From positions 1-64,000 of the forward strand of contig JAFQGT010000019.1 of the NCBI GenBank assembly GCA_017415425.1: a stretch of DNA of 64,000 nt. Direction: 5' to 3'. Positions 1 through 64,000 of this stretch are shown here, in pieces. Positions within the stretch are counted from its first letter, which is position 1, and each line of letters opens with the position of its first letter. A model generated the notes under the pieces. It ran no database searches. It saw nothing but the letters and a program-made list of their open reading frames with translations, and was not told the origin of the DNA. A program made the position numbers and the translations under genes. Origin of the DNA: Oscillospiraceae bacterium. Lineage in GTDB: Bacteria > Bacillota > Clostridia > Oscillospirales > Oscillospiraceae.

Positions 1-1
1 T

Positions 2-271
2 GATTTGAAAGCTACCCAAGGCGATACCGGTCATGCGGAAATCGATATGATTACAAAGGTGTACGCACATATTCTTGATGAAGACAGAAAGATAAATGCG
101 CAGAAGTTTGAAAGTGCATTTTACGCCAATCCCGATTTAAGAAATGTGAAACCTCCGCAGGAAGAAACACCGGCGCCTACGATTGATTTGAACGCTCTTA
201 TTGAGCAATTACAGAACTCTCCGGAGCTTGCTAATACTTTGGCTTCGATCATAGCGCAAAAGGCTTGCTAA
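2..271 (+). CDS. Tyrosine-type site-specific integrase, C-terminal fragment cut by window edge
   Basis: Only the last 89 codons are in the window. The segment GDTGHAEIDMITKVYAHI is the usual end of the catalytic domain of phage/ICE tyrosine recombinases: the HxxxD...Y pattern includes the nucleophilic tyrosine (Y of KVYAHI) preceded by a TGH box. It is followed by a Pro/Gln-rich tail typical of Tn916/phage-type integrases in Clostridia. The gene reads toward a tRNA-Arg gene 190 bp downstream whose 3' end faces it, the classic arrangement of an integrative element at a tRNA attachment site. The bulk of the element must lie to the left of the window. Family assignment is firm; whether the gene is intact cannot be seen. 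Confidence 0.85.
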   Translation, partial: DLKATQGDTGHAEIDMITKVYAHILDEDRKINAQKFESAFYANPDLRNVKPPQEETPAPTIDLNALIEQLQNSPELANTLASIIAQKAC

Positions 272-338
272 TGGAAAATTAGCAAGAACTCGAAAATTCT
301 TAGCAAACTCGGAAAAATCGTTCGATTCCAATTAGCAA
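265..338. repeat. Four copies of heptamer TTAGCAA after the integrase, probable arm-type sites
   Basis: TTAGCAA occurs directly at 279-285, 300-306 and 332-338 and inverted at 265-271, where it overlaps the integrase stop codon. Short clustered repeats beside an integrase gene and next to the core att site are what arm-binding sites of tyrosine recombinases look like. Function is inferred. Confidence 0.45.
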
Positions 339-404
339 AGAAAAAAGAGGCACAGCGAGCAGAAAATCCCTGTCAGTACCTTGGAACTGACGAGGATTGC
401 CGAT

Positions 405-450
405 AAAATAAAAAACGCTGTAAACCTCGATAAATCAAGGCTTACAGCGG
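405..450 (-). terminator. Terminator downstream of tRNA-Arg (bidirectional)
   Basis: A 10 of 11 bp stem (416-426 with 439-449) is followed on the minus strand by a long T-rich tract (405-415 on plus is A-rich) directly after the tRNA 3' CCA; a shorter T6 tract follows on the plus strand. Confidence 0.75.
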
Positions 451-456
451 ATTTTT

Positions 457-533
457 TGGCGTCCCAGAAGGGATTCGAACCCCCGACACCCACCTTAGGA
501 GGGTGGTGCTCTATCCAGCTGAGCTACTGGGAC
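457..533 (-). tRNA. tRNA-Arg (anticodon CCU)
   Basis: The cloverleaf is intact: acceptor GTCCCAG/CTGGGAC, D arm GCTC/GAGC, anticodon stem CCACC/GGTGG around loop CTCCTAA (anticodon CCT), T loop TTCGAAT, discriminator G and encoded CCA (457-459). It decodes AGG. The 3' end faces the integrase fragment, so this tRNA is the likely attB of that element. It is transcribed from the promoter at 653-681, through the decayed tRNA copy. Confidence 0.95.
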
Positions 534-569
534 ATTTGCTAATAAATATTAAGTTTTTTGCTCTATCCA

Positions 570-636
570 GCCCCCATAGACTCGAACGACCTACTTCTTA
601 GGAGGCGCGCGCTCTATCCAGGTGAGCTACGGGGGC
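570..636 (-). pseudogene. Degenerate second tRNA-Arg(CCU)-like sequence
   Basis: The minus strand has acceptor halves GCCCCCG / TGGGGGC, a normal D arm (GCTC...GAGC), the same CTCCTAA anticodon loop and a TTCGAGT T loop. However the anticodon stem does not pair (CGCGC against GAAGT), the T stem lacks about two bases on its 3' side, the total is 67 nt instead of 73-77, and no CCA follows. It lies between a strong promoter and the functional tRNA-Arg. It looks like the remnant of an older tRNA-Arg copy, perhaps left by element integration. Confidence 0.7.
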
Positions 637-652
637 ATAACGTATCGTAAGC

Positions 653-681
653 ATTGTACCTAAAAAATCAGATAGTGTCAA
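653..681 (-). promoter_or_regulatory. Sigma-A promoter of the tRNA-Arg unit
   Basis: Reads TTGACA, 17-bp spacer, TACAAT on the minus strand, ending about 10 bp before the decayed tRNA copy at 636. Confidence 0.8.
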
Positions 682-789
682 CTGTATTCACCGGCCAGGT
701 AATATTTTTGTTTTTACAGAAAATTCAACAGCAATTTAACTGCAATTCACATATACTGGCAAGACTAGATACAGAAAGGAGGAAACATA

Positions 790-870
790 ATGAAACAGAC
801 CAACGATCCTTACGCTGACGTGGACGATCTGATTTTTGATGAGGAAGACGGCGGTCCTAGCGAAAGATGA
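790..870 (+). CDS. Small acidic 26-aa protein, no recognised family
   Basis: ATG is preceded by a near-perfect SD (AGAAAGGAGGAAACAT) and the ORF ends six bases before an intrinsic terminator, so it sits alone in its own transcription unit. The product reads MKQTNDPYAD, then a run rich in Asp/Glu (DVDDLIFDEEDGG) and a basic end (PSER). There is no signal peptide, membrane segment or cysteine. A -10-like TATACT lies at 752-757 with only a weak -35. I do not recognise the family. The RBS-ORF-terminator order is the reason for calling it a gene rather than a chance ORF. Confidence 0.6.
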   Translation: MKQTNDPYADVDDLIFDEEDGGPSER

Positions 871-876
871 TATAAG

Positions 877-898
877 CCAGGCGAAAGCCTGGTTTTTT
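877..898 (+). terminator. Intrinsic terminator after the 26-aa ORF
   Basis: CCAGGC-GAAA-GCCTGG hairpin with a GNRA-type loop followed by T6. Confidence 0.9.
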
Positions 899-920
899 GC
901 TGCATTTTTTATTTTTTTAC

Positions 921-949
921 TTTACAGCTTGGGCAAATTCGGATATAAT
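921..949 (+). promoter_or_regulatory. Sigma-A promoter of prfB
   Basis: TTTACA, 17-bp spacer, TATAAT; predicted start near 956, giving a leader of about 37 nt before prfB. Confidence 0.85.
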
Positions 950-992
950 ATCCCCAAATGTCCAAATTTAAGGAAATGAGTGTAGAAGATCT

Positions 993-2117
993 ATGAATAT
1001 CGAATTTGATAGTTATAAACAAAAACTCAATGATATTCTCCCCGCGCTGGAGGGGCTGGCGGACTCTTTGAATATTGAGGGTCTGCAAAATGAACTGGAA
1101 CGGCTTCACGCAATGCAGGAGGCTCCCGGTTTTTGGGACAACCCAGAAAAGAGCCAGCAGATTGTAATGAAGACCAAGTCCTGCGAAACCAAGCTGGAAA
1201 AGTACCGGCAGATGAACAGCTCCTGGGAAGACCTGATGACTATCTGCGAGATGGCTGCTGAGGAAGATGACGACTCTATGCTGCCGGAGCTGAAGGAAGG
1301 TTTCCAGAAACTTACAGAGGATATGGAAAGCTGCCGCCTGCAGACGTTGCTTACCGGCAACTATGACCGCAACAATGCACTGGTCAGCTTCCAGGCCGGC
1401 GCTGGTGGAACAGAGGCCCAGGACTGGTGCCAGATGCTCTACCGGATGTATACCCGCTGGGCGGAGCGCCACGGCTTTACCTACAAGATTATGGACTATC
1501 AGGAAGGTGAAGAAGCTGGATTGAAGTCGGCGGATATTGTGATCGAAGGTGAGAACGCTTACGGCTTCCTAAAGGGAGAAAACGGCGTTCACCGGCTGGT
1601 TCGGGTGTCACCCTTTGATGCCAATGCCCGCCGGCAGACCTCTTTCTCCGCCATTGAAGTGATTCCGGAGATTGAAGATGACAGTGAGGACTTTGAGATC
1701 AAGGCGGAAGATTATGAAATGCAGGTTTTCCGTTCCTCCGGCGCTGGCGGTCAGCACATCAATAAGACCAGTTCTGCTGTTCGGTTGATCCATAAGTCCG
1801 GTATCGTGGTTTCCTGTCAGACCGAGCGGAGCCAGTTCCAGAATAAAGAGACCTGTCTGCGGATGCTGCGCTCTAAGCTGGTGGAGATCCGGGAACGGGA
1901 ACATCTGGAGAAAATTTCCGATATTAAAGGTGTACAAAAGAAAATCGAGTGGGGCAGCCAGATCCGCAACTATGTCTTTATGCCCTACACTTTGGTTAAG
2001 GATACCCGCACCGGTTGCGAGACTTCCAATGTCAATGGCGTGATGGATGGCGCATTGGATCCCTTTATTAACGCGTATTTGAACTGTCTTGCCACCGGAA
2101 ATTGGGTAACAAAGTAA
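993..2117 (+). CDS. prfB: Peptide chain release factor 2
   Basis: RF2 recognises UGA/UAA in the ribosomal A site and triggers peptide release. All hallmarks are visible in the 374 aa: N-terminal coiled-coil domain, the SPF anticodon-like tripeptide (residues 206-208) and the GGQ catalytic loop in SGAGGQHINKT (252-254). The frame is continuous. Where most RF2 genes have the programmed +1 frameshift (CTTTGA), the sequence GACTCTTTGAAT is read in frame as Asp-Ser-Leu-Asn, so no frameshift autoregulation operates. No in-frame start exists upstream because of a TAA at 969. The SD before ATG 993 is weak; a 6-codon ORF (976-996) with SD AAGGA ends in UGA overlapping the prfB start, so translation may be coupled. 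Confidence 0.97.
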   Translation: MNIEFDSYKQKLNDILPALEGLADSLNIEGLQNELERLHAMQEAPGFWDNPEKSQQIVMKTKSCETKLEKYRQMNSSWEDLMTICEMAAEEDDDSMLPELKEGFQKLTEDMESCRLQTLLTGNYDRNNALVSFQAGAGGTEAQDWCQMLYRMYTRWAERHGFTYKIMDYQEGEEAGLKSADIVIEGENAYGFLKGENGVHRLVRVSPFDANARRQTSFSAIEVIPEIEDDSEDFEIKAEDYEMQVFRSSGAGGQHINKTSSAVRLIHKSGIVVSCQTERSQFQNKETCLRMLRSKLVEIREREHLEKISDIKGVQKKIEWGSQIRNYVFMPYTLVKDTRTGCETSNVNGVMDGALDPFINAYLNCLATGNWVTK

Positions 2118-2134
2118 AAATATCAGAAAAATGC

Positions 2135-2163
2135 TTGCATTTTTTCGGTTGCCGTGCTATACT
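2135..2163 (+). promoter_or_regulatory. Sigma-A promoter of secG
   Basis: TTGCAT, 17-bp spacer, TATACT, starting 18 bp after the prfB stop. The transcript would have a roughly 80-nt GC-rich leader before secG. Confidence 0.7.
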
Positions 2164-2248
2164 ATCTAGGCTTTGGTATAACCCCGGGGTATCCGGGATT
2201 CGATATGACCCGCGATCCAATAGCGGTGAGCGGAGGGAGGTTACGAAA

Positions 2249-2485
2249 ATGGAAGTTGTAAAGGTCATTTTGACTGTTCTGGAAGTGATCGCAAGTGTAC
2301 TGCTGGTGGCAGTGGTACTGGTTCAGTCCGGTAAGGAATCTGGCTTGTCCGGCGCGATCGCAGGTAACAGCGATTCTTATATGAATAAGAGCAAGCTGGG
2401 GGGTCTGGATAAGAAGCTGGCTTCTGCTACCAAGTGGATTGCTCTGGCTTGGGTTGTCCTGACTCTGGTTCTGAGCCTGATCTGA
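2249..2485 (+). CDS. secG: Preprotein translocase subunit SecG
   Basis: 78-aa membrane protein with two transmembrane helices (about residues 4-23 and 58-77) joined by the diagnostic loop LVQSGKESGLSGAI and a GG-containing stretch. SecG associates with SecYE and eases SecA-driven export. Start chosen at ATG 2249 behind a strong SD (GGAGGGAGG); the open frame extends upstream but without an RBS. It has its own promoter and an intrinsic terminator 10 bp after the stop, so it is monocistronic. Length and topology match the family. Confidence 0.95.
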   Translation: MEVVKVILTVLEVIASVLLVAVVLVQSGKESGLSGAIAGNSDSYMNKSKLGGLDKKLASATKWIALAWVVLTLVLSLI

Positions 2486-2495
2486 TGGAAAAACT

Positions 2496-2523
2496 GACCA
2501 CGGAGATTTTCCGTGGTCTTTTT
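2496..2523 (+). terminator. Intrinsic terminator after secG
   Basis: Nine-bp stem GACCACGGA/TCCGTGGTC followed by T5. Confidence 0.9.
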
Positions 2524-2529
2524 CTATTC

Positions 2530-2558
2530 TGGACAAGGCTTCATACCTGTGATAAAAT
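2530..2558 (+). promoter_or_regulatory. Sigma-A promoter of the dipeptidase gene
   Basis: TGGACA, 17-bp spacer, TAAAAT with a TGTG extension (TGTGATAAAAT). Confidence 0.7.
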
Positions 2559-2588
2559 ACACCTAGTATACGAAAAGGAGTTACGATT

Positions 2589-4031
2589 ATGGAAGCAATC
2601 AAACTTGCCGGTTTGGAGCCTCAGCCTGTGTTTGCCTATTTTGAGAGATTCTGTTCCATTCCCCACGGATCTGGAAACACCAAGAGAATCTCTGATTATC
2701 TGGTGTCCTTTGCGAAAGAGAACGAAATCCGGTATGTGCAGGATGAACTGAACAATGTGATTTTGTTTGGGGAAGGTACCTGCGGTATGGAGGATCACGA
2801 ACCTGTGATCATTCAGGGGCATATGGATATGGTCTGCGAAAAGGATGCAGACTGCCCCATTGATATGGATAAAGATGGTCTGGACATCACCCACGACGGC
2901 ACCTGCGTCTATGCCCGTGGTACAACACTGGGCGGTGATGACGGTATCGCTGTGGCCTTTGCAATGGCCTTGCTTGCCGATAAGACCATTGCCCATCCGC
3001 CTCTGGAAGTGATCATTACCGTGGACGAGGAGACCGGTATGGATGGCGCAGCGGGCATTGATCTGTCTGGGCTGAAGGGTCGCACGGTGGTGAATATCGA
3101 CTCCGAGGAGGAGGGGATCTTCACGGTATCCTGCGCCGGTGGCGCCCGTGGCACGATCATCCTGCCTGTGGAACGCCGCGCGGTCTACGGACCGTGCGTC
3201 CGGCTGACAGTGGAAGGCCTGCAGGGCGGTCACTCCGGTGTGGAGATCCACAAGAATCGGGCCAATGCCAATAAGGTGATGGGCGAATTTTTAAGCCGTG
3301 TGCAGCAGCTGATGCCGGTTTGCATCACAAATTTGCAAGGTGGAGCCAAGGATAATGCCATTCCCCGTTCCTGCCAGGTGACACTGGTGGTGCTGGGAAT
3401 GTATATTGAACGTATCAACGACGTGGCAGAGCAGTTGCAAAAGGAGATTCGGGAGCAGTTCGACGAGCCGGAGGCCGTGATCCGGGGGGACGATGTGGAC
3501 GCCCTGGGCGGAAATGCCTTGACTACAGAGAGTACTGCAAAGGTGATTGCACTGCTCAATGCAGCGCCCAACGGAGTCCAGTCCTGGAGTCAGGATATTG
3601 ACGGCCTGGTCCAGACCAGTCTGAATTTAGGTGTTGCCAATTTGGAGGAAGATCTGAAACTGACCTGGGCAGTGAGAAGTTCTGTCAATCAGGAAAAAAC
3701 AGAACTGATGGAAAGACTAAAAGAACTGTCACAGTTCTATGGCGGCAGCTATGACCAGCGGGGCGACTATCCTGCCTGGGAGTACAGAAAGGATTCTCCT
3801 TTGCGGGATACGATGGTGCGTGTCTACCAGCAGATGTTTGAGAAAGACCCGGAGGTAGTTGCCATCCACGCCGGCCTGGAGTGCGGTTTGCTCAGTGAGA
3901 AACTGCCGGGACTGGATTGCGTTTCCATCGGGCCCAATATGCACGATATTCACACCAGCCGGGAGCGTCTGGAGATCGAATCCACCAAGCGCACCTGGGA
4001 CTTTTTGTTGGAAGTTCTGAAAAATTTGTAA
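2589..4031 (+). CDS. pepD: Aminoacyl-histidine dipeptidase (peptidase D, M20C family)
   Basis: Cytosolic metallodipeptidase releasing amino acids from Xaa-His and other dipeptides. The 480 aa match the PepD length. Metal-site motifs are present in order: GHMDMV (H78, D80), GGDDG (D117), DEETGMDGA (catalytic Glu 147 followed by metal Glu 148), NIDSEEEG, and a C-terminal GPNMHDIHTSRE with the last metal His. A central lid/dimerisation domain (about 190-390) contains GGHSGVEI. SD AAAGGAG precedes the ATG. It is transcribed alone, from its own promoter to the hairpin at 4034-4067. Confidence 0.95.
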   Translation: MEAIKLAGLEPQPVFAYFERFCSIPHGSGNTKRISDYLVSFAKENEIRYVQDELNNVILFGEGTCGMEDHEPVIIQGHMDMVCEKDADCPIDMDKDGLDITHDGTCVYARGTTLGGDDGIAVAFAMALLADKTIAHPPLEVIITVDEETGMDGAAGIDLSGLKGRTVVNIDSEEEGIFTVSCAGGARGTIILPVERRAVYGPCVRLTVEGLQGGHSGVEIHKNRANANKVMGEFLSRVQQLMPVCITNLQGGAKDNAIPRSCQVTLVVLGMYIERINDVAEQLQKEIREQFDEPEAVIRGDDVDALGGNALTTESTAKVIALLNAAPNGVQSWSQDIDGLVQTSLNLGVANLEEDLKLTWAVRSSVNQEKTELMERLKELSQFYGGSYDQRGDYPAWEYRKDSPLRDTMVRVYQQMFEKDPEVVAIHAGLECGLLSEKLPGLDCVSIGPNMHDIHTSRERLEIESTKRTWDFLLEVLKNL

Positions 4032-4033
4032 TA

Positions 4034-4067
4034 AAAAGTGACCTGTGAATAACAGGTCACTTTTTTT
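4034..4067. terminator. Bidirectional terminator between pepD and the flippase gene
   Basis: Stem AAAGTGACCTG/CAGGTCACTTT with T7 on the plus strand and an A/T tract suitable for the convergent minus-strand gene. Confidence 0.9.
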
Positions 4068-5538
4068 GGATCAGACTGCGGAGCCAGCGCAGATCCTCCT
4101 TCCCGACAATTCGGAAGAGCACCAGAAGACTACCCAGAGTCAGCACATATACAAGACCGCACAGAAAAATATCTTCCAGCATTCCCGCCAACCATACCGC
4201 TATCGCCGTACCCAGCAAAGTCAGCAGGGGCATAGCAGGGGAGAGCACCGGACCTGTCAGCTTCAGTAACCGCCGAAGACTCAGAATAAAATTTATGGCG
4301 TGGGTCACCAGAAAACTGAAAAAATATCCAGCCATTCCGTACCGCGGCAACAGTAAGAACAGGAATATTACATCTAGGGTCGAGGTAAAAATGTTGTAGC
4401 GAACACAGGCGGTTTGTTGCCCCAGACCTTTCACCATAGCATCCGTGACCGCGTCACAGTAGAGCATAGGAATCAGCAGGGCATAGTGCCGCAGGTGATA
4501 TCCTGCGGCGTCGCTTTGATACAGAGCAAGGCACAACTGTGGACTAAACAGGAACTGCGCCCCTGCAAACAGACAGCCGTACAGGATTGCCAGACGCAGA
4601 CTTCGGTAGGCAAGGTAACGGATGCGGCTTTGACTTCCTGCGGCGTGACATCGGGCAAGTTCCGGAATCAGCAGCTCTGCCAGTGCGTATAGGATCGCCG
4701 CGGGGAACATCAAAACAGGGAACACCATACCGCAAACAGTTCCGAACTCCGCAAGGGGATCTGCCGTTCCTGCAAACAGGGCAAGCCGTTTAGGCACCAT
4801 CAAATTTTCTGTTGTGGAAATACCGGACTTAAAATCGTCGGCAATTGCCAGCGGAACTGCGGTCTGCATCAGCTGTCTGCCCATAGGAAGCCGGGGTCCG
4901 CTGGGACTATGCTCCTGCCACCGCAGGATACTCAACGCACAAAGGGTAACACAACTGCTCAGCCCGCTACCGGTGACCACAGCACGGCAGGCACGGACTG
5001 CGTTATCTCCCACCTTCATCAAAAGCCCCAATGTCAATGCGATGGAGCATATCTGCTCAGCCACTTCTACCGCAGCCAAAGTGCCGATTCGGTTTGCAGC
5101 GGTGAAATAGCCACATAGGACACCGCAAAGACAGTTTATCGGTAAAAACAGGGCAAAAAGCCGCACAGTGGAGGCAACCGCCGGCTCGCCGATCCAAAGC
5201 CTTGCCACCTGTTCGGACAGTGCCCACAATATAATAGAAACGATACAGCTGCACACAAGGCTGTATTGGATACAGCCGGTCAACACCCACCGGATATTTT
5301 CCGGTCGTTTTCGACCCAACTGACTTGCAGTCAGGTACATAGTTGCGGTACGAATACCCGCCATTCCGACGGTCAAGGCCAGTACACCTACAGAAAGAAC
5401 CAGCTGCAGCAGACCGATGCCCGCAGCGCCGATGCGGGCGGATAAGTACACCTGAAATCCTGTGGAAACAAACCGTAGCAGCAGATTGACACCAGTCAGT
5501 ACCAGCGCGCTATAAAAAATTGGAAGTTTTTTACGCAA
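4057..5538 (-). CDS. SpoVB-like MOP-superfamily lipid flippase
   Basis: Polytopic membrane protein of about 493 aa with 13-14 predicted hydrophobic segments, matching the oligosaccharidyl-lipid flippase fold (SpoVB/MurJ/Wzx). In sporulating Clostridia this size class is annotated stage V sporulation protein B, needed for spore cortex synthesis. The segment TTENLMVPKRLALFAG and the GMVFPVLMFP helix resemble SpoVB-type proteins. Start: an upstream ATG at 5559 is open but has no SD; TTG at 5536-5538 has GGGAGGGG five bases upstream and begins LRKKLPIFYSAL directly before helix 1, so I prefer it. That SD lies in the 3' arm of a terminator hairpin (5537-5579). Exact substrate is not readable. Confidence 0.8.
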   Translation of the reverse strand: MRKKLPIFYSALVLTGVNLLLRFVSTGFQVYLSARIGAAGIGLLQLVLSVGVLALTVGMAGIRTATMYLTASQLGRKRPENIRWVLTGCIQYSLVCSCIVSIILWALSEQVARLWIGEPAVASTVRLFALFLPINCLCGVLCGYFTAANRIGTLAAVEVAEQICSIALTLGLLMKVGDNAVRACRAVVTGSGLSSCVTLCALSILRWQEHSPSGPRLPMGRQLMQTAVPLAIADDFKSGISTTENLMVPKRLALFAGTADPLAEFGTVCGMVFPVLMFPAAILYALAELLIPELARCHAAGSQSRIRYLAYRSLRLAILYGCLFAGAQFLFSPQLCLALYQSDAAGYHLRHYALLIPMLYCDAVTDAMVKGLGQQTACVRYNIFTSTLDVIFLFLLLPRYGMAGYFFSFLVTHAINFILSLRRLLKLTGPVLSPAMPLLTLLGTAIAVWLAGMLEDIFLCGLVYVLTLGSLLVLFRIVGKEDLRWLRSLIQKK

Positions 5539-5579
5539 AAAATCCCCTCCCTTGTCCATTCTATTCGGACAGGGAGGGG
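5537..5579 (-). terminator. Terminator-like hairpin after nth that also holds the flippase SD
   Basis: On the minus strand CCCCTCCCTGTCC (5567-5579) pairs with GGACAAGGGAGGGG (5544-5557), one bulged base, 9-nt loop, followed by ATTTTTT. The 3' arm is also the SD of the TTG start at 5538, so folding both terminates transcription and hides the ribosome site. Confidence 0.75.
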
Positions 5580-5587
5580 GTTATCCC

Positions 5588-6220
5588 TTATGATACTTGA
5601 TTTACCTCATTGCAATAGATCGCCAGAGGACACACTTCACATTTTGGTGACCGGGCGGTACAGATATCACGGCCAAACAATACGATCCGGTGGCAGAAAT
5701 CACTGCTCTCCTGCGGGGGCAGTACGGCACGCAGCTGCTGCTCTACCTTCTCCGGTTCCCTCCCCTGAGAAAGACCCAACCTGCCGCAGATCCGCATACA
5801 ATGGGTGTCACAAACCACACTGCCTGGAACGCAATACAGATCGCCTAACAGGAGATTGGCGGTTTTTCGGCCAACGCCGGGAAGTTTCAGCAATTCTTCC
5901 ATAGTAGCTGGAACCTTGCCACCGTATACATCCCGCAGCATCTGGCAGGCCAGTATGATGTCCTTTGCTTTTTGGCGGTAGAAACCGCAGGAGTGGATGT
6001 ATTCCTCCACCACGGGGATGGGGGCATTGGCCATAGCATCCAGGGAGGGAAATGCAGAGAACAGGGCGGGTGTCACCAGATTTACTCGCGCATCTGTGCA
6101 TTGGGCGGACAGCCGCACAGCGATCATCAGTTCATAATCCTTTTTGTAGTGAAGGGCGCACAAAGCATCCGGATACTGTGCTTTTAGGATATGGATGATG
6201 TCCCAAACCTTTTGCGTCAT
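5588..6220 (-). CDS. nth: Endonuclease III (DNA glycosylase/AP lyase)
   Basis: Base-excision repair enzyme removing oxidised pyrimidines. The 210 aa contain the helix-hairpin-helix LPGVGRKTA (113-121, catalytic Lys119), catalytic Asp138 in VCDTH, and the 4Fe-4S cluster Cys187, 194, 197, 203 with spacing C-x6-C-x2-C-x5-C. ATG 6220 has SD AGAGGTG eight bases upstream; the frame is open further upstream but lies outside family homology. It ends just before the hairpin at 5537-5579 and is first of a probable two-gene unit with the flippase. Confidence 0.96.
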   Translation of the reverse strand: MTQKVWDIIHILKAQYPDALCALHYKKDYELMIAVRLSAQCTDARVNLVTPALFSAFPSLDAMANAPIPVVEEYIHSCGFYRQKAKDIILACQMLRDVYGGKVPATMEELLKLPGVGRKTANLLLGDLYCVPGSVVCDTHCMRICGRLGLSQGREPEKVEQQLRAVLPPQESSDFCHRIVLFGRDICTARSPKCEVCPLAIYCNEVNQVS

Positions 6221-6242
6221 ACGATCACCTCTTTTTCTTTTG

Positions 6243-6253
6243 ATTCTATCACA
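6243..6253 (-). promoter_or_regulatory. Extended -10 upstream of nth
   Basis: Minus strand TGTGATAGAAT about 20 bp before the nth ATG; the -35 is weak. Confidence 0.5.
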
Positions 6254-6380
6254 AAATAGCAAAAGTGAAAAGAGGATTTTTGTGGAACAAAGTAGACCTG
6301 TCCCGGATAAACTGAAATAGGAAATCACAGAATTTCTGTGTGGCTTTTGGTGCGGCGGTTTTCCGCCGCCCGGCTTGGTA

Positions 6381-6992
6381 TTACAGATCCTCCTCCAATA
6401 TCAGGGCTTTGAGGGCAGATATTTCGTATGCGGTTCTCTCTTGCGGACCGACTTCTGTGAGCTTGGTGTAGGTTCTGCTTTGCAGGCGGCCTTCGATGGC
6501 AATCACGTCGCTGGTGTTGCACGCAGACACCTGTTGCGCCACCCGCCCCCACAGAATACAGGGTAGATAATCGGCCCTGCGAAAGGCTCTGGGAACCGCC
6601 AGCATCGCATCGCAGATCTCCCGTCCCAACGGTGTCAGCCGATAAGTGGGTTTCCTGCAAAGGGGACCTTCCAGATAGACCTCGTTGATAGGTTCACCGT
6701 CCTCTGCGGTGATCGTGACCGCAAATACGAAAATCATCAAATGCCGCACGCCGTCAGTTTTGGAATTGTGAGAACGAATCTGACCATTGACGGTTAGCAT
6801 CTGCCCGCCGGAAAGATCCACAGAGTCGAGAATCCGATCTTCTGCGATCACCGGCAGAGTGTCCACAGTGCCGGAAAGACGGGGGACATCCAGCATAAAT
6901 CGGTAGAACCGTTTTCCGTGATTTTCGTGGGAAAATTCGGGAAGATTTTGCAGAGTACCCCGCAGTGTGATTCTGTTTGTTGTATGTTCCAT
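6381..6992 (-). CDS. Single-stranded DNA-binding protein with two OB folds
   Basis: 203 aa that split into two similar halves. Residues 1-95 start RITLRGTLQNLPEF and contain GQIRSHNS; residues 103-200 start NEVYLEGPLCRKPTYRLTPLG and contain CILWGRVAQQVS and IEGRLQSRTY, the strongest Ssb-like signature. This tandem architecture is known in clostridial Ssb-family proteins distinct from the essential SsbA. It lacks the acidic DDDIPF-type tip of SsbA, ending LILEEDL. SD GAGGTGG precedes ATG 6992. A GC-rich inverted repeat without a T tract lies just past the stop. It probably binds ssDNA in repair or recombination; the specific role is not readable. Confidence 0.8.
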   Translation of the reverse strand: MEHTTNRITLRGTLQNLPEFSHENHGKRFYRFMLDVPRLSGTVDTLPVIAEDRILDSVDLSGGQMLTVNGQIRSHNSKTDGVRHLMIFVFAVTITAEDGEPINEVYLEGPLCRKPTYRLTPLGREICDAMLAVPRAFRRADYLPCILWGRVAQQVSACNTSDVIAIEGRLQSRTYTKLTEVGPQERTAYEISALKALILEEDL

Positions 6993-7087
6993 AGTACCAC
7001 CTCATATTCCAATGTATGAGATAGTCTATGTTGCAGCATAGAAATAAGACCCTATGTTTATGAAAAGATGGCAGGGGAGAATAAGTC

Positions 7088-7116
7088 TTGACAAACAGAT
7101 AACTCTATGCTAAGAT
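7088..7116 (+). promoter_or_regulatory. Sigma-A promoter of tRNA-Ser
   Basis: TTGACA, 17-bp spacer, TAAGAT, 32 bp before the tRNA. Confidence 0.85.
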
Positions 7117-7148
7117 GTTTTGGCAGTTCAATAGCTGATCTTTTATTC

Positions 7149-7240
7149 GGAGTGATACCCAAGAGGCCGAAGGGGCTCCCCTGCTAAGGGAGTAGGCGTC
7201 TAAAAAGCGCGCGAGGGTTCAAATCCCTCTCACTCCGCCA
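7149..7240 (+). tRNA. tRNA-Ser (anticodon GCU)
   Basis: Class II tRNA of 92 nt: acceptor GGAGTGA/TCACTCC, anticodon stem CTCCC/GGGAG around loop CTGCTAA, a long variable arm, T loop TTCAAAT, discriminator G and encoded CCA. It decodes AGC/AGU. Confidence 0.96.
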
Positions 7241-7242
7241 AC

Positions 7243-7290
7243 GAAATCCGGTTAGGAAATTCATCCTGACCGGATTTCTTCTTTGTTTTT
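7243..7290 (+). terminator. Terminator after tRNA-Ser
   Basis: Long hairpin GAAATCCGGT...ACCGGATTTC with a T-rich tail (CTTCTTTG then T6). Confidence 0.85.
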
Positions 7291-7480
7291 TGTGCTTTTC
7301 TGGGTTAAAAGTTAGGAATGTCTTGAGATACATTTGCTTTTTCCCTTACAGTTTCCCTTATAGCACCAAATATCGTTGATATACGTTTCCTTTTTTTAAC
7401 ATTTTGGGTGAAACTGCAGCACGATTCTGTGACGGCTCTGGCAGAACGCAATAAAAGCTTCGGATCAAATGGATACACTA

Positions 7481-7509
7481 TTGACAAAACACTAAAACAA
7501 GGGTATATA
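7481..7509 (+). promoter_or_regulatory. Sigma-A promoter upstream of alpha-galactosidase
   Basis: TTGACA, 17-bp spacer, TATATA; predicted start near 7516, leader about 120 nt. The rest of the 7291-7634 gap holds no ORF I can support; the minus-strand frame at 7305-7538 has no SD. Confidence 0.75.
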
Positions 7510-7634
7510 TGAATTAAAATAACAATGCACATAAGCAATGTGGGATTGAATTGCTGGGGGTTGCTTTTTCTGTAGATGACAAAAGATAAGGCAATGTATA
7601 CAGATCAACAGATTTTATGGAAGGGGAAAATGCG

Positions 7635-9713
7635 ATGCAAAAAATAGAGATTTTTGAAAATGGATTACAAATGATTTTTGGAGTAAATGAGAACGACACA
7701 CTGTTGTTGCTGTCCTTGACAGACGGTGTGGACCCTGACTATGAAGCGCCATATGCACAAAATCAGTTTAATATTTTGTTTCCTGCAACAGAATTGCTGA
7801 CCACCGGCGACGCATATGAAGGTTATGGTGTCCGACATCATCAATGCGGTATGAATGACGGTTTGAAATATATTAGTCATACAGATACAGTGGACGATGA
7901 GGGCAGAGTGCTGGACTTTACCTTGAAGAGCAGCCGTCTGACCGTACATCAGTTCTATCATTTTTATAACGGCACGAAAGTTGTTGCATCCTGGATGGAG
8001 ATCGAAAATCACTCTGATACGAATGTGGGTCTGGAGTATGTATCTTCCTTCTGCTTGGGTGGATTGGGCAAAAAAGGTAAGAAGAGCTTCGTGGACAAGT
8101 TGGAGCTGATGATTCCCTATAGTGGATGGTGCAGCGAGTTCCACTGGACTCGCAATACCCTGCGGGACAGCGGTTTCAACCCGATTAACTGGCAAAGCAG
8201 TAGTCGGATTAAGGTTACCAACACCGGATCCTGGTCCGGCAAAGAATATATGCCTATGGGCATCCTCTACAATAATGAGATGGATGAATCCTATATGTGG
8301 CAGATCGAGAACAACGGCTCCTGGCACTGGGAGATTTTCGACTGTCATAGCTCTGCGCAGCTGCGTCTTTCCGGCCCTTGTGAGTCCGAGAATCAGTGGT
8401 GGAAGAATCTGAAACCGGGTGAGCGCTTTGTGGGTGTGCGAGCAGCAATGGCTGTTTCTAAAGGCGATTTCGGTGCAGTAGTGCGGGAGATGACAAAGTA
8501 CCGCCGCAATGCTTGTGGGCATATCATTGATAAAGAAATGCCTGTCTTCTTCAATGACTATATGTGCTGCCTGAACGCCAACCCCACTACGCAGACTGTG
8601 CTCCCCCTCATCGAAAAGGCAGCAGCGCTGGGTGCGGAATACTATGTGCTCGACGGTGGCTGGTACGATGCCGGTTTCTGGTGGGATAATGTAGGCGAGT
8701 GGAAAGAGAGCCCGGAGCGTTTCCCCAACGGCCTTGCTGAGGTGTTTGACAGTATCCGTGCCCACGGTATGAAGCCCGGCATCTGGCTGGAGCCGGAGGT
8801 TATGGGTGTGGAATGCCCGTTGGCACCGGAATTTGAAGATTGTTTCTTTGTTCGCCACGGTGTTAAGGTGAATAACCGCGGCAGATATCAGCTGGACTTC
8901 AGAAAAGAGAAGACAATCCGGCATTTGAATCAGGTTGTGGACCGTCTGGTGAATGATTATGGAATTCGGTTTATTAAGCTGGACTACAACGTTGATACCG
9001 GCTGCGGTACGGAAGTGGATGCAGATAGTTTTGGCGACGGTCTGCTGGAGCATAACCGCGCGTTTTTGAAATGGATCGACAGCCTTTACGAAAGACATCC
9101 CCAGCTGCAGATTGAAAATTGCAGCGCCGGCGGTATGAGAATGGATTATGCCTCCTCCCGGCACTTCGCTCTGCAGTCCATTTCGGATGCGTGGCGTTAT
9201 GACCAGCACGCGGAAAAGTCTGTTATGGCACCTACCGGTGAGCTTCCCGAGAAGATGGGCATTTGGGTGGTACCGATGCGGGATCAAACACCGGCAGAAA
9301 ATGCTTTTGCGGCGGTGAATGCGATGCTGCACCGTATGTACATTAGTGGCGAGATGGCCTGGCTTTGTGATGAGCAGTTTGAGCAGCTGAAGCGTGCGGT
9401 GGATGTCTATAAGCAGATTCGGAAAGATATCCTTGGCTCTATACCTTACTTCCCCTGCGGAATCTGCCTGCACCAGGATATTTGGAGCGTATCTGCCAGA
9501 GTTTCCGGTGATGGACAGAAGCTGTATGTTGCAGTGGGCACAAAGGGAGAAGAAACACACAAGCAGATCTCTTTGAAGGAATTCTCCGGCAGAATGGGCG
9601 AGGCCAAGATCCTGTTCTCTGCAGGTGGCACAATATCCTTGGACGGGGATACTTTGACGGTGGATCTGCCTCAGAAGGGTGCTATGCTTATTCAGATCGC
9701 ATTGAAAAACTAA
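7635..9713 (+). CDS. Alpha-galactosidase, glycoside hydrolase family 36
   Basis: 692-aa retaining glycosidase that removes terminal alpha-galactosyl residues (melibiose, raffinose family). An N-terminal beta-sandwich (about 1-280) is followed by a TIM barrel with VLDGGWYDAGFWWDNVGEW, GIWLEPEVM, the nucleophile Asp450 in FIKLDYN, CSAGGMRMD, and acid/base Asp518 in SISDAWRYDQ; a small beta domain closes the protein. No signal peptide, so it acts in the cytosol. ATG 7635 has SD GGAAGGGG eight bases upstream; the in-frame ATG at 7617 lies inside that region and has no SD. It has its own promoter and terminator and no transporter or regulator beside it, unusual for a sugar-utilisation gene. Confidence 0.93.
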   Translation: MQKIEIFENGLQMIFGVNENDTLLLLSLTDGVDPDYEAPYAQNQFNILFPATELLTTGDAYEGYGVRHHQCGMNDGLKYISHTDTVDDEGRVLDFTLKSSRLTVHQFYHFYNGTKVVASWMEIENHSDTNVGLEYVSSFCLGGLGKKGKKSFVDKLELMIPYSGWCSEFHWTRNTLRDSGFNPINWQSSSRIKVTNTGSWSGKEYMPMGILYNNEMDESYMWQIENNGSWHWEIFDCHSSAQLRLSGPCESENQWWKNLKPGERFVGVRAAMAVSKGDFGAVVREMTKYRRNACGHIIDKEMPVFFNDYMCCLNANPTTQTVLPLIEKAAALGAEYYVLDGGWYDAGFWWDNVGEWKESPERFPNGLAEVFDSIRAHGMKPGIWLEPEVMGVECPLAPEFEDCFFVRHGVKVNNRGRYQLDFRKEKTIRHLNQVVDRLVNDYGIRFIKLDYNVDTGCGTEVDADSFGDGLLEHNRAFLKWIDSLYERHPQLQIENCSAGGMRMDYASSRHFALQSISDAWRYDQHAEKSVMAPTGELPEKMGIWVVPMRDQTPAENAFAAVNAMLHRMYISGEMAWLCDEQFEQLKRAVDVYKQIRKDILGSIPYFPCGICLHQDIWSVSARVSGDGQKLYVAVGTKGEETHKQISLKEFSGRMGEAKILFSAGGTISLDGDTLTVDLPQKGAMLIQIALKN

Positions 9714-9750
9714 ACTGCATCGGGCACGACCTTACTGTTAAAATAATAGA

Positions 9751-9787
9751 AACACAAAACCTCCGGCTAAGCCGGAGGTTTTGTGTT
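9751..9787. terminator. Bidirectional terminator after alpha-galactosidase
   Basis: Perfect 17-bp stem with a 3-base loop, A/T ends on both sides; serves the convergent genes. Confidence 0.93.
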
Positions 9788-9806
9788 GATTGGTTGTTGA
9801 AAACTA

Positions 9807-10016
9807 TTATTGGCTCTTCTTTTCCAGTTTATGCTTGGTGCCGTCGGGGTCCACCAGATAGGTGTTTTCCAACTGTCCCACCAAACTGGCCTTTACAGAG
9901 TCAATGTAGATCCGGCGGAGCTTATCCCGTTCAGCAAGCTCCTCATCAGTCAGTGAGCCTGCCTTCGCCTTGGCAGCCAGCTCATTGATTCTTGCGATTA
10001 CTTCGTTCATATCCAT
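9807..10016 (-). CDS. DUF896 (YnzC/UPF0291) small helical protein
   Basis: 69-aa protein matching the DUF896 family: N-terminal helical hairpin [19 protein letters not shown], then [21 protein letters not shown] and the conserved tail [11 protein letters not shown]. subtilis YnzC belongs here; the biochemical role is unknown. ATG 10016 is seven bases after SD GAGGT; the next ATG (10010) is too far. The gene starts 10 bp after the ylmH stop, so the two form one unit. Confidence 0.9.
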
Positions 10017-10026
10017 ATAAATTACC

Positions 10027-10812
10027 TCATACATAGCGGTGAATGACCACTGATATTCGACCTTTTTTCGTCTGGCCATTGACGGTTGTTAACTTGCATT
10101 TGCCAAGTCCGCGGACGGAGATTTTCGCTCCTTCGGCGACAGCCTTATCCGGCTTTTCGCAGGGCAGTCCGTCGATGGCTGCTTTGCCTGCACTGATATA
10201 TTGAGTAGCAGCGCTGCGACCGATCCGGAATCCTGCACTGATCACACTGTCCAGCCGCAGAGAGGCCAGGGTGTCTTTGATTTCCTTGGTTTCCGGTTCC
10301 GGAACGGATATGGCATCCAGCGGAATGCGCTCCAGGTGCAGCTTTGTGCGACCCGCGCAAAGGAAGTTTTGCTCTAGATAAGGGGCAATCTCAGCGGTGA
10401 CAAGAAAATCACAGCTGCCGCTGCCTACACAAATATCTCCCACGGTCTCCCGTCCGATACCTACACCCATCAGCGCACCCAAAAAATCCCTGTGAGAGGG
10501 AGCGTCTGCCTGATAAAAGGTGGCGCGCAGACACACAATGGGAGAATCCTCGCCATAGAGCGCCCCTTCGTCCAGATAGTCCGGCAGGTACACCAGCAGC
10601 TTCCGTTCAGCACCCTCATAGCCTCCAAAGTAGTGTAATCCTTCAGGCTGCCCAAACAGAAATCGGGTCATTTCCAGCTCCCGAAGGGAGAGAAAACAGG
10701 AATTGGAAGGGATGTTTTTCCGAATTCCTCCGTGGATTTTATCCCAAAGTTTTGCCAGAAGCACCCGGTCTTCCGGACTTTTTGCGATTTTTTCAATATT
10801 GCTCCGGTCCAT
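10027..10812 (-). CDS. ylmH: YlmH-type S4 RNA-binding protein
   Basis: 261 aa with a YlmH N-terminal region containing [14 protein letters not shown] and [16 protein letters not shown], and a C-terminal S4 domain (about 183-245: [26 protein letters not shown]). In B. subtilis YlmH sits near division genes and homologues associate with stalled 50S-peptidyl-tRNA complexes in quality control. Here it is away from the division cluster and paired with DUF896. SD AAGGAGCG precedes the ATG. Confidence 0.92.
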
Positions 10813-10842
10813 AGGCGCTCCTTTTGTTCTGGCAGTAGGAGT

Positions 10843-10870
10843 ATTATATCACAGTTTTACCGCAATGCAA
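10843..10870 (-). promoter_or_regulatory. Promoter of ylmH-DUF896
   Basis: Minus strand TTGCAT, 16-bp spacer, TATAAT within TGTGATATAAT; back-to-back with the promoter at 10882. Confidence 0.75.
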
Positions 10871-10881
10871 GAAAGTTTTCC

Positions 10882-10910
10882 TTGTTTCTTGTGGAATTCT
10901 CCACTATAAT
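10882..10910 (+). promoter_or_regulatory. Promoter of the flavoprotein pair
   Basis: TTGTTT, 17-bp spacer, TATAAT, 25 bp before the start. Confidence 0.75.
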
Positions 10911-10934
10911 AGGGTCAGAAAGCAGGTGATCAGT

Positions 10935-12149
10935 ATGGTGATCGGTATAATTGGTGCGGGAGCATCCGGTATGGCAGCCGCCTTGGCAGCTGCAGAAAAT
11001 CCAAACGCAACAGTGATTCTCTTAGAGCGACAGGCCCGGGTGGGGCGGAAGCTGCAGGCGACTGGAAACGGTCGGTGCAATTTGACCAATTTGCAGGCAG
11101 AGGAGCGGGGCTACCACGGAGAACAGCCGGAGTTTGCCCAATCTGCCATACGCGCCTTTGGTCCTGCGCAGACACGGGATTGGTTTGCGAGTTTGGGTCT
11201 GTATACGGTGGCAGAACCCTCCGGTAAGGTATACCCCTATTCTGATCAGGCAAATTCTGTGGTGGATGTTTTGCGGCTGAATCTGGTGCGGGAGAATATC
11301 GTGCTGAAGACAGATTTTGAAGTGGATAAAATACAAAAGACACCCGCTGGATTTCTTCTGACCTGCGGAGAGGAACAGATCGCTTGTAACAAGCTGATCG
11401 TAGCTTGCGGCGGTCTGGCAGGTTCCAAGCTGGGCGGCTCTATGTCCGGCTATAAGCTACTGGGCAAGCTGGGACACAGATCCACTCGTCTGCGGCCGTC
11501 TTTGGTGCAGATCAAGACCGCCTGGAGCGGAATTACGGCCTTAAAAGGTGTCCGTGCCAATTGCACCGCTACCATTTTGAAGGACGGACTGGTGTATAGT
11601 AAGAGCAATGGAGAGATCCAGTTTACAGAGCAGGGAATCTCCGGACCGGTGATCTTTGAAATTTCACGGGATGTGTGCTACGGCGGTGGCGATTGGTGCT
11701 GCTGTTTGGATTTTCTCCCGGATTGGACAGAGGAACAGCTGAAAGAGCAGATTGCGCGCCGCTGTACAAGCACTTTGCCAATGGAGGAACTGCTTACCGG
11801 CATTCTTCACAACCGTCTGGGTCGTGTGCTGACCAAAGCTGCTGGAATCAGCGGCAAGCAGTGGGCAAATCAGCTTAGTGATCGGGAAGAAGCGGAACTG
11901 ATAAAGACAGTGAAAGCCTTTGAACTGGAACTGACAGAGCCGCTGGGAATGGACAGCGCACAGGTCACCGCCGGTGGCGTGCTGACCGATGGTTTTGACC
12001 CCAATACTATGGAAAGCCGCTTGGTTCCCGGCCTGTACGCCTGCGGTGAGGTGCTGGATATTGACGGCGATTGCGGCGGTTATAATTTGCAATGGGCGTG
12101 GAGTTCCGGACGCTGTGCAGGCATCCACGCAGGAAAGGAATCCCAATGA
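10935..12149 (+). CDS. BaiN/HI0933-family FAD flavoprotein
   Basis: 404-aa NAD(P)/FAD-dependent oxidoreductase. The N-terminal dinucleotide motif GIIGAGASGMAAALAA, GRKLQATGNGRCNLTN and the C-terminal VTAGGV...CGEVLDIDGDCGGYNLQWAWSSG are diagnostic of the HI0933/BaiN family (COG2081). Some members act in gut bile-acid dehydroxylation, but the family is broad and the substrate here is not readable. ATG 10935 has SD AGGTGAT six bases upstream, better than the GTG at 10926. The stop overlaps the next start as ATGA, so the two flavoproteins are translationally coupled. Confidence 0.88.
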   Translation: MVIGIIGAGASGMAAALAAAENPNATVILLERQARVGRKLQATGNGRCNLTNLQAEERGYHGEQPEFAQSAIRAFGPAQTRDWFASLGLYTVAEPSGKVYPYSDQANSVVDVLRLNLVRENIVLKTDFEVDKIQKTPAGFLLTCGEEQIACNKLIVACGGLAGSKLGGSMSGYKLLGKLGHRSTRLRPSLVQIKTAWSGITALKGVRANCTATILKDGLVYSKSNGEIQFTEQGISGPVIFEISRDVCYGGGDWCCCLDFLPDWTEEQLKEQIARRCTSTLPMEELLTGILHNRLGRVLTKAAGISGKQWANQLSDREEAELIKTVKAFELELTEPLGMDSAQVTAGGVLTDGFDPNTMESRLVPGLYACGEVLDIDGDCGGYNLQWAWSSGRCAGIHAGKESQ

Positions 12150-13723
12150 TCCGAATTCGAGAAATTGCATTACCTCCGGAGCATTCTGTTGTCCAGCTGT
12201 CCTTTGAGGCGGCGCAGGCGCTGCGGATCTCTACATCCAAGATCCGCCGTCTTTCGATTGTGAAACGGTCTGTGGATGCCCGGAAAAAACCGGATGTAAA
12301 GATCGTCTACACGGTGGATGTGGCGGTGGACGGTAATGAAAATAAAATACTGAAGCAATGCGGCTGTAAACGGGCAAGCATCGCCGCCGGTAAGTACTAT
12401 AAAGTCCCCAAATGCGGCAAAGAACCGTCTTTGCGCCCTGTGGTGGTCGGTTTTGGCCCTGCGGGTATGTTTGCGGCGTTGGTGCTGGCGATTGCCGGGC
12501 TGCGGCCTTTGGTGCTGGAACGGGGCGGCGATGCCCAGACCCGCCACCAGAAGGTGCAGCAATTCTGGGATACCGGTAAGTTGGACACCCGGAGCAATGT
12601 GCAGTTCGGTGAAGGCGGCGCCGGGACATTTTCCGACGGCAAGCTGAACACCGGTGTGAATAACCCCAGAATCGGCTGGATCTTGGAGCAGTTTGTAAAG
12701 GCCGGTGCCAGAGAGGATATCCTCTTTGATGCCAAGCCCCACGTGGGTACGGATGTGCTGCTGCAGGTGGTGCAAAATCTGCGGCAGCGGATCATCTCCT
12801 TGGGAGGTGAAGTGCGGTTCAACGCGCAGGTTACCGGCTTTTCTGTAAAGGACGGCAAGCTTACCGGTCTGCAGATCAATGGCGCAGAAGAGATTGCTTG
12901 CGAAAAGGTGATCCTTGCCATCGGCCACAGCGCCCGGGATACTTTTTTGCATTTACAGCAGGCAGGAATCCCGTTGGAGGCTAAGCCTTTTGCGATGGGT
13001 GTGCGGATTGAGCATCCTCAGCGGGTGATCGATGAATCTCAGTATGGCGCATACAATCCGGTACTGCCGCCGGCGGATTATAAACTGGTAAAGCACCTGG
13101 ATGAGGAAACGGTCTATACCTTCTGTATGTGTCCTGGCGGTTATGTGGTGGCGGCAGCCTCGGAGGAGGGGCGCGTGGTCACCAACGGTATGAGTTATGC
13201 CGATCGGGAAGGGGAGAACGCCAATGCTGCGCTGCTGGTAACACTAAATCCTAAGGATTTTCCATCGGAAGACCCTCTGGCGGGTATGTATTGGCAGCAG
13301 CAAATTGAGGAGGCGGCCTTCCGGGTAGGTGGCAGCAATTACTGTGCGCCGGCACAGCGGGTGGGTGATTTTTTGGCTGGGCGTCCGTCTACCGGCGCAG
13401 GAACCGTGCAGCCAACTTATCGACCCGGCGTTACTTGGTGTGACCTGCATACGGTACTGCCGGAGAAAATAACCGGCGCGCTAAAGGAAGCGCTGCCACA
13501 GCTGGACAGAAATCTCAAAGGGTTTACGGATGCCGATAGTGTGCTGACCGCGCCGGAGACCCGCAGTTCCTCTCCGGTACGAATTGTCCGGGATGAAAGC
13601 AAACAGTCTGTGGGACTATGCGGATTGTTCCCGGCAGGCGAGGGCGCCGGATATGCCGGCGGCATTATGTCTGCGGCCATCGACGGAATTGTGTGCGCGG
13701 AAGCCTTGATGGAAAGCCTATAA
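12146..13723 (+). CDS. COG2509-type FAD-dependent dehydrogenase, long form
   Basis: 525 aa. An N-terminal region (1-95) with many Lys/Arg and a CGCKRAS segment precedes an FAD-binding fold VVGFGPAGMFAALVLA. Other family marks are FGEGGAGTFSDGKLNT, ILAIGHSARDTF, FCMCPGGYVVAAASEEG, ETRSSSPVRI and GEGAGYAGGIMSAAIDG. The family is uncharacterised; homologues are annotated NAD(P)/FAD-dependent oxidoreductase. ATG overlaps the stop of the upstream flavoprotein, and AGGAAAGGAA supplies the SD. A shorter paralogue of the same family lies at 42757-44127. Confidence 0.88.
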   Translation: MIRIREIALPPEHSVVQLSFEAAQALRISTSKIRRLSIVKRSVDARKKPDVKIVYTVDVAVDGNENKILKQCGCKRASIAAGKYYKVPKCGKEPSLRPVVVGFGPAGMFAALVLAIAGLRPLVLERGGDAQTRHQKVQQFWDTGKLDTRSNVQFGEGGAGTFSDGKLNTGVNNPRIGWILEQFVKAGAREDILFDAKPHVGTDVLLQVVQNLRQRIISLGGEVRFNAQVTGFSVKDGKLTGLQINGAEEIACEKVILAIGHSARDTFLHLQQAGIPLEAKPFAMGVRIEHPQRVIDESQYGAYNPVLPPADYKLVKHLDEETVYTFCMCPGGYVVAAASEEGRVVTNGMSYADREGENANAALLVTLNPKDFPSEDPLAGMYWQQQIEEAAFRVGGSNYCAPAQRVGDFLAGRPSTGAGTVQPTYRPGVTWCDLHTVLPEKITGALKEALPQLDRNLKGFTDADSVLTAPETRSSSPVRIVRDESKQSVGLCGLFPAGEGAGYAGGIMSAAIDGIVCAEALMESL

Positions 13724-13750
13724 AAAACAGGTGCTTAGCACCTGTTTTTT
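13722..13750. terminator. Bidirectional terminator
   Basis: AAAAAACAGGTGC-TTA-GCACCTGTTTTTT between two convergent genes. Confidence 0.93.
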
Positions 13751-14234
13751 ATTTTACCTTATGGTACGCGATTCGGGGATCGCCGTTGGCCAGATATATA
13801 ATACCGCAACGGATAAATCCATTCTTTTCCAAGCTCCGCTGCATAGGAATGTTGTCGAGGTGGGTGTCGATCCGCAGATTCGGGCACTGCTCCAGCGCAA
13901 AATCAAAACAGCGGGAGGCGACCCCTTTTCTGTGGGCAGTTACCGCGATCCGGTGGATCACCACATAAGGTTTATCGTTGCGCCAACTGCCGTCAAAAAT
14001 CTTAAAATAAGTAGGATCCGGTCCTTGAAACAACGAGAATACACCTAAATATTCTCCGTTTTCTTCGCATATATGACAGTTGCCACCGGCAATATCCTGC
14101 TGGATAATCGCCCGGTCCGGATATCCGTTCACCCATTGATTGAGATTTCCGTTTTCACGCATATAGGCTCTTGCCTGGCTGTAGATCTCCTCAATCATAG
14201 GGATATCGGAGGGAGTTGCTTTTCTAAAATTCAT
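13749..14234 (-). CDS. GNAT-family N-acetyltransferase
   Basis: 161 aa with the GNAT fold: N-terminal RKATPSDIPMIEEIY, central beta strands ending VVIHRIAVTAHRKGVASRCFDFA (acetyl-CoA binding motif A with pyrophosphate loop HRKGVA), then LRIDTHLDNIPMQRSLEKNGF (motif B). The acceptor is unknown. ATG 14234 is six bases after SD AAGGTGA; the GTG at 14243 overlaps that SD. Monocistronic from the promoter at 14257-14285. Confidence 0.9.
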   Translation of the reverse strand: MNFRKATPSDIPMIEEIYSQARAYMRENGNLNQWVNGYPDRAIIQQDIAGGNCHICEENGEYLGVFSLFQGPDPTYFKIFDGSWRNDKPYVVIHRIAVTAHRKGVASRCFDFALEQCPNLRIDTHLDNIPMQRSLEKNGFIRCGIIYLANGDPRIAYHKVK

Positions 14235-14256
14235 AGAGGTCACCTTCTTTGGCAGT

Positions 14257-14285
14257 ATTGTATCACAGATTTCACCTTATCACAA
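14257..14285 (-). promoter_or_regulatory. Promoter of the GNAT gene
   Basis: Minus strand TTGTGA, 17-bp spacer, TACAAT within TGTGATACAAT. Confidence 0.7.
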
Positions 14286-14295
14286 CCGACGGGAG

Positions 14296-14324
14296 TGGAT
14301 TTTTTCTGTGATGTGTGCTATAAT
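14296..14324 (+). promoter_or_regulatory. Promoter of the C_GCAxxG gene
   Basis: TGGATT, 17-bp spacer, TATAAT within TGTGCTATAAT. Confidence 0.7.
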
Positions 14325-14354
14325 GGCACTATCAACAGAAAGGACACGGATTTT

Positions 14355-14807
14355 ATGGAACACGGAATAAAAGCAGCTGAATTGTTTTTGAGTGGATATA
14401 ACTGCGCCCAGGCGGTGGCTGTTGCTTTTTGCGATGTGACAGGGCTGGAGAAGGAATTTACCGCTAAATCGATCTCTGCCTTTGGTGGCGGTATGGGCCG
14501 CCTGCGGGAGGTTTGCGGTGCGGTCAGCGGGATGTTCTTTGTGTTGGGACATCTCTATGGTTACCATACTCCCGGCGATGACACAGTAAAAATGGAACTG
14601 TATAAGCAGGTTCAGGCTCTGGCTGAGAAGTTCCGGCAAGAAAACGGCAGTATCGTCTGTCGGGAGATCCTGAAGAATCCTCCCACAGATCCGGCACCCT
14701 GTCCCCGTACCGCAGAATATTATGCCAAGCGTCCCTGCGCCCGGATGGTAAAGTCGGCCGCGGACCTAATGGATGCCTTTATTGCGGAGCATCCGCTGGA
14801 GAACTGA
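14355..14807 (+). CDS. C_GCAxxG_C_C family redox-type protein
   Basis: 150 aa matching the C_GCAxxG_C_C family of probable redox proteins: SGYNCAQAV (first Cys), FGGGMGRLREVCGAVSG (the CGAxxG core), then C in VCREIL and two Cys in DPAPCPRTAEYYAKRPCARMV. The cysteine pattern suggests metal or cluster binding but no function is established. ATG 14355 follows AAAGGA at ten bases. The next gene starts one base after its stop, so they are co-transcribed. Confidence 0.85.
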   Translation: MEHGIKAAELFLSGYNCAQAVAVAFCDVTGLEKEFTAKSISAFGGGMGRLREVCGAVSGMFFVLGHLYGYHTPGDDTVKMELYKQVQALAEKFRQENGSIVCREILKNPPTDPAPCPRTAEYYAKRPCARMVKSAADLMDAFIAEHPLEN

Positions 14808-14808
14808 T

Positions 14809-15309
14809 ATGGAAGATTTCATTTATTGCCAGAGGGACATTCCAAAGGAGCAGTGGCGCTATGGATTTCGAACCAGCGCCGCAACCGGCTGCGGCTGGAT
14901 CGCCACCTACAATGCCCTGCGGCTGATGGGGTACGCCCCAAGGCCGGAAGATCTGATCCGCTATTATGAGCGGCAGCTGCCGCTGTACCACGGAAATTTC
15001 GGCACAAGTATTCTGGCACCTGCTATGTTTTTTCGCTCCCGGGGATTCCGGGTGGATCACATCTCCCGGCGGGATCGGTTTGATGCGCTGGCACAAAAAA
15101 GCGATGTATGCATCCTTTATTACCGCTGGCGCAATGGGTGGAAATTTGGAGCGCACTTTGTGGCGCTGCATCATACAGAGGATGGATTTGTGGGATATAA
15201 TACATATAAAAACTCCACAGGTCCGGATGCGTACGGCCCTAGCCTGGATGCCTTTTTGACCAAGAAAAAGTACTTCGGCGCTGTCCTCATCGGTATCAAT
15301 AAGAAATAG
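14809..15309 (+). CDS. C39-like papain-fold protein, function unknown
   Basis: 166-aa cytosolic protein. Three spaced motifs suggest a papain/C39-type fold: ATGCGWIATYNALRLMG (candidate catalytic Cys at helix start), WKFGAHFVALHHT (candidate His) and GFVGYNTYKN (candidate Asn/Asp). There is no signal peptide, no GG-leader substrate and no ABC transporter nearby, so it is not an obvious bacteriocin peptidase. It is coupled to the C_GCAxxG gene (one-base gap). Fold assignment is inference from motif spacing. Confidence 0.55.
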   Translation: MEDFIYCQRDIPKEQWRYGFRTSAATGCGWIATYNALRLMGYAPRPEDLIRYYERQLPLYHGNFGTSILAPAMFFRSRGFRVDHISRRDRFDALAQKSDVCILYYRWRNGWKFGAHFVALHHTEDGFVGYNTYKNSTGPDAYGPSLDAFLTKKKYFGAVLIGINKK

Positions 15310-15313
15310 CAAA

Positions 15314-15348
15314 ACGGCACAGAGAGATCCTCTGTGCCGTAGTTTTAT
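15314..15348. terminator. Bidirectional terminator
   Basis: Stem ACGGCACAGA/TCTGTGCCGT followed by AGTTTTATTT; mirrors for the convergent DUF1294 gene. Confidence 0.85.
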
Positions 15349-15596
15349 TTCAGAAGGAACAATAGTAGCACAATCTGTATGCCCATAATCAGCGGCATAC
15401 CCACAACAAAGCGGGCGTGCTTCGTTTTATGTCGAACTGCGTACATACCCAGCAGGCATCCCAAACTTCCGCCCAGTAAAGCTACGAAAAACAGCGTCTT
15501 TTCTGGTATTCGCCACAGATTTTGTTTGGCTTTATATTTGTCAATACACATAAGTGCAAACCCAAGCGCATTGATTAGTAGTAGGTAAATCGGCAT
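15345..15596 (-). CDS. DUF1294 small membrane protein
   Basis: 83 aa with three hydrophobic segments. The conserved middle NALGFALMCIDKYKAKQNLWRIPE and HKTKHARFVVGMPL identify DUF1294, a family sometimes fused to cold-shock domains elsewhere; function unknown. ATG 15596 is eight bases after AAGGAT. Confidence 0.85.
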   Translation of the reverse strand: MPIYLLLINALGFALMCIDKYKAKQNLWRIPEKTLFFVALLGGSLGCLLGMYAVRHKTKHARFVVGMPLIMGIQIVLLLFLLK

Positions 15597-15625
15597 ACCA
15601 AGTATCCTTTCGGGAGGGAAGAAAA

Positions 15626-16144
15626 ATGAAAAAGTGGTGGATCATTTTGTTTGTGTTGGTACTTTTATCCGGCTGTGGACAGCCTGCACAGCTGGAAACA
15701 GTCAGCGATGTGCAGGAGCAGCAAGTGCTGCCTCGGGAACAGAGGGTGCTGTTGCAACTGCCGCCGGAGGTGTATGCACCGACCTTGCAGACCGATACAG
15801 GCAGTATTTATCTGTGCGATCGGTACAGCATCAGCCTTGCGACTTATCGCGCCGGAGATCTGCAGCAGACAGTACAGACAGCAGCAGGATTTTTGCCGGA
15901 GAATCTGCAGATGCAGCAGACGATGCAACAGCAGAATAAGCGGTATAGCTTCACCTGGACAGCTGCATCAGAGGAGGGAATCCAGGTAGGACGTGGATGC
16001 ATTCTGGATGACGGATATTATCATTATGTATTAACGGCTATGGCCTCCGAAGCGGACGCCGGGGAGTTACAGGAGACCTGGCGTGAGATCTTTGCGTCCT
16101 TCCGGGTAACGGAAGACCGGGAAGACATCAGTACTGGCTCATAG
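15626..16144 (+). CDS. Putative lipoprotein, no recognised family
   Basis: 172 aa. A signal peptide of charged KK, hydrophobic core WWIILFVLVLL and lipobox LSGC (Cys17) indicates a lipid-anchored surface protein. The mature part is Gln-rich (LQMQQTMQQQNKR) and ends in a compact domain REIFASFRV. SD GGGAGGGAAG precedes the ATG. Its last 17 bases overlap the end of the convergent WYL regulator gene. Function not readable. Confidence 0.75.
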   Translation: MKKWWIILFVLVLLSGCGQPAQLETVSDVQEQQVLPREQRVLLQLPPEVYAPTLQTDTGSIYLCDRYSISLATYRAGDLQQTVQTAAGFLPENLQMQQTMQQQNKRYSFTWTAASEEGIQVGRGCILDDGYYHYVLTAMASEADAGELQETWREIFASFRVTEDREDISTGS

Positions 16145-17105
16145 CTTCCAGACACAGCTGCTTGCAGGCTTCGGCCACTGACTGGGGGTATAGGATCCTA
16201 GCTTTGTTGCCAAAGCCGATGATCCAACTGAGGAACATAGGAGACACTGCCACTGGAACGGTAAAATTAAAATATTCCTCACCATCTGGAATCAGCATTG
16301 TGTCCTTGCCGAAGCGGTCAATGACTACATTAAGCAGGCTTTTGTGAAATTGCATTTTTACTGTCACCGCATCGCCGGAGTACATCTGGAACAGCCGGTT
16401 GGCGTGATTGACCAAGGCTCTGCCGGTCAGCTCAGGACAGGGCGTCCGTGGCAGATCGGTCAACTGAATATCGGTCATCCGGTCCACCCGATAGGAGGTG
16501 ATGCCATAACGGTCAGACAGGGCCAGCAGGTAGCAGTTTTCGTTATCCTGACACAGACCGTAGGGGCTGGCGGTGTAAGACTTGTCACGATATTTCCGCT
16601 TGCCGCCGAAATCCCAATCGAAGTACCGGAAGGTGATCTGCCGGTTCTGGGAAATCGCCTCTTGAATGGAGTCCACAGAGTAATAGATGGTTTCATTCAT
16701 ACTCTTGACCCGACCGGAGACCAATACATTACGGGTCAATAGCCGGGCATCCTGCTCGTTGCATTGATTGCAGAGCTTTTCAATTAGCTCCCGGGATTTC
16801 TTTTCTGTCAAATATCGGCTGGACTGTACCGCGTCGATCAGCAGCTTCAGTTCCGGCAGTTCAAAGTTCCGGGAGGCAATGTAGTAGCCACCCTTTTTGC
16901 CGGGCAGGGAAACAATGTCCACACCGTACTCCTGCAGAGCGGCAATATCCGAATACACGGTCTTGCGGTCGCAGGAGATGTTGTGCTGTCGGTCCAGCAT
17001 CGCAATCAAATCAGAAGCTCTCACGGGCCTATCCTCGTGAGAGTTTTTTTGCAGGTAGTCCAGGATGTAGAATATCTTCAGCTTTTGATTGTCGGATTTT
17101 GGCAT
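16128..17105 (-). CDS. HTH-WYL transcriptional regulator
   Basis: 325 aa. An N-terminal winged helix of the HTH_11/DeoR-like type (KIFYILDYLQKNSHEDRPVRASDLI, then CDRKTVYSDIAALQEYGVDI) is followed by a WYL domain (about 150-320: ITFRYFDWDF, YGLCQDNENCYLLAL, SYRVDRMTDI). WYL domains sense ligands or nucleic acid and members regulate stress, repair and defence genes. No clear target is adjacent except divergent nfo. ATG 17105 follows SD GGAGGT; a GTG at 17114 lies within that SD. Confidence 0.88.
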   Translation of the reverse strand: MPKSDNQKLKIFYILDYLQKNSHEDRPVRASDLIAMLDRQHNISCDRKTVYSDIAALQEYGVDIVSLPGKKGGYYIASRNFELPELKLLIDAVQSSRYLTEKKSRELIEKLCNQCNEQDARLLTRNVLVSGRVKSMNETIYYSVDSIQEAISQNRQITFRYFDWDFGGKRKYRDKSYTASPYGLCQDNENCYLLALSDRYGITSYRVDRMTDIQLTDLPRTPCPELTGRALVNHANRLFQMYSGDAVTVKMQFHKSLLNVVIDRFGKDTMLIPDGEEYFNFTVPVAVSPMFLSWIIGFGNKARILYPQSVAEACKQLCLEAMSQY

Positions 17106-17129
17106 AATTGCCACCTCCGTTTTCTTTTT

Positions 17130-17140
17130 AGTATATCACA
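17130..17140 (-). promoter_or_regulatory. Extended -10 of the WYL regulator gene
   Basis: Minus strand TGTGATATACT, 25 bp upstream of the start; -35 weak. Confidence 0.55.
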
Positions 17141-17165
17141 CAAATTTCCTGGGGGAAATAGAAAA

Positions 17166-17194
17166 TTGATTTTTATTTGATTTTGTGATATGGT
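17166..17194 (+). promoter_or_regulatory. Probable promoter of nfo
   Basis: TTGATT, 17-bp spacer, TATGGT within TGTGATATGGT. Confidence 0.5.
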
Positions 17195-17216
17195 ATGAAA
17201 CAAAGGAAGTGATCGT

Positions 17217-18050
17217 GTGCTGACCATTGGATGCCACTTGTCGGCTACGGAAGGAAACCGGGCTATGGTGGAAACGGCTAAAAAAATCGATGCCAATACT
17301 TTTGCGTTTTTTACCCGCAATCCCCGAGGCAGCAAGGCCAAGCAATTGGATGAAACAGATTGCAAGGAAGCTATTCAGCAGATGCAGCAGGCAGGGTTCG
17401 GCAAGTTGGTTGCCCACGGGGCATATACGATGAATCTTTGTACCGCCAAGCAGGAGGACAGGGAGTTTGCTTTGCAGGTGCTCTGTGATGATCTGCAAAG
17501 AATGGCGTACCTTCCCGGAAACTATTATAATTTTCATCCCGGAAGCCACGTGGGGCAGGGATTGGATGCGGGAATCGGGTACATTGTGGATGCTCTGAGT
17601 CAGGCAATGGCGCTGGACTACCCGGTGACGGTACTGCTGGAAACGATGGCAGGTAAGGGCAGCGAGGTGGGCGGCCGCTTCGAGGAACTCAAGGCGATTA
17701 TTGACGGCGTAGGAAAAGTCAATGTAGGTGTGTGCCTGGATACCTGCCACGTGTACGATGCCGGTTATGATATTGTGAGAGATCTGGATGGGGTGCTGAA
17801 AGAATTTGACCGTGTCATCGGCCTTGACAAGTTGATGGCTCTGCACCTGAATGATTCGAAAAATCCCTTTGCCAGCCACAAGGACCGGCACGAATGTATT
17901 GGAAAGGGGAGTTTGGGACTGGATACTTTCCGCCGTATCGTAAACCATCCTGCGCTGGCAGAAAAACCGATGATTTTGGAAACGCCCAATGAGCTACCTG
18001 GCTACGCAGCAGAAATTGCACAATTGCGGCAACTGTACGGACAAACATAA
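17217..18050 (+). CDS. nfo: Endonuclease IV (AP endonuclease)
   Basis: 277-aa TIM-barrel zinc enzyme cutting 5' of abasic sites in base-excision repair. Metal ligands are visible in order: VAHGAY, NFHPGSH, LLETMAGKG, CLDTCHVYDAGYD, LHLNDSKN, KDRHECIGKG and ILETP. Start is GTG 17217, nine bases after AAGGA. Divergent from the WYL regulator and 25 bp before the FHA-SEDS gene, which has its own strong SD. Confidence 0.95.
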   Translation: MLTIGCHLSATEGNRAMVETAKKIDANTFAFFTRNPRGSKAKQLDETDCKEAIQQMQQAGFGKLVAHGAYTMNLCTAKQEDREFALQVLCDDLQRMAYLPGNYYNFHPGSHVGQGLDAGIGYIVDALSQAMALDYPVTVLLETMAGKGSEVGGRFEELKAIIDGVGKVNVGVCLDTCHVYDAGYDIVRDLDGVLKEFDRVIGLDKLMALHLNDSKNPFASHKDRHECIGKGSLGLDTFRRIVNHPALAEKPMILETPNELPGYAAEIAQLRQLYGQT

Positions 18051-18074
18051 GAAAACAGATTAGGAGGTGACAAT

Positions 18075-19796
18075 ATGGCGGAGTGGATTTTGCAGCTGCA
18101 AAGCTTACGGGATACGTATATGAACGTTCTGATTGGCGTTCTTCGGTATACTGCGCCCATATTGGCAGCGATTTTGCTGTTTCGCTGTATGAAACCTCTG
18201 CTGACCTTCCGCAGAGAACCGGAGATCTGGGCGTGGCTGTGCCTGACAGACGGCCAAAAGCTGCCCATCACCCATTGGGAGAGTGTGATCGGACGCAGCA
18301 AACGCAGTGATATCGTGGTGGATGCTCCGGAGGTTTCCAAAAGCCACGGCGTGTTGACCCGTTATGATGACGGCAGTTGGACGATCACCGATGCAGATTC
18401 CGCGGAAGGGATACTGGTCAACGGAAAGAAAACGAAGATACACGCTCTATCAGCGTCTGATGTGATCAGCATCGGCAGCGTAGAAATGACCCTGCAGCCA
18501 ATTACCCCGCGGCAGGAGCAGAAACTGGCACAACTGAGGACCAAGGGTTCATCCTTTCTTAGCAGCCTTTGTAATATACTGCTGCTGACGCTGCTGCAGC
18601 TCTTGTGTGCGTTTGTGTTTTTGATGAACCCGGATCAGAAAGAAGCCCAGAGTGTTCTAATCGGATTCGGTGGAATGATGATTATGCAGTGGATGCTGTT
18701 TCTGTTCTATGCGTGCATCCGCAGGACATCTTTTGAAGTGGAGACCCTTGCGTTTTTCCTGTGTACAATAGGTATGGCGGTGATCGCCACCGTGGCTCCG
18801 GAGGAGTCGATCAAGCAGCTAATCGCAATGGGAATCGGACTTGCCGCATTTCTGTTGGTGGGTTGGTCCTTGCGTGATCTGGAGCGGGTGAAAAAGATCC
18901 GTTATTTGGCAGGTATTGCCGGTGTTGGATTTTTGCTGATTACGCTTGTATTCGGTGAGACCTATTATGGCGCGAGAAACTGGCTGGTGATTGGTTCCCT
19001 TTCCCTGCAACCCTCGGAATTGAGTAAGGTCTGCTTCGTATTTATGGGCGCATCCACGATGGACAGACTGATGAAGAAACGGAATCTGATTCTGTTTATT
19101 GCCTATTCTGTACTGATCTGCGGATGCCTGGCTTTGATGAATGATTTCGGAACGGCGCTGATCTTTTTCTGTGCCTTCTTGGTGATCGCCTATCTTCGGT
19201 CCGGAAGTGTAGGCACTGTGGGACTTGCTATCACTGCTCTTGCCTTTGCCGGGGTAGTGGCTCTGAAGATCGCACCTCACGCTTTGCAGCGGTTTGCTTC
19301 CTGGCGTCACATTTGGGAGGACCCTCTGGGTGCCGGGTATCAGCAGACCCGGGCGCTGATGTGTATGGCATCTGGCGGCTTTTTTGGGGTTGGTCCGGGC
19401 CGGGGTTGGATGAAGAATGTATTTGCCGCGGATTCGGATGTAGTCATCGCCTCCGTATGTGAGGAGTGGGGATTGATCCTAACGATCCTTTTGATTCTTG
19501 CGGTGGTAGGTCTTGCGCTGTTTACCGTCCGCTCTGCGGCGGTAGGTCGCAGCAGCTTCTACACCATTGGGGGCTGTACCGCAGCGGCAATTATGCTGGT
19601 GCAGACTGTCCTCAATGCATTGGGTACGGTGGATGTGCTGCCTCTGACCGGTGTCACATTCCCGTTTTTGTCCAATGGCGGCTCCAGTATGATCTGTTCC
19701 TGGGGACTGCTTGCTTTTATTAAAGCGTCCGATACCCGACAAAATGCCAGCTTTGCTGTGCGTCTGCAGAAGAAGGGAGGCGGGAAGAATGAATAG
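18075..19796 (+). CDS. FHA domain fused to SEDS (FtsW/RodA/SpoVE) peptidoglycan polymerase
   Basis: 573-aa membrane protein. One N-terminal helix (about 20-38) precedes a cytoplasmic FHA domain (about 65-140) with phosphothreonine-binding residues intact: G73-R74, S88-x-x-H91, N116-G117. The SEDS domain (about 165-560, ten hydrophobic segments) contains ARNWLVIGSLSLQPSELSK, NDFGTALIFF, EDPLGAGYQQT, EEWG and TGVTFPFLSNGGSS. SEDS proteins polymerise lipid II with a class B PBP, and the next gene is that PBP, overlapping by 8 bp. FHA and RodA/PbpA genes neighbour each other in Actinobacteria; here they are fused. SD AGGAGGTGA precedes the ATG. It probably links cell-wall synthesis to Ser/Thr phosphorylation; no kinase is in the window. 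Confidence 0.92.
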   Translation: MAEWILQLQSLRDTYMNVLIGVLRYTAPILAAILLFRCMKPLLTFRREPEIWAWLCLTDGQKLPITHWESVIGRSKRSDIVVDAPEVSKSHGVLTRYDDGSWTITDADSAEGILVNGKKTKIHALSASDVISIGSVEMTLQPITPRQEQKLAQLRTKGSSFLSSLCNILLLTLLQLLCAFVFLMNPDQKEAQSVLIGFGGMMIMQWMLFLFYACIRRTSFEVETLAFFLCTIGMAVIATVAPEESIKQLIAMGIGLAAFLLVGWSLRDLERVKKIRYLAGIAGVGFLLITLVFGETYYGARNWLVIGSLSLQPSELSKVCFVFMGASTMDRLMKKRNLILFIAYSVLICGCLALMNDFGTALIFFCAFLVIAYLRSGSVGTVGLAITALAFAGVVALKIAPHALQRFASWRHIWEDPLGAGYQQTRALMCMASGGFFGVGPGRGWMKNVFAADSDVVIASVCEEWGLILTILLILAVVGLALFTVRSAAVGRSSFYTIGGCTAAAIMLVQTVLNALGTVDVLPLTGVTFPFLSNGGSSMICSWGLLAFIKASDTRQNASFAVRLQKKGGGKNE

Positions 19797-21156
19797 AATC
19801 GCATCCCGCGCCGGAGCGCTGATCCTGCTGGCTGTGATCTTGCTGGGTGGATTTGGTTTCTTCTTGGTGGAATATCTGACGGAAGCTGATGATTGGGTTA
19901 TCTTATCTGGGTCGCCTCACGTCTATACCGGTGGTAATATTGGTTGCGGTGTGGTGGTGGATCGGGACGGTATACTGCTTTTGGACACACGGGACGACCG
20001 GGTTTATTCCAATGTTTCCGTGTTACGACAGGCGACTGTCCATTGGCTGGGTGATCGGTACGGTAATATCTTTGCGCCTGCCCTGCCTTATTATGCGTCG
20101 GAGCTAGCTGGTTTTGATATGCTTAACGGCGTATATAACTATGCGGATTCGGTAGGCGTTGCGGGGCTGACACTGTCATCTCAAGTGCAGACGGCGGCTT
20201 TAGATGCTATGGGTTCCTACAAGGGCACGGTGGCGGTCATTAATTATGAGACCGGACAGCTATTGTGCGCGGTGACCACACCCACCTATGACCCGGACGC
20301 AATCCCGGATTTGGAAAACGACTCCACAGGGCAATATGAGGGTCTGTATGTAAACCGGTTTACTATGTCCACCTATATCCCAGGATCGATTTTTAAAATC
20401 GTGACACTGGCGGCTGCGCTGGAGGAGATTCCCGACATTACGGAACAGACCTTTACCTGCACCGGCAGCTATGTCATTGGCAACGAGGAGATCACTTGTG
20501 AGGGCGCCCATTGGGATCAGAATCTCAAGTCAGCCTTCTGCAATTCCTGTAACTGTGCTTTTGCCCAGATCGCACTGCAGCTAGGCGCAGAGAAACTGGA
20601 AGGCTATGTTGCGCAGTTTGGTGTTGTGGATGCAATTGCCTTTGACGGAGTGACCACTGCAACAGGAAATTTTGAAGCGACAGATTCCGGTGATTTGAAT
20701 GTGGCGTGGAGTAGTATCGGTCAGCATAAGGATCAGATCAATCCCTGCGCGTTTTTGACCTTTATGGGCGCAGTTGCCAATGATGGCACTGTGACAAATC
20801 CATACTTGGTAGAGGAAATCACTGTGGGAAATACTGAGACTTATGAGGCAAAAACAAAAACGGGAAAGCGGATAATGTCTGCTGAAACGGCCAAGATCCT
20901 GCAGGAATATTTACAGAATAATGTTTTGACCAAATACGGGGCAGATAATTTCCCCGGCCTTACAGTAGGTGCCAAAACCGGAACCGGCGAAGTGGGTGGA
21001 GATAAAAAACCCAATGCTATGCTGGCAGGCTACGTGGCAGACAGCAAATACCCCCTTGCCTTCCTTGTTTGTGTGGAGGACGCAGGCTACGGAAAAACCA
21101 TATGTATGCCGATTGCCACACAAGTTCTGGAGGCCTGCAAGCAAGCACTGTCTTGA
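19789..21156 (+). CDS. Class B penicillin-binding protein, PbpA-like transpeptidase
   Basis: 455 aa. One N-terminal membrane anchor (8-28), a reduced pedestal, and a transpeptidase domain with S200-I-F-K203 (SxxK), S253-C-N255 (SxN) and K396-T-G398 (KTG). It crosslinks peptidoglycan made by the overlapping SEDS partner. The short pedestal and NGVYNYADSVGVAGLTLSS segment are closer to actinobacterial PbpA than to FtsI. ATG 19789 follows SD GGGAGG and overlaps the upstream stop by 8 bp. Division, elongation or spore-cortex role cannot be told from sequence. Confidence 0.92.
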   Translation: MNRIASRAGALILLAVILLGGFGFFLVEYLTEADDWVILSGSPHVYTGGNIGCGVVVDRDGILLLDTRDDRVYSNVSVLRQATVHWLGDRYGNIFAPALPYYASELAGFDMLNGVYNYADSVGVAGLTLSSQVQTAALDAMGSYKGTVAVINYETGQLLCAVTTPTYDPDAIPDLENDSTGQYEGLYVNRFTMSTYIPGSIFKIVTLAAALEEIPDITEQTFTCTGSYVIGNEEITCEGAHWDQNLKSAFCNSCNCAFAQIALQLGAEKLEGYVAQFGVVDAIAFDGVTTATGNFEATDSGDLNVAWSSIGQHKDQINPCAFLTFMGAVANDGTVTNPYLVEEITVGNTETYEAKTKTGKRIMSAETAKILQEYLQNNVLTKYGADNFPGLTVGAKTGTGEVGGDKKPNAMLAGYVADSKYPLAFLVCVEDAGYGKTICMPIATQVLEACKQALS

Positions 21157-21221
21157 ATTTTCAAAGTGTTTCCCCAAGTAAGATATATACTGCAATTTGT
21201 CTTTAGCTGTTAAAATGGCAT

Positions 21222-21249
21222 ACCCCCTGCATAGAATTATGCAGGGGGT
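21222..21249 (+). promoter_or_regulatory. Perfect 12-bp hairpin directly before a small ORF
   Basis: ACCCCCTGCATA-GAAT-TATGCAGGGGGT. The 3' arm GGGGGT is the only SD-like sequence for the ATG at 21256. It may also act as a weak terminator for the PBP operon (followed by GTTTCT). Confidence 0.5.
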
Positions 21250-21255
21250 GTTTCT

Positions 21256-21405
21256 ATGTGCCGACAAAACCAGCTTTGGGGTTGTTCGCTGTTGGCTTTT
21301 GGTGTTGGCGTTCTGATCGGAACCTGGCTGCAGAGCGGGATTATCTGTCATCTTTTGGGACTTTGTCTTGTTTTGCTGGGATTGGGGCTTGCCAGGAGAA
21401 AATAA
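21256..21405 (+). CDS. 49-aa double-hydrophobic small membrane protein
   Basis: Begins MCRQNQLWG, then two hydrophobic segments (about 10-25 and 29-45) separated by LQSG and ending in a basic ARRK tail, so both ends are probably cytoplasmic. Gly-rich helices (AFGVGVLIG, GLCLVLLGLGLA) favour tight packing. The SD lies in the hairpin at 21222-21249. It lies between a PBP and the spore morphogenesis gene sipL. No family recognised. The topology, positive-inside tail and intergenic position support a real gene. Confidence 0.6.
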   Translation: MCRQNQLWGCSLLAFGVGVLIGTWLQSGIICHLLGLCLVLLGLGLARRK

Positions 21406-21468
21406 CAGGCATAACCTTGTCCTTGGTCAAATATGCTGTTGTATAAAGTTCTGTAAGGAGTGATGGGA

Positions 21469-22962
21469 TTGCAGTTTGAAACCAAACAGGTCTCCTGCTT
21501 GCAGCCGTTGAAGCGTCAGCTGCAAAGCGCAGAGGAGACCGCAGAAATTCGTTTGAGCGATGGGATGCCGGAGATCGGAACAGTGCTGGGTGCCTGGGGG
21601 CAGATGATCCTTCGGAGCAAGGAGTGGAATGGTGACTCCATAGGCCTGCATTGTGGAGTGATGGCTTGGGTGCTGTATCTACCGGAAGAGGGAGAAGGCG
21701 TTTACAGTGTCCAGACCTGGATCCCGGTACAACTGCGATGGGATCTCCCGCCAGCAGACCGGGATGGAAACATTCAAACCTGTTGCGCCATTCGTCAGCT
21801 GGATGCCAGAAGCACGTCATCCAGGAGAATAATGGTTCGAGCGGTGGTGGATGCGGTTGCAGAGGCCTGGGTGCCTGCTCAGACGCCAATCCCCGTGCCG
21901 GGAGCATATCCCGGGGACGTACAGGTGCTGACAGAAACCTATCCAATCCTGTTGCCGAAAGAGGCCGGGGAAAAATCCTTCCAGTTGGAAGAGAATCTAA
22001 CAATGCCTGCCTCCATTCCAAAACCCGAAAAAATTATGTATTATCGGCTGCATCCGGAGGTAACGGATCAAAAGGTTATGGCAGGCAGAGCGGTGTTTCG
22101 GGGCTGCGGGCATTTTCATATGGTATATCGAACGGAGGATGGCAGGATCTGCAGCTGGGATACGGAAGTGCCGTTTTCTCAGTATATGGATCTGGACGGC
22201 AGCTTTGAGCAGGATGCTCGCATCGGCATTCAGCCCTGTGTAACCAGCTTGGATCTGGAGATGAACCCCGATGGCACGATGTTGCTAAACGCAGGGCTGC
22301 TGGCGCAGTTTCTGCTGTGGGATCAGGAAATGATAACAGTTGCCCAGGATGCCTACAGCCCGGAAAGAACAGTAGTGCCATTGTATGGCGAAGTCTATCT
22401 ACCCGCGGTGCTGGACAGCAAAACACAGCTGCTTCGGGCAGAAAAGAACCTGCCGGAGGAGTTGGCACAGGTGGCGGACGTGGTGTTTTATCCCGGTTGC
22501 GGTTGTTGGGAGCATAAGGAAAATGAGGCGCAGCTGAATCTGACAGGGTTCTTCCGTTTGCTAGGTTACGATGGGGAGCATCGCCTTTGTAGCAGGACGG
22601 TGTTGTGGGACGATCGTTTCGGTATGCCGGCCGATGCTTCAACGAGAATGCACTGGTGGGTAAACACATCCAAGGCAGCCCAGGCTATGTCCGTCATCGG
22701 CGGTGTTGACCTGCGCGCGGATATACAGGTGGATTCTACGGTATACACCGGGCAGGATCTGCGGATTATGACAGGAATGGAGCTGGAAGATGCGACAGAA
22801 AAGGACCCCAACAGACCAAGCCTGATCCTCTGCAGAAAGGGAAACAGACGGCTTTGGGATGTGGCAAAAGAAACCGGCTCTACGGTGGCTGCCATCGAAA
22901 GTGCCAATCATTTAACAGGGGAACCGGATGGGGAAAGGATTCTGCTGATTCCGATTCAATAA
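21469..22962 (+). CDS. sipL: SipL-like spore morphogenesis protein (DUF3794 repeats plus LysM)
   Basis: About 497 aa. Repeated DUF3794-type beta domains (first ending near 170, second about 180-320, third about 330-445) precede a C-terminal LysM-like domain (LWDVAKETGSTVAAIESANHL... ILLIPI). This matches SipL of Clostridioides difficile, which binds the coat ATPase SpoIVA through its LysM domain and is needed for coat and cortex assembly. It is expected in the mother cell under sigma-E, whose gene is 5 kb away; no clear sigma-E promoter was found. AAGGAG ends at 21460: TTG 21469 has ideal 8-base spacing, while ATG 21463 is only two bases away. Confidence 0.85.
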   Translation: MQFETKQVSCLQPLKRQLQSAEETAEIRLSDGMPEIGTVLGAWGQMILRSKEWNGDSIGLHCGVMAWVLYLPEEGEGVYSVQTWIPVQLRWDLPPADRDGNIQTCCAIRQLDARSTSSRRIMVRAVVDAVAEAWVPAQTPIPVPGAYPGDVQVLTETYPILLPKEAGEKSFQLEENLTMPASIPKPEKIMYYRLHPEVTDQKVMAGRAVFRGCGHFHMVYRTEDGRICSWDTEVPFSQYMDLDGSFEQDARIGIQPCVTSLDLEMNPDGTMLLNAGLLAQFLLWDQEMITVAQDAYSPERTVVPLYGEVYLPAVLDSKTQLLRAEKNLPEELAQVADVVFYPGCGCWEHKENEAQLNLTGFFRLLGYDGEHRLCSRTVLWDDRFGMPADASTRMHWWVNTSKAAQAMSVIGGVDLRADIQVDSTVYTGQDLRIMTGMELEDATEKDPNRPSLILCRKGNRRLWDVAKETGSTVAAIESANHLTGEPDGERILLIPIQ

Positions 22963-22966
22963 TAAG

Positions 22967-23096
22967 CCGCCGCTGTGTGGGAGAAGCACAGCGGCGGTGG
23001 CGGGTGTCGCATTCGGGGAGAATGTCCGCCTGCATCAAACATAGCGCAGAACTTGGCGGGATACAAGGGAATCCTGTCGAGGCTCTGCGCTTTTTT
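22967..23096 (+). terminator. Three successive hairpins ending in T6 after sipL
   Basis: Hairpin 1 is CCGCCGCTGTG/CACAGCGGCGG (22967-22997). Hairpin 2 closes GGCGG/CCGCC around 22999-23030. Hairpin 3 is AGCGCAGA/TCTGCGCT (23043-23091) with a 33-nt loop, then T6. The next promoter starts at 23101, so these belong to the sipL transcript. Confidence 0.65.
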
Positions 23097-23100
23097 CTGC

Positions 23101-23129
23101 TTGTCAGAATTGGTTTGCGGTGGTATAAT
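23101..23129 (+). promoter_or_regulatory. Promoter of the COG0523 GTPase pair
   Basis: TTGTCA, 17-bp spacer, TATAAT; leader about 25 nt. No clear Zur or other metal-regulator palindrome overlaps it. Confidence 0.8.
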
Positions 23130-23161
23130 GCAGGGAGAAATTTATATAGAAGGTGTTGCAA

Positions 23162-24394
23162 ATGACGAAAATTGATATATTCTCCGGCTTTTTGGGAGCG
23201 GGAAAAACCACACTGATCAAGAAACTGATTTCTGAAAGCTATGCAGGTCAGAAACTGGTTCTGATCGAAAATGAATTCGGCGAGATCGGTATCGATGGCG
23301 GTTTCCTGCAGGATGCCGGTATCAACATTACGGAAATGAATTCCGGATGTATCTGCTGCAGCCTGGTGGGCGATTTCGGAAGAGCTTTGACACAGGTAAT
23401 TGCCGATTATGCGCCGGATCGCATCGTGATCGAACCCTCCGGTGTGGGTAAACTGTCCGATGTTGTGGCAGCGGTTGAAAAAGTGACCAATGATCAGGTG
23501 CAGCTGGATTGCACCGTAGCGGTGGTGGATGCCAACAAGGTAAAGGTCTATATGAAGAACTTTGGTGAGTTCTATAATAATCAGATCGAGACTGCAGCTA
23601 CCATCATTTTTTCCCGTACCGACGCTGTGGACCAAAAGAAGCTGGATGCCGCAATTGCAATGCTGCGGGAGCATAATGATCACGCCACCATTGTTACCAC
23701 TCCCTGGGATCAGCTGACCGGCGCACAACTGATGGAAGCTATGGAGGGGAAAGCCTCTCTGGCTGCTGAATTGGCGCAGCTGGAAGAGGAGCATCATCAC
23801 CACGAAGAGCACCACAGCTGCGGTCACCATCACGATGAACACCATCACGAAGAGCACCACTGCTGCGGTCACCATCACGATGAACATCACCACGAAGAGC
23901 ACCACTGCTGCGGTCACCATCACGATGAACACCATCACGAAGAGCACCACTGCTGTGGTCACCATCACGATGAACACCATCACGAAGAGCACCACTGCTG
24001 TGGTCACCATCACGATGAACACCATCACGAAGAGCACCACTGCTGTGGTCATCATCACGAAGAGCATCACCACGAGGAACACCACTGCTGCGGTCACGAT
24101 CACCACGATCATCACCACGCAGACGAGGTGTTTACCTCCTGGGGCGTGGAGACCCATAGGAAATTCACCATAACCGGTATCAAAACCTGTCTCGAAGCGC
24201 TGGATTCCGGTGCATATGGTATGGTTCTGCGTGCCAAAGGCATTCTGGCAGGTGAGGACGGCAGCTGGATCCACTTTGACTTTGTGCCCGGTGAATTGAA
24301 TGTGCGCACAGGCTCTGCTGCTGTGACCGGTAAGCTTTGTGTGATCGGTTCCAATATGAACGAGGCTGCCATTGCGGCGCTGTTTGGAGTGTAA
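23162..24394 (+). CDS. COG0523/CobW-type G3E GTPase with long His/Cys metal-binding repeat
   Basis: 410 aa. The G3E GTPase domain has Walker A FLGAGKTT (10-17), metal motif C63-x-C65-C66 (GCICCS), IEPSGVGKL and SRTD. It is interrupted by seven 15-residue units EEHHCCGHHHDEHHH (about 215-319), then resumes with a CobW C-terminal domain (SWGVETHRKFT...). COG0523 proteins are GTP-driven metallochaperones for Zn, Co or Ni; ordinary members have one short His run, so 56 His and 13 Cys in the repeat is extreme and suggests high-capacity storage or delivery. ATG 23162 follows AAGGTG at six bases. Co-transcribed with a second COG0523 gene one base downstream. Metal identity is not readable. Confidence 0.93.
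   Translation: MTKIDIFSGFLGAGKTTLIKKLISESYAGQKLVLIENEFGEIGIDGGFLQDAGINITEMNSGCICCSLVGDFGRALTQVIADYAPDRIVIEPSGVGKLSDVVAAVEKVTNDQVQLDCTVAVVDANKVKVYMKNFGEFYNNQIETAATIIFSRTDAVDQKKLDAAIAMLREHNDHATIVTTPWDQLTGAQLMEAMEGKASLAAELAQLEEEHHHHEEHHSCGHHHDEHHHEEHHCCGHHHDEHHHEEHHCCGHHHDEHHHEEHHCCGHHHDEHHHEEHHCCGHHHDEHHHEEHHCCGHHHEEHHHEEHHCCGHDHHDHHHADEVFTSWGVETHRKFTITGIKTCLEALDSGAYGMVLRAKGILAGEDGSWIHFDFVPGELNVRTGSAAVTGKLCVIGSNMNEAAIAALFGV
23804..24118 (+). repeat. Seven in-frame 45-bp tandem repeats coding His/Cys units
   Basis: Units begin at 23804, 23849, 23894, 23939, 23984, 24029 and 24074. Four internal units encode identical protein and differ by a few silent bases (for example TGC/TGT). Unit 1 has Ser-Cys in place of Cys-Cys, and the last two vary at the Asp/Glu positions. 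Near-identity suggests recent expansion by slippage or recombination. Confidence 0.95.
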
Positions 24395-24395
24395 T

Positions 24396-25337
24396 ATGAC
24401 ACAGATTCCTGTTTATGTATTTACCGGCTTTTTAGATTCCGGTAAGACCAAGTTCATTCAGGAGACCTTGGAAGATCCTCGATTCAACGCCGGCGAGCGG
24501 ACGTTGCTGCTGGTGTGCGAGGAAGGCGAGGAAGAATACGATTTTTCCACGTATCCTCATCCTAATATCTTTTTGGAGATCGTGGACCAGCAGACGGTTA
24601 CCACCAAGCAGCTTAAGGATCTGGCCAAAAAACACAAGGCGCAGCGGGTGGTAGCGGAACTGAACGGAATGCATCTGGTGGGAGATATCTATACCCGTTT
24701 TCCCGATGATTGGGTGGTGGCACAGGAAGTTATGTTTGCCGATTCTACCACCTTTATGGCCTACAATGCCAATATGCGCAATTTGGTTATGGACAAGCTT
24801 GTAGGCGGTCAGATGGTTGTGTTTAACCGACTGACCCCCGGTCAGGACACAATGCCTTTTCACAAGATTGTCCGGGCAGCCAACCGTCGGATTGATATTC
24901 TGTATGATTACACTGACGGAAGCACCGCTTTTGACGAAATTGAAGATCCGCTGCCCTTTGATATTAATGCCCCTGTGATCACGGTCAACGATGAGGACTA
25001 TGCCCTGTGGTACAGGGATGTGACCGAGGAGCCGCAAAAATACGACGGCAAGACCGTGTCCTTTAAGGGACAGGTGGCGATGCTTCGTCGGGAGAAGGGG
25101 AATATGTTTGCCCCCGGCCGGTTTGTGATGACCTGCTGTGAAGATGATATTCAGTTTTGCGGAATTCCTTGCAGATATGAAAATGCGCAGGAGCTGACAC
25201 CCCGTTCCTGGATTGCGGTAACGGCTAAAATCAGCGCCGAGAAGCATACCTTGTACCAAGGAGAGCTTGGACCTGTGCTCACTGCGTTACGGATTGAGCC
25301 TGCAGTGCCTGCACAGCCGGATGTAGCTACTTTCTAA
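24396..25337 (+). CDS. COG0523-like GTPase fused to a YcgQ/DUF1980-type C-terminal domain
   Basis: 313 aa. Walker A GFLDSGKT (11-18) and the G3E topology are clear, but the CxCC motif is absent and EPSG is replaced by ELNG. The C-terminal part (about 225-313) contains VSFKGQVAMLRREKGNMFAPGRFVMTCCEDDIQFCGIPCRY, resembling the C-terminal domain of YcgQ (TIGR03943), the partner of the YcgR permease in Zn-linked operons. Start ATG one base after the upstream stop. No YcgR permease follows. Probably a metal-trafficking factor acting with the His-rich partner; mechanism unknown. Confidence 0.8.
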   Translation: MTQIPVYVFTGFLDSGKTKFIQETLEDPRFNAGERTLLLVCEEGEEEYDFSTYPHPNIFLEIVDQQTVTTKQLKDLAKKHKAQRVVAELNGMHLVGDIYTRFPDDWVVAQEVMFADSTTFMAYNANMRNLVMDKLVGGQMVVFNRLTPGQDTMPFHKIVRAANRRIDILYDYTDGSTAFDEIEDPLPFDINAPVITVNDEDYALWYRDVTEEPQKYDGKTVSFKGQVAMLRREKGNMFAPGRFVMTCCEDDIQFCGIPCRYENAQELTPRSWIAVTAKISAEKHTLYQGELGPVLTALRIEPAVPAQPDVATF

Positions 25338-25370
25338 AAATAGCCCCCTCTGTTCAGAGGGGGCTATTTT
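25337..25370 (+). terminator. Terminator of the COG0523 pair
   Basis: Perfect 16-bp stem AAAATAGCCCCCTCTG with a TT loop and T4 end. Confidence 0.92.
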
Positions 25371-25412
25371 GAACAAAAATTCGTAAAAATAGGTGCAATT
25401 TTCTCAAGCGTG

Positions 25413-25421
25413 TGATATACT
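25413..25421 (+). promoter_or_regulatory. Extended -10 of rarA
   Basis: TGTGATATACT (TG at 25413-25414, TATACT 25416-25421); no good -35. Confidence 0.55.
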
Positions 25422-25445
25422 TAGAAAAAAAGAAAGGAGCGGCCT

Positions 25446-26708
25446 ATGTATCAGCCATTAGCAGACCTTTTGCGCCCCACTACACTGGATGATGTGTACG
25501 GACAAGAGCACATTCTGGGAAAAAATGCCGTCCTGCGCCGTTTGATTGATTCTGGGAATATCCCCAATATGATTTTCTACGGGCCCAGCGGTACAGGCAA
25601 GACCACGGTTGCCAACATTATTGCCAAGCAAACCAAACGGGAACTGTTTCAGCTGAATGCTACCACCGCTTCTACGGCGGATATCAAAAATATCGTGTCC
25701 CAGTTGGACACCTTTATGGCCCCCAACGGAGTGCTGCTGTACCTGGATGAGATCCAGTCCTTCAATAAGAAACAGCAGCAATCCCTGCTGGAGCATATTG
25801 AAAACGGTAAGATCACGCTGATCGCTTCTACTACAGAGAATCCGTTCTTTTATGTGTTCAATGCAATTTTGAGTCGTTCCACGGTGTTTGAGTTTAAGCA
25901 GATTTCCGCTACTGCGGCGCTGCAGGCGGTACGCCGTGCTGTTTCCTATCTGGAGGAACGCACCGCCCTGCAAGCACAGCCGGAAGAGGGTGCGCTGGAG
26001 TATATTGCATCTGCCTGCGGCGGCGATATCCGCAAGGCAATGAATGCTGTGGAAGTGTTGTTTTCCGCCGGAATTCCTGTAGGTAACACTCTGCCGCTAA
26101 CCCTGGAGGATGCTAAGACTGTCACCCAGAAGAGCGCAATGCGGGCAGACAGGGACGGAGACAACCACTATGACTTGCTCTCAGCGTTACAGAAGTCTAT
26201 CCGGGGTTCCGACCCGGATGCAGCCTGTCATTATCTGGCACGGCTGCTGGAGGTGGGACAGATGCAATCTGCCTGCCGCCGGCTGATGGTGATTGCAGCA
26301 GAGGATGTGGGTCTGGCGTTTCCACAGATCATTCCGATCGTAAAATCCTGTGTGGATATGGCACTGATGCTGGGTATGCCCGAGGCCAGGATCCCGCTGG
26401 GAGATGCCGCGGTGCTGATGGCTACCAGTCCGAAATCCAACACCGGCCATATTGCGCTGGACAACGCCCTGGCGGATGTCCGTAGAGGAAAGACTGGTGA
26501 TTTCCCTCGTCACCTGCAGAATATGCACGCCGATACCTATACAATGGAGCGGGAACAGGGGTACAAATACCCCCACGACTACCCCAGCAATTGGATTGCA
26601 CAGCAGTATTTGCCGGATGAACTACAGGGCACCCGTTACTACGAATACGGCAATAATAAGCTGGAACAGGCCGCTAAGCAATACTGGGCGGCCATCAAGG
26701 GAGAATGA
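25446..26708 (+). CDS. rarA: Replication-associated recombination ATPase RarA (MgsA)
   Basis: 420-aa clamp-loader-like AAA+ ATPase acting at stalled forks. Features: LADLLRPTTLDDVYGQEHILG, Walker A GPSGTGKTT, Walker B LYLDEIQSF, sensor 1 ASTTENP, arginine finger region LSRSTVFEF, sensor 2 GGDIRKAMNAVE, and the RarA C-terminal tetramerisation domain with LALDNALADVRRG and YKYPHDYPSNWIAQQYLP. SD AAAGGAG. The DUF951 gene starts two bases after the stop. Confidence 0.96.
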   Translation: MYQPLADLLRPTTLDDVYGQEHILGKNAVLRRLIDSGNIPNMIFYGPSGTGKTTVANIIAKQTKRELFQLNATTASTADIKNIVSQLDTFMAPNGVLLYLDEIQSFNKKQQQSLLEHIENGKITLIASTTENPFFYVFNAILSRSTVFEFKQISATAALQAVRRAVSYLEERTALQAQPEEGALEYIASACGGDIRKAMNAVEVLFSAGIPVGNTLPLTLEDAKTVTQKSAMRADRDGDNHYDLLSALQKSIRGSDPDAACHYLARLLEVGQMQSACRRLMVIAAEDVGLAFPQIIPIVKSCVDMALMLGMPEARIPLGDAAVLMATSPKSNTGHIALDNALADVRRGKTGDFPRHLQNMHADTYTMEREQGYKYPHDYPSNWIAQQYLPDELQGTRYYEYGNNKLEQAAKQYWAAIKGE

Positions 26709-26709
26709 A

Positions 26710-26901
26710 ATGGACATTCAATTGGGAGATATTCTGGTGATGAAAAAGGCCCACCCCTGCGGTGAGAAACAGTGGAAGGTGCTGCGTACCGGTGCCGACT
26801 TTCGTCTGCAGTGCTTGGGCTGCGGCCACCAAGTGATGGTGCCCAGGTTTAAGGCAGAGAAAAATATTCGGCAGGTACTCAGAGAGAATTCCTCGACATA
26901 A
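26710..26901 (+). CDS. DUF951 small Zn-ribbon-like protein
   Basis: 63 aa with the DUF951 signature GDILVMKKAHPCGEKQWKVLRTGADF and CLGCGHQVMVPR; three Cys (HPCG, CLGC) suggest a small metal site. The family is widespread in Firmicutes and often adjoins ychF or parB; function unknown. Coupled to rarA, ends before the terminator at 26907. Confidence 0.9.
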   Translation: MDIQLGDILVMKKAHPCGEKQWKVLRTGADFRLQCLGCGHQVMVPRFKAEKNIRQVLRENSST

Positions 26902-26906
26902 CCAAT

Positions 26907-26938
26907 CGGCAGCTGACAGAGTCAGCTGCCGGTTTTTC
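26907..26938 (+). terminator. Terminator after DUF951
   Basis: Perfect 11-bp stem CGGCAGCTGAC/GTCAGCTGCCG, AGA loop, then GTTTTT. Confidence 0.93.
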
Positions 26939-26976
26939 TGTTTTGCGCTTAGTATCCGCAGAAGCATCGTGTCAGA

Positions 26977-27042
26977 TGACGAAGCAGCAGGTCTTGCAGA
27001 CAGTCCCTTGCGACGGCATTTTTGCCTGTCCGTCGGTATACT
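26977..27042 (+). promoter_or_regulatory. Possible Spo0A-dependent spoIIG promoter region
   Basis: A 0A-box match TGACGAA (26977-26983) lies about 60 bp upstream of TATACT (27037-27042). The only -35-like hexamer, TTGCGA at 27008-27013, is 23 bp from the -10, recalling the 22-bp spacer of B. subtilis spoIIG, which Spo0A activates. Inference from pattern and context only. Confidence 0.35.
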
Positions 27043-27071
27043 TTGATTATCCGGAACGGGAGGTGAGGGAA

Positions 27072-27839
27072 GTGCCGATCTATTTGGATGGCGTGATGGT
27101 GCTGAATTTCTTGGTGGACTTTCTGCTATTAATGGGCGCAGCGCGCCTGTGTGGATTCCCGGCGCGGTTGGGGAAATGCGCTCTGGCGGCACTGGTTGGA
27201 GGCGTATATGCTGGCATATGCTTGCTTCCCGGCTGCTATTTCCTGGGAAATATGCTGTGGAGAACCGTTTCACTGGCCGCTATGGCTATCATCGCCTTTG
27301 GATGCACCTACAGCGCCATACGCAGAGGTCTTGTGTTTGCTTTTCTAAGCTATGCGTTGGGCGGATTGGTTATGGACATAGGCAAGGGAGGATTTGCTGG
27401 GATTTTGATTGCGGCAGGAGCTCTGTTTGTTCTATGTGCGGTAGGATTTCGCAGCAGACCCGGCGGCAATGCATATTTGCCTGTGGAACTCTCCTATGGT
27501 GAGAAACGGCTGCGCTTAACAGCTTTGCGGGATACAGGAAATACCCTCATTGACCCGGTGACCGGCGGACAGGTTCTGGTGGTGGATGCGTCGGTTGCGG
27601 AAAAACTGACAGGGCTCACCCCGGCGCAGTTGCGATGTCCTGTGGAAGCTATGGGAACAATTCCGGGATTGCGTCTGATCCCGTTCCATAGTGTAGGTAA
27701 GAATGGGGGGTTCTTGTTGGCATTAAAGCTGAAGAATGTAAAAATTGGAACTTGGCAGGGAAGTACATTGGTGGCGTTTGCGCCGGAGGTTTTCGGAAAA
27801 GAAGGGGCGTATCAGGCATTGACAGGAGGAGTAGTATGA
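27072..27839 (+). CDS. spoIIGA: Sigma-E processing peptidase SpoIIGA
   Basis: 255 aa: five membrane helices in the first about 125 residues (starting [19 protein letters not shown]), then a cytoplasmic aspartic-protease half with D154-T-G in [12 protein letters not shown]. It cleaves the pro-sequence of sigma-E at the septum after forespore signalling. Start GTG 27072 sits behind SD GGAGGTGA; the open frame upstream is not conserved. The stop overlaps the sigE start as ATGA, the standard spoIIG operon. A little shorter than the 309-aa B. subtilis protein. Confidence 0.95.
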
Positions 27840-28546
27840 AAAGGATCATTGAAAGAATTTTACGCAGGATTGGCTTGTTTGGAGATGGGGGAGTATATTA
27901 TATCGGCGGTAGTGACATCCTGCCGCCTCCGCTGAAGGGGGAGGCGGAGCAGGCAGCGCTGTTGGCATTGGAGCAGGGAGACGAGCAGGCAAAACAGACA
28001 CTGATCGAGAGAAACCTGCGTTTGGTTGTGTTCATTGCCCGCAGATTTGAGAGTACAGGGGTCAATTTGGAAGATCTGATCTCCATTGGAACCATTGGCC
28101 TAATTAAGGCAGTGGGGACATACCGTCTGGAAAAGAATATCAAGCTGGCAACATATGCGTCCCGGTGCATTGAAAATGAGATCCTTATGCACATTCGAAA
28201 AATATCCAATCAGAAGGTGGAGGTTTCTTTGGACGAGCCGATCAATATGGATTATGACGGGAACGAGCTGCTGCTGTCAGATATTCTGGGAACAGATGAG
28301 GATATGATCCTGCGACCGATGGAAGATGATGTGGATCTGCGGATCCTGCGTCAGGCTGTGGGAGAGCTACCGGAACGGGAACGTGAGATCGTTACGATGC
28401 GTTTCGGTCTGTATGGACAGAAAGAACTGACACAAAAGGAAGTGGCAAGCCTTATGGGAATCTCTCAATCCTATATCTCCCGTTTAGAGAAGAAGATTAT
28501 GGGAAAACTGAAAAAAGAGCTGCTTCGACAGACCAGCTGTGTGTAA
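27836..28546 (+). CDS. sigE: RNA polymerase sporulation sigma factor E (pro-sigma-E)
   Basis: 236 aa. The N-terminal pro-sequence with basic amphipathic stretch [15 protein letters not shown] is followed by the conserved [14 protein letters not shown] processing region, region 2 ([41 protein letters not shown]) and region 4 ([24 protein letters not shown]). It controls the early mother-cell programme, the regulon expected to include sipL and spoVB. Start overlaps the spoIIGA stop. sigG, often next, is absent; rex follows instead. Confidence 0.97.
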
Positions 28547-28552
28547 AAACCC

Positions 28553-28581
28553 TTGAAATGCGAAATAAAATGTGCTAATAT
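28553..28581 (+). promoter_or_regulatory. Sigma-A promoter of rex
   Basis: TTGAAA, 17-bp spacer, TAATAT within TGTGCTAATAT. Confidence 0.75.
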
Positions 28582-28603
28582 CGATATAAAATCATATCGA
28601 TAT
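28578..28603 (+). promoter_or_regulatory. Operator-like double palindrome at the rex promoter
   Basis: Two copies of the 10-bp palindrome ATATCGATAT (28578-28587 and 28594-28603), six bases apart, overlap the -10 and transcription start. This is not the usual Rex site (TTGTTAA...TTAACAA type). Confidence 0.5.
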
Positions 28604-28628
28604 ACTTTGAACGAAAGGGTTGGTGTCA

Positions 28629-29267
28629 ATGGAACGCAAAGAAATCTCCAAGGCTGTGCTGAAGCGCTTGCCTGGCTATCTGGCTTATTTGCAAAATATG
28701 CCGGAAGGAAGCGTCCCCTATATTTCTGCGACGGCTCTGGCCAATGCTTTGGGTATGGGAGAAGTGCAGGTGCGGAAGGATCTTGCGATGGTTTCCGACG
28801 GAGGCCGCCCCAAGATCGGCTACCTGCGGGAACGTCTGATCCGCGACATCAGCCAGTTTCTTGGCTATGACAATACCACCGATGCCATTTTGGTGGGTGC
28901 CGGCAAGCTGGGACAGGCATTACTGGGTTACGGTGGATTTGAAACATACGGCTTGAATATTTTGGCTGCTTTTGATGTAAGCCCCGCATTCGGCTATACG
29001 GAAGAGGGAAAACCGATTTTGCTGATGGAGCAGTTGGAAAGCTTTTGTTGTGCGAATCAAGTGCTGATGGGAATTATTACCGTACCAGCCGAATATGCGC
29101 AACAGGTTTGTGATCGGCTGATTGCTGCCGGCATTAAGGCTATCTGGAATTTTGCCCCTGTGCATCTGGAGGTTCCGGAACATATTCTGGTGCAGAACGA
29201 GAATATGGCAACCTCCCTGGCTGTGCTCAGTATGCACCTGCAGGCCCATATGAAAGAAAAGAAATAA
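28629..29267 (+). CDS. rex: Redox-sensing transcriptional repressor Rex
   Basis: 212 aa. An N-terminal winged helix (VLKRLPGYLAYLQNMPEGS, SATALANALGMGEVQVRKDLAMV) and a Rossmann fold (LVGAGKLGQALLGYGGF) that senses the NADH/NAD ratio and a C-terminal swap helix. Rex represses fermentation and anaerobic energy genes at high NAD. ATG 28629 follows AAAGGG at nine bases. Monocistronic; the double palindrome at its promoter may give autoregulation or control by another factor. Confidence 0.95.
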   Translation: MERKEISKAVLKRLPGYLAYLQNMPEGSVPYISATALANALGMGEVQVRKDLAMVSDGGRPKIGYLRERLIRDISQFLGYDNTTDAILVGAGKLGQALLGYGGFETYGLNILAAFDVSPAFGYTEEGKPILLMEQLESFCCANQVLMGIITVPAEYAQQVCDRLIAAGIKAIWNFAPVHLEVPEHILVQNENMATSLAVLSMHLQAHMKEKK

Positions 29268-29301
29268 AAACATCCCGAACCGATTTTGGTTCGGGATGTT
29301 T
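29268..29301. terminator. Bidirectional terminator between rex and glnS
   Basis: Perfect 14-bp stem AAACATCCCGAACC/GGTTCGGGATGTTT. Confidence 0.92.
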
Positions 29302-29306
29302 GTTTC

Positions 29307-30986
29307 TTATACACCGGGCTTGAAGCTGTCCTTCAGGCTTACGGAGCGGTTGAACACCAGATGGTCCGGGGAGGAGTCTTTGGAGTCAGGGCAGAAGTAA
29401 CCCAGACGCATAAATTGGAAGGAAGCAGGTGCTTTCGCATTCCGCAGACTGGCTTCTACTTTACAGCCGGTGAGAACCTCCAGAGAATTGGGGTTCAAAC
29501 AGGCAAGGAAGTCCTTGCCGGAGGCGTCGGGGTCGGCATCGTCAAACAAGTTGGAGTACTGACGCACCTCTGCATCGCAGCAGTTGTTGGCATCTACCCA
29601 GTGGATGGTTGCACCCTTGATCTTCCGTCCGTCAGCAGGATCGCCGCCCTTGGATTCGGGATCGTAGGTAGCCAGAACCTCAACTACATTGCCGTTCTCG
29701 TCGGTGATACAGCCGGTACACTGAATGACATAAGCACCCTTTAGCCGGCACTCGGGTCCTTCTGGATACAGCCGCTTGTACTTGGGTACAGGAGCGGGCA
29801 GGAAATCATCGGCTTCAATCCACAGATTCCGGGAGAAGGTGACGGTACGGGTGCCATCTTCGGGTCTGTTGGGATTGTTTTCCACTTCGAAGCTTTCGGA
29901 CTGACCTTCAGGGTAGTTGGTGATGGTCAGTTTCACAGGCTTTACAACAGCCATAACACGCTGAGCGGTTTCATTCAGATCTTCCCGCAGGCAGTATTCC
30001 AGGAAGCCGTACTCAATGGTGTTGGGGCTCTTTGCTACGCCTACACGGTCGCAGAAGTTGCGGATGGATGCTGGGGTGTAGCCACGGCGGCGCAGACCGC
30101 ACAAGGTAGGCATACGGGGATCATCCCAGCCGGAGACATAGCCGTTCTCCACCAAGGCTCTGAGCTTCCGCTTACTCAGAACAGTATGGTCGATACCCAG
30201 ACGGGCAAACTCGATCTGACGGGGATGGTGGGGGACAGAAACATTCTCCACAACCCAGTTGTACAGGGGTCTGTGATTTTCAAACTCCAGAGAACACAGG
30301 GAGTGAGTAATGCCCTCCAATGCGTCCTGAATGGGGTGAGCAAAGTCGTACATCGGGTAAATGCACCATTTGTCACCTTGCCGGTGATGGTGCATATGGC
30401 GGATTCGGTAAATTACAGGATCACGCATATTGAAGTTGCCGGAAGCCAAGTCGATCTTAGCTCGCAAAGTCATAGCGTTGTCGGGGAATTCGCCGGCACG
30501 CATCCGTGCAAACAGATCCAGGTTCTCCTCCACGGGACGGTCCCGATAGGGAGAGGTGGCGGGGGTGTTCAGATCGCCCCGATTTTCCTTAAATTCATCC
30601 GGGGTCAGCTCACACACATAGGCAAGCCCCTTTTTGATCAGTTCTACGGCAAATTCGTAGTCCTTCTCGAAGTAATCGGAACCATAGTAGAACCGGTCAC
30701 CCCAGTCGAAGCCAAGCCAATGAATATCCTCTTTGATGGCCTCAACAAACTCCACATCCTCTTTCGTGGGGTTGGTGTCGTCCATACGCAGGTTACACAG
30801 ACCACCGAATTTCTCAGCTGTGCCGAAGTCGATGATCAGGGCCTTGCAGTGGCCGATGTGCAGATAGCCGTTGGGTTCCGGGGGAAAACGGGTGTGAACA
30901 GTCTTGCCTGCGTACCGACCGCCCTCTGCGATATCCTCTTCAATAAATGCGTGGATGAAATTCTTGCTCTCGGTGATTTCAGCCAT
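29307..30986 (-). CDS. glnS: Glutaminyl-tRNA synthetase
   Basis: 559 aa (E. coli 554). Class I signature PPEPNGYLHIGH (HIGH), MDDTNPTKE, and VLSKRKL (KMSKS loop), plus C-terminal anticodon-binding beta-barrels. It charges tRNA-Gln directly; most Firmicutes use GatCAB transamidation instead, so glnS here suggests an acquired direct route in this lineage. ATG 30986 is eight bases after AGAGAGGA; ATG 30995 is too close to that SD. The reading frame stays open antisense to pyrH and frr up to 32525, but homology starts at MAEITES. Confidence 0.96.
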   Translation of the reverse strand: MAEITESKNFIHAFIEEDIAEGGRYAGKTVHTRFPPEPNGYLHIGHCKALIIDFGTAEKFGGLCNLRMDDTNPTKEDVEFVEAIKEDIHWLGFDWGDRFYYGSDYFEKDYEFAVELIKKGLAYVCELTPDEFKENRGDLNTPATSPYRDRPVEENLDLFARMRAGEFPDNAMTLRAKIDLASGNFNMRDPVIYRIRHMHHHRQGDKWCIYPMYDFAHPIQDALEGITHSLCSLEFENHRPLYNWVVENVSVPHHPRQIEFARLGIDHTVLSKRKLRALVENGYVSGWDDPRMPTLCGLRRRGYTPASIRNFCDRVGVAKSPNTIEYGFLEYCLREDLNETAQRVMAVVKPVKLTITNYPEGQSESFEVENNPNRPEDGTRTVTFSRNLWIEADDFLPAPVPKYKRLYPEGPECRLKGAYVIQCTGCITDENGNVVEVLATYDPESKGGDPADGRKIKGATIHWVDANNCCDAEVRQYSNLFDDADPDASGKDFLACLNPNSLEVLTGCKVEASLRNAKAPASFQFMRLGYFCPDSKDSSPDHLVFNRSVSLKDSFKPGV

Positions 30987-31019
30987 CGTCAGCATCCTCT
31001 CTTTGGTAAAATAAGAAAT

Positions 31020-31048
31020 ATTATAACCCATTATGGCCTGTTTTGCAA
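31020..31048 (-). promoter_or_regulatory. Promoter of glnS
   Basis: Minus strand TTGCAA, 17-bp spacer, TATAAT, 34 bp before the ATG; no T-box leader. Confidence 0.85.
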
Positions 31049-31150
31049 CAGGAAACCGCATTCCTTTTTCAACATACCGATAATTTACTTGAAAATGTGT
31101 CAAAAATATGAAATTGACAAAAACATTTTCCGAAAAATAAGAAATTATAG

Positions 31151-31179
31151 TTGTCAATTTGGTCTTCTTATTATAAAAT
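31151..31179 (+). promoter_or_regulatory. Promoter of the pyrH operon
   Basis: TTGTCA, 17-bp spacer, TAAAAT; leader about 25 nt. Confidence 0.75.
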
Positions 31180-31208
31180 AGTACAGGAAAAGGAAGGGGT
31201 GATTCAAC

Positions 31209-31928
31209 TTGCCTGAAATCAAGTATAAGCGGATCTTGCTGAAAATCAGCGGTGAAGCGTTGGCAGGTGATCTGCGCAGAGGTCTGGATTTTGAAATTGT
31301 AAATTCTGTTTGCCGAGTGGTCAAGCAGTGTGCCGATATGGGCGTGCAGATCGGACTTGTGATCGGCGGCGGTAATTTCTGGCGCGGTGTAAAAGACGGC
31401 GCAGATAAGATGCAGCGCTCCCACGGTGATGCGATGGGTATGCTGGCCACCGTTATGAATGCCATTGCGGTTGCAGATGCATTGGAAAAACACGGCGTAG
31501 ATGCCCGCGTTTTGTCCGCTGTGGAGATGAACAAATTCGCTGAGTACTTTACAAGAGACACAGCTGACCACTATTTGAACGAGGGAAAAGTTGTGATCTT
31601 TGCCGCCGGTACGGGCAATCCCTATTTCTCCACGGATACCGGCGCAGTGCTCCGTGGCGTAGAGATCGAGGCAGACGCTATTTTGATGGCAAAGAATGTG
31701 GATGGCATTTATTCCGCTGATCCCAACACGGACCCCACAGCGGTGAAGTTTGATGAGCTGACCTATGATGAGGTTCTGGCACGTCATCTGAAGGCTACCG
31801 ATACAACGGCTATGACCCTGGCAATGGATAATCATATGACATTGGTATGTTTCGCTTTGAAGGACCCGGAGAATATTATTCGTGTGGTTTGCGGCGAAAA
31901 AATCGGAACAATTGTGAAGGAGGACTAA
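31209..31928 (+). CDS. pyrH: UMP kinase
   Basis: 239-aa hexameric kinase making UDP from UMP. Amino-acid-kinase fold with KRILLKISGEALAG, GLVIGGGNFWRG, RDTADHYL and FAAGTGNPYFSTDT. Starts at TTG 31209 behind AAGGGGTGATT. First gene of the operon pyrH-frr-uppS-cdsA-dxr-rseP-ispG-polC; the commonly preceding rpsB-tsf are absent here. Confidence 0.96.
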   Translation: MPEIKYKRILLKISGEALAGDLRRGLDFEIVNSVCRVVKQCADMGVQIGLVIGGGNFWRGVKDGADKMQRSHGDAMGMLATVMNAIAVADALEKHGVDARVLSAVEMNKFAEYFTRDTADHYLNEGKVVIFAAGTGNPYFSTDTGAVLRGVEIEADAILMAKNVDGIYSADPNTDPTAVKFDELTYDEVLARHLKATDTTAMTLAMDNHMTLVCFALKDPENIIRVVCGEKIGTIVKED

Positions 31929-31931
31929 ATT

Positions 31932-32486
31932 ATGAGCATAGATTTCAGTGAATACAGCAAGAGAATGGAAAAGACCCAGAAACACCTGGCAGAGGACTTT
32001 GATGCAGTGCGTGCCGGTCGCGCCAACCCCAAGGTTCTGGACCGTCTGACTGTTGAGTATTACGGCCAAGAAACCCCGTTGAACGGAGTTGCTACCATTT
32101 CTACCCCTGATGCTCGTACCTTGGTAATCCAGCCTTGGGATGCACAGTTGCTGAAGGAAATCCAAAAGGCTATTCAGATGAGTGACCTGGGTATCAATCC
32201 CCAGAACGACGGCCGTGTGATCCGACTGGTGTTCCCGATGCTCACCGAGGAACGCCGTAAGGAACTGACCAAGCAGGTCAAAAAGTACGCCGAAGAGGCA
32301 AAGGTAGCTATGCGGAATATCCGTCGTGACGGTATGGACTATGTGAAAAAGCTGAAGAAGAATTCTGAGATCACTGAGGACGACCAGAAGAAGGCCGAAA
32401 AGGATCTGCAGGACCTGCTGGACAAGTTCATCAAGCGGGTGGACGATGATCTGGCTGCTAAGGAAAAGGAACTGATGGCAATCTGA
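31932..32486 (+). CDS. frr: Ribosome recycling factor
   Basis: 184 aa, full length. The three-helix domain I (DFDAVRAGRANPKVLDRL at the start; RRDGMDYVKKLKKNSEITEDD at the end) flanks a beta domain with LVIQPWD. With EF-G it splits post-termination ribosomes. SD AAGGAGG overlaps the pyrH end; three bases separate the genes. Confidence 0.97.
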   Translation: MSIDFSEYSKRMEKTQKHLAEDFDAVRAGRANPKVLDRLTVEYYGQETPLNGVATISTPDARTLVIQPWDAQLLKEIQKAIQMSDLGINPQNDGRVIRLVFPMLTEERRKELTKQVKKYAEEAKVAMRNIRRDGMDYVKKLKKNSEITEDDQKKAEKDLQDLLDKFIKRVDDDLAAKEKELMAI

Positions 32487-32503
32487 TTGCCTTACGTGGT
32501 GGG

Positions 32504-32525
32504 ATGGGGGCGCTTGCGCCCCCAT
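32504..32525 (+). terminator. Intraoperon hairpin between frr and uppS
   Basis: Perfect 10-bp stem ATGGGGGCGC-tt-GCGCCCCCAT without a T tract; more likely an attenuation or mRNA-processing/stability element than a full terminator. Confidence 0.4.
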
Positions 32526-32559
32526 TTGCTGCGATTATTGGAGATGGAAAGGGTTTAAT

Positions 32560-33282
32560 ATGACACCTTCTGCAGATGTGAATAAATTGCCGCCTCCCCG
32601 GCATATTGCTATTATTATGGACGGCAACGGCCGCTGGGCCAAAAAGCGGGGGCTGCCTCGTACTGCCGGTCACGCTGCCGGCGCGGAGGCGTTTCGCCGA
32701 ATCGCCAATTATTGTCGCACCTTGGGTGTGGAGTATTTGACGGTGTATGCATTTTCTACCGAAAATTGGAAACGGTCTTCCGATGAGGTGGCAGGTATTA
32801 TGCGCCTTTTGGGTAAGTATTTACAGGAAGCGCTATCTGATATGGAAAAGAACCGGGTTCGGTTTCGGTTCTTCGGTGATCTGACTCGTCTGACTCCCGA
32901 ACTGCAAAAACTGTGTATGGAAGCCCAGAACCGTTCGGCAGACTATGATGTTCAGGTGAATTTCTGCTTGAACTATGGTGGTCGGGATGAGATCGTCCGG
33001 GCGGCAAAAAACTTTGCCCGGGATGTAGCTGATGGGAAATATCAGCCGGAGGATCTGACAGAGGAACGGCTGTCCGCTTATTTATATTCGGCGGATGTTC
33101 CGGATCCAGAATTGATTATCCGCCCCTCCGGGGAGCTGCGTACCAGCAACTTCCTTCTGTGGCAATCTGCCTATTCGGAATATGTGTTTTTGAATGTGCT
33201 TTGGCCGGACTTCGGACCGGAAGATCTGGATGAAGCGATTGCAGAGTATCATCGTCGCAATCGTCGTTTTGGAGGCGTTTGA
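32560..33282 (+). CDS. uppS: Undecaprenyl diphosphate synthase (isoprenyl transferase)
   Basis: 240-aa cis-prenyltransferase making the C55 carrier for wall synthesis. Motifs: IIMDGNGRWAKKRG (catalytic Asp), FSTENWKRS, VNFCLNYGGRDEI, and LIIRPSGELRTSNFLLWQSAYSE. SD GAAAGGG. Followed by cdsA, whose SD GGAGG lies in its last codons. Confidence 0.96.
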   Translation: MTPSADVNKLPPPRHIAIIMDGNGRWAKKRGLPRTAGHAAGAEAFRRIANYCRTLGVEYLTVYAFSTENWKRSSDEVAGIMRLLGKYLQEALSDMEKNRVRFRFFGDLTRLTPELQKLCMEAQNRSADYDVQVNFCLNYGGRDEIVRAAKNFARDVADGKYQPEDLTEERLSAYLYSADVPDPELIIRPSGELRTSNFLLWQSAYSEYVFLNVLWPDFGPEDLDEAIAEYHRRNRRFGGV

Positions 33283-33284
33283 AT

Positions 33285-34100
33285 ATGAAAAAGCGTGTGA
33301 TTGCCGCTGTGGTGCTGTTACCTCTGCTTTTGTTAGTGGTATTGGCGCTGCCGAAAATCTTTACCGGGATCCTTTTTGGAATTATGGCTGCTTTGGGCGC
33401 TTATGAGTTGCTCCGTGGTACAGGTTTTGTGAATCAGACCAGACTCATCATCTATGCAATGGTTATGGCGTTTTTAGTATCCCTGTGGAGCAGCTTGTGG
33501 GCGCAGCCCGTTTTGGCACGGCTGGGAATCCTGGCGTTTATCTGTTTGTTGTTTGCGGAGCTTTTACTCAGCGGTGCGAAGCTGCCCTTTGAAACCTTAG
33601 CAGTTACCCTTGCGGCCGGCGTTTTGGTTCCATATCTGCTGAGTGCTACAGTACGGATCCACAGCTGGAACAACGGTAGGTATTTTATTCTCCTGCCTTT
33701 TGTGATCGCGTTTTTGTCGGATACCGGCGCTTATTTTGCCGGCCGTGCTTTCGGCAGACGTAAACTGGCGCCTGTCATCAGCCCCAATAAGACGATTGAG
33801 GGCGTCGTTGGCGGTGTTGTGGGTGCGATCGTTGGCGTCCTGATCTACTGTTTGGTGCTTCAATTTGCGTTTGAGTTTACCGTCCGCTATTTGTATGTAG
33901 CCTTGTATGGCATTACAGGCTCCTTGGCAGCAGTGTTTGGTGACTTGGCATTCTCTGCTGTGAAACGCCAGACCGGCATCAAGGATTACGGCAATCTGAT
34001 CCCCGGTCACGGCGGCATTTTGGATCGCTTTGACTCTATGACTGTGGTTGCACCTTTGGTGGAATTACTTATGCTATATATCCCATTGGTGGTGAAATAA
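33285..34100 (+). CDS. cdsA: Phosphatidate cytidylyltransferase
   Basis: 271-aa integral membrane enzyme making CDP-diacylglycerol. About eight hydrophobic helices; C-terminal signature DTGAYFAGRAFGRRKLAPVISPNKTIEG and KRQTGIKDYGNLIPGHGGILDRFDS. ATG 33285 is nine bases from GGAGG; the TTG at 33279 is too close. Ends one base before dxr. Confidence 0.95.
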   Translation: MKKRVIAAVVLLPLLLLVVLALPKIFTGILFGIMAALGAYELLRGTGFVNQTRLIIYAMVMAFLVSLWSSLWAQPVLARLGILAFICLLFAELLLSGAKLPFETLAVTLAAGVLVPYLLSATVRIHSWNNGRYFILLPFVIAFLSDTGAYFAGRAFGRRKLAPVISPNKTIEGVVGGVVGAIVGVLIYCLVLQFAFEFTVRYLYVALYGITGSLAAVFGDLAFSAVKRQTGIKDYGNLIPGHGGILDRFDSMTVVAPLVELLMLYIPLVVK

Positions 34101-35255
34101 ATGGTACAGTGTGTAAGTATCCTGGGTTCCACCGGCTCTATCGGCCGGCAGACGTTGGATATTATTGATCATCTGAATATCTCTATAGCGGCACTGACCG
34201 CCGGTACCAACGCAGAGCGTATGGCTCAGCAATGTCGGAAATACCGCCCCAGCCTGGCGGTAATGGCTACGGAAGATGCGGCAAAGGCGCTGTCTGCGAT
34301 CATCTGCGACCTGCCTACCCGGGTTTGCTGGGGCGAGGAGGGACTGATCGAAGCGGCAACCGTCCCGGAAGCAGACTGTGTGATCACTGCCGTTGTGGGT
34401 ATGGTAGGTATGAAACCTACTCTGGCGGCGATCCGTGCGGGTAAACGGATCGGTCTGGCTAACAAAGAGACGTTAGTCTGTGCCGGTGAATTGGTGATGG
34501 CTGAGGCAAAGCGATACAGCGCTCAGATCATTCCCGTGGATTCGGAACACTCTGCCATCTTTCAGTGCTTGATGGGGTGTCGCCGCAAGGAGGAAATCAA
34601 GCGGATCATTCTGACTTGTTCCGGCGGTCCTTTCTTTGGGATGGATAAAGACCAATTAACAAAGGTAAGCAAAGCTGACGCCCTGCGGCATCCCAATTGG
34701 AAGATGGGTCCCAAAATTACCGTTGACTGTGCGACGCTTATGAATAAGGGTCTGGAAGTGATCGAAGCAATGCGGCTTTACGATCTGCCTTTGGAGCAGG
34801 TGGATGTTTTGATCCACCGCCAGAGTATCGTGCATTCTATGGTGGAATTTACGGATGGTGCTGTGATGGCGCAGATGGGTAGCCCCGATATGCGTCTGCC
34901 CATACAGTTGGCAATGACTTACCCGCAGAGAGCGGATTGTCCGGTGGATCCACTGGATCTGCTGACCTGTGGCAGTCTGACCTTCTCGGAACCGGATGTG
35001 GATGCATTTCCTTGCCTTGCGCTGGCGCGAGCCTGTGCAAAAAAAGGCGGTACAGCCTGTCCGGCTATGAACGGAGCCAATGAGGAAGCAGTTTCTATGT
35101 TCCTTGGCGACGAAATCGGCTTTTACGACATTTATTATTTGGTATCCAAGGCAGTAGAGTCGGTTCCGTTTATTGCTGATCCCACACTGGAGCAGATTCT
35201 GAAGGCCGACCAGCTGGCCCGTGAATTTGTGCGCCGGGAAATGAGAAATAAGTGA
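34101..35255 (+). CDS. dxr: 1-deoxy-D-xylulose 5-phosphate reductoisomerase
   Basis: 384-aa NADPH enzyme of the MEP isoprenoid pathway (DXP to MEP). NADPH site ILGSTGSIGRQTLD, GLANKETLV, metal site VDSEHSAIFQCL, substrate loop GGPFFGMDK, and LMNKGLE. Together with ispG downstream and uppS upstream it makes the operon an isoprenoid-to-carrier module. Start immediately follows the cdsA stop. Confidence 0.96.
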   Translation: MVQCVSILGSTGSIGRQTLDIIDHLNISIAALTAGTNAERMAQQCRKYRPSLAVMATEDAAKALSAIICDLPTRVCWGEEGLIEAATVPEADCVITAVVGMVGMKPTLAAIRAGKRIGLANKETLVCAGELVMAEAKRYSAQIIPVDSEHSAIFQCLMGCRRKEEIKRIILTCSGGPFFGMDKDQLTKVSKADALRHPNWKMGPKITVDCATLMNKGLEVIEAMRLYDLPLEQVDVLIHRQSIVHSMVEFTDGAVMAQMGSPDMRLPIQLAMTYPQRADCPVDPLDLLTCGSLTFSEPDVDAFPCLALARACAKKGGTACPAMNGANEEAVSMFLGDEIGFYDIYYLVSKAVESVPFIADPTLEQILKADQLAREFVRREMRNK

Positions 35256-35264
35256 GGAAATTTA

Positions 35265-36326
35265 ATGAGCATTGTTTTTGCAATTCTGCTGTTTAGTATA
35301 CTGATTTTTGTCCACGAGCTGGGTCATTTTATGGCTGCCAAGGCATCCAATGTCCGGGTTAATGAGTTTGCTATGTTTATGGGCCCGGCAATATTTAAGA
35401 AACGAGTAGGGGAAACGCTGTATTCCATTCGCTGTATCCCTATCGGCGGATTCTGCGCGATGGAGGGTGAAGACGCGGATACGGATGATCCCCGCTCATT
35501 CCAAAAGGCAGCTTGGTGGAAACGGCTGATCATTTTGGTGGCCGGTGCTGCTATGAACTTTCTAATCGGCATATTGATTATGGTGATCGTATATATGCCC
35601 TCCAAACAGTTTTTAGTGCCGGTGATCGACTATGCAGAGCCAGGGTGTACAGTGGTCAGTGAAGAAGGTCTGCATCTTGGAGATAGAATTCTGGAGGTGG
35701 ACGGAGAGAAGGTTTACCTGCAGTCCGATTTTTCTATGATATTGGCGCTGAACCCGGGTGATGTCCACGATTTGGTAGTGGAACGGGACGGTAACCAGGT
35801 TGTTTTGGATGACTTGGTTATGGAAAAGCACGAGTTTATAGAGACAGACGGCAGCACCTCGGTGCGGTATGGCTTTAGTTTTGCGGTGGAAGATGCAACT
35901 CTAGGCAGCAAGTTAGCCACAGCTTGGAGAAGCTGCCTCAACACGGTGCGTACAGTTCGTTTGAGCCTGCAAATGCTCGTCAGCGGACAGGCAGGATTGA
36001 AGGATATGTCCGGTCCGGTGGGGATTGTGCAGATTATGTCGGATACGGCACAAAATTCTCCCACGATAATGGATGCCATTTTCAATATGCTGTATTTTGG
36101 CGGCTTTATTGCCATCAATCTGGCAGTGATGAATCTGCTGCCAATCCCCGCGCTGGATGGCGGACGGGTGGTTGGCTTGCTGCTGACCACGGGAATCCAG
36201 GCAGTGATCGGAAGAAAGATCAATCCCAAGATCGAAGGTTATATCCACGGTGTTGGTATGGTTCTGCTGCTGGCACTGATGGGCTTGATTATGTTCAAAG
36301 ACATTTTTGTAATTGTGAAAGGTTAA
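35265..36326 (+). CDS. rseP: RseP-type site-2 intramembrane metalloprotease
   Basis: 353 aa. Helix 1 holds HELGH (zinc site) and the C-terminal membrane part NLLPIPALDGGRV supplies the third ligand Asp; a single PDZ domain (about 115-205) lies between. Cleaves membrane-bound anti-sigma factors or signal-peptide remnants. SD GTGAGGAAA. Usual neighbour of dxr in Firmicutes. Confidence 0.95.
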   Translation: MSIVFAILLFSILIFVHELGHFMAAKASNVRVNEFAMFMGPAIFKKRVGETLYSIRCIPIGGFCAMEGEDADTDDPRSFQKAAWWKRLIILVAGAAMNFLIGILIMVIVYMPSKQFLVPVIDYAEPGCTVVSEEGLHLGDRILEVDGEKVYLQSDFSMILALNPGDVHDLVVERDGNQVVLDDLVMEKHEFIETDGSTSVRYGFSFAVEDATLGSKLATAWRSCLNTVRTVRLSLQMLVSGQAGLKDMSGPVGIVQIMSDTAQNSPTIMDAIFNMLYFGGFIAINLAVMNLLPIPALDGGRVVGLLLTTGIQAVIGRKINPKIEGYIHGVGMVLLLALMGLIMFKDIFVIVKG

Positions 36327-36331
36327 TTTCT

Positions 36332-37369
36332 ATGACCAAGCAAATTTGTGTAGGTGGTATTCCCATCGGTGGCGGCGCCCCGGTGGTGATCCAGTCTATG
36401 CTCAATACTAAAACCACAAATGTGGAAGGCTCGCTGGCGCAGATCCGGGCCCTTGCCGTGGCAGGCTGTCAAATTGCCCGTCTTGCTATTCCCAATCGGG
36501 ATGCAGCGGCTGCCTTTGGGGAGATTTGCAAGGAATCTGTCCTCCCTCTGGTTGCAGATATCCACTTTGATTATAAGCTGGCCATTGCCGCTGCCGAAGC
36601 CGGCGCCGCAAAGATCCGGATCAACCCCGGTAATATCGGCGGGGAAGACCGGGTGCAGGCTGTGGTGGAGGTGTGCAAGGATAAGCATATCCCCATCCGC
36701 ATCGGCGTCAATGGAGGCAGTATGGATAAAACTCTGTTGGAAAAGTACGGTCATCCTACTGCACAGGCGCTGGTGGAAAGCGCTTTTCAGCATCTGGAAC
36801 TTCTGGAAAAGTACGGATTTTACGATACCTGCGTCTCTATGAAGTCCTCCAATGTGCCTACGATGGTGGCAGCTGCCCGGCTTTTCCGGGAAAAATGTGA
36901 TTATCCCATCCACATTGGCGTAACGGAGACCGGCCCGGTGAGAATGGGCCTTATGAAATCCGCTATGGGAATCGGTGCACTGCTGCTGGACGGTATCGGA
37001 GATACCATTCGCGTGAGCTTGACCGATGATCCTGTGGAGGAGGTCTATGCGGCAAAGGATATTTTGAAGGCTGCCGGTCTGCGAAAAGAAGGCGTCAATA
37101 TTATATCCTGTCCCACCTGCGGACGTACCCAGATAGATTTGATCGGGTTGGTCAACCGGGTGGATGAAGCGTTGAAGGACTGTAAAAAGCCCATTACCGT
37201 GGCAGTTATGGGTTGCGTTGTCAACGGACCCGGTGAGGCCCGTGAGGCAGATATCGGCATTGCCGGTGGTGATGGCTGCGGTATGCTGTTTGAAAAAGGT
37301 CAACAGATCTGCAAATTGCCATACGATGAGTTGCTGAGCGCGCTACTAAAGAGAATCGAAGAAATGTAA
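36332..37369 (+). CDS. ispG: 4-hydroxy-3-methylbut-2-enyl diphosphate synthase (GcpE)
   Basis: 345-aa two-domain form. TIM barrel (VIQSMLNTKTT, LVADIHFDYKLA, IRINPGNIGG, RIGVNGGSMD) and a C-terminal 4Fe-4S domain with CPTCGRTQIDL (about 260) and MGCVVNGPGEAREADIG (about 295). Converts MEcPP to HMBPP. ATG 36332, nine bases after AAAGG. The much longer open frame upstream is antisense-free but overlaps rseP and is not used. Confidence 0.95.
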   Translation: MTKQICVGGIPIGGGAPVVIQSMLNTKTTNVEGSLAQIRALAVAGCQIARLAIPNRDAAAAFGEICKESVLPLVADIHFDYKLAIAAAEAGAAKIRINPGNIGGEDRVQAVVEVCKDKHIPIRIGVNGGSMDKTLLEKYGHPTAQALVESAFQHLELLEKYGFYDTCVSMKSSNVPTMVAAARLFREKCDYPIHIGVTETGPVRMGLMKSAMGIGALLLDGIGDTIRVSLTDDPVEEVYAAKDILKAAGLRKEGVNIISCPTCGRTQIDLIGLVNRVDEALKDCKKPITVAVMGCVVNGPGEAREADIGIAGGDGCGMLFEKGQQICKLPYDELLSALLKRIEEM

Positions 37370-37378
37370 GAGGAAATT

Positions 37379-40300
37379 ATGACACAACGGGTATTGTTCC
37401 TGAATATGTTCCCGGACTATGAGCCGCCTGAAACCCTGAAAGGGGTGCTTTCTCAGGCGGCCATTGTTGCTGCGGATATTGATCCGCAGAATCGTACCGT
37501 ATCTGTGGTGATCCACACCGGAACTTATATTCCCACCCGTCTGCTGTCTCAAATCTGCAAAGAAATCAGCCGGATTTACGGTCTGAGGCAGGTGAATTTG
37601 ACAGCTACTCATCCTGCCGATCAACTGCAACTGATCGAGCCGGAGGAACTGTTGGGCCTGTTTACGGCACAGAACTCTATGAGTCGGGGTTTGCTGGCAG
37701 GCGCAAATTGGGAATGGGAAGGAACTACCTTGCATATTCACCTAAAAGGTAACGGCAAGGATGAACTGCTCACGTGTGTTCCTGCTATTACCCAGCAGCT
37801 TAAGGAACGATTTGCTGTTTCTGTGACGGTGCAGATCCATCCCGGCGAGGTGCTGGAGGGCAAAGCACTTTACGATGCTATGTCCAAAATGCGCGATAGC
37901 GCCTTGGTTGAGCTGCCTCCGGTAACGGTGGCGGCTGCAAAAGAACAACAGACTCCGGATAACCCTGCCATTTACGGTAAAGCCTTTAAGGGAAAGGCCG
38001 TCCCTATGAAGGATCTGAATCTGGATATGGGCAGCGTGATCGTAGAGGGCCGTGTATTCAGTGTAGAGCATAAGGAACTGAAAAAGCGGAATGCCTGGGT
38101 CATCAATTTTGATATGACCGATCATTTCGGCTCTGTACGCATTAACCGCTTTATGGAGAATAATGAAGCAAAGCCGATTCTCGATGCTGTAAAAGTGGGC
38201 TCTGTACTAAAGGTACAGGGCAGATTCCAAATCAATCAGTTTGATAATGAAATGGTGCTCAAACCCAATGCCATTATGCACGGCACGATGGAAAAACGTA
38301 TGGACAGGGCAGAAGGAGAGAAGCGGGTTGAGCTTCATCTGCATACCATTATGTCCAATATGGACGCGTTGACGGATACCAAAGCTGCTATCAAACAGGC
38401 TGCAGCCTGGGGGCATAAGGCTATTGCCATTACCGATCACGGTTGTTGCCAGTCCTTTACGGATGCACTGCATACCCTTGAAGATTGGAAGGGTGCGCCC
38501 AAGGTGGCAGGCACTGATGAGACCATCAAGGTGCTTTACGGCTGCGAAGGTTACTATGTCAATGATGTGGATGACCGGATCGTGGTTCACGGAAACCGGG
38601 ATATTGACCTGCACGACGAATTTGTAGCTTTTGATCTGGAGACAACCGGTTTGTCCTCCAAGAAGGACCGGATCATCGAGATCGGTGCAGTCATTATGAA
38701 GGACGGCGTGGAGATCGACCGGTTCCAGACCTTTGTGGATCCTAAAATGAAGCTGCAACGGGAGACCGTTGAACTGACCGCCATTACCGACAGTATGCTG
38801 CTAGGAGCACCCTCGTTGGAGGAGGCTCTGCCGCAATTTTTGAAATTTGTGGGAGACCGGGTGCTGGTTGCGCACAATGCGGATTTTGATACCGGATTCA
38901 TTCGTGCAGCCTGTGAAAAACTGGGATATCCTTACAATTTTACCTCTGCAGATACCTTGATTTTGTCTCAAAATCTTATGCCCCACCTGAATCGGTTTAA
39001 GCTGGATGTGGTGGCAAATGCCCTCAGTCTTCCGGAATTTAACCACCATCGAGCGGCTGACGATGCGGTTACTTGCGGACTCATTATGGATAGACTCTTG
39101 CGAAAGCTTGAGGAAATGGATATACACAATCTGCAGGGGATCAATCCTGCGATGGAAGGGCTGCGGAGTCAAGGACGTATCGGAAATCGGCAGGCAAGAC
39201 ATATTATTCTGTTTGCGAAAAACCAGATGGGATTGCGAAATCTGTACCACCTGATCTCTATGTCCAATTTGGAGTACTTCAAACGTCAACCCCGGATGCC
39301 CAAATCGGAGATTATGAGGTTGCGGGAAGGCTTGCTGATCGGCTCCGCTTGCGAGGCTGGTGAGCTGTATCAGGCGGTGATTGATGGGAAAAACGAGGAT
39401 GAACTGAAGCGCATTGCATCTTTCTACGATTTTCTGGAGATTCAACCTCTTAGTAATAATGCCTTTATGCTGGCCAAGGGGATCGTCAGTGATCTGGAGG
39501 AAATCCGCCAGTTTAACCGTACCATTGTCCGATTGGGTGAAGAATTGGGAAAACCTGTTGTGGCAACCGGCGACGTCCACTTCCTGAATCCCGAGGATGA
39601 AATATTCCGTCGGATCCTGCTGGCAACCAAGGGGTTTGAGGATTGTGACAGACCGAATCCTTTGTATTTCAGAACCACCGATGAGATGCTGGAAGAATTC
39701 AGCTATCTGGGTAAGGAAAAGGCCTATGAGGTGGTTGTGACCAATCCCAATTATATTGCGGATATGTGCGATTTGATTCGCCCCGTACCCCACAGTCTGT
39801 TTGCGCCTAAGATCGAAAATTCTGTAGAGGATCTGAAGAGCCTTGTCTACGGAAAATTCCACCGTCTCTACGGAGACAATCCGCCGAAACTGTTTGTGGA
39901 TCGAGTGGAAACCGAGCTCAATGATATTATCACCTGTCATTATGATGTGATCTATATGTCTGCCCAGCGTTTGGTGCAAAATTCTTTGGAAAATGGCTAT
40001 CTGGTTGGCTCAAGAGGCTCTGTGGGATCTTCCATTGTGGCATTTATGTCAGGTATTACGGAGGTTAACTCTTTCCCACCCCACTACCGCTGCCCCAATC
40101 CTCAGTGCAAACATACCATTTTGGATGTACCGAAGGAATTTAATTGTGGTGCAGACCTTCCGGATATGCTGTGTCCTGTGTGCGGTACGCAGCTGGAGAA
40201 GGACGGCTTCAACATTCCTTTTGAAACCTTCCTAGGCTTTGGCGGTGACAAGGTACCGGATATTGATTTGAATTTCTCCGGTGAATACCAAGCAGAAGCC

Positions 40301-41692
40301 CACAAATACTGTATCTCTATGTTTGGTTCTTCTCACGTATTCCGGGCAGGTACCATCGGCACTGTGGCGGAGAAGACTGCCTACGGCTATGTAAAAAAGT
40401 ACCTGCAGGAGCGCAGTATGACTGCTTCTGGAGCAGAAATTAACCGCCTTGCAGCCGGATGTGTGGGTGTGCGCCGAACTACCGGTCAGCACCCCGGCGG
40501 TCTGGTGGTTATTCCGCAGGAGAATGAAATCTGGGACTTCTGCCCGGTACAGCACCCGGCTGACGATCCGAACTCCGACCAGGTCACTACCCACTTTGAA
40601 TACCACTCCATGGAAGAAAATCTCCTGAAGCTGGATATGCTGGGCCACGACGACCCCACTATGATCCGGATGATGGAGGATATGACCGGCGTGAATGCCA
40701 AGACCATTCCGTTGGATGACAAAGGAACAATGTCCTTATTTACCAGCTCTGAAATTCTGGGATATACGGATGATCAGATCCTTGGCCCTACCGGTGCGGT
40801 GGGTGTTCCGGAGTTCAATACCCGATTTACCCGGGGCGTGCTTCTGGATACCAAGCCTACCAAGTTTGACTTTCTGGTACGGATCTGTGGCTATACCCAC
40901 GGTACGGATGTGTGGCTGGGCAACGCCAAGGATCTGATCGTCTCCGGAACGGCTCAGGTGGATCAGACCATAGGTGCCCGTGACGATATTATGCTCTACC
41001 TGATCTCCTGCGGTATGCCGGAAAAGCGGGCGTTCAAGATTATGGAATCCGTCCGTAAAGGTAAAGGATTGCCCTCTGGAGCGGAGGAGGAGATGGTTGC
41101 GGCAGGCGTACCGGACTGGTATATCGGTTCTTGCAAGAAGATCAAATATCTGTTCCCCAAAGCCCACGCAGTTGCCTACTGTATGATGGCGTTCCGAATT
41201 GCGTGGTTTAAGGTCTACCATCCGCTGGCATTTTACGCGGCCTATTTCTACCGCCGAAGCCAAAAGGGCGGCTTTGATGCCAATCTGATGACCGGCGGTA
41301 TGGATGCGGTTGTTGCCAATATCAAGGCAATTGAGGATAATGAGGATGCTACCAACAAAGATGAAGATCTGTTGATCACTTTGGAGGTGGCCTACGAGTA
41401 CTATCTGCGTGGCTTTGAGTTTTTGCCCATCAATATCTACGAAAGCCACGCCACGAAATTCCTGATCAAGGACGGGAAGATCCTGCCGCCCTTTGTGGCG
41501 ATTTCCGGTCTGGGCGAAAGTGCCGCGTGGGATCTGATGAATGGCAGAGAAGGGAAAACATTCCTGTCTATTGAGGAGATCGCAGCAGCCTGTCCCAAGG
41601 TCTCCAAGACCCATATGCAGATGCTGAAAGAGGCAGGTGCCTTTGGAGATCTGCCGGATACCAGCCAGGTGAATCTCTTTGACAGCTTTTAG
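37379..41692 (+). CDS. polC: DNA polymerase III alpha subunit, PolC type
   Basis: 1437-aa Gram-positive replicative polymerase with built-in proofreading. Order: N-terminal domain, OB fold (about 225-305), PHP domain (ELHLHTIMSNMDALTD, about 318-410), DEDDh exonuclease inserted into it (FVAFDLETTG from about 414 to 575), PHP remainder, Zn-binding cysteines (about 904-940: CPNPQC, CPVCGTQ), catalytic palm PDIDLNFSGEYQ (about 960), fingers and C-terminal clamp-binding-like NLFDSF. Last gene of the operon. Its TAG stop coincides with the first bases of the inverted-repeat element that follows. Confidence 0.97.
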   Translation: MTQRVLFLNMFPDYEPPETLKGVLSQAAIVAADIDPQNRTVSVVIHTGTYIPTRLLSQICKEISRIYGLRQVNLTATHPADQLQLIEPEELLGLFTAQNSMSRGLLAGANWEWEGTTLHIHLKGNGKDELLTCVPAITQQLKERFAVSVTVQIHPGEVLEGKALYDAMSKMRDSALVELPPVTVAAAKEQQTPDNPAIYGKAFKGKAVPMKDLNLDMGSVIVEGRVFSVEHKELKKRNAWVINFDMTDHFGSVRINRFMENNEAKPILDAVKVGSVLKVQGRFQINQFDNEMVLKPNAIMHGTMEKRMDRAEGEKRVELHLHTIMSNMDALTDTKAAIKQAAAWGHKAIAITDHGCCQSFTDALHTLEDWKGAPKVAGTDETIKVLYGCEGYYVNDVDDRIVVHGNRDIDLHDEFVAFDLETTGLSSKKDRIIEIGAVIMKDGVEIDRFQTFVDPKMKLQRETVELTAITDSMLLGAPSLEEALPQFLKFVGDRVLVAHNADFDTGFIRAACEKLGYPYNFTSADTLILSQNLMPHLNRFKLDVVANALSLPEFNHHRAADDAVTCGLIMDRLLRKLEEMDIHNLQGINPAMEGLRSQGRIGNRQARHIILFAKNQMGLRNLYHLISMSNLEYFKRQPRMPKSEIMRLREGLLIGSACEAGELYQAVIDGKNEDELKRIASFYDFLEIQPLSNNAFMLAKGIVSDLEEIRQFNRTIVRLGEELGKPVVATGDVHFLNPEDEIFRRILLATKGFEDCDRPNPLYFRTTDEMLEEFSYLGKEKAYEVVVTNPNYIADMCDLIRPVPHSLFAPKIENSVEDLKSLVYGKFHRLYGDNPPKLFVDRVETELNDIITCHYDVIYMSAQRLVQNSLENGYLVGSRGSVGSSIVAFMSGITEVNSFPPHYRCPNPQCKHTILDVPKEFNCGADLPDMLCPVCGTQLEKDGFNIPFETFLGFGGDKVPDIDLNFSGEYQAEAHKYCISMFGSSHVFRAGTIGTVAEKTAYGYVKKYLQERSMTASGAEINRLAAGCVGVRRTTGQHPGGLVVIPQENEIWDFCPVQHPADDPNSDQVTTHFEYHSMEENLLKLDMLGHDDPTMIRMMEDMTGVNAKTIPLDDKGTMSLFTSSEILGYTDDQILGPTGAVGVPEFNTRFTRGVLLDTKPTKFDFLVRICGYTHGTDVWLGNAKDLIVSGTAQVDQTIGARDDIMLYLISCGMPEKRAFKIMESVRKGKGLPSGAEEEMVAAGVPDWYIGSCKKIKYLFPKAHAVAYCMMAFRIAWFKVYHPLAFYAAYFYRRSQKGGFDANLMTGGMDAVVANIKAIEDNEDATNKDEDLLITLEVAYEYYLRGFEFLPINIYESHATKFLIKDGKILPPFVAISGLGESAAWDLMNGREGKTFLSIEEIAAACPKVSKTHMQMLKEAGAFGDLPDTSQVNLFDSF

Positions 41693-41964
41693 CCTGAGCA
41701 ATATAATCCGAACCCGTTTCTGAACAGCGGGGTCGCCCCGATGCATCGTTGTCGCTTCTTGAAGGGCACAAAGCCCGTCTGCAAAGCGACGCCTCGCCTC
41801 AAACTGACCGCACAGTTCAGAAATCTTCGACCTGAGGGGGATGGATGATGGGATCAGGCGATCTTATATGAAGCAGATGGGCTGTGACGCCCATCAATGA
41901 ATAAAAGGAAGTTTGAGCCAATCAGACGCCCACTCAGGCGTGTTCTGATTATATTGCTCAGGCT
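41691..41964 (+). mobile_element. 274-bp MITE-like or structured-RNA element with 23-bp terminal inverted repeats
   Basis: Ends 41691-41713 and 41942-41964 are inverted repeats matching at 22 of 23 positions. Inside lie nested complementary pairs: TTTCTGAAC 41717 with GTTCAGAAA 41815; CGGGG-TCG-CCCCG 41728-41740; GTCGCTT 41751 with AAGCGAC 41784 around GGGC/GCCC; CCTGA 41831 with TCAGG 41854; GATGGGC 41876 with GCCCATC 41889; ACGCC 41926 with GGCGT 41937; and a long-range CTCAAACT 41798 / AGTTTGAG 41910. No transposase. A 19-codon ORF (41843-41900) is probably fortuitous. Either a non-autonomous transposable element or a folded ncRNA/leader in the polC-udp transcript. I recognise no known RNA family. 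Confidence 0.7.
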
Positions 41965-41977
41965 AAGGAGGATTACT

Positions 41978-42742
41978 ATGCAAGATATCGGAATGCAATT
42001 CCACATTCATTGCAAGGAAGGGGATGTGGGCAAGTATTGCTTTTTGCCCGGTGATCCCGGTCGGTGTGAGGCAATCGCCGCCCACTTTGATGACCCTGTT
42101 CACATCGGATCAAATCGGGAGTACAACATCTATACCGGTACTTTGTTGGGGGAGAAGGTGTCCGTCTGCTCCACCGGCATCGGCGGACCCTCTGCATCCA
42201 TTGCGATGGAGGAGCTGGCAGCGATCGGGGTGCATACTTTTATCCGCATCGGCACTTGCGGTGGTATCGCGATGGATGTACTGCCTGGGGATGTGGTGGT
42301 GGCTACTGGTGCGATCCGGTACGAACACACGTCCTTGGAATATGCGCCGATTGAGTTTCCTGCTGTGCCGGACTTCACAGTTGCTGCTGCGCTGAAGGAT
42401 GCCAGTGAGAATTTAGGGTATCGTACCCACGTGGGCGTTGTCCAATGCAAAGATTCTTTCTATGGACAGCATTCACCCGAAAAAAGCCCTGTGTACTATG
42501 ATCTGCTGCAAAAGTGGGAAAGCTGGAAACGCCTGGGCGTGAAGGCCAGTGAGATGGAGTCGGCGGCCCTGTTTGTGGTGGCGGCGGCTCTGGGTGTCCG
42601 TTGCGGCAGCTGCTTCCACGCTGTGTGGAATCAAGAGCGGGAAAAAGCGGGTCTTGCGATGCCGATGACCGAGGACACCACCGGTGCCATTCGGGTGGGC
42701 GTTGAGGCTATGAAGCGCCTGATTTCTGCAGACAAGCATTAA
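41978..42742 (+). CDS. udp: Uridine phosphorylase-like nucleoside phosphorylase
   Basis: 254-aa NP-I family enzyme: [16 protein letters not shown] (phosphate loop), [29 protein letters not shown], and the nucleoside-binding EMESAALF. The pattern fits Udp (uridine to uracil plus ribose-1-phosphate) better than DeoD. ATG 41978 sits behind AAGGAGG, which begins right after the inverted-repeat element; an in-frame ATG at 41897 would start inside the element and lacks homology. Followed 14 bases later by a flavoprotein gene. Confidence 0.88.
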
Positions 42743-42756
42743 TTTGGAGGAGTTCT

Positions 42757-44127
42757 ATGAATTACGATGTGTTGATCATTGGCGCCGGACCCGGAGGTAT
42801 TTTCTCTGCCTACGAGCTAGTCAAATTAAATTCTGGTTTGAAAATCGCAGTTTTGGATGCGGGCCACGAGCTGAGCAAGCGGCATTGTCCCATTGACGGT
42901 GTGAAGATCAAAAGCTGCATTGGGTGCAAGAGTTGTTCCATTATGAACGGCTTTGGCGGTGCAGGCGCATTTTCCGACGGCAAATATAACATTACTAACG
43001 ACTTTGGCGGCACACTGTATGAGTATATCGGAAAGCAGCGGGCGCTGGAATTGATGCACTATGTGGATGATATCAATATGCGCTACGGCGGAGAGGGTAC
43101 GAAGATGTACTCCACTGCCGGCTCAAAGTTCAAGAAGCTCTGCCTTCAGAACGGACTGCACCTGCTGGATGCCTCTGTTCGGCATTTGGGCACCGATATC
43201 AACTATGTGGTTCTGGAAAATATCTATAACGATCTGAAGGATAAACTGGACTTTTATTTCGACACTCCTGTAGAGAAAGTCAGCTGTATCGATGGTGGTT
43301 ATGAAGTTCATTGTGCTGACCGGGTGTATACCTGCAAAAAGTGTATTATCTCCGTGGGACGCAGCGGAAGCAAGTGGATGGAAACTGTATGTAAGGACCT
43401 GAACATCAGTACCAAGTCCAACCGTGTTGACCTTGGTGTGCGGGTGGAGCTGCCGGCAGAGGTGTTTTCACATCTGACCGATGAGCTTTACGAAAGTAAG
43501 ATCCTGTACCGCACCCAGAAGTACGGAGATTTGGTCCGTACCTTCTGTATGAATCCCAGAGGTGCGGTGGTGAATGAGAACACCAACGGCATTGTGACTG
43601 TCAACGGTCACAGCTATGAAGATCCGGCAAAGCAGACGGACAACACCAATTTTGCACTGTTGGTCGCCAAGCATTTTTCAGAACCGTTTAAGGACAGTAA
43701 CGGCTACGGTGAGTCCATTGCTCGTTTGAGCAATATGCTGGGTGGTGGCGTGATTGCCCAGCGTTTTGGGGATTTGATACGTGGTCGACGTTCTACGCCT
43801 AACCGTATGAAAGACTCCTTTATGACCCCCACGCTGAATGCCACTGCAGGCGATCTGAGCCTGGTGCTTCCCAAGCGGATTCTGGACGGTATCATTGAGA
43901 TGATCTATGCGCTGGATAAGATCGCCCCCGGCACGGCCAATGATGACACACTGCTCTATGGCGTGGAAGTCAAGTTCTACAATATGGAAGTGGCAGTGGA
44001 TGCGCATCTGGAAAGCTGCCATAAGGGACTTTATATCATCGGTGATGGCAGCGGTATTACCCACAGTTTGTCCCACGCCTCTGCCAGCGGTGTCCATGTA
44101 GCAAGAAATATCGCAGAACAATCATAA
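42757..44127 (+). CDS. COG2509-type FAD-dependent dehydrogenase, short form
   Basis: 456 aa. FAD motif VLIIGAGPGGIFSAYELV, a Cys-rich segment C-x2-C-x2-C (SCIGCKSCSIMNGFGGAGAFSDGKYN) that could hold a cluster, GRSGSKWME, DLGVRVELPAEVF, RTFCMNPRGAVV, and IGDGSGITHSLSHASASG. Same uncharacterised family as 12146-13723 but without its N-terminal extension. Co-transcribed with udp; substrate unknown. Confidence 0.85.
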   Translation: MNYDVLIIGAGPGGIFSAYELVKLNSGLKIAVLDAGHELSKRHCPIDGVKIKSCIGCKSCSIMNGFGGAGAFSDGKYNITNDFGGTLYEYIGKQRALELMHYVDDINMRYGGEGTKMYSTAGSKFKKLCLQNGLHLLDASVRHLGTDINYVVLENIYNDLKDKLDFYFDTPVEKVSCIDGGYEVHCADRVYTCKKCIISVGRSGSKWMETVCKDLNISTKSNRVDLGVRVELPAEVFSHLTDELYESKILYRTQKYGDLVRTFCMNPRGAVVNENTNGIVTVNGHSYEDPAKQTDNTNFALLVAKHFSEPFKDSNGYGESIARLSNMLGGGVIAQRFGDLIRGRRSTPNRMKDSFMTPTLNATAGDLSLVLPKRILDGIIEMIYALDKIAPGTANDDTLLYGVEVKFYNMEVAVDAHLESCHKGLYIIGDGSGITHSLSHASASGVHVARNIAEQS

Positions 44128-44130
44128 ATA

Positions 44131-44160
44131 AAAGAAGAGCCTGTTTAAGGCTCTTCTTTT
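44131..44160. terminator. Bidirectional terminator
   Basis: AAAGAAGAGCC-TGTTTAA-GGCTCTTCTTTT between convergent genes. Confidence 0.9.
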
Positions 44161-45359
44161 CGCTTTTTCAGATAACAGAACGCGGTAACCGCGGTTTCCA
44201 TTGGATACAGGAACAGCATACAGATATTAATGATCCGCAGACTTGCGTTATAAATCTGCATATTTCCGGTTGTGTATACAGAAATGGGGAGATATTTGTC
44301 GGTTGTGCCTTCGTATCGGATTTGCTTTACCGAGAAGTTTTTGCGTTCATACTGGCAAAGGATATTGCCATCCCGATCTTTCAGCGTTTTGGTGCGGATT
44401 TTTTCCGGATTGGTATCAATATCCCGCTCCATAAAGCCTGCAAAACTTTCATAATCATCAAATGTTTTGGAGGGTTCTTCAAATAAGGAAACAGGCAGAA
44501 ACAGATTCAGTAGAATCTGAACAGCGAGTGTAGCCGCCATCGCAACCAGCAACCATTTTGTACATTTGCGCTTTGCCTGTTTGTTCTCAATCCGGACGGT
44601 ATCCCGTTCTGGAGTAATCTGAATCGTTCCGTTTATGATCATTGACTTATACCGAAGCTGATAGATCAGATACCAAACACCTACCGCAGCCAGCGGGTAT
44701 ATCAGTTTTCGCGCAATAAACAGGAGCAGTGCCCAAAGATCCTGTGCGTAAATTCTTCCTATTAGAGTGGTAAGAATATCCGTTAGTGGCAGACTGAAGG
44801 TGGCCAGAAAGATGCTCAAACCAACGGAACATTGGGTAAACCGTATAACCCGTTCTCTGTAGCGCCACACATCCTGCTGGCAGAAATCAGTATCGGCAAC
44901 ACACATAAAGGCTTGGTTCTTAAAGATGACTTGACAGATAATGCCCGCAAGATAGAAGGCGCATCCGATCAAAAAACCAATCTGGGCTTTACCATAGCCG
45001 AAGGCGGCGATCAATACCACGATCAGACCCAGAATATAGATGCCCATTGCAATATACGAACGATTTTGAAAACGGTTTGTGCCGGAAAGCAGAATCCTTT
45101 GCAGTTGCTTTTCTCCTTTTGCTGAGGAGATGTTCCGGTCTTCCGCGGATTTTCGTTCACCCCGGAGCAGCTCGTCGCAGGTGACATCAAAAACTTCGGC
45201 GATCACAGGGATCAGTGACAAATCCGGCAGACCTTCATCCCGTTCCCAGCGGCTGACAGACTTATCGGATACATCCAGTTTTTCAGCCAGCTCTTTTTGG
45301 GTTAGTCCTTGTGCCTTACGCAGGGCGGCAATAAACGAACCGATGGTTTTTGGTTCCAT
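44145..45359 (-). CDS. XRE-family regulator with multi-span membrane domain
   Basis: 404 aa. An N-terminal Cro/C1-type helix-turn-helix (5-60: IAALRKAQGLTQKELAEKLDVSD then KSVSRWERDEGLPD) is linked to a membrane part with seven to eight hydrophobic segments and an extracytoplasmic loop (about 300-365). Such membrane-tethered XRE proteins are common in Firmicutes and may sense envelope signals; the target is unknown. ATG 45359 follows SD AAGGAGGT. Confidence 0.85.
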   Translation of the reverse strand: MEPKTIGSFIAALRKAQGLTQKELAEKLDVSDKSVSRWERDEGLPDLSLIPVIAEVFDVTCDELLRGERKSAEDRNISSAKGEKQLQRILLSGTNRFQNRSYIAMGIYILGLIVVLIAAFGYGKAQIGFLIGCAFYLAGIICQVIFKNQAFMCVADTDFCQQDVWRYRERVIRFTQCSVGLSIFLATFSLPLTDILTTLIGRIYAQDLWALLLFIARKLIYPLAAVGVWYLIYQLRYKSMIINGTIQITPERDTVRIENKQAKRKCTKWLLVAMAATLAVQILLNLFLPVSLFEEPSKTFDDYESFAGFMERDIDTNPEKIRTKTLKDRDGNILCQYERKNFSVKQIRYEGTTDKYLPISVYTTGNMQIYNASLRIINICMLFLYPMETAVTAFCYLKKRKEEP

Positions 45360-45457
45360 AAGTGTACCTCCTTGTGTTTGATATGCCATTATTCTAGCGG
45401 TCCGAGGGTGAGAACACAACCCAAAAGATATGGAATCCACTCTCGTTTTGCGAGAAA

Positions 45458-45490
45458 AACAACGGGTGTGTCTATGACACGCCCGTTGTT
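45458..45490. terminator. Terminator after the EamA gene
   Basis: AACAACGGG-TGTGTC-TAT-GACAC-GCCCGTTGTT hairpin directly at the end of the minus-strand gene, A/T-rich flank. Confidence 0.8.
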
Positions 45491-46389
45491 TATTTGGATA
45501 GTTTCTTATCCGGTAATTGGGAAAGGATGATCGCGCCAAATACCAGCAGACAACCAATGCCCTCCCACAAAGTTAACCGTTCCTGAAGGATCAGCCAGCC
45601 GGACAGTACGGCAAATACTGATTCCAGACTCATCAGCAGGGAGGCGGTGGCAGGCTCCACATCTTTTTGTCCGATGATCTGCAGAGAGTAGGCAATACCC
45701 ATAGACATAAATCCCGCGTAGGCAAGAGAGCCGCTGCTGCTCCAAATTGCCGACCAGGCCGGCGTTTCGACGGCGAACATAAGCGGTGTGGTCAGTACAG
45801 CGCAGACAAGGCTATTGAGACAGTTCAGCCGCAGGCAATCCACTTGGTTGGCGTAATGATCCACAAACAGGATCTGCACGGCAAACGCCAGCGCACAGCC
45901 CAGGAGCAGCAGGTCGCCGGTACTGATTTTGGTCACGCCCACACAGCTCAAGCAGTATAGTCCCGCCACGCCCAGCAGCACGCTGAGTGGAATCCATTTG
46001 GAGGGCTTTTTCTTCCAAAAAATCCCGATGATCGGCACAAATACGATGTACATAGCGGTCAAAAATGCGGACTTACCTGCATCCGTATCCACAATGGCCA
46101 TTTGCTGCAGATTGGCGGCCAGAAACAGTGGAATACCACAGAGCAAACTTGCCTTCCACAGTTTCGGATCGGCCCATCGGGACAGAAAGTTTTTGCTATC
46201 CTGCGGCTTTTTGATGCGATCTACAATCCAGATGATCGGCAGAAGGATCAATGCGCCCAGGGCGCAGCGAATGGCTTGAAAGGTAAAGGGGCCGATATGG
46301 TCCATACCCACACTTTGCGCCACAAAAGTGGAACCCCAGATAATGGTTGCAATGATTAGGGCGATGCTGCCCCGTAATTGTTGTTTCAT
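45490..46389 (-). CDS. EamA/DMT-family transporter
   Basis: 299 aa, ten hydrophobic helices in two EamA halves (first GSIALIIATIIWGSTFVAQSVG; second GDLLLLGCALAFAVQILF). Exports metabolites or amino acids in known relatives; substrate not readable. ATG 46389 follows GGTGATG at six bases; upstream in-frame starts lack SD. Divergent from pepF. Confidence 0.88.
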   Translation of the reverse strand: MKQQLRGSIALIIATIIWGSTFVAQSVGMDHIGPFTFQAIRCALGALILLPIIWIVDRIKKPQDSKNFLSRWADPKLWKASLLCGIPLFLAANLQQMAIVDTDAGKSAFLTAMYIVFVPIIGIFWKKKPSKWIPLSVLLGVAGLYCLSCVGVTKISTGDLLLLGCALAFAVQILFVDHYANQVDCLRLNCLNSLVCAVLTTPLMFAVETPAWSAIWSSSGSLAYAGFMSMGIAYSLQIIGQKDVEPATASLLMSLESVFAVLSGWLILQERLTLWEGIGCLLVFGAIILSQLPDKKLSK

Positions 46390-46446
46390 AAATTTCATCA
46401 CCGTTTGACACTCTAGCATATTTTGAAAATAAAAACAAGTGCCGCA

Positions 46447-46474
46447 TTGCAATTTCTTATGTGTGTGCTATAAT
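46447..46474 (+). promoter_or_regulatory. Promoter of pepF
   Basis: TTGCAA, 16-bp spacer, TATAAT within TGTGCTATAAT. Confidence 0.75.
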
Positions 46475-46503
46475 AACAATGAAATAACTTAGGAGGAACT
46501 ACT

Positions 46504-48309
46504 ATGGCTGACACTACCAAAATCAGAGAGCGTTGTGAGATTCCCGTAGAGGATACTTGGGCAACCGAGGACCTGTTTGCTACCGATGAGGCTTGGGAGC
46601 AGGAACTGGAAGCGCTGAGCGCGGAAAAAGATGTATTGGCTGCTTATGCCGGTCGTCTTGGTCAGAGCGGTGAGACGCTGTATGAGTATCTGTACAAAAT
46701 GGAGATGTCTGATGTCCGGGGACATCTACTAGGTAACTATTGTATGCGCAAGGCGGATGTGGACACCCGGGACGCTACCTATCAGGCTATGCGGGGCAAG
46801 TTTATGAGCGTGGTGGTTGCAATGGGCGCCGCCCTCAGTTTTGAAACACCCGAAATTATGGCAATCTCAGAGGATTCATTAAACGGTTTCTACGCCGATT
46901 GCCCCAAGTTGGAGCGTTACCGCCGGTATTTGACCAACCTGCGACGGAAGAAGGATCACGTGCTGTCTCCTGCGGAAGAGAAGTTGCTGGCAGCCGCCGG
47001 TGAGATCTCTCAAGCACCCAGCGATACTTACGGTATGTTTGCCAATGCGGACATTAAGTTTGCAGATGCGCTGGATTCCGAAGGCAATTCCCACGCTGTT
47101 TCCCAGGGAACATTTGTGCCCATTCAAAGTGGCACTGACCGTCTGCTGCGGAAAAATGCCTACGAGAGCCTGTACGACGGCTTTGCCAATTATAAAAATA
47201 CAGCAGCATCCTTGCTCAATGCCCAGAATAAGCAGCTGAAGTTCTTTGCGGAAGCCAGATATTATGAGAATGCTTTTGAGGCTTCTTTGGACAATACCAA
47301 TGTGCCTACTTCTGTGTATCTGAATCTGATCGATACTGTTCACAAGAATATGGACAAGATGCACCGATATGTCCGTTTGCGGAAGAAGATGCTGGGTGTC
47401 GATGAGTTGCATTTCTACGATGTGTATGCACCGCTGGTTTCCGATGTGGGTAAGAACATTCCCTTTGCCGAGGCCAAGCAGACCGTGTATGATGCCTTGG
47501 CGCCCTTGGGTGATGAGTATCGCAAGGTGCTGAAGGAAGGCTTTGAAAACCGCTGGATCGATGTCTACCAGAATGTGGGCAAGCGCAGCGGCGCATACTC
47601 TGCCGGCGCTGCAGTGCACCCCTTTGTGCTGCTGAACTACTCCGGAACACTGGACAGCCAGTTCACCTTGGCACACGAGATGGGTCACGCGCTCCACTCC
47701 TACCTGTCTAACAAGCATCAGAATCCAATTGATGCCGGTTATGTGATTTTTGTGGCGGAAGTGGCATCCACCTGCAATGAAGCGCTGCTGATGGAGTACT
47801 TGCTGAACAAGACCACTGATAAGAAGGAACGGATTTATCTTATCAACCATTTCTTGGAGCAGTTTAAGGGTACACTGTACCGCCAGACAATGTTTGCTGA
47901 GTTTGAGCTGAATATCGGACGTATGGCTGCCCAGGGGCAGACCCTGACTGCCGATGCTCTGTGTGCGGAATACCGCCGTCTGAACGAGGAGTACTTTGGT
48001 CCCGATATGGTGGTAGATGACCGGATCGCTATGGAGTGGGCAAGAATTCCTCACTTCTATTACAACTACTATGTGTTCCAGTATGCCACCGGCTATTCTG
48101 CGGCCATTGCGCTGTCCCAGAAGATTTTGGCAGAGGGTGAACCTGCTGTGAAGGACTATCTGAACTTCCTGTCCGGTGGCTGCTCCAAGAGTCCCATTGA
48201 CCTGCTGAAGGGCGCAGGTGTGGATATGACCGGTCCTGAGCCCGTGCAGGCTGCACTGGAGCTGTTTGGCAGACTTCTGGACGAGATGGAGACCCTGATC
48301 GGTGAATAA
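46504..48309 (+). CDS. pepF: Oligoendopeptidase F (M3B)
   Basis: 601-aa cytosolic zinc peptidase cleaving 7-17-residue peptides. Zinc motif FTLAHEMGHALHSYLS with the downstream Glu in AEVASTCNEALL, and the M3B C-terminal PHFYYNYYVFQYATGYSAA. Full family length. SD TAGGAGG. Followed after one base by a small unknown ORF. Confidence 0.96.
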   Translation: MADTTKIRERCEIPVEDTWATEDLFATDEAWEQELEALSAEKDVLAAYAGRLGQSGETLYEYLYKMEMSDVRGHLLGNYCMRKADVDTRDATYQAMRGKFMSVVVAMGAALSFETPEIMAISEDSLNGFYADCPKLERYRRYLTNLRRKKDHVLSPAEEKLLAAAGEISQAPSDTYGMFANADIKFADALDSEGNSHAVSQGTFVPIQSGTDRLLRKNAYESLYDGFANYKNTAASLLNAQNKQLKFFAEARYYENAFEASLDNTNVPTSVYLNLIDTVHKNMDKMHRYVRLRKKMLGVDELHFYDVYAPLVSDVGKNIPFAEAKQTVYDALAPLGDEYRKVLKEGFENRWIDVYQNVGKRSGAYSAGAAVHPFVLLNYSGTLDSQFTLAHEMGHALHSYLSNKHQNPIDAGYVIFVAEVASTCNEALLMEYLLNKTTDKKERIYLINHFLEQFKGTLYRQTMFAEFELNIGRMAAQGQTLTADALCAEYRRLNEEYFGPDMVVDDRIAMEWARIPHFYYNYYVFQYATGYSAAIALSQKILAEGEPAVKDYLNFLSGGCSKSPIDLLKGAGVDMTGPEPVQAALELFGRLLDEMETLIGE

Positions 48310-48310
48310 T

Positions 48311-48577
48311 ATGCCGGATATTTATATTCCCACGCTGCATTCCTTTGCTATGAAAAATCCATTTACCGGCTCTTGTGGCCAGCTGCGGTTCAAAATCGTT
48401 CCACAGGTGCAGATGCTTACTCAAAAAGAGGTGGATATGGAAAACAGCACCATATTTGCCCAATACTGGCACGGCCCGCTGTGCTATGAAAAGAGCCAGA
48501 TGGAGGGGGAGGCTACTTTCCCGATGAGTGAAGATGGCAGGGAAGCGTTAAAAAAGTGGCTGGAAGAAAAAGTATAA
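48311..48577 (+). CDS. 88-aa protein of unknown function after pepF
   Basis: Begins MPDIYIPTLHSFAMKNPFTG and contains the aromatic IFAQYWHGPLCYEKSQMEGE and a helical end REALKKWLEEKV. No signal peptide or membrane segment. Starts one base after the pepF stop with only a weak SD, so translation may rely on coupling, and ends five bases before a good terminator. No family recognised; position argues for a real cistron. Confidence 0.65.
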   Translation: MPDIYIPTLHSFAMKNPFTGSCGQLRFKIVPQVQMLTQKEVDMENSTIFAQYWHGPLCYEKSQMEGEATFPMSEDGREALKKWLEEKV

Positions 48578-48581
48578 AAGA

Positions 48582-48609
48582 CGGGCCGCCGAAGGGCGGC
48601 CTGTTTTTT
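48582..48609 (+). terminator. Terminator of the pepF unit
   Basis: GGCCGCC-gaag-GGCGGCC followed by TG and T6. Confidence 0.93.
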
Positions 48610-48629
48610 GCAAAAAACGGGCAAAACCA

Positions 48630-48657
48630 TTGACATTTTCCGCTATTGTGGTAGAAT
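48630..48657 (+). promoter_or_regulatory. Promoter of the alaS T-box transcript
   Basis: TTGACA, 16-bp spacer, TAGAAT; start near 48664. Confidence 0.8.
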
Positions 48658-48663
48658 TAACAC

Positions 48664-48886
48664 GATATGTAAAGGCAATGCGGAAACAAAGATGATTGTG
48701 GTCGCCAAAGCGAGAGGGGAATGGTGTGAGCCCCTTGCAGAGCATCATCCAGCCACTTCCAAGCAGCCCGGGATGACCGGGACGGGTGCTCCCGTTACAG
48801 AGCAGCTAAGATACCGGTTTTCCGGTGAATTAGGGTGGTACCGCGAGCGCCTCGCCCCTAAAAACAGGGGAGAGGTTTATTTTTTT
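48664..48886 (+). promoter_or_regulatory. T-box riboswitch (alanine) upstream of alaS
   Basis: The T-box core AGGGTGGTACCGCG is at 48832-48845; its UGGU pairs with the ACCA end of uncharged tRNA-Ala. Stem I has GATGAT/ATCATC and GGAA/TTCC helices around an internal loop whose 3' side holds GCC (48752-48754), the alanine specifier. The terminator (48850-48875 stem CCTCGCCCC/GGGGAGAGG, then T-rich 48876-48886) competes with the antiterminator. Low charged tRNA-Ala should permit read-through into alaS. Confidence 0.95.
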
Positions 48887-48913
48887 GAAAAATTTTATGG
48901 AGGTTATATCCAA

Positions 48914-51550
48914 ATGGCTAAAAAACCCTATGGCGTAAATGAATTGCGTGAAATGTTCCTGTCCTATTTTGAGAGCAAGGAGCACTTGCGCCTGCCCAGT
49001 TTCTCTCTGATTCCTCAGAACGATGCATCGCTTCTTCTGATCAACTCCGGTATGGCACCTATGAAGCCTTATTTTAAGGGCGAAGTAGAGCCTCCCCGTA
49101 GAAGAGTCTGCACCTGCCAGAAGTGTATTCGTACCGGTGATATTGAAAACATCGGTAAGACGGCCCGTCACGGCACTTACTTTGAGATGCTTGGCAACTT
49201 CTCCTTTGGCGATTATTTCAAGCGGGAAGCCATTGCTTGGAGCTGGGAATTCTTGACCAAAGTGGTAGGTCTGGAGGAAGACCGTCTGTTTCCGTCTATC
49301 TATGAGAACGACGAAGAGGCTTTCGAGATCTGGAATAAGGAGATCGGCATTCCTGCAGAAAATATCTTCCGTTTCGGCAAGAAAGATAACTTCTGGGAGC
49401 ACGGCTCCGGCCCTTGCGGTCCCTGCTCTGAGATCTACTATGACCGCGGTGAAAAGTACGGCTGTGGCAGCCCTGATTGCAAGGTCGGTTGTGAGTGCGA
49501 CCGGTTTATGGAAGTGTGGAATAATGTGTTCTCCCAATTCGACAACGACGGCCAGGGCAACTACACCGAATTGGTGCAGAAGAACATCGACACCGGTATG
49601 GGTCTGGAGCGTCTGGCTGTCGTATGCCAGGATGTCAATTCTCTGTTTGATGTGGATACGGTTATGAACATCACCAACCACGTCACCGCCATCACCGGCG
49701 CATCCTACGGCCAGAGTACCAAGACCGATGTGAGCCTGCGTGTGATCACCGACCACATTCGCGCTTCCACATTTATGATCGCCGATGGCGTGCAGCCCAC
49801 CAATGAGGGCCGCGGCTATGTGCTGCGTCGTTTGCTCCGCCGTGCTGCCCGTCACGGTAAGCTGCTGGGTGTCAACAGACCCTTCCTGTTTGAGGTAGTG
49901 GAGACGGTTATTCGTGAGAACGAGAGCCACTACACCTACCTGCGTGAGCGCGCTGACCATATTATCCGCGTGGTCAAGACCGAAGAAGAGAACTTCGCCC
50001 GTACCATCGATACCGGTATGCGCATTTTCGGCGAAAAGCTGAATCAGCACAAATCTGCCGGCGTGACCGTATTTTCCGGTGAGGACGCCTTCCTGTTGGC
50101 TGACACCTATGGTTTCCCTGTGGACTTGACAGTAGAAATGCTGGAAGACGAGGGTATGAGCCTGAATATGGATAAGTTTATTGCCTGCCGCGAGGAACAG
50201 AGAGTTCGTGCCCGTGAAGCGCGGAAGGCGCTGGGCGATCTGGGCTGGGCCGGCATCGACCTGGGACTGGATACCACTCCTACGAACTTTGTGGGTTATG
50301 AAATGAATAACTGTGAGGCCAAGGTTCTGGCAGTGTGTGTGGGGGAAGAAGTCACCGGTTCTATCACCGGCGGCGAACAGGGCATTATCGTTCTGGATAA
50401 GACTCCCTTCTATGCAGAAATGGGCGGTCAGTCTGCGGACTTCGGTGTGATCATTGTAGGCGACAGCCGCTTTAAGGTTACCGGTGTCCAGAAAGACAAG
50501 GGTGGCAAGTACCTACACTCCGGCGTGATGCGCAGCGGTACCATCAAGACCGACGATGTGGTGCTGGCATCCATTGATGTGGAGCGCCGGAAGGCCATTA
50601 TGCGCGCCCACTCCGCAACCCACCTGCTGCAGAAGGCCCTTAAGAGCGTGCTGGGTGACCACGTGCATCAGGCCGGCTCCCTGGTGGAACCGGACCGTCT
50701 GCGTTTCGACTTCTCCCACTACTCTGCTGTTACAGCAGAGGAACTGGCAAAGATCGACTCCATTGTGCAAGCTGCCGTTTTGGAAGGCTATGATGTGGAC
50801 GTCCGTGAGATGCCCATTGAAGAGGCTAAGAAAATGGGCGCTATGGCGCTGTTCAGCGAAAAGTACGGCGATACTGTCCGTGTGGTCAATATGGGCGGCT
50901 ACTCCATTGAGCTGTGTGGCGGTACTCACTTAGACAATACTGCTAAGATCGGACCGTTCCGTATTGAGAGCGAGGGCTCTGTTGCTTCCGGTGTCCGTCG
51001 TATTGAGGCAATTACCGGTAAGGAATGCTTGGCGGATATGGCCAAGACACATAACTTGCTCTACAGCGCTGCGGCTGAGTTTAAGGTCAAGCCCGGTGAA
51101 TTGGTGGATAAGATCCACGCCCAGATTGAAGAAGTAAAGGGCCTGAAGAAGACCATCGAGTCCTTCCGGGCCAAGGAAACCGCCGGCGAGGTAGACCGGA
51201 TCCTGTTTGGCGCTCATGATGTGGGCGGCTTGCGTGTGCTGACGGTCAATGTGCCCGATGCGGATGCGGGCAAACTGCGGCAGATGGGCGATACCCTGCG
51301 GGACAAGGCCGCTAATGTGGTGGCTGTGCTGTCCTCTGTCAGCGGTGAAAAGATCACCTTCCTGGCTGTCTGCGGCAAGGATGCAAACGCCAAGGGTGTC
51401 AAGGCTGGCGATCTGGTGAAGCACGTATGCTCCATTTGCGGCGGATCCGGCGGCGGAAAGCCTGACTCTGCTATGGGCGGCGGCAAGGATCCTCTGAAGG
51501 TAGACGACGCGCTGGCTTCTGTGGATAACTTTGTGGCATCCAAGATCTAA
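48914..51550 (+). CDS. alaS: Alanyl-tRNA synthetase
   Basis: 878 aa, full length. Class II aminoacylation domain (ARHGTYFEMLGNFSFGDYFK, motif 2 region WEHGSGPCGPCSEIYYD, RGYVLRRLLRRAARHG), editing domain with HSATHLLQKAL and CGGTHLDNT, and C-Ala domain ending GGGKPDSAMGGGKDP. ATG 48914 follows GGAGGT; the frame is open through the leader but translation cannot start there. Controlled by the T-box. Confidence 0.97.
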   Translation: MAKKPYGVNELREMFLSYFESKEHLRLPSFSLIPQNDASLLLINSGMAPMKPYFKGEVEPPRRRVCTCQKCIRTGDIENIGKTARHGTYFEMLGNFSFGDYFKREAIAWSWEFLTKVVGLEEDRLFPSIYENDEEAFEIWNKEIGIPAENIFRFGKKDNFWEHGSGPCGPCSEIYYDRGEKYGCGSPDCKVGCECDRFMEVWNNVFSQFDNDGQGNYTELVQKNIDTGMGLERLAVVCQDVNSLFDVDTVMNITNHVTAITGASYGQSTKTDVSLRVITDHIRASTFMIADGVQPTNEGRGYVLRRLLRRAARHGKLLGVNRPFLFEVVETVIRENESHYTYLRERADHIIRVVKTEEENFARTIDTGMRIFGEKLNQHKSAGVTVFSGEDAFLLADTYGFPVDLTVEMLEDEGMSLNMDKFIACREEQRVRAREARKALGDLGWAGIDLGLDTTPTNFVGYEMNNCEAKVLAVCVGEEVTGSITGGEQGIIVLDKTPFYAEMGGQSADFGVIIVGDSRFKVTGVQKDKGGKYLHSGVMRSGTIKTDDVVLASIDVERRKAIMRAHSATHLLQKALKSVLGDHVHQAGSLVEPDRLRFDFSHYSAVTAEELAKIDSIVQAAVLEGYDVDVREMPIEEAKKMGAMALFSEKYGDTVRVVNMGGYSIELCGGTHLDNTAKIGPFRIESEGSVASGVRRIEAITGKECLADMAKTHNLLYSAAAEFKVKPGELVDKIHAQIEEVKGLKKTIESFRAKETAGEVDRILFGAHDVGGLRVLTVNVPDADAGKLRQMGDTLRDKAANVVAVLSSVSGEKITFLAVCGKDANAKGVKAGDLVKHVCSICGGSGGGKPDSAMGGGKDPLKVDDALASVDNFVASKI

Positions 51551-51556
51551 AGAATC

Positions 51557-51591
51557 AAAAAGACGCTGCCCCCGCGGTAGCGTCTTTTTTT
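51557..51591 (+). terminator. Terminator after alaS
   Basis: AAAAAGACGCTxCC...CGGTAGCGTCTTTTTTT hairpin. Confidence 0.9.
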
Positions 51592-51614
51592 AACAGAGAG
51601 GAGAAACAAGGGAT

Positions 51615-53855
51615 ATGCGCAAACTAATGTGGTTTTCCATAGGTTTTACAGCCTCCTGTGTTATTTGCGCATATCTTCTTAACAGTTCGTGGCTGATATC
51701 TCTATGCCTGCTGGTTTTTCTGCTGGCTGGAGCGATCTTCTTTATACCGTCTTTGCGGAGGAAATTTTTCCACTACATCCTGATTGGCTGTGCCATAGGT
51801 CTCATCTGGAATTGGGGATATGACCGGCTGTACCTATCGGCAGCCGGCAGCTATCACGGCAGAGCGGAAATAATCAGCATTGAAGTAACAGACTACAGTA
51901 CGCACTCTGATTATGGCGTGTATGCTGTGGGTAAAGTGGAACTGGATGAAAAAACCTACAAAATTCAATTCTATCTGAACCAAGACACATCATTATCCCC
52001 GGGTGATCTGGTAAAGGGCGGTTTTACACTTCACGATACAGCATCCATAGATAACGGCAGCTATCACCGTGGTAACGGCATTTTCATATTGGCAAACCCT
52101 AAGGGCGAGATCGAGGTAGAATTTGCTGAAAGAATACCCAGCAGGTATCTGCCGGCAGTGATGCGGCACAGGATTCTTCTGATGTTGAAAACTGTATTCC
52201 CGGAGGATACCTGCGCATTTGCTCAGGCACTGCTGGTGGGAGAGACCTCTGGATTGTCTTACGAGACAGATACTGCTTTAAAGACAAGCGGAATTCGCCA
52301 CGTGGTGGCAGTTTCCGGTCTGCACGTTTCCATTCTGTTTGCGCTGGTGTATCTGCTGTGCGGAAAGCAGCGATTTTTAACGGCGTTGTTTGGACTGCCG
52401 GTATTGCTTTTGTTTGCGGCCGTTGCAGGTTTTAGTCCATCGATTGTGCGAGCCTGCGTGATGCAGGCGCTGATGATCTTGGCGCTGTTGCTGAATAAGG
52501 AATACGATCCTCCCACAGCGCTGTCGTTTGCGGTGCTGACAATTTTAGTGGTGAATCCAGGAGCCATTACTTCTGTGAGTCTGCAGCTGTCTGCAGGCTG
52601 TATGATCGGTATTTTTCTGTTTGCTGAGCCGATCCGAAGATATTTATTGCATCTGAACTGGTTGGGCGAGGCCAAAGGAAAGTCCTTGAAAGCCTACCTT
52701 GCCCGATGGTTTGCCAGCTCTGTCAGCGTTACATTGGGTGCGATGATTACCACAACGCCTTTGTGTGCGTGGTATTTTGGTACGGTTAGTCTTGCGGGCA
52801 TTGTTACAAATTTATTAACCCTATGGGTGGTATCTTTTGTGTTCTACGGGTTGCTTGCAGCCTGTGTTTTGGGAGCGATCTGGCTTCCTTTGGGTACTTG
52901 TTTGGCCTGGGTGGTCTCCTGGCCGATACGTTATGTGTTGTGGGTGGCAAAGATGATTTCAAAAGTTCCTGTTTCGGCGGTATATACTTCCAGCGTGTAC
53001 ATTGTGATCTGGTTGATTCTTTGCTATGTGCTTCTGATGGTGTTTCGTAAGCGCAAGAAGCATCCGGTGTTGATGGCCGGTTGTATGACAATTGGACTTG
53101 CAGCTGCACTGTTGTTATCCTGGATTGAACCCCGTTTGGATCACTACCGGATCAGTGCGGTAGATGTGGGACAGGGACAGTGCCTCGTTATCCAAAATGA
53201 GGGAAAGTACTATATGGTAGATTGCGGCGGAGACAGTGATGCCTATGCCGCCGACCGTGCCACACAATTCCTGCTGAGTCAAGGCGTCTTTCGTTTGGAC
53301 GGTGTTATTGTCACCCATTACGATGAAGATCACGCCGGCGGCGTGGCGAATTTGATGCACCGAATCCCTGCGGATACGCTGTATCTGCCCATTGTAGACA
53401 GTGAAAGTGACTTGCAGAATCAACTGAAAGCAGAATATTCAGACAAAATAAAGTGGGTTGCGCAGACGGAGGAACTGCAGCTGGAGGATGGTAAAATCAC
53501 GATCATTCCGTCCCAGAATCGGCAGGATGCCAACGAAAGCAGTTTATGTGTCTTGTTTCAAAAGAAGAATTGTGATATACTGATTACCGGAGATCGCTCT
53601 GAAAAAGGTGAACAGGAATTGATGGACACGGTGGAACTGCCGGATTTGGAAATATTGGTGGCGGGACACCACGGTTCTGCTACATCTACCTCCTGGGAAC
53701 TGCTGCGTGCCACCCAACCGGAAATTGTGCTGATCAGTGTGGGTGAGGGGAATCGATATGGACATCCCAAGCAGGAAACCCTTGAGCGATTGAAACTGTT
53801 TGATTGTTTGGTCTATAGGACCGATTTGGAAGGAACACTGATTTTCAGAGGATAA
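51615..53855 (+). CDS. comEC: ComEC/Rec2 DNA-uptake channel
   Basis: 746 aa. N-terminal OB-like DUF4131 region (about 60-175), Competence membrane domain (about 190-490, containing RHVVAVSGLHVSILFALVYLL), and a C-terminal metallo-beta-lactamase-like domain (about 510-746) with VDVGQGQCLVI, THYDEDHAGG, ITGDRSEKGE and VAGHHGSATS, so the putative nuclease site is intact. Transports single-stranded DNA across the membrane. comEA and comGA are not nearby. First of comEC-holA-rnmV-abcF. Confidence 0.94.
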   Translation: MRKLMWFSIGFTASCVICAYLLNSSWLISLCLLVFLLAGAIFFIPSLRRKFFHYILIGCAIGLIWNWGYDRLYLSAAGSYHGRAEIISIEVTDYSTHSDYGVYAVGKVELDEKTYKIQFYLNQDTSLSPGDLVKGGFTLHDTASIDNGSYHRGNGIFILANPKGEIEVEFAERIPSRYLPAVMRHRILLMLKTVFPEDTCAFAQALLVGETSGLSYETDTALKTSGIRHVVAVSGLHVSILFALVYLLCGKQRFLTALFGLPVLLLFAAVAGFSPSIVRACVMQALMILALLLNKEYDPPTALSFAVLTILVVNPGAITSVSLQLSAGCMIGIFLFAEPIRRYLLHLNWLGEAKGKSLKAYLARWFASSVSVTLGAMITTTPLCAWYFGTVSLAGIVTNLLTLWVVSFVFYGLLAACVLGAIWLPLGTCLAWVVSWPIRYVLWVAKMISKVPVSAVYTSSVYIVIWLILCYVLLMVFRKRKKHPVLMAGCMTIGLAAALLLSWIEPRLDHYRISAVDVGQGQCLVIQNEGKYYMVDCGGDSDAYAADRATQFLLSQGVFRLDGVIVTHYDEDHAGGVANLMHRIPADTLYLPIVDSESDLQNQLKAEYSDKIKWVAQTEELQLEDGKITIIPSQNRQDANESSLCVLFQKKNCDILITGDRSEKGEQELMDTVELPDLEILVAGHHGSATSTSWELLRATQPEIVLISVGEGNRYGHPKQETLERLKLFDCLVYRTDLEGTLIFRG

Positions 53856-53859
53856 TGTT

Positions 53860-54906
53860 ATGGCGAAAAAGACGGAACAATCCAATATGCTTCAAACACT
53901 GAAAGAACAGCTCAGAGAGGGAAATCCTGCCCGATTGTACTTCTTTCACGGTGAAGAGAGCTTTTTACAGAACCATTATCTGGAGCGGCTTCGCAAGTGC
54001 GTGGTTGATGAGCTGACGGAGTCTTTTAATTATCATAAGCTTACTGTGGAGACCTTTGATGTCCAGACCTTTGCCGACTGCGTGGAGAATCTGCCAATGA
54101 TGGCAGACAGGACACTGGTGGTGGTAGACGAAATCGACTTATTCAAAATGAACGAGTCGGATTGGGAGAAGATGGGAGAGTTGCTCTCCGACATTCCGGA
54201 TTACTGCACTGTTGTCTTCACCTACGAAACCACGCCCTTTAAGCCGGATAAGCGGATGAAAAAACGCTGGGATATTGTCAGTAAGAATGGTTTGATCGTG
54301 GAATTTGAAAAACAGAACCAGCGGGATCTGGTCAATTGGATCGGTCGCCATTTTGCGGCTCAGAAAAAACGGATCACGCCGGACCTCTGCGTTTATCTGA
54401 TCGACATCACCGGCGGCACGATGACGGCTCTGGCCAGTGAGATCTCTAAGATCTGTGCCTATTCCGGTGCGGATGAGGTCTGCAGAAATGATATTGATGC
54501 AGTGGTGGAACCGGTTTTGGATGCGGTCGTGTTTCAGATGACGGACTTGCTGGGACAAAACAACTACGGTGCAGCTTTGATCAAGCTGCAGCAGCTGCTG
54601 AAGATGCAGCAGGAACCGATTCAAATACTGGGCGCCATCGGCGGACACTTTCGGAAATTGGGCACAGCAAAAACCTTGTTGGATAACGGTAAAACCGCAG
54701 CAGAACTGATGAAGTTGACGGGCCTGGGTGACTACCCTGCCAGAAAGACGATGTCTGCTGCCAGTCGATTTTCGACAGCCTTTTATGTAAAGACCGCGGA
54801 ATTGGTGCTGGAAACAGATAGAAAGCTGAAAACCTCCGTTGATGACGGAAAACGACTGTTGGAAGTGCTGATCTTGCAGCTGGCACAGGAGGCCAAGAAT
54901 GATTAA
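53860..54906 (+). CDS. holA: DNA polymerase III delta subunit
   Basis: 348-aa clamp-loader subunit with AAA+-like fold lacking a functional P-loop: YFFHGEESFLQNHYLERL, NLPMMADRTLVVVDE, and C-terminal collar domain (LQQLLKMQQEPIQILGAIGGHFR). comEC-holA order is conserved in Firmicutes; rpsT, often next, is absent. SD AGAGGAT. Confidence 0.95.
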   Translation: MAKKTEQSNMLQTLKEQLREGNPARLYFFHGEESFLQNHYLERLRKCVVDELTESFNYHKLTVETFDVQTFADCVENLPMMADRTLVVVDEIDLFKMNESDWEKMGELLSDIPDYCTVVFTYETTPFKPDKRMKKRWDIVSKNGLIVEFEKQNQRDLVNWIGRHFAAQKKRITPDLCVYLIDITGGTMTALASEISKICAYSGADEVCRNDIDAVVEPVLDAVVFQMTDLLGQNNYGAALIKLQQLLKMQQEPIQILGAIGGHFRKLGTAKTLLDNGKTAAELMKLTGLGDYPARKTMSAASRFSTAFYVKTAELVLETDRKLKTSVDDGKRLLEVLILQLAQEAKND

Positions 54907-55486
54907 GATCCGGGAAGCCATAGTAGTAGAGGGTCGCTACGATAAGAATACGCTGGCACAAATTGTGGATGCTTCCATATTGGAAACGTCCGGCTTTGGG
55001 ATTATGAAGGACAAGAAGCAGTTGCAATTGCTACGGAATGTTGCAAAGACCCGAGGGTTGATTGTGCTTACCGACTCTGATGGAGCAGGATTTGTGATCC
55101 GTAATTTTTTGAAGGGTGCAATCCCTTCCCGATATTTGAAACACGCCTATATTCCGGACATTGCGGGTAAGGAGCGGCGAAAAGACGTCCCCGGCAAGGA
55201 AGGAAAGCTGGGCGTGGAGGGTATGAAGCCGGAAATTATCGTAGAAGCCCTTTGCAGGGCCGGAGCAACGCTGGAAGGGGAGAGCACCACCCGTACAGCA
55301 GGAAATATTACCAAGCAACATTTAATGGAACTGGGGCTTTCTGGCGGCGCAGACAGCGGCGCAAAGCGGCTGCAGTTGCTGCGGAAACTGAATTTGCCGG
55401 AGCATATGAGCGCCAATGCGCTGCTGCAGGCGCTGAATCTGCTGACGGACTTGCAAGGCTTGGAAGCGTTGCTGCGTGAAGAATAA
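54899..55486 (+). CDS. rnmV: Ribonuclease M5
   Basis: 195 aa. N-terminal Toprim domain (REAIVVEGRYDKNTL catalytic Glu; LTDSDGAGFVIRN for the DxD) and C-terminal DUF4093 region (KQHLMELGLSGG). Matures 5S rRNA precursors with L18. Overlaps holA by 8 bp, SD AGGAGG. Confidence 0.94.
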   Translation: MIKIREAIVVEGRYDKNTLAQIVDASILETSGFGIMKDKKQLQLLRNVAKTRGLIVLTDSDGAGFVIRNFLKGAIPSRYLKHAYIPDIAGKERRKDVPGKEGKLGVEGMKPEIIVEALCRAGATLEGESTTRTAGNITKQHLMELGLSGGADSGAKRLQLLRKLNLPEHMSANALLQALNLLTDLQGLEALLREE

Positions 55487-55513
55487 TGGCCGGATTCCGG
55501 CTGGAGAGAATGT

Positions 55514-57379
55514 ATGATTGATATACAGGTTAAAAACTTAACAAAGTTTTTTGTCATAGGCGAAAACCTGCTGGAAGATCTGTCTTTTGAGATTCAGGAG
55601 GGGGAGTGCGTTGCGATTTTAGGTCGCAACGGCTGCGGAAAGACCACGTTGTTTAATATCCTCACAGGACAGATGGATTATGATGCCGGTGAAGTATTTG
55701 TCAATCCCCATAAACGGCTGGGATTGATTTCTCAAATCCCGAAATTCCCGGCCGGCTATACAGTGGAGGATGTGCTGAGGTCTGCTTTTGCTATGCTGAC
55801 AAAGACCCGGGAACGGATGCAGCTTCTGGAGCATCGTATGACCTCCGGTGCGACACAGGAGCAGCTGCAGGAGTATGACACCCTGGTAAACCGATTCCAG
55901 GCAGGCGGCGGATATGAGATGGATGTGCAGGTGGATAAGATCTGCAACGGCCTTGGCATCCTTTTTGAGCAGAGAGCGCAGATGTTCGACAGTCTTTCCG
56001 GTGGTGAGAAGACACGGGTAAATCTTGCTCGGTTGCTATTGGAAAAGACCGATATTCTGCTGCTGGATGAACCCACAAACCACCTGGACCTGCGAAGCGT
56101 GGAGTGGCTGGAGGGCTATATTAACAGTTTTAAGGGTACAGTGCTGGCTATTTCCCACGACCGATATTTTCTGGATGCGGTAGCAGACCGGGTCATTGAG
56201 ATCACTGACGGTCACGCAGAGTTTTATTCTGGTAACTACACATTCTATATCGATGAGAAGCAGGCGCGATTCAACTTGCAGCTGAAGCAGTACGAACAGG
56301 AGCAGGCTAAGCTGAAGCAGCTGGGGTATACGGTTGAGCGAATGAAGGGCTGGGGTATCAATAACCGCACTCTGTACCGCCGGGCGATGTCTATTCAGCA
56401 TCGTATGGAACGCATTAAGAAGACAGAAAAACCCAAAACAGAAAAAACAATGAAGGCTACATTTGGAGAAAAGGATTTCTCCGGCGACGTGGTATTTCAG
56501 TTAAAGAATGTGGAAAAGTCCTTTGGGGAACGCACCCTGTTTTCCAATGTGGAACTGAAAGTAGAGGGCGGCGAACGAATTGCGCTGCTAGGTGACAACG
56601 GAACCGGAAAATCTACCTTCATCAAGTGTCTTCTGGGGCAGGAGGATTGTAAAGGTAAGATCCAGTTTGGACCCACAGTCAAGTGGGGCTACCTGCCCCA
56701 GATCATCAAATTTAATCATCCGGAACGCAGCCTGTACGATACGATGCTCTATGAGAAAAACTGCACTCCACAGGTCGCCCGTGACCGCCTGGGCGCCTTT
56801 TTGTTCCAGGGTGAAGATGTATTCAAGTGTGTAGGCAATCTCTCCGGTGGCGAGCAGTCCCGTCTGCGGCTATGTATGCTGATGGATGAAAAAATCAATC
56901 TGCTGATTCTGGACGAGCCTACCAACCACCTGGATATTGCTTCCCGAGAGTGGGTGGAAGCAGCCATTGAGGAATTTGAGGGTGTTCTTTTGTTCGTTTC
57001 TCACGATCGGTATTTTATTGAAAAGTTTGCTGAGCGGATCTGGTTGCTGGAAGACGGACAGATCCGGGATTTTAAATGTGGATACAGCAAGTACCGTTCT
57101 ATTTTGGAGCACGAGGCAATGACAAAGCCGGCTGTTACGGCTGTGCCAAAGCCTAAGAAAGAGAAACCCAAAGGCGGCACCAAAGAAATGGATAAGCTGG
57201 TCCGCCGCCTGGAACGGGAGATCGAAAAACAGGAATCTGTGATCGCCCAACTGGACGCAGATATTGAAGCAGCAGCGGCAGACTATCAGGAACTGACCCG
57301 CTTGCTGGAAGAGAAAGAAAACGCGGAATTGGTTTTGTTGGGGTTAATGGAAGACTGGGAAGCTGCCCAAGAGGGTTGA
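55514..57379 (+). CDS. ABC-F family ATPase (translation factor type)
   Basis: 621-aa soluble protein with two ABC domains: Walker A GRNGCGKTT and GDNGTGKST, signatures LSGGEKTRVNLARLLL and LSGGEQSRLRLC, Walker B LLLDEPTNHLD twice. A linker (about 245-320, rich in Gln/Lys/Arg) matches the P-site tRNA-interaction motif, and there is a C-terminal coiled coil (about 560-615). No membrane segment, so it is not a transporter. Closer to the housekeeping Uup/YdiF group than to antibiotic-resistance members, but that cannot be settled by eye. Its stop lies inside the mrp promoter. Confidence 0.9.
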   Translation: MIDIQVKNLTKFFVIGENLLEDLSFEIQEGECVAILGRNGCGKTTLFNILTGQMDYDAGEVFVNPHKRLGLISQIPKFPAGYTVEDVLRSAFAMLTKTRERMQLLEHRMTSGATQEQLQEYDTLVNRFQAGGGYEMDVQVDKICNGLGILFEQRAQMFDSLSGGEKTRVNLARLLLEKTDILLLDEPTNHLDLRSVEWLEGYINSFKGTVLAISHDRYFLDAVADRVIEITDGHAEFYSGNYTFYIDEKQARFNLQLKQYEQEQAKLKQLGYTVERMKGWGINNRTLYRRAMSIQHRMERIKKTEKPKTEKTMKATFGEKDFSGDVVFQLKNVEKSFGERTLFSNVELKVEGGERIALLGDNGTGKSTFIKCLLGQEDCKGKIQFGPTVKWGYLPQIIKFNHPERSLYDTMLYEKNCTPQVARDRLGAFLFQGEDVFKCVGNLSGGEQSRLRLCMLMDEKINLLILDEPTNHLDIASREWVEAAIEEFEGVLLFVSHDRYFIEKFAERIWLLEDGQIRDFKCGYSKYRSILEHEAMTKPAVTAVPKPKKEKPKGGTKEMDKLVRRLEREIEKQESVIAQLDADIEAAAADYQELTRLLEEKENAELVLLGLMEDWEAAQEG

Positions 57380-57404
57380 CAGACCGTTTTTTGAGTCCTA
57401 TAAT
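57376..57404 (+). promoter_or_regulatory. Consensus sigma-A promoter of mrp
   Basis: TTGACA, 17-bp spacer, TATAAT: perfect match, overlapping the ABC-F stop codon. Confidence 0.93.
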
Positions 57405-57436
57405 AGCTCAAGAATGAATAAAAGGAGCGCAAAGAT

Positions 57437-58261
57437 ATGAGTTCGTGTAATGGAAATTGTTCTTCCTGTGGCAGTTCCGACTGCGGCGATCGGAAGAAAG
57501 AGAGTTTGCTGGCACAGTTGAATCCCCAAGCCAGCGTAAAAAAAGTGATTGCGGTTGTTTCCGGTAAGGGTGGCGTTGGTAAGTCCACCGTTACTTCGAT
57601 GTTGGCAGTCGCTATGGCAAAGCAAGGTAAGCGGGTCGGCGTTTTGGACGCGGACATTACCGGTCCTTCTGCTCCTACGGCGTTCGGCGTGACGGAGTGT
57701 CAGGGTTCTTCTGATCAGGGTCTGTACCCTGCACTGACCAAGGGTGGCATTCAAGTGATGTCCATTAACCTGCTGCTGGACGATGCTACCGCCCCTGTGG
57801 TGTGGCGTGGTCCTGTGATCGCCGGTGCGGTGAAGCAGTTCTGGACAGATGTGATCTGGGAAGATGTGGATTACCTGTTTGTGGATATGCCTCCCGGAAC
57901 AGGCGATGTGCCGCTGACCGTATTCCAGAGCCTGCCTGTTGATGGTATTGTGATCGTTACCAGCCCTCAGGATCTGGTATCTATGATTGTTACCAAAGCG
58001 GTAAAGATGGCGAATATGATGCATATTCCCGTGCTGGGCTTTGTTGAAAACTATGCCTATCTGGAGTGTCCTGACTGCGGTAAGCGGATCCAGGTCTTTG
58101 GAGAAAGCAAGCTGGATGAAATTGCAGCAGAATTTAACCTGCCTGTACTGGCAAGATTGCCCATCAACCCTGCTGTGGCTGCCAGTTATGATAAGGGCGA
58201 AATGGAGTCCGTTGATACTTCCGCTATAGAGAAGGTCCTGGAGGCAGTCAAAAACGCATAA
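57437..58261 (+). CDS. mrp: Mrp/NBP35-type Fe-S cluster carrier ATPase
   Basis: 274 aa. Cys-rich N-terminus (CNGNCSSCGSSDC), deviant Walker A GKGGVGKST, ADITGPS, VDMPPGTGDVPL, and the bridging-cluster motif CPDCG near 215. Carries 4Fe-4S clusters to apoproteins. SD AAGGAG. Monocistronic from an unusually strong promoter. Confidence 0.94.
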   Translation: MSSCNGNCSSCGSSDCGDRKKESLLAQLNPQASVKKVIAVVSGKGGVGKSTVTSMLAVAMAKQGKRVGVLDADITGPSAPTAFGVTECQGSSDQGLYPALTKGGIQVMSINLLLDDATAPVVWRGPVIAGAVKQFWTDVIWEDVDYLFVDMPPGTGDVPLTVFQSLPVDGIVIVTSPQDLVSMIVTKAVKMANMMHIPVLGFVENYAYLECPDCGKRIQVFGESKLDEIAAEFNLPVLARLPINPAVAASYDKGEMESVDTSAIEKVLEAVKNA

Positions 58262-58265
58262 GATG

Positions 58266-58292
58266 AAGGCGAACCGTTCGGTTCGCCTTTTT
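58266..58292 (+). terminator. Terminator after mrp
   Basis: AAGGCGAACC-GTTC-GGTTCGCCTT then TTT. Confidence 0.92.
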
Positions 58293-58303
58293 GCGTGAAC
58301 ATA

Positions 58304-58334
58304 AAAGTCCCCGGTACATTGTACCGGGGGCTTA
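58304..58334 (-). terminator. Terminator of the CofE-like gene
   Basis: Minus strand CCCCCGGTA...TACCGGGG followed by ACTTTTATGTT. Confidence 0.8.
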
Positions 58335-58336
58335 GC

Positions 58337-59533
58337 TTAGTCATTTGTATAGTTATCGAAATAGCCCTGAATATAGATGATAGGGGTGCCCTTGTCACCG
58401 GAACCGGAGGTCAGGTCACACAGAGAACCGATCAGGTCAGTAAGCCGACGGGGGGTTGTGCCTTGTGCGGCCATATTGCCAACCAGACTGGAGCCGTCCT
58501 TCTGCTGGATCTTGTTCTTAATGGCCTCCTGTAGAGCATCACCGGAAAGCGCGGCAAAATCGTTATCGGCTAGATATTTCAGCTTCAGCTCGTTAGGCGT
58601 ACCTTCCAGGCCTGCGGTATAAGCAGGGGAGACCACAGGGTCTGCCAACTCCCAGATCTTACCAACAGGGTCCTTAAAAGCACCGTCGCCATAGACCATT
58701 ACTTCCATTTTCTTGCCGGTAGCCTCGTAGAGACGGCTTTGAATGTCTTCCACCAAGCCCTGACAATCTCTGGGGAACAGCTTTACGGTATCTTCGGTGG
58801 ACTTATTGGAGCCCAACAGACCGTAACGCTCGTTATAACCGCTTTCGTCAACGGGTGCGGTCATAATCTCGTCCAGACCGTAGACCCGCTCTGCACCGGC
58901 GTCTTTCAATAGGCGCTTGGTGCGCTGACGGGTATGAATATCGCAGTTAAGCACGTTCTTGGTATATTTCAGTACGGCACGAGGATCGTTCGCAAAGACG
59001 ATCTCCACCTGGGCACCGGACTCCCGGATCAGATCACTGTAGTATTCAACATAGTCAACGCCGGTAAAGGGGTGCTTGATATAGCCAAACATCTGACGGT
59101 ATTGCTGCTCAGACAGAATATCGGTATAAGGATTTACGTGATTCTGATCCATCAAATCCCAGTCAATCAGATGGTTACCAACCTCATCAGAGGGGTAGCT
59201 AAGCATTAATACAACCTTTTTACAGCCGCTGGCAATACCACGCAGGCAGATAGCAAAACGGTTACGGCTCAAAATCGGGAAAATGACACCAACGGTATCG
59301 CCGCCAAACTTTGCGCGGACATCCTGTGCAATATTCTCAACACTGGCGTAGTTGCCTTGTGCACGAGCTACAATGGCTTCAGTCATTGCGACGATATCAC
59401 GATCGTGAGGAGTCAGTCCCTCTTCGGAAATTGCCTTTAAGATAGAATCGGTAACAATTTGAGCTAAATCATCACCTTGACGGATAATGGGAGCACGGAC
59501 ACCCATAGATACAGTGCCTAACATCCGGCTCAT
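58337..59533 (-). CDS. CofE-like coenzyme F420-0:L-glutamate ligase family protein
   Basis: 398 aa. N-terminal half matches the F420 ligase fold: GVRAPIIRQGDDLAQIVTDSI, DIVAMTEAIVARAQGNY and a later DVESSGYNERYGLLG-like segment (PVDESGYNERYGLL). C-terminal GSGDKGTPIIYIQGYF is typical of the clostridial subgroup. Canonical CofE adds glutamates to coenzyme F420 in methanogens and Actinobacteria. No F420 biosynthesis gene (cofC, cofD, cofG/H) is in the window and Clostridia generally lack F420, so the true substrate is probably another carboxylate acceptor. Single-gene unit. Confidence 0.8.
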   Translation of the reverse strand: MSRMLGTVSMGVRAPIIRQGDDLAQIVTDSILKAISEEGLTPHDRDIVAMTEAIVARAQGNYASVENIAQDVRAKFGGDTVGVIFPILSRNRFAICLRGIASGCKKVVLMLSYPSDEVGNHLIDWDLMDQNHVNPYTDILSEQQYRQMFGYIKHPFTGVDYVEYYSDLIRESGAQVEIVFANDPRAVLKYTKNVLNCDIHTRQRTKRLLKDAGAERVYGLDEIMTAPVDESGYNERYGLLGSNKSTEDTVKLFPRDCQGLVEDIQSRLYEATGKKMEVMVYGDGAFKDPVGKIWELADPVVSPAYTAGLEGTPNELKLKYLADNDFAALSGDALQEAIKNKIQQKDGSSLVGNMAAQGTTPRRLTDLIGSLCDLTSGSGDKGTPIIYIQGYFDNYTND

Positions 59534-59591
59534 AATAACACATCCAATCTGAATAAAATATACGCAAAAAACAAATGTCTCTTACCTACTA

Positions 59592-59620
59592 ATTATAATA
59601 CAACAAGACGTATTTGTAAA
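59592..59620 (-). promoter_or_regulatory. Promoter of the CofE-like gene
   Basis: Minus strand TTTACA, 17-bp spacer, TATAAT; leader about 50 nt. Confidence 0.85.
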
Positions 59621-59628
59621 ATGAAATT

Positions 59629-59655
59629 ATTGTAATTTACGCAAAAAATTACAAT
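59629..59655. promoter_or_regulatory. Operator-like inverted repeat upstream of the CofE-like promoter
   Basis: ATTGTAATT (59629-59637), 9 bases, AATTACAAT (59647-59655): a perfect 9-bp inverted repeat nine bases upstream of the -35. The rest of the 59534-59732 gap is AT-rich with no ORF. Confidence 0.45.
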
Positions 59656-59732
59656 ATACGACGTTGCTGTTGCTACAATTGGCTTAATGACAGTATCTCA
59701 CTATGTAATCTTAAACATACACAAAAGTAAAT

Positions 59733-60536
59733 TTAGAGAATTTTATTTGCAAGATACCAAAGAAGAACCAAAATGATCAGAAACGGGATATAAGCGGCCA
59801 AAGCGGCAGTGCCGATCGAAATAGCGACGATGCCGATTTTTTGCAGAGCCAGCACCAGAACAGTAAGCAGACCTGTGGTCAAAACGGCCTTCGAGATCTG
59901 CTTGCCAACAATATTGGCAAAGAAGAATGTATATAGTGCCGCAATCAAAGGATTCACCGTGGTTAAGATAATGCCTACAAGGAATTTAAGCGCACCGGTC
60001 AAAACCATTAAAATCAGAATTGCCAACAAAATTGTGGGCGCATATGTAACCAGACCTTCCGGCAGATAGGTACGGAACAGGCCGGTGACAACAAGGTGCA
60101 GAATCATCGCAAGAATCACACCCAGGCAACGGAAGAAAAACCAGCTGAAAATGCGCTTGCCTTTCGGTAACCAGTTGTCGGCCAGATTCATCAGAAATGC
60201 CAGGATCACCATACTCAGCAGTTGAGAACTGAGCACAGTATAGTCAGCCTGGAAAGAAAACAGCTGCATAGAATCACCGCTGATATTTACAAAAGGTAGG
60301 GGAGCCAAAAATTGCTGAAATTGTTCCCCGGAGTTGCCCAGAACAATGGTCAGAGCATAGATGAAAATAATGCCAATGGCGGAAGAAACAGCGCTGCTTA
60401 AGGTAGAGCGCTTACCAAAGATGAATCGGCTCAGAAGGGCGATTGTCAGAAGTGCCACAATCAGAATACCGGAGCCTTTTAAGAAAGATACAAAATCCAG
60501 ACCTAAGTCTAGAAAATATCGAATAATCGATTCCAT
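59733..60536 (-). CDS. Polytopic membrane protein of unknown function
   Basis: 267 aa with about seven hydrophobic helices (around 23-40, 48-65, 99-116, 130-152, 163-184, 186-205, 215-262) and an extracytoplasmic loop containing NISGDSMQLFSFQ. No transport or enzyme motif visible. ATG 60536 follows SD GGAGG. It lies downstream of rplL past a strong hairpin, where rpoB would be expected. Family not recognised. Confidence 0.8.
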   Translation of the reverse strand: MESIIRYFLDLGLDFVSFLKGSGILIVALLTIALLSRFIFGKRSTLSSAVSSAIGIIFIYALTIVLGNSGEQFQQFLAPLPFVNISGDSMQLFSFQADYTVLSSQLLSMVILAFLMNLADNWLPKGKRIFSWFFFRCLGVILAMILHLVVTGLFRTYLPEGLVTYAPTILLAILILMVLTGALKFLVGIILTTVNPLIAALYTFFFANIVGKQISKAVLTTGLLTVLVLALQKIGIVAISIGTAALAAYIPFLIILVLLWYLANKIL

Positions 60537-60553
60537 ACGAACCTCCGTAAAAG

Positions 60554-60590
60554 CGAAACAGCCGCCAGTATTCTGGCGGCTGCTTTGTTT
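60554..60590 (-). terminator. Terminator of the rplJ-rplL operon
   Basis: Perfect 10-bp stem CAGCCGCCAG/CTGGCGGCTG with a T-rich minus-strand tail (TTTCGCTTTTA). Confidence 0.8.
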
Positions 60591-60611
60591 GTGTAAAGAT
60601 TAAGATGAGAA

Positions 60612-60986
60612 TTACTTAATCTCAGCCTCTGCGCCAGCTTCCTTCAGCTCAGCGACCAGCTTCTCAGCGTCTTCCTTGGAGATAGCTTCCTTCAGGGTCT
60701 TGGGGCAGCTGTCAACCAGATCCTTAGCGTCCTTCAGGCCCAGGCCGGTAGCGGCACGGACAACCTTGATGACGTTCAGCTTGGAAGCGCCAGCATCCTT
60801 CAGGATGACATCGAACTCGGTCTTCTCCTCGACCTCAGCAGCAGCGGCAGCGGGAGCAGCAGCAACAGCAGCAGCAGCGGCAGAAACGCCGAAAACTTCC
60901 TCCAGGGTGTGAACCAGCTCGGACAGCTCCAGAACGGTCAGGCCCTTAACTTCCTCTACGAGAGCAGTGATCTTTTCACTAGCCAT
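60612..60986 (-). CDS. rplL: 50S ribosomal protein L7/L12
   Basis: 124 aa: N-terminal dimerisation helices ([19 protein letters not shown]), an Ala-rich hinge (about 36-50), and the C-terminal factor-binding domain ([28 protein letters not shown]). Forms the ribosome stalk with L10 and recruits GTPase factors. SD TAGGAGG. Followed by a terminator, not by rpoB. Confidence 0.97.
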
Positions 60987-61041
60987 TGTAATATCCTCCT
61001 AAATGTTAAATGTGTTTTAGTGTGTTTGTTTTACGAGTGAA

Positions 61042-61569
61042 TTAAGCTTCTGCAGCTTCTGCAGCAGGAGCGCCGCCTTCCTTCTGCTGACGGATCTGAT
61101 CCAAGACGCAGGCCAGGCTGGAGATAGGTGCCAAGAAAGTACCAAGTACAGAAGCAACCAGAGCATTCTTGCTGGGCAGCTCACTGAAGCCGGTCAGCTC
61201 AGCAGCGGACAGAACAGAACCCTCAACGATGCCGCCCTTGATAGCCAGGGGCAACTTGTTCTTCTTGGCGAACTCGCTTACGATACGAGCGGGAGCAATG
61301 GGATCGCCGGTGGTGCTGGCCATTGCAGTAGTGCCGTTGAGAACCTCAGTAAAATCGTAGCCGTTTTCCTTGGCTGCGAAACGGGTCAGAGTGTTCTTAA
61401 CAACGGAGTACTCAACACCAGCATCATGGAACTGCTTACGCAGAGCGTTATCCTGAGCAACAGTAATACCCTTGTAGTCAACAAAAACAACGGAAGTAGA
61501 TTCCTTGATCTTGCTGGACAGAGCCTCGACTACGGCCTTCTTGCTTTCAAGAACCTTTGCGTTGGGCAT
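61042..61569 (-). CDS. rplJ: 50S ribosomal protein L10
   Basis: 175 aa: KVLESKKAVVEALSSKIKES, VFVDYKGITVAQDNALR, VEYSVVKNTL and an Ala/Glu-rich L12-binding tail. Stalk base and translational autorepressor. ATG 61569 follows SD GGAGGTG at six bases; the upstream in-frame start lies within the leader. Preceded by an L10 leader and own promoter. Confidence 0.97.
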   Translation of the reverse strand: MPNAKVLESKKAVVEALSSKIKESTSVVFVDYKGITVAQDNALRKQFHDAGVEYSVVKNTLTRFAAKENGYDFTEVLNGTTAMASTTGDPIAPARIVSEFAKKNKLPLAIKGGIVEGSVLSAAELTGFSELPSKNALVASVLGTFLAPISSLACVLDQIRQQKEGGAPAAEAAEA

Positions 61570-61574
61570 ATGTT

Positions 61575-61690
61575 TCACCTCCGAAAATAAAAAGTGTCTT
61601 CCTGCCAGAAGACAGAAAGACACGCAGAATTATCATATCAGCGCACCTCGGTAGGATTTACTGCTTACGCAACCTACTGTCTTTGGCAAC
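61575..61690 (-). promoter_or_regulatory. L10 leader (autoregulatory mRNA structure of rplJ-rplL)
   Basis: Minus strand begins GCAGAGGTTGCCAAAGACAG, then TAGGTTGCGTAAGC and AAATCCTACCGAGGT, the conserved pattern of the Firmicutes L10(L12)4-binding leader. It ends with a terminator-like hairpin GTGTCTT (61617-61623 side) / AAGACAC followed by TTTTTATTTT just before the rplJ SD, which suggests attenuation on L10 binding. Confidence 0.9.
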
Positions 61691-61696
61691 CTCTGC

Positions 61697-61725
61697 ATTA
61701 TACTAGATAAATTCACTATTGTCAA
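61697..61725 (-). promoter_or_regulatory. Consensus sigma-A promoter of rplJ-rplL
   Basis: Minus strand TTGACA, 17-bp spacer, TATAAT: perfect match. Confidence 0.95.
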
Positions 61726-61740
61726 CACTAATTTGCAGAA

Positions 61741-61773
61741 ATATCTTAAAAAATTGGGACTTTTTTAAGATAT
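61741..61773. repeat. AT-rich perfect 13-bp inverted repeat
   Basis: ATATCTTAAAAAA, 7-base loop TTGGGAC, TTTTTTAAGATAT, between the rplA terminator and the rplJ -35. Could be an UP-element-like or backup terminator sequence. Confidence 0.5.
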
Positions 61774-61783
61774 TACCGAGGGA

Positions 61784-61819
61784 ACGAGAAAACAACCCCG
61801 GAAGCGAGTGCTTCCGGGG
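61784..61819 (-). terminator. Terminator after rplA
   Basis: Perfect 10-bp stem CCCCGGAAGC/GCTTCCGGGG with TTGTTTTC tail on the minus strand. Confidence 0.9.
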
Positions 61820-61833
61820 AAGATTTCAGCGAA

Positions 61834-62529
61834 TTAGTTGCCGTACTTGGTGGTGTTAACCTTGACGCCGGGGCCCATAGTGGAAACGACCACGCAGGAA
61901 CGGATATACTGACCCTTAGCTGCAGCAGGCTTAGCCTTGATAACAGCTCTCATCAGAGTATCCATATTTTCGCCCAGCTTCTCAGCACCGAAGGAAACCT
62001 TGCCAATGGGGCAGTGGATGATGTTGGTCTTGTCCAGACGGTACTCAACCTTACCTGCCTTGATTTCCTGAACAGCGGAACCAACGTTGGGGGTAACGGT
62101 ACCGGCCTTGGGAGAGGGCATCAGACCCTTGGGACCCAGAACCTTACCCAGACGGCCAACCAGACCCATCATATCGGGGGAAGCAACGACAACGTCAAAT
62201 TCAAACCAGTTCTCCTTGGTGATTTTCTCAACCAGCTCCATACCGCCAACATAGTCAGCGCCTGCAGCCTGAGCTTCTTCAACCTTTGCGTCCTTTGCGA
62301 ACACCAGAACCCGACGGGTCTTACCGGTGCCGTTGGGCAGGACGACGGCGCCACGAACCTGCTGGTCTGCGTGACGGGAGTCAACACCCAACTTAATATG
62401 CAGCTCGACGGTCTCGTCGAACTTTGCGGAAGCTCCCTTCACAACCAGATCCAGGGCTTCGCTGGGATCATACTGAACAGAGCGGTCAATCAGCTTGGCG
62501 CTCTCCTGATACTTTTTGCCTCTAAACAC
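61834..62529 (-). CDS. rplA: 50S ribosomal protein L1
   Basis: 231 aa: [64 protein letters not shown] and the C-terminal STMGPGVKV. Binds the 23S L1 stalk and represses the L11-L1 mRNA in many bacteria. Start is GTG 62529, nine bases after AAGGAGG. The 80-bp gap to rplK holds a CCGAGC/GCTCGG hairpin. Confidence 0.97.
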
Positions 62530-62609
62530 TTGTTATATCCTCCTTATAGTGGTGATGCGGAAAAATCCTCCCACATTACCGAGCCAAATATTTGCTCGGA
62601 CAGTTAAAA

Positions 62610-63035
62610 TCAATCAACAACGGTAACGCCCATGGAGCGGCAAGTGCCGGCAACCTGGGTCTCAGCAGCCTCGAGAGAGTTGACGTTCAGATCGGGCAGC
62701 TTGGTCTTGGCGATCTCAGTGATCTGAGCCTTGGTGATGGTGCCAACCTTCTGCTTGTTGGGAACGCCGGAACCCTTCTCCAAACCGATTGCCTTCATGA
62801 CCAGCAGGGGAGTCGGAGGGGTCTTGGTGATAAAGGTGAAGCTGCGGTCAGCGTAAACGGTGATCACAACAGGGATCTTGTAGCCTTCCATAGCCTGGGT
62901 ACGGGCGTTGAATTCCTTAATGAATGCAGCGATGTTAACGCCGTGCTGACCCAGAGCGGGACCTACAGGGGGGGATGCGGTAGCCTTAGCGGCGTTAATC
63001 TGAAGTTTGATAATGCCAGTGACTTTCTGTGCCAT
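62610..63035 (-). CDS. rplK: 50S ribosomal protein L11
   Basis: 141 aa: [34 protein letters not shown] and C-terminal rRNA-binding [10 protein letters not shown]. Part of the GTPase-associated centre. ATG 63035 follows SD AGGAGGTG at six bases. Confidence 0.97.
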
Positions 63036-63067
63036 AATAAGCACCTCCTGAATAAAATGTGGTAATG

Positions 63068-63136
63068 ATGCGCTTTGCGCATTTTTTGCGGGGCTTTATG
63101 CCCCTCCCACGTTCCGACCGAAATTTTCGGTCCGAT
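63068..63136 (-). promoter_or_regulatory. Three small hairpins between nusG and rplK
   Basis: ATGCGC/GCGCAT (63068-63082), GGGGC/GCCCC (63090-63104) and CCGACCGAAA/TTTTCGGTCCG-type (63116-63136). They lie in the rplK leader and could include an L1-binding autoregulatory site; not resolved by eye. Confidence 0.4.
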
Positions 63137-63139
63137 GCG

Positions 63140-63670
63140 TTATTGGGATATGACCTCCACCTGATCGAGTTCAAACTCGACGGGAGTTTCCCGGCCAAAC
63201 ATAGAAACAATCACGCTGACCGAGTTCTTTTCGACCTCCAGACTTTCCACCACACCGGTGAAGGAACTAAGAGGACCGTCAAGGATGCGGACGGTATCGC
63301 CAACGGCATAGTTGACAATGATTTCCCGCTTCTCAACGCCCATCTCATAGACCTCATCATCGGTCAGAGGGAAGGGGTCGTTTCCGGATGCACCTACGAA
63401 ACCGGCAACACCACGGACATTTCTGATAACGTGCCAGGTGTCGTCGGAGTACACCATCTTAACAAATACATAGCCGGGATACAGCTTACGGTCATAGGTC
63501 TTGCTGACACCGGAATCTGTGATCTCGGTAACGGTTTCCAAGGGGATGGAAACGGTCAGAATTTGATCTTGCAGCTGACGGCTTTGCACAGTTTTTTCGA
63601 TAGTGGCTTTTACGGTGTTTTCATAACCGGAATAGGTATGGACAACATACCATTTTGCAGCATCTGCCAT
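63140..63670 (-). CDS. nusG: Transcription termination/antitermination factor NusG
   Basis: 176 aa: NGN domain (WYVVHTYSGYENTVKATIE, KLYPGYVFVKM, VRNVRGVAGFVG) and C-terminal KOW domain (GDTVRILDGPLSSFTGVVESL). Couples transcription with translation and pausing. SD AAGGAGA. Between secE and rplK, the standard order. Confidence 0.97.
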   Translation of the reverse strand: MADAAKWYVVHTYSGYENTVKATIEKTVQSRQLQDQILTVSIPLETVTEITDSGVSKTYDRKLYPGYVFVKMVYSDDTWHVIRNVRGVAGFVGASGNDPFPLTDDEVYEMGVEKREIIVNYAVGDTVRILDGPLSSFTGVVESLEVEKNSVSVIVSMFGRETPVEFELDQVEVISQ

Positions 63671-63681
63671 AACTCGTCTCC

Positions 63682-63912
63682 TTAATGGAAGGCCTTGATC
63701 AGATTATCAATGCCGAAACGAGCTACGAAGTCAAACAACCAGATAAAAACGCCCACGACGATTACACACGCCAGAACGATCAGGGTGTTCTTCAGTACCT
63801 GCTTGGGAGTGGACCAGACGACCTTCTTCAGTTCACTGCGAAGCTCACGGAAGTATCTGCAGATCCGGCCCCAGGTTCTTGCGAACCAGTTTTCCTTTTT
63901 AACATCTGCCAT
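63682..63912 (-). CDS. secE: Preprotein translocase subunit SecE
   Basis: 76 aa with the SecE core ELRSELKKVVWSTPKQVLKNT followed by a single membrane helix (about 43-66). SecE clamps SecY. SD AAGGAGA. Upstream of nusG by 11 bp. Confidence 0.96.
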   Translation of the reverse strand: MADVKKENWFARTWGRICRYFRELRSELKKVVWSTPKQVLKNTLIVLACVIVVGVFIWLFDFVARFGIDNLIKAFH

Positions 63913-63925
63913 TTTCGTGATCTCC

Positions 63926-64000
63926 TTACTTGGTCTCGTTGTGAGTGGTGTGCTTTCTGCAGAATCTGCAGTACTTCTTCATTTCGAGACGATCGGGGTC
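63926..64000 (-). CDS. rpmG: 50S ribosomal protein L33, C-terminal part (cut by window end)
   Basis: The last 24 residues are visible: RLEMKKYCRFCRKHTTHNETK. The C-x2-C pair is the second half of the zinc ribbon of the Cys-containing (C+) L33 form. rpmG-secE-nusG is the usual order. The start lies beyond the window edge. Confidence 0.93.
   Translation of the reverse strand, partial: DPDRLEMKKYCRFCRKHTTHNETK

Follow-up and report, generated by a model that had tools for sequence, protein, structure and literature searches.

The locus between polC and a phosphorylase gene of a gut bacterium of the Oscillospiraceae raises the question of what a short repeat with near-perfect inverted ends and a heavily structured interior is doing at this position. 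An earlier note, made from the sequence alone, had offered two readings as alternatives, a MITE-like non-autonomous element or a compact noncoding RNA or leader with a long closing helix. Here, we argue that the element is probably a full-length non-autonomous MITE in which a conserved single-strand module is present twice, in inverted orientation. The proposed readings were supported and do not exclude each other, the element being mobile and covarying at once.

The element and its insertion site

Within the window, the 64,000-nucleotide stretch analyzed here, a 274-bp repeat occupies positions 41691 to 41964 (Table 1). Its terminal arms are 26 bp each, or 28 nt when the flanking bases are counted (41689 to 41716 and 41939 to 41966, 93% complementary), and a second inverted pair (41717 to 41734 and 41806 to 41823) is nested inside. 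The terminal 23 bp with one mismatch described in the earlier note could be read by eye, and its placement of the two ends also held: the TAG stop codon of polC lies at 41690 to 41692, with the left repeat supplying the AG, and AAGGAGG, the Shine-Dalgarno (SD) sequence of the phosphorylase gene, directly adjoins the right end. No open reading frame of at least 80 amino acids lies wholly within the 274 bp, and hence there is no transposase gene inside the element.

Table 1. Features of the element and its neighbors, in window positions
Feature	Position	Strand	Remarks
polC, upstream neighbor	37379..41692	+	PolC by Pfam; stop codon is the insertion site
Predicted sigma-70-like promoter, TTGACA-17-TATAAT	41679..41707	+	12/12; -35 box within the polC end, -10 box within the left repeat
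Left terminal inverted repeat, AGCCTGAGCAATATAATCCGAACCCG	41691..41716	.	Contributes AG to the TAG stop of polC, and a TATAAT
Arm 1, hairpin module	41717..41823	-	Selected strand minus; second inverted repeat, wobble counts, weak R2 match
Arm 1 inner hairpin, GAAGGGC / GCCCGTC, loop ACAAA	41761..41779	-	
Arm 2, hairpin module	41831..41938	+	Selected strand plus; consensus fold, R2 match
Arm 2 inner hairpin, GATGGGC / GCCCATC	41876..41895	+	GCA before, AA after; same loop in class B
Right terminal inverted repeat	41939..41964	.	Inverted match to the left end
Shine-Dalgarno sequence, AAGGAGG	41965..41971	+	Abuts the right end
PNP_UDP_1 phosphorylase gene, downstream neighbor	41978..42742	+	Pfam; ATG at 41978

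The same junction can be compared in relatives. In genome G082, the sequence between polC and the phosphorylase gene reads GACAGTTTTTAAGGAGG, and the window reads GACAGCTTTT, then the 274 bp, and then AAGGAGG; the G082 junction is the same sequence minus exactly 274 bp, and genomes G105 and G104 are also without the element at this place. By this comparison, the 274 bp were inserted into the TAA stop codon of polC, right before the phosphorylase SD. Furthermore, the element is not confined to one place or one genome. The host genome (41 contigs, 1.73 Mb) contains a second full copy that is 97% identical and two partial copies, and BLAST detected the element in 6 of 60 genomes, its own genome counted. 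Model R1, built from 14 full copies, matched 32 of the 136 genomes of the genus, with matches of the type of the window element (class A) in 19, of a second type (class B) in 14, and of both in 1; this split is a reading of the match listing, and two of the class B genomes, G130 and G148, were counted from model matches alone. The terminal inverted repeat (TIR) pattern was found in 10 of 300 genomes of the family, the own genome again counted, and R1, run on five of the nine others, matched all five, with G277 and G402 giving weaker matches only. Because the element is multicopy by BLAST and R1 and a relative has the same site without it, the MITE-like reading is upheld.

The flanks of the element vary from copy to copy by eye, and a special tie to nucleoside or replication genes, which had also been considered, is thus unsupported. 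Among 30 loci read, a polC-like end lies beside a phosphorylase gene in 13, namely, the window, 11 further loci with a short gap, and G004 with a longer one. The copy L011 (G033) interrupts a reading frame, of PHP type by eye, between T and A, and the ends of class A are flanked by T and A in 40 of 53 sites, which is compatible with either a TA duplication or insertion at T^A without duplication. The polC site is occupied in two genomes, by the window copy L001 in G000 and by L015 in G017. These copies are 79% identical to each other, with the last 600 bp of polC being 77% and the start of the phosphorylase gene 70% identical; L001 shares 97% identity with the other copy in its own genome, and L015 shares 92% with L047 and 90% with a copy in its own genome. 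Because L001 and L015 match other copies better than each other, two insertions at a hot spot, or homogenization, would seem likelier than simple inheritance of the polC insertion, although neither is proven. At another site, shared by G094 and G104 (L066 and L067), a 274-bp copy in one genome is faced by a 166-bp copy in the other, with arm 1 missing by eye.

A predicted promoter spans the left end of the window copy (Table 1). The match was created by the insertion, and since 1 site was found versus 0.5 expected from shuffles, it is by count not above chance. In L162, as in the window copy, the -35 box also matches at 6/6 positions at the right spacing. A general promoter role of class A was rejected, as a -35 next to the left repeat shows no enrichment across 53 sites (2.45 matches versus 2.42 at control spacings), and at the right end, the same 53 sites gave 2.36 matches for a -35, versus 2.50 for the control.

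The hairpin module and its selected strand

The 156-bp MITEs of class B are each filled by a single hairpin module, about 105 nt long, and model R2 was built from 18 of these MITEs. In the class A copy L009, R2 matched the plus strand at 1638 to 1748 (E 5e-10) and the minus strand at 1526 to 1635 (E 7e-7); the window copy L001 was unlisted in the same search at 1e-6. In the window, the match on the plus strand extends from 41817 to 41948 (38.0 bits, E 6e-7 over the whole window), and arm 1 is matched weakly on the minus strand at 41716 to 41825 (14.8 bits, E 0.0028) when 1 kb was searched unfiltered, with no match to arm 1 in the whole-window search at E 0.5. Because R2 matches both strands in L009 and in the window, class A contains two inverted copies of the module between its terminal repeats, the first being only weakly recognized in the window copy.

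The module comprises an outer stem, an internal loop, a GCA/AA loop, and a closing hairpin, and the internal loop is made up of tandem G-A steps and single covarying Watson-Crick pairs at every third position. Among 56 wider copies, the tandem G-A pattern is present on both loop strands in 28, on one strand in 11, and on neither in 17, and because of these 17, the steps are better described as frequent than as universal. A K-turn was ruled out because the loop is 3 by 2, and SRP RNA was considered as a possible source of the module, given a putative 14-nt likeness. In the family, where up to 7 candidates per genome were scored, R2 matched 95 of 400 genomes, which represent 48 of 106 genera; in the class, it matched 43 of 391 genomes (27 of 223 genera), the weaker of these matches being putative. 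The interior of the elements appears to be better conserved than the ends.

The fold of the module is under selection. As a single sequence, the element folds at -124.1 kcal/mol with RNA parameters (z -7.7) and at -64.7 with DNA parameters (z -7.5), and in neither case were any of 200 shuffles as stable. In 14 aligned class A copies, 94.4% of the pair cells are standard, compared with 85.0% after shuffling and at most 39.7% with slid partners, the structure having been derived from those 14 sequences and thus being favored over its slid versions. Two-sided changes were seen in 38 of 86 pairs, against a shuffled mean of 19.8, and none of 500 shuffles was as high. The single-module set of 89 rows includes opposite-strand matches and is aligned by fitting to the model, which leans toward the structure; 93.0% of its cells are paired (shuffled, 63.6%; slid, at most 45.0%), and two-sided changes occur in 58 of 58 pairs. 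The covariation check that the earlier note had proposed therefore came out above the shuffled and slid controls, and the structured interior with a long closing helix that it had described is a covarying, strand-specific fold, with the strand being RNA or single-stranded DNA (ssDNA).

Strand specificity was read from wobble pairs. When a transition changes one partner of a pair, the result reads as G-T on one strand but as A-C on the other, and the ratio of the two hence shows which strand must fold; all counts were made with G-U forbidden at the folding step. In 51 class A copies read on the plus strand, the G-T:A-C counts are 17:87 for arm 1, 49:24 for arm 2, and 36:43 for the terminal stem, or, by column, 2:19 (P = 2e-4), 13:5 (P = 0.10), and 8:8. 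These 51 were aligned out of 57 copies, 3 having been removed as near-duplicates and another 3 for an odd length or other ends, and partial copies were left out; 53 rows were used for the end bases and 54 sites for orientation. In 17 distinct class B copies, the stem gave 17:2 and the inner core 4:5, the latter having no strand bias (the core pattern used to collect the copies missed 11 of 43, and the 32 that it caught included 17 distinct ones). Single-module copies of less than 85% identity (n = 56) gave 194:32, or 37:5 by column, and when their complement was folded independently, the counts turned to 47:195. By division of these counts, G-T outnumbers A-C severalfold, and A-C is per type no commoner than other mismatches. 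Related copies do not contribute independent cells, and the P values therefore overstate the strength of the wobble counts; a stronger argument is that the two arms have opposite signs and the stem is balanced, with arm 2 and the class B core being modest or silent on their own. Because its wobble pairs are strand biased, the module can be taken to act as a folded single strand, of either RNA or ssDNA.

Ends, target duplications, and partner transposases

Class A ends have the form AGCCTGAG, and full copies are 268 to 277 bp long, with two further copies of 237 and 242 bp. Class B was sampled by reading 43 of about 58 listed places; 40 of the 43 copies are 156 to 157 bp long, and 36 have a 3-bp TNA duplication. 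The class B TIR, TACTAA..., resembles the TIR of IS630-like DDE_3 elements, about 1.1 kb long, that occur in this genus. TA is the usual target duplication of the IS630 family. TNA matches on both sides at three of the seven IS630-like loci (L135, L137, and L142, two of which are copies in one genome), and the remaining loci are cut by contig ends or do not match. DDE_3 is present in 7 of 14 class B genomes versus 2 of 122 others of the genus (Fisher P = 8e-7). Class A could not be assigned as an IS630-type MITE: neither the 19 class A genomes of the genus nor the 3 from other genera yielded DDE_3, many of these genomes being incomplete MAGs. The module is absent from all 12 DDE_3 loci searched, and the DDE_3 transposase therefore does not need it.

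The wider copies (n = 72) extend the range of ends. Copies with TAC ends have TNA in 31 of 50 cases, those with TACTCCACC or TGGTGCA ends have CTAG in 4 of 5, those with TAGT ends have TA in 5 of 5, and those with GAGC ends have TA in 2 of 3; 9 others are ungrouped. Since the ends and the duplication length differ between the groups, we infer that they use different transposases, partner elements having been seen for the TNA group only.

Further arrangements were observed. In L068 and L069, one site in two genomes, a class A interior stands between other ends, GGGTAGAGC...GCTCTACCC, with TA flanks. A short hairpin of the class A end motif (AATAATCCGAAC..CG) occurs in L192 at about 2229 to 2283, where it directly adjoins a tRNA-Leu gene, and in L113 and L122 at about 1462 to 1522. 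Stray TIR matches were found in nine regions, and the eight that were scanned for a second end gave only cut, very short, decayed, or chance cases. Plasmids queried with one wider copy and phages queried with the window element gave no match. An exact-pattern search of IMG/VR returned a contig (L287, about 6730 to 6890) with a module-bearing repeat that has TGGTGCATCC ends and CTAG flanks.

Among known systems, RUP of Streptococcus pneumoniae, an IS630-type MITE with IS630-Spn1 as its transposase partner, is similar in being short and non-autonomous, in having TIRs in common with an IS630-type transposase (here, for class B), and in having no transposase gene of its own (PMC2229807). However, class B has the 3-bp TNA, the conserved strand-specific module occurs also with other ends, and no DDE_3 was found in the class A genomes searched. 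Stable structured transcripts have been described for Caulobacter intergenic repeats (CIR), ERIC, and Correia/NEMIS, with two arms in CIR, an orientation that matters for ERIC, and processing of Correia and ERIC transcripts by RNase (PMC2229807, PMC10969869); in contrast to these, a single module makes up both arms here, in inverted orientation, and the strand signatures of the arms are opposite. MRSC-65-2, a mobile/repeat sequence candidate described in the published text as one long stem with a UYCCGG repeat, is likewise multicopy, with a covarying stem, and possibly functional as DNA (PMC11109978). On the listed strand, the corresponding TYCCGG is present in 1 of 57 copies of class A, in 8 of 43 of class B, and in 4 among the first 70 rows of the wider set of 89, and its complement is found in 6, 32, and 20 rows of the same sets, respectively; with 8 listed-strand and 32 complement cases among the 43, a site of this kind is present in most copies of class B. 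The same source covers 250 candidates, one of which may overlap the module (PMC11109978). IStrons similarly join one RNA module to more than one family of transposon ends (PMC4227781), but the module is about 105 nt long, and an IStron identity was rejected, as Rfam gave no match to a group I intron core. In REPINs, two inverted hairpin units are combined in one mobile repeat, unlike which the element has TIRs and DDE-type target duplications. No published description of this repeat family was found among the titles, openings of abstracts, and passages searched.

RNA or single-stranded DNA

Something about the fold is probably useful, since it is kept by evolution and is common to small mobile repeats with quite different ends. 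In the mechanism that we propose, the ends of class B would be moved in trans by an IS630-like insertion-sequence transposase and those of class A by an insertion-sequence transposase, and the module would work as a folded strand. Our first choice, held tentatively, is that the module may be an RNA made by read-through transcription and recognized or processed by a host protein, with the result that insertions at transcribed sites close to a start are tolerated. RNA is placed first because A-C is per type as rare as other mismatches and G-T is tolerated. The RNA reading is weakened by the lack of orientation bias of single-module copies and by the module alignments, in which no conserved promoter was seen by eye.

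The gene context bears on this choice. Start sites were called with a rule of at least 5 of 6 SD matches, a start within 30 nt, and an open reading frame of at least 80 amino acids. By this rule, a start adjoins only the right end at 23 of the 54 class A sites, only the left end at 3, and neither end at 28 (P = 9e-5), with two pairs among the 23 being the same place in two genomes (L001/L015 and L039/L041); the 42 class B sites have 2, 2, and 38, respectively. Gene directions left and right of the module strand, called crudely from long open frames, are ++ in 16, -- in 6, -+ in 18, and +- in 4 class A cases (44 of 53 callable), 9, 6, 14, and 3 for class B (32 of 43), and 12, 13, 17, and 7 for the wider single-module copies (49 of 72). 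With an orientation bias in class A only, a purely cis-acting transcript role would leave the single-module copies unexplained.

Folded hairpins are recognized by transposases or a host factor in IS200/IS605 and REP systems. That the module similarly works as ssDNA, with the strand folding at the replication fork or upon excision and being recognized by transposases or a host factor, is a rather unlikely but serious second choice, ranked next to RNA because single-module copies ignore gene direction (12:13) and yet pair in a strand-specific manner. The DNA-parameter fold, far below its shuffles (z -7.5), and the occurrence of the module with several end and duplication types agree with ssDNA. 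However, an excess of G-T over A-C of severalfold, with A-C no commoner than other mismatches, is more usual for RNA, the target duplications suggest DDE enzymes, which act on double strands, the DDE_3 loci are without the module (0/12), and class A has an orientation bias toward start sites.

We consider it improbable that the element is a cis-regulatory leader or riboswitch-like RNA that is repeated by chance. Class A does covary and lies directly before an SD and start, mostly in one orientation (23:3), but its flanks vary from copy to copy, a relative has the site without the element, the L011 copy interrupts the PHP-type frame (by eye), and single-module copies have no orientation bias. 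Consistent with the earlier statement that no known riboswitch, T-box, intron, or leader motif is recognizable, Rfam gave no match in the window stretch even at E 1 and none in 10 class A or 20 wider loci; a sub-threshold snoRNA match for one class B copy (17.8 bits versus a gathering threshold of 70) was rejected. Least probable of all and strongly disfavored is an ordinary MITE whose fold is a by-product of terminal repeats and palindrome correction and whose interior has no job, for although long stem-loop transcripts are usual in bacterial MITEs (PMC2229807, PMC10969869), palindrome correction would erase the conserved internal loops (tandem G-A steps and GCA/AA) and gives no opposite strand biases in two arms, and the class A TIR stem, a built-in control, is balanced (36:43).

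Taken beyond the window, the module may be a mobile single strand, RNA or ssDNA, that became joined to several unrelated transposon ends across Clostridia and spreads itself, a wider reading that we advance with more hesitation than the choice of RNA. With equal hesitation, it could be seen as a parasite or partner of many transposases, present singly or as an inverted double and recognizable by its fold, its frequent G-A steps, and its GCA/AA loop. Bacterial MITEs have mostly been treated as passive deletion relics of insertion sequences. Since the interior of this element seems to be more conserved than its ends, is under selection on one strand, and is common to copies with different target duplications, it provides a testable case of small transposons carrying a working RNA or ssDNA part. 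In addition, the active strand of any palindromic mobile repeat can be identified simply by counting G-T versus A-C for each arm, and with R2 matching 95 of 400 family genomes and 43 of 391 genomes across the class, the module affects genome annotation and searches for RNA leaders.
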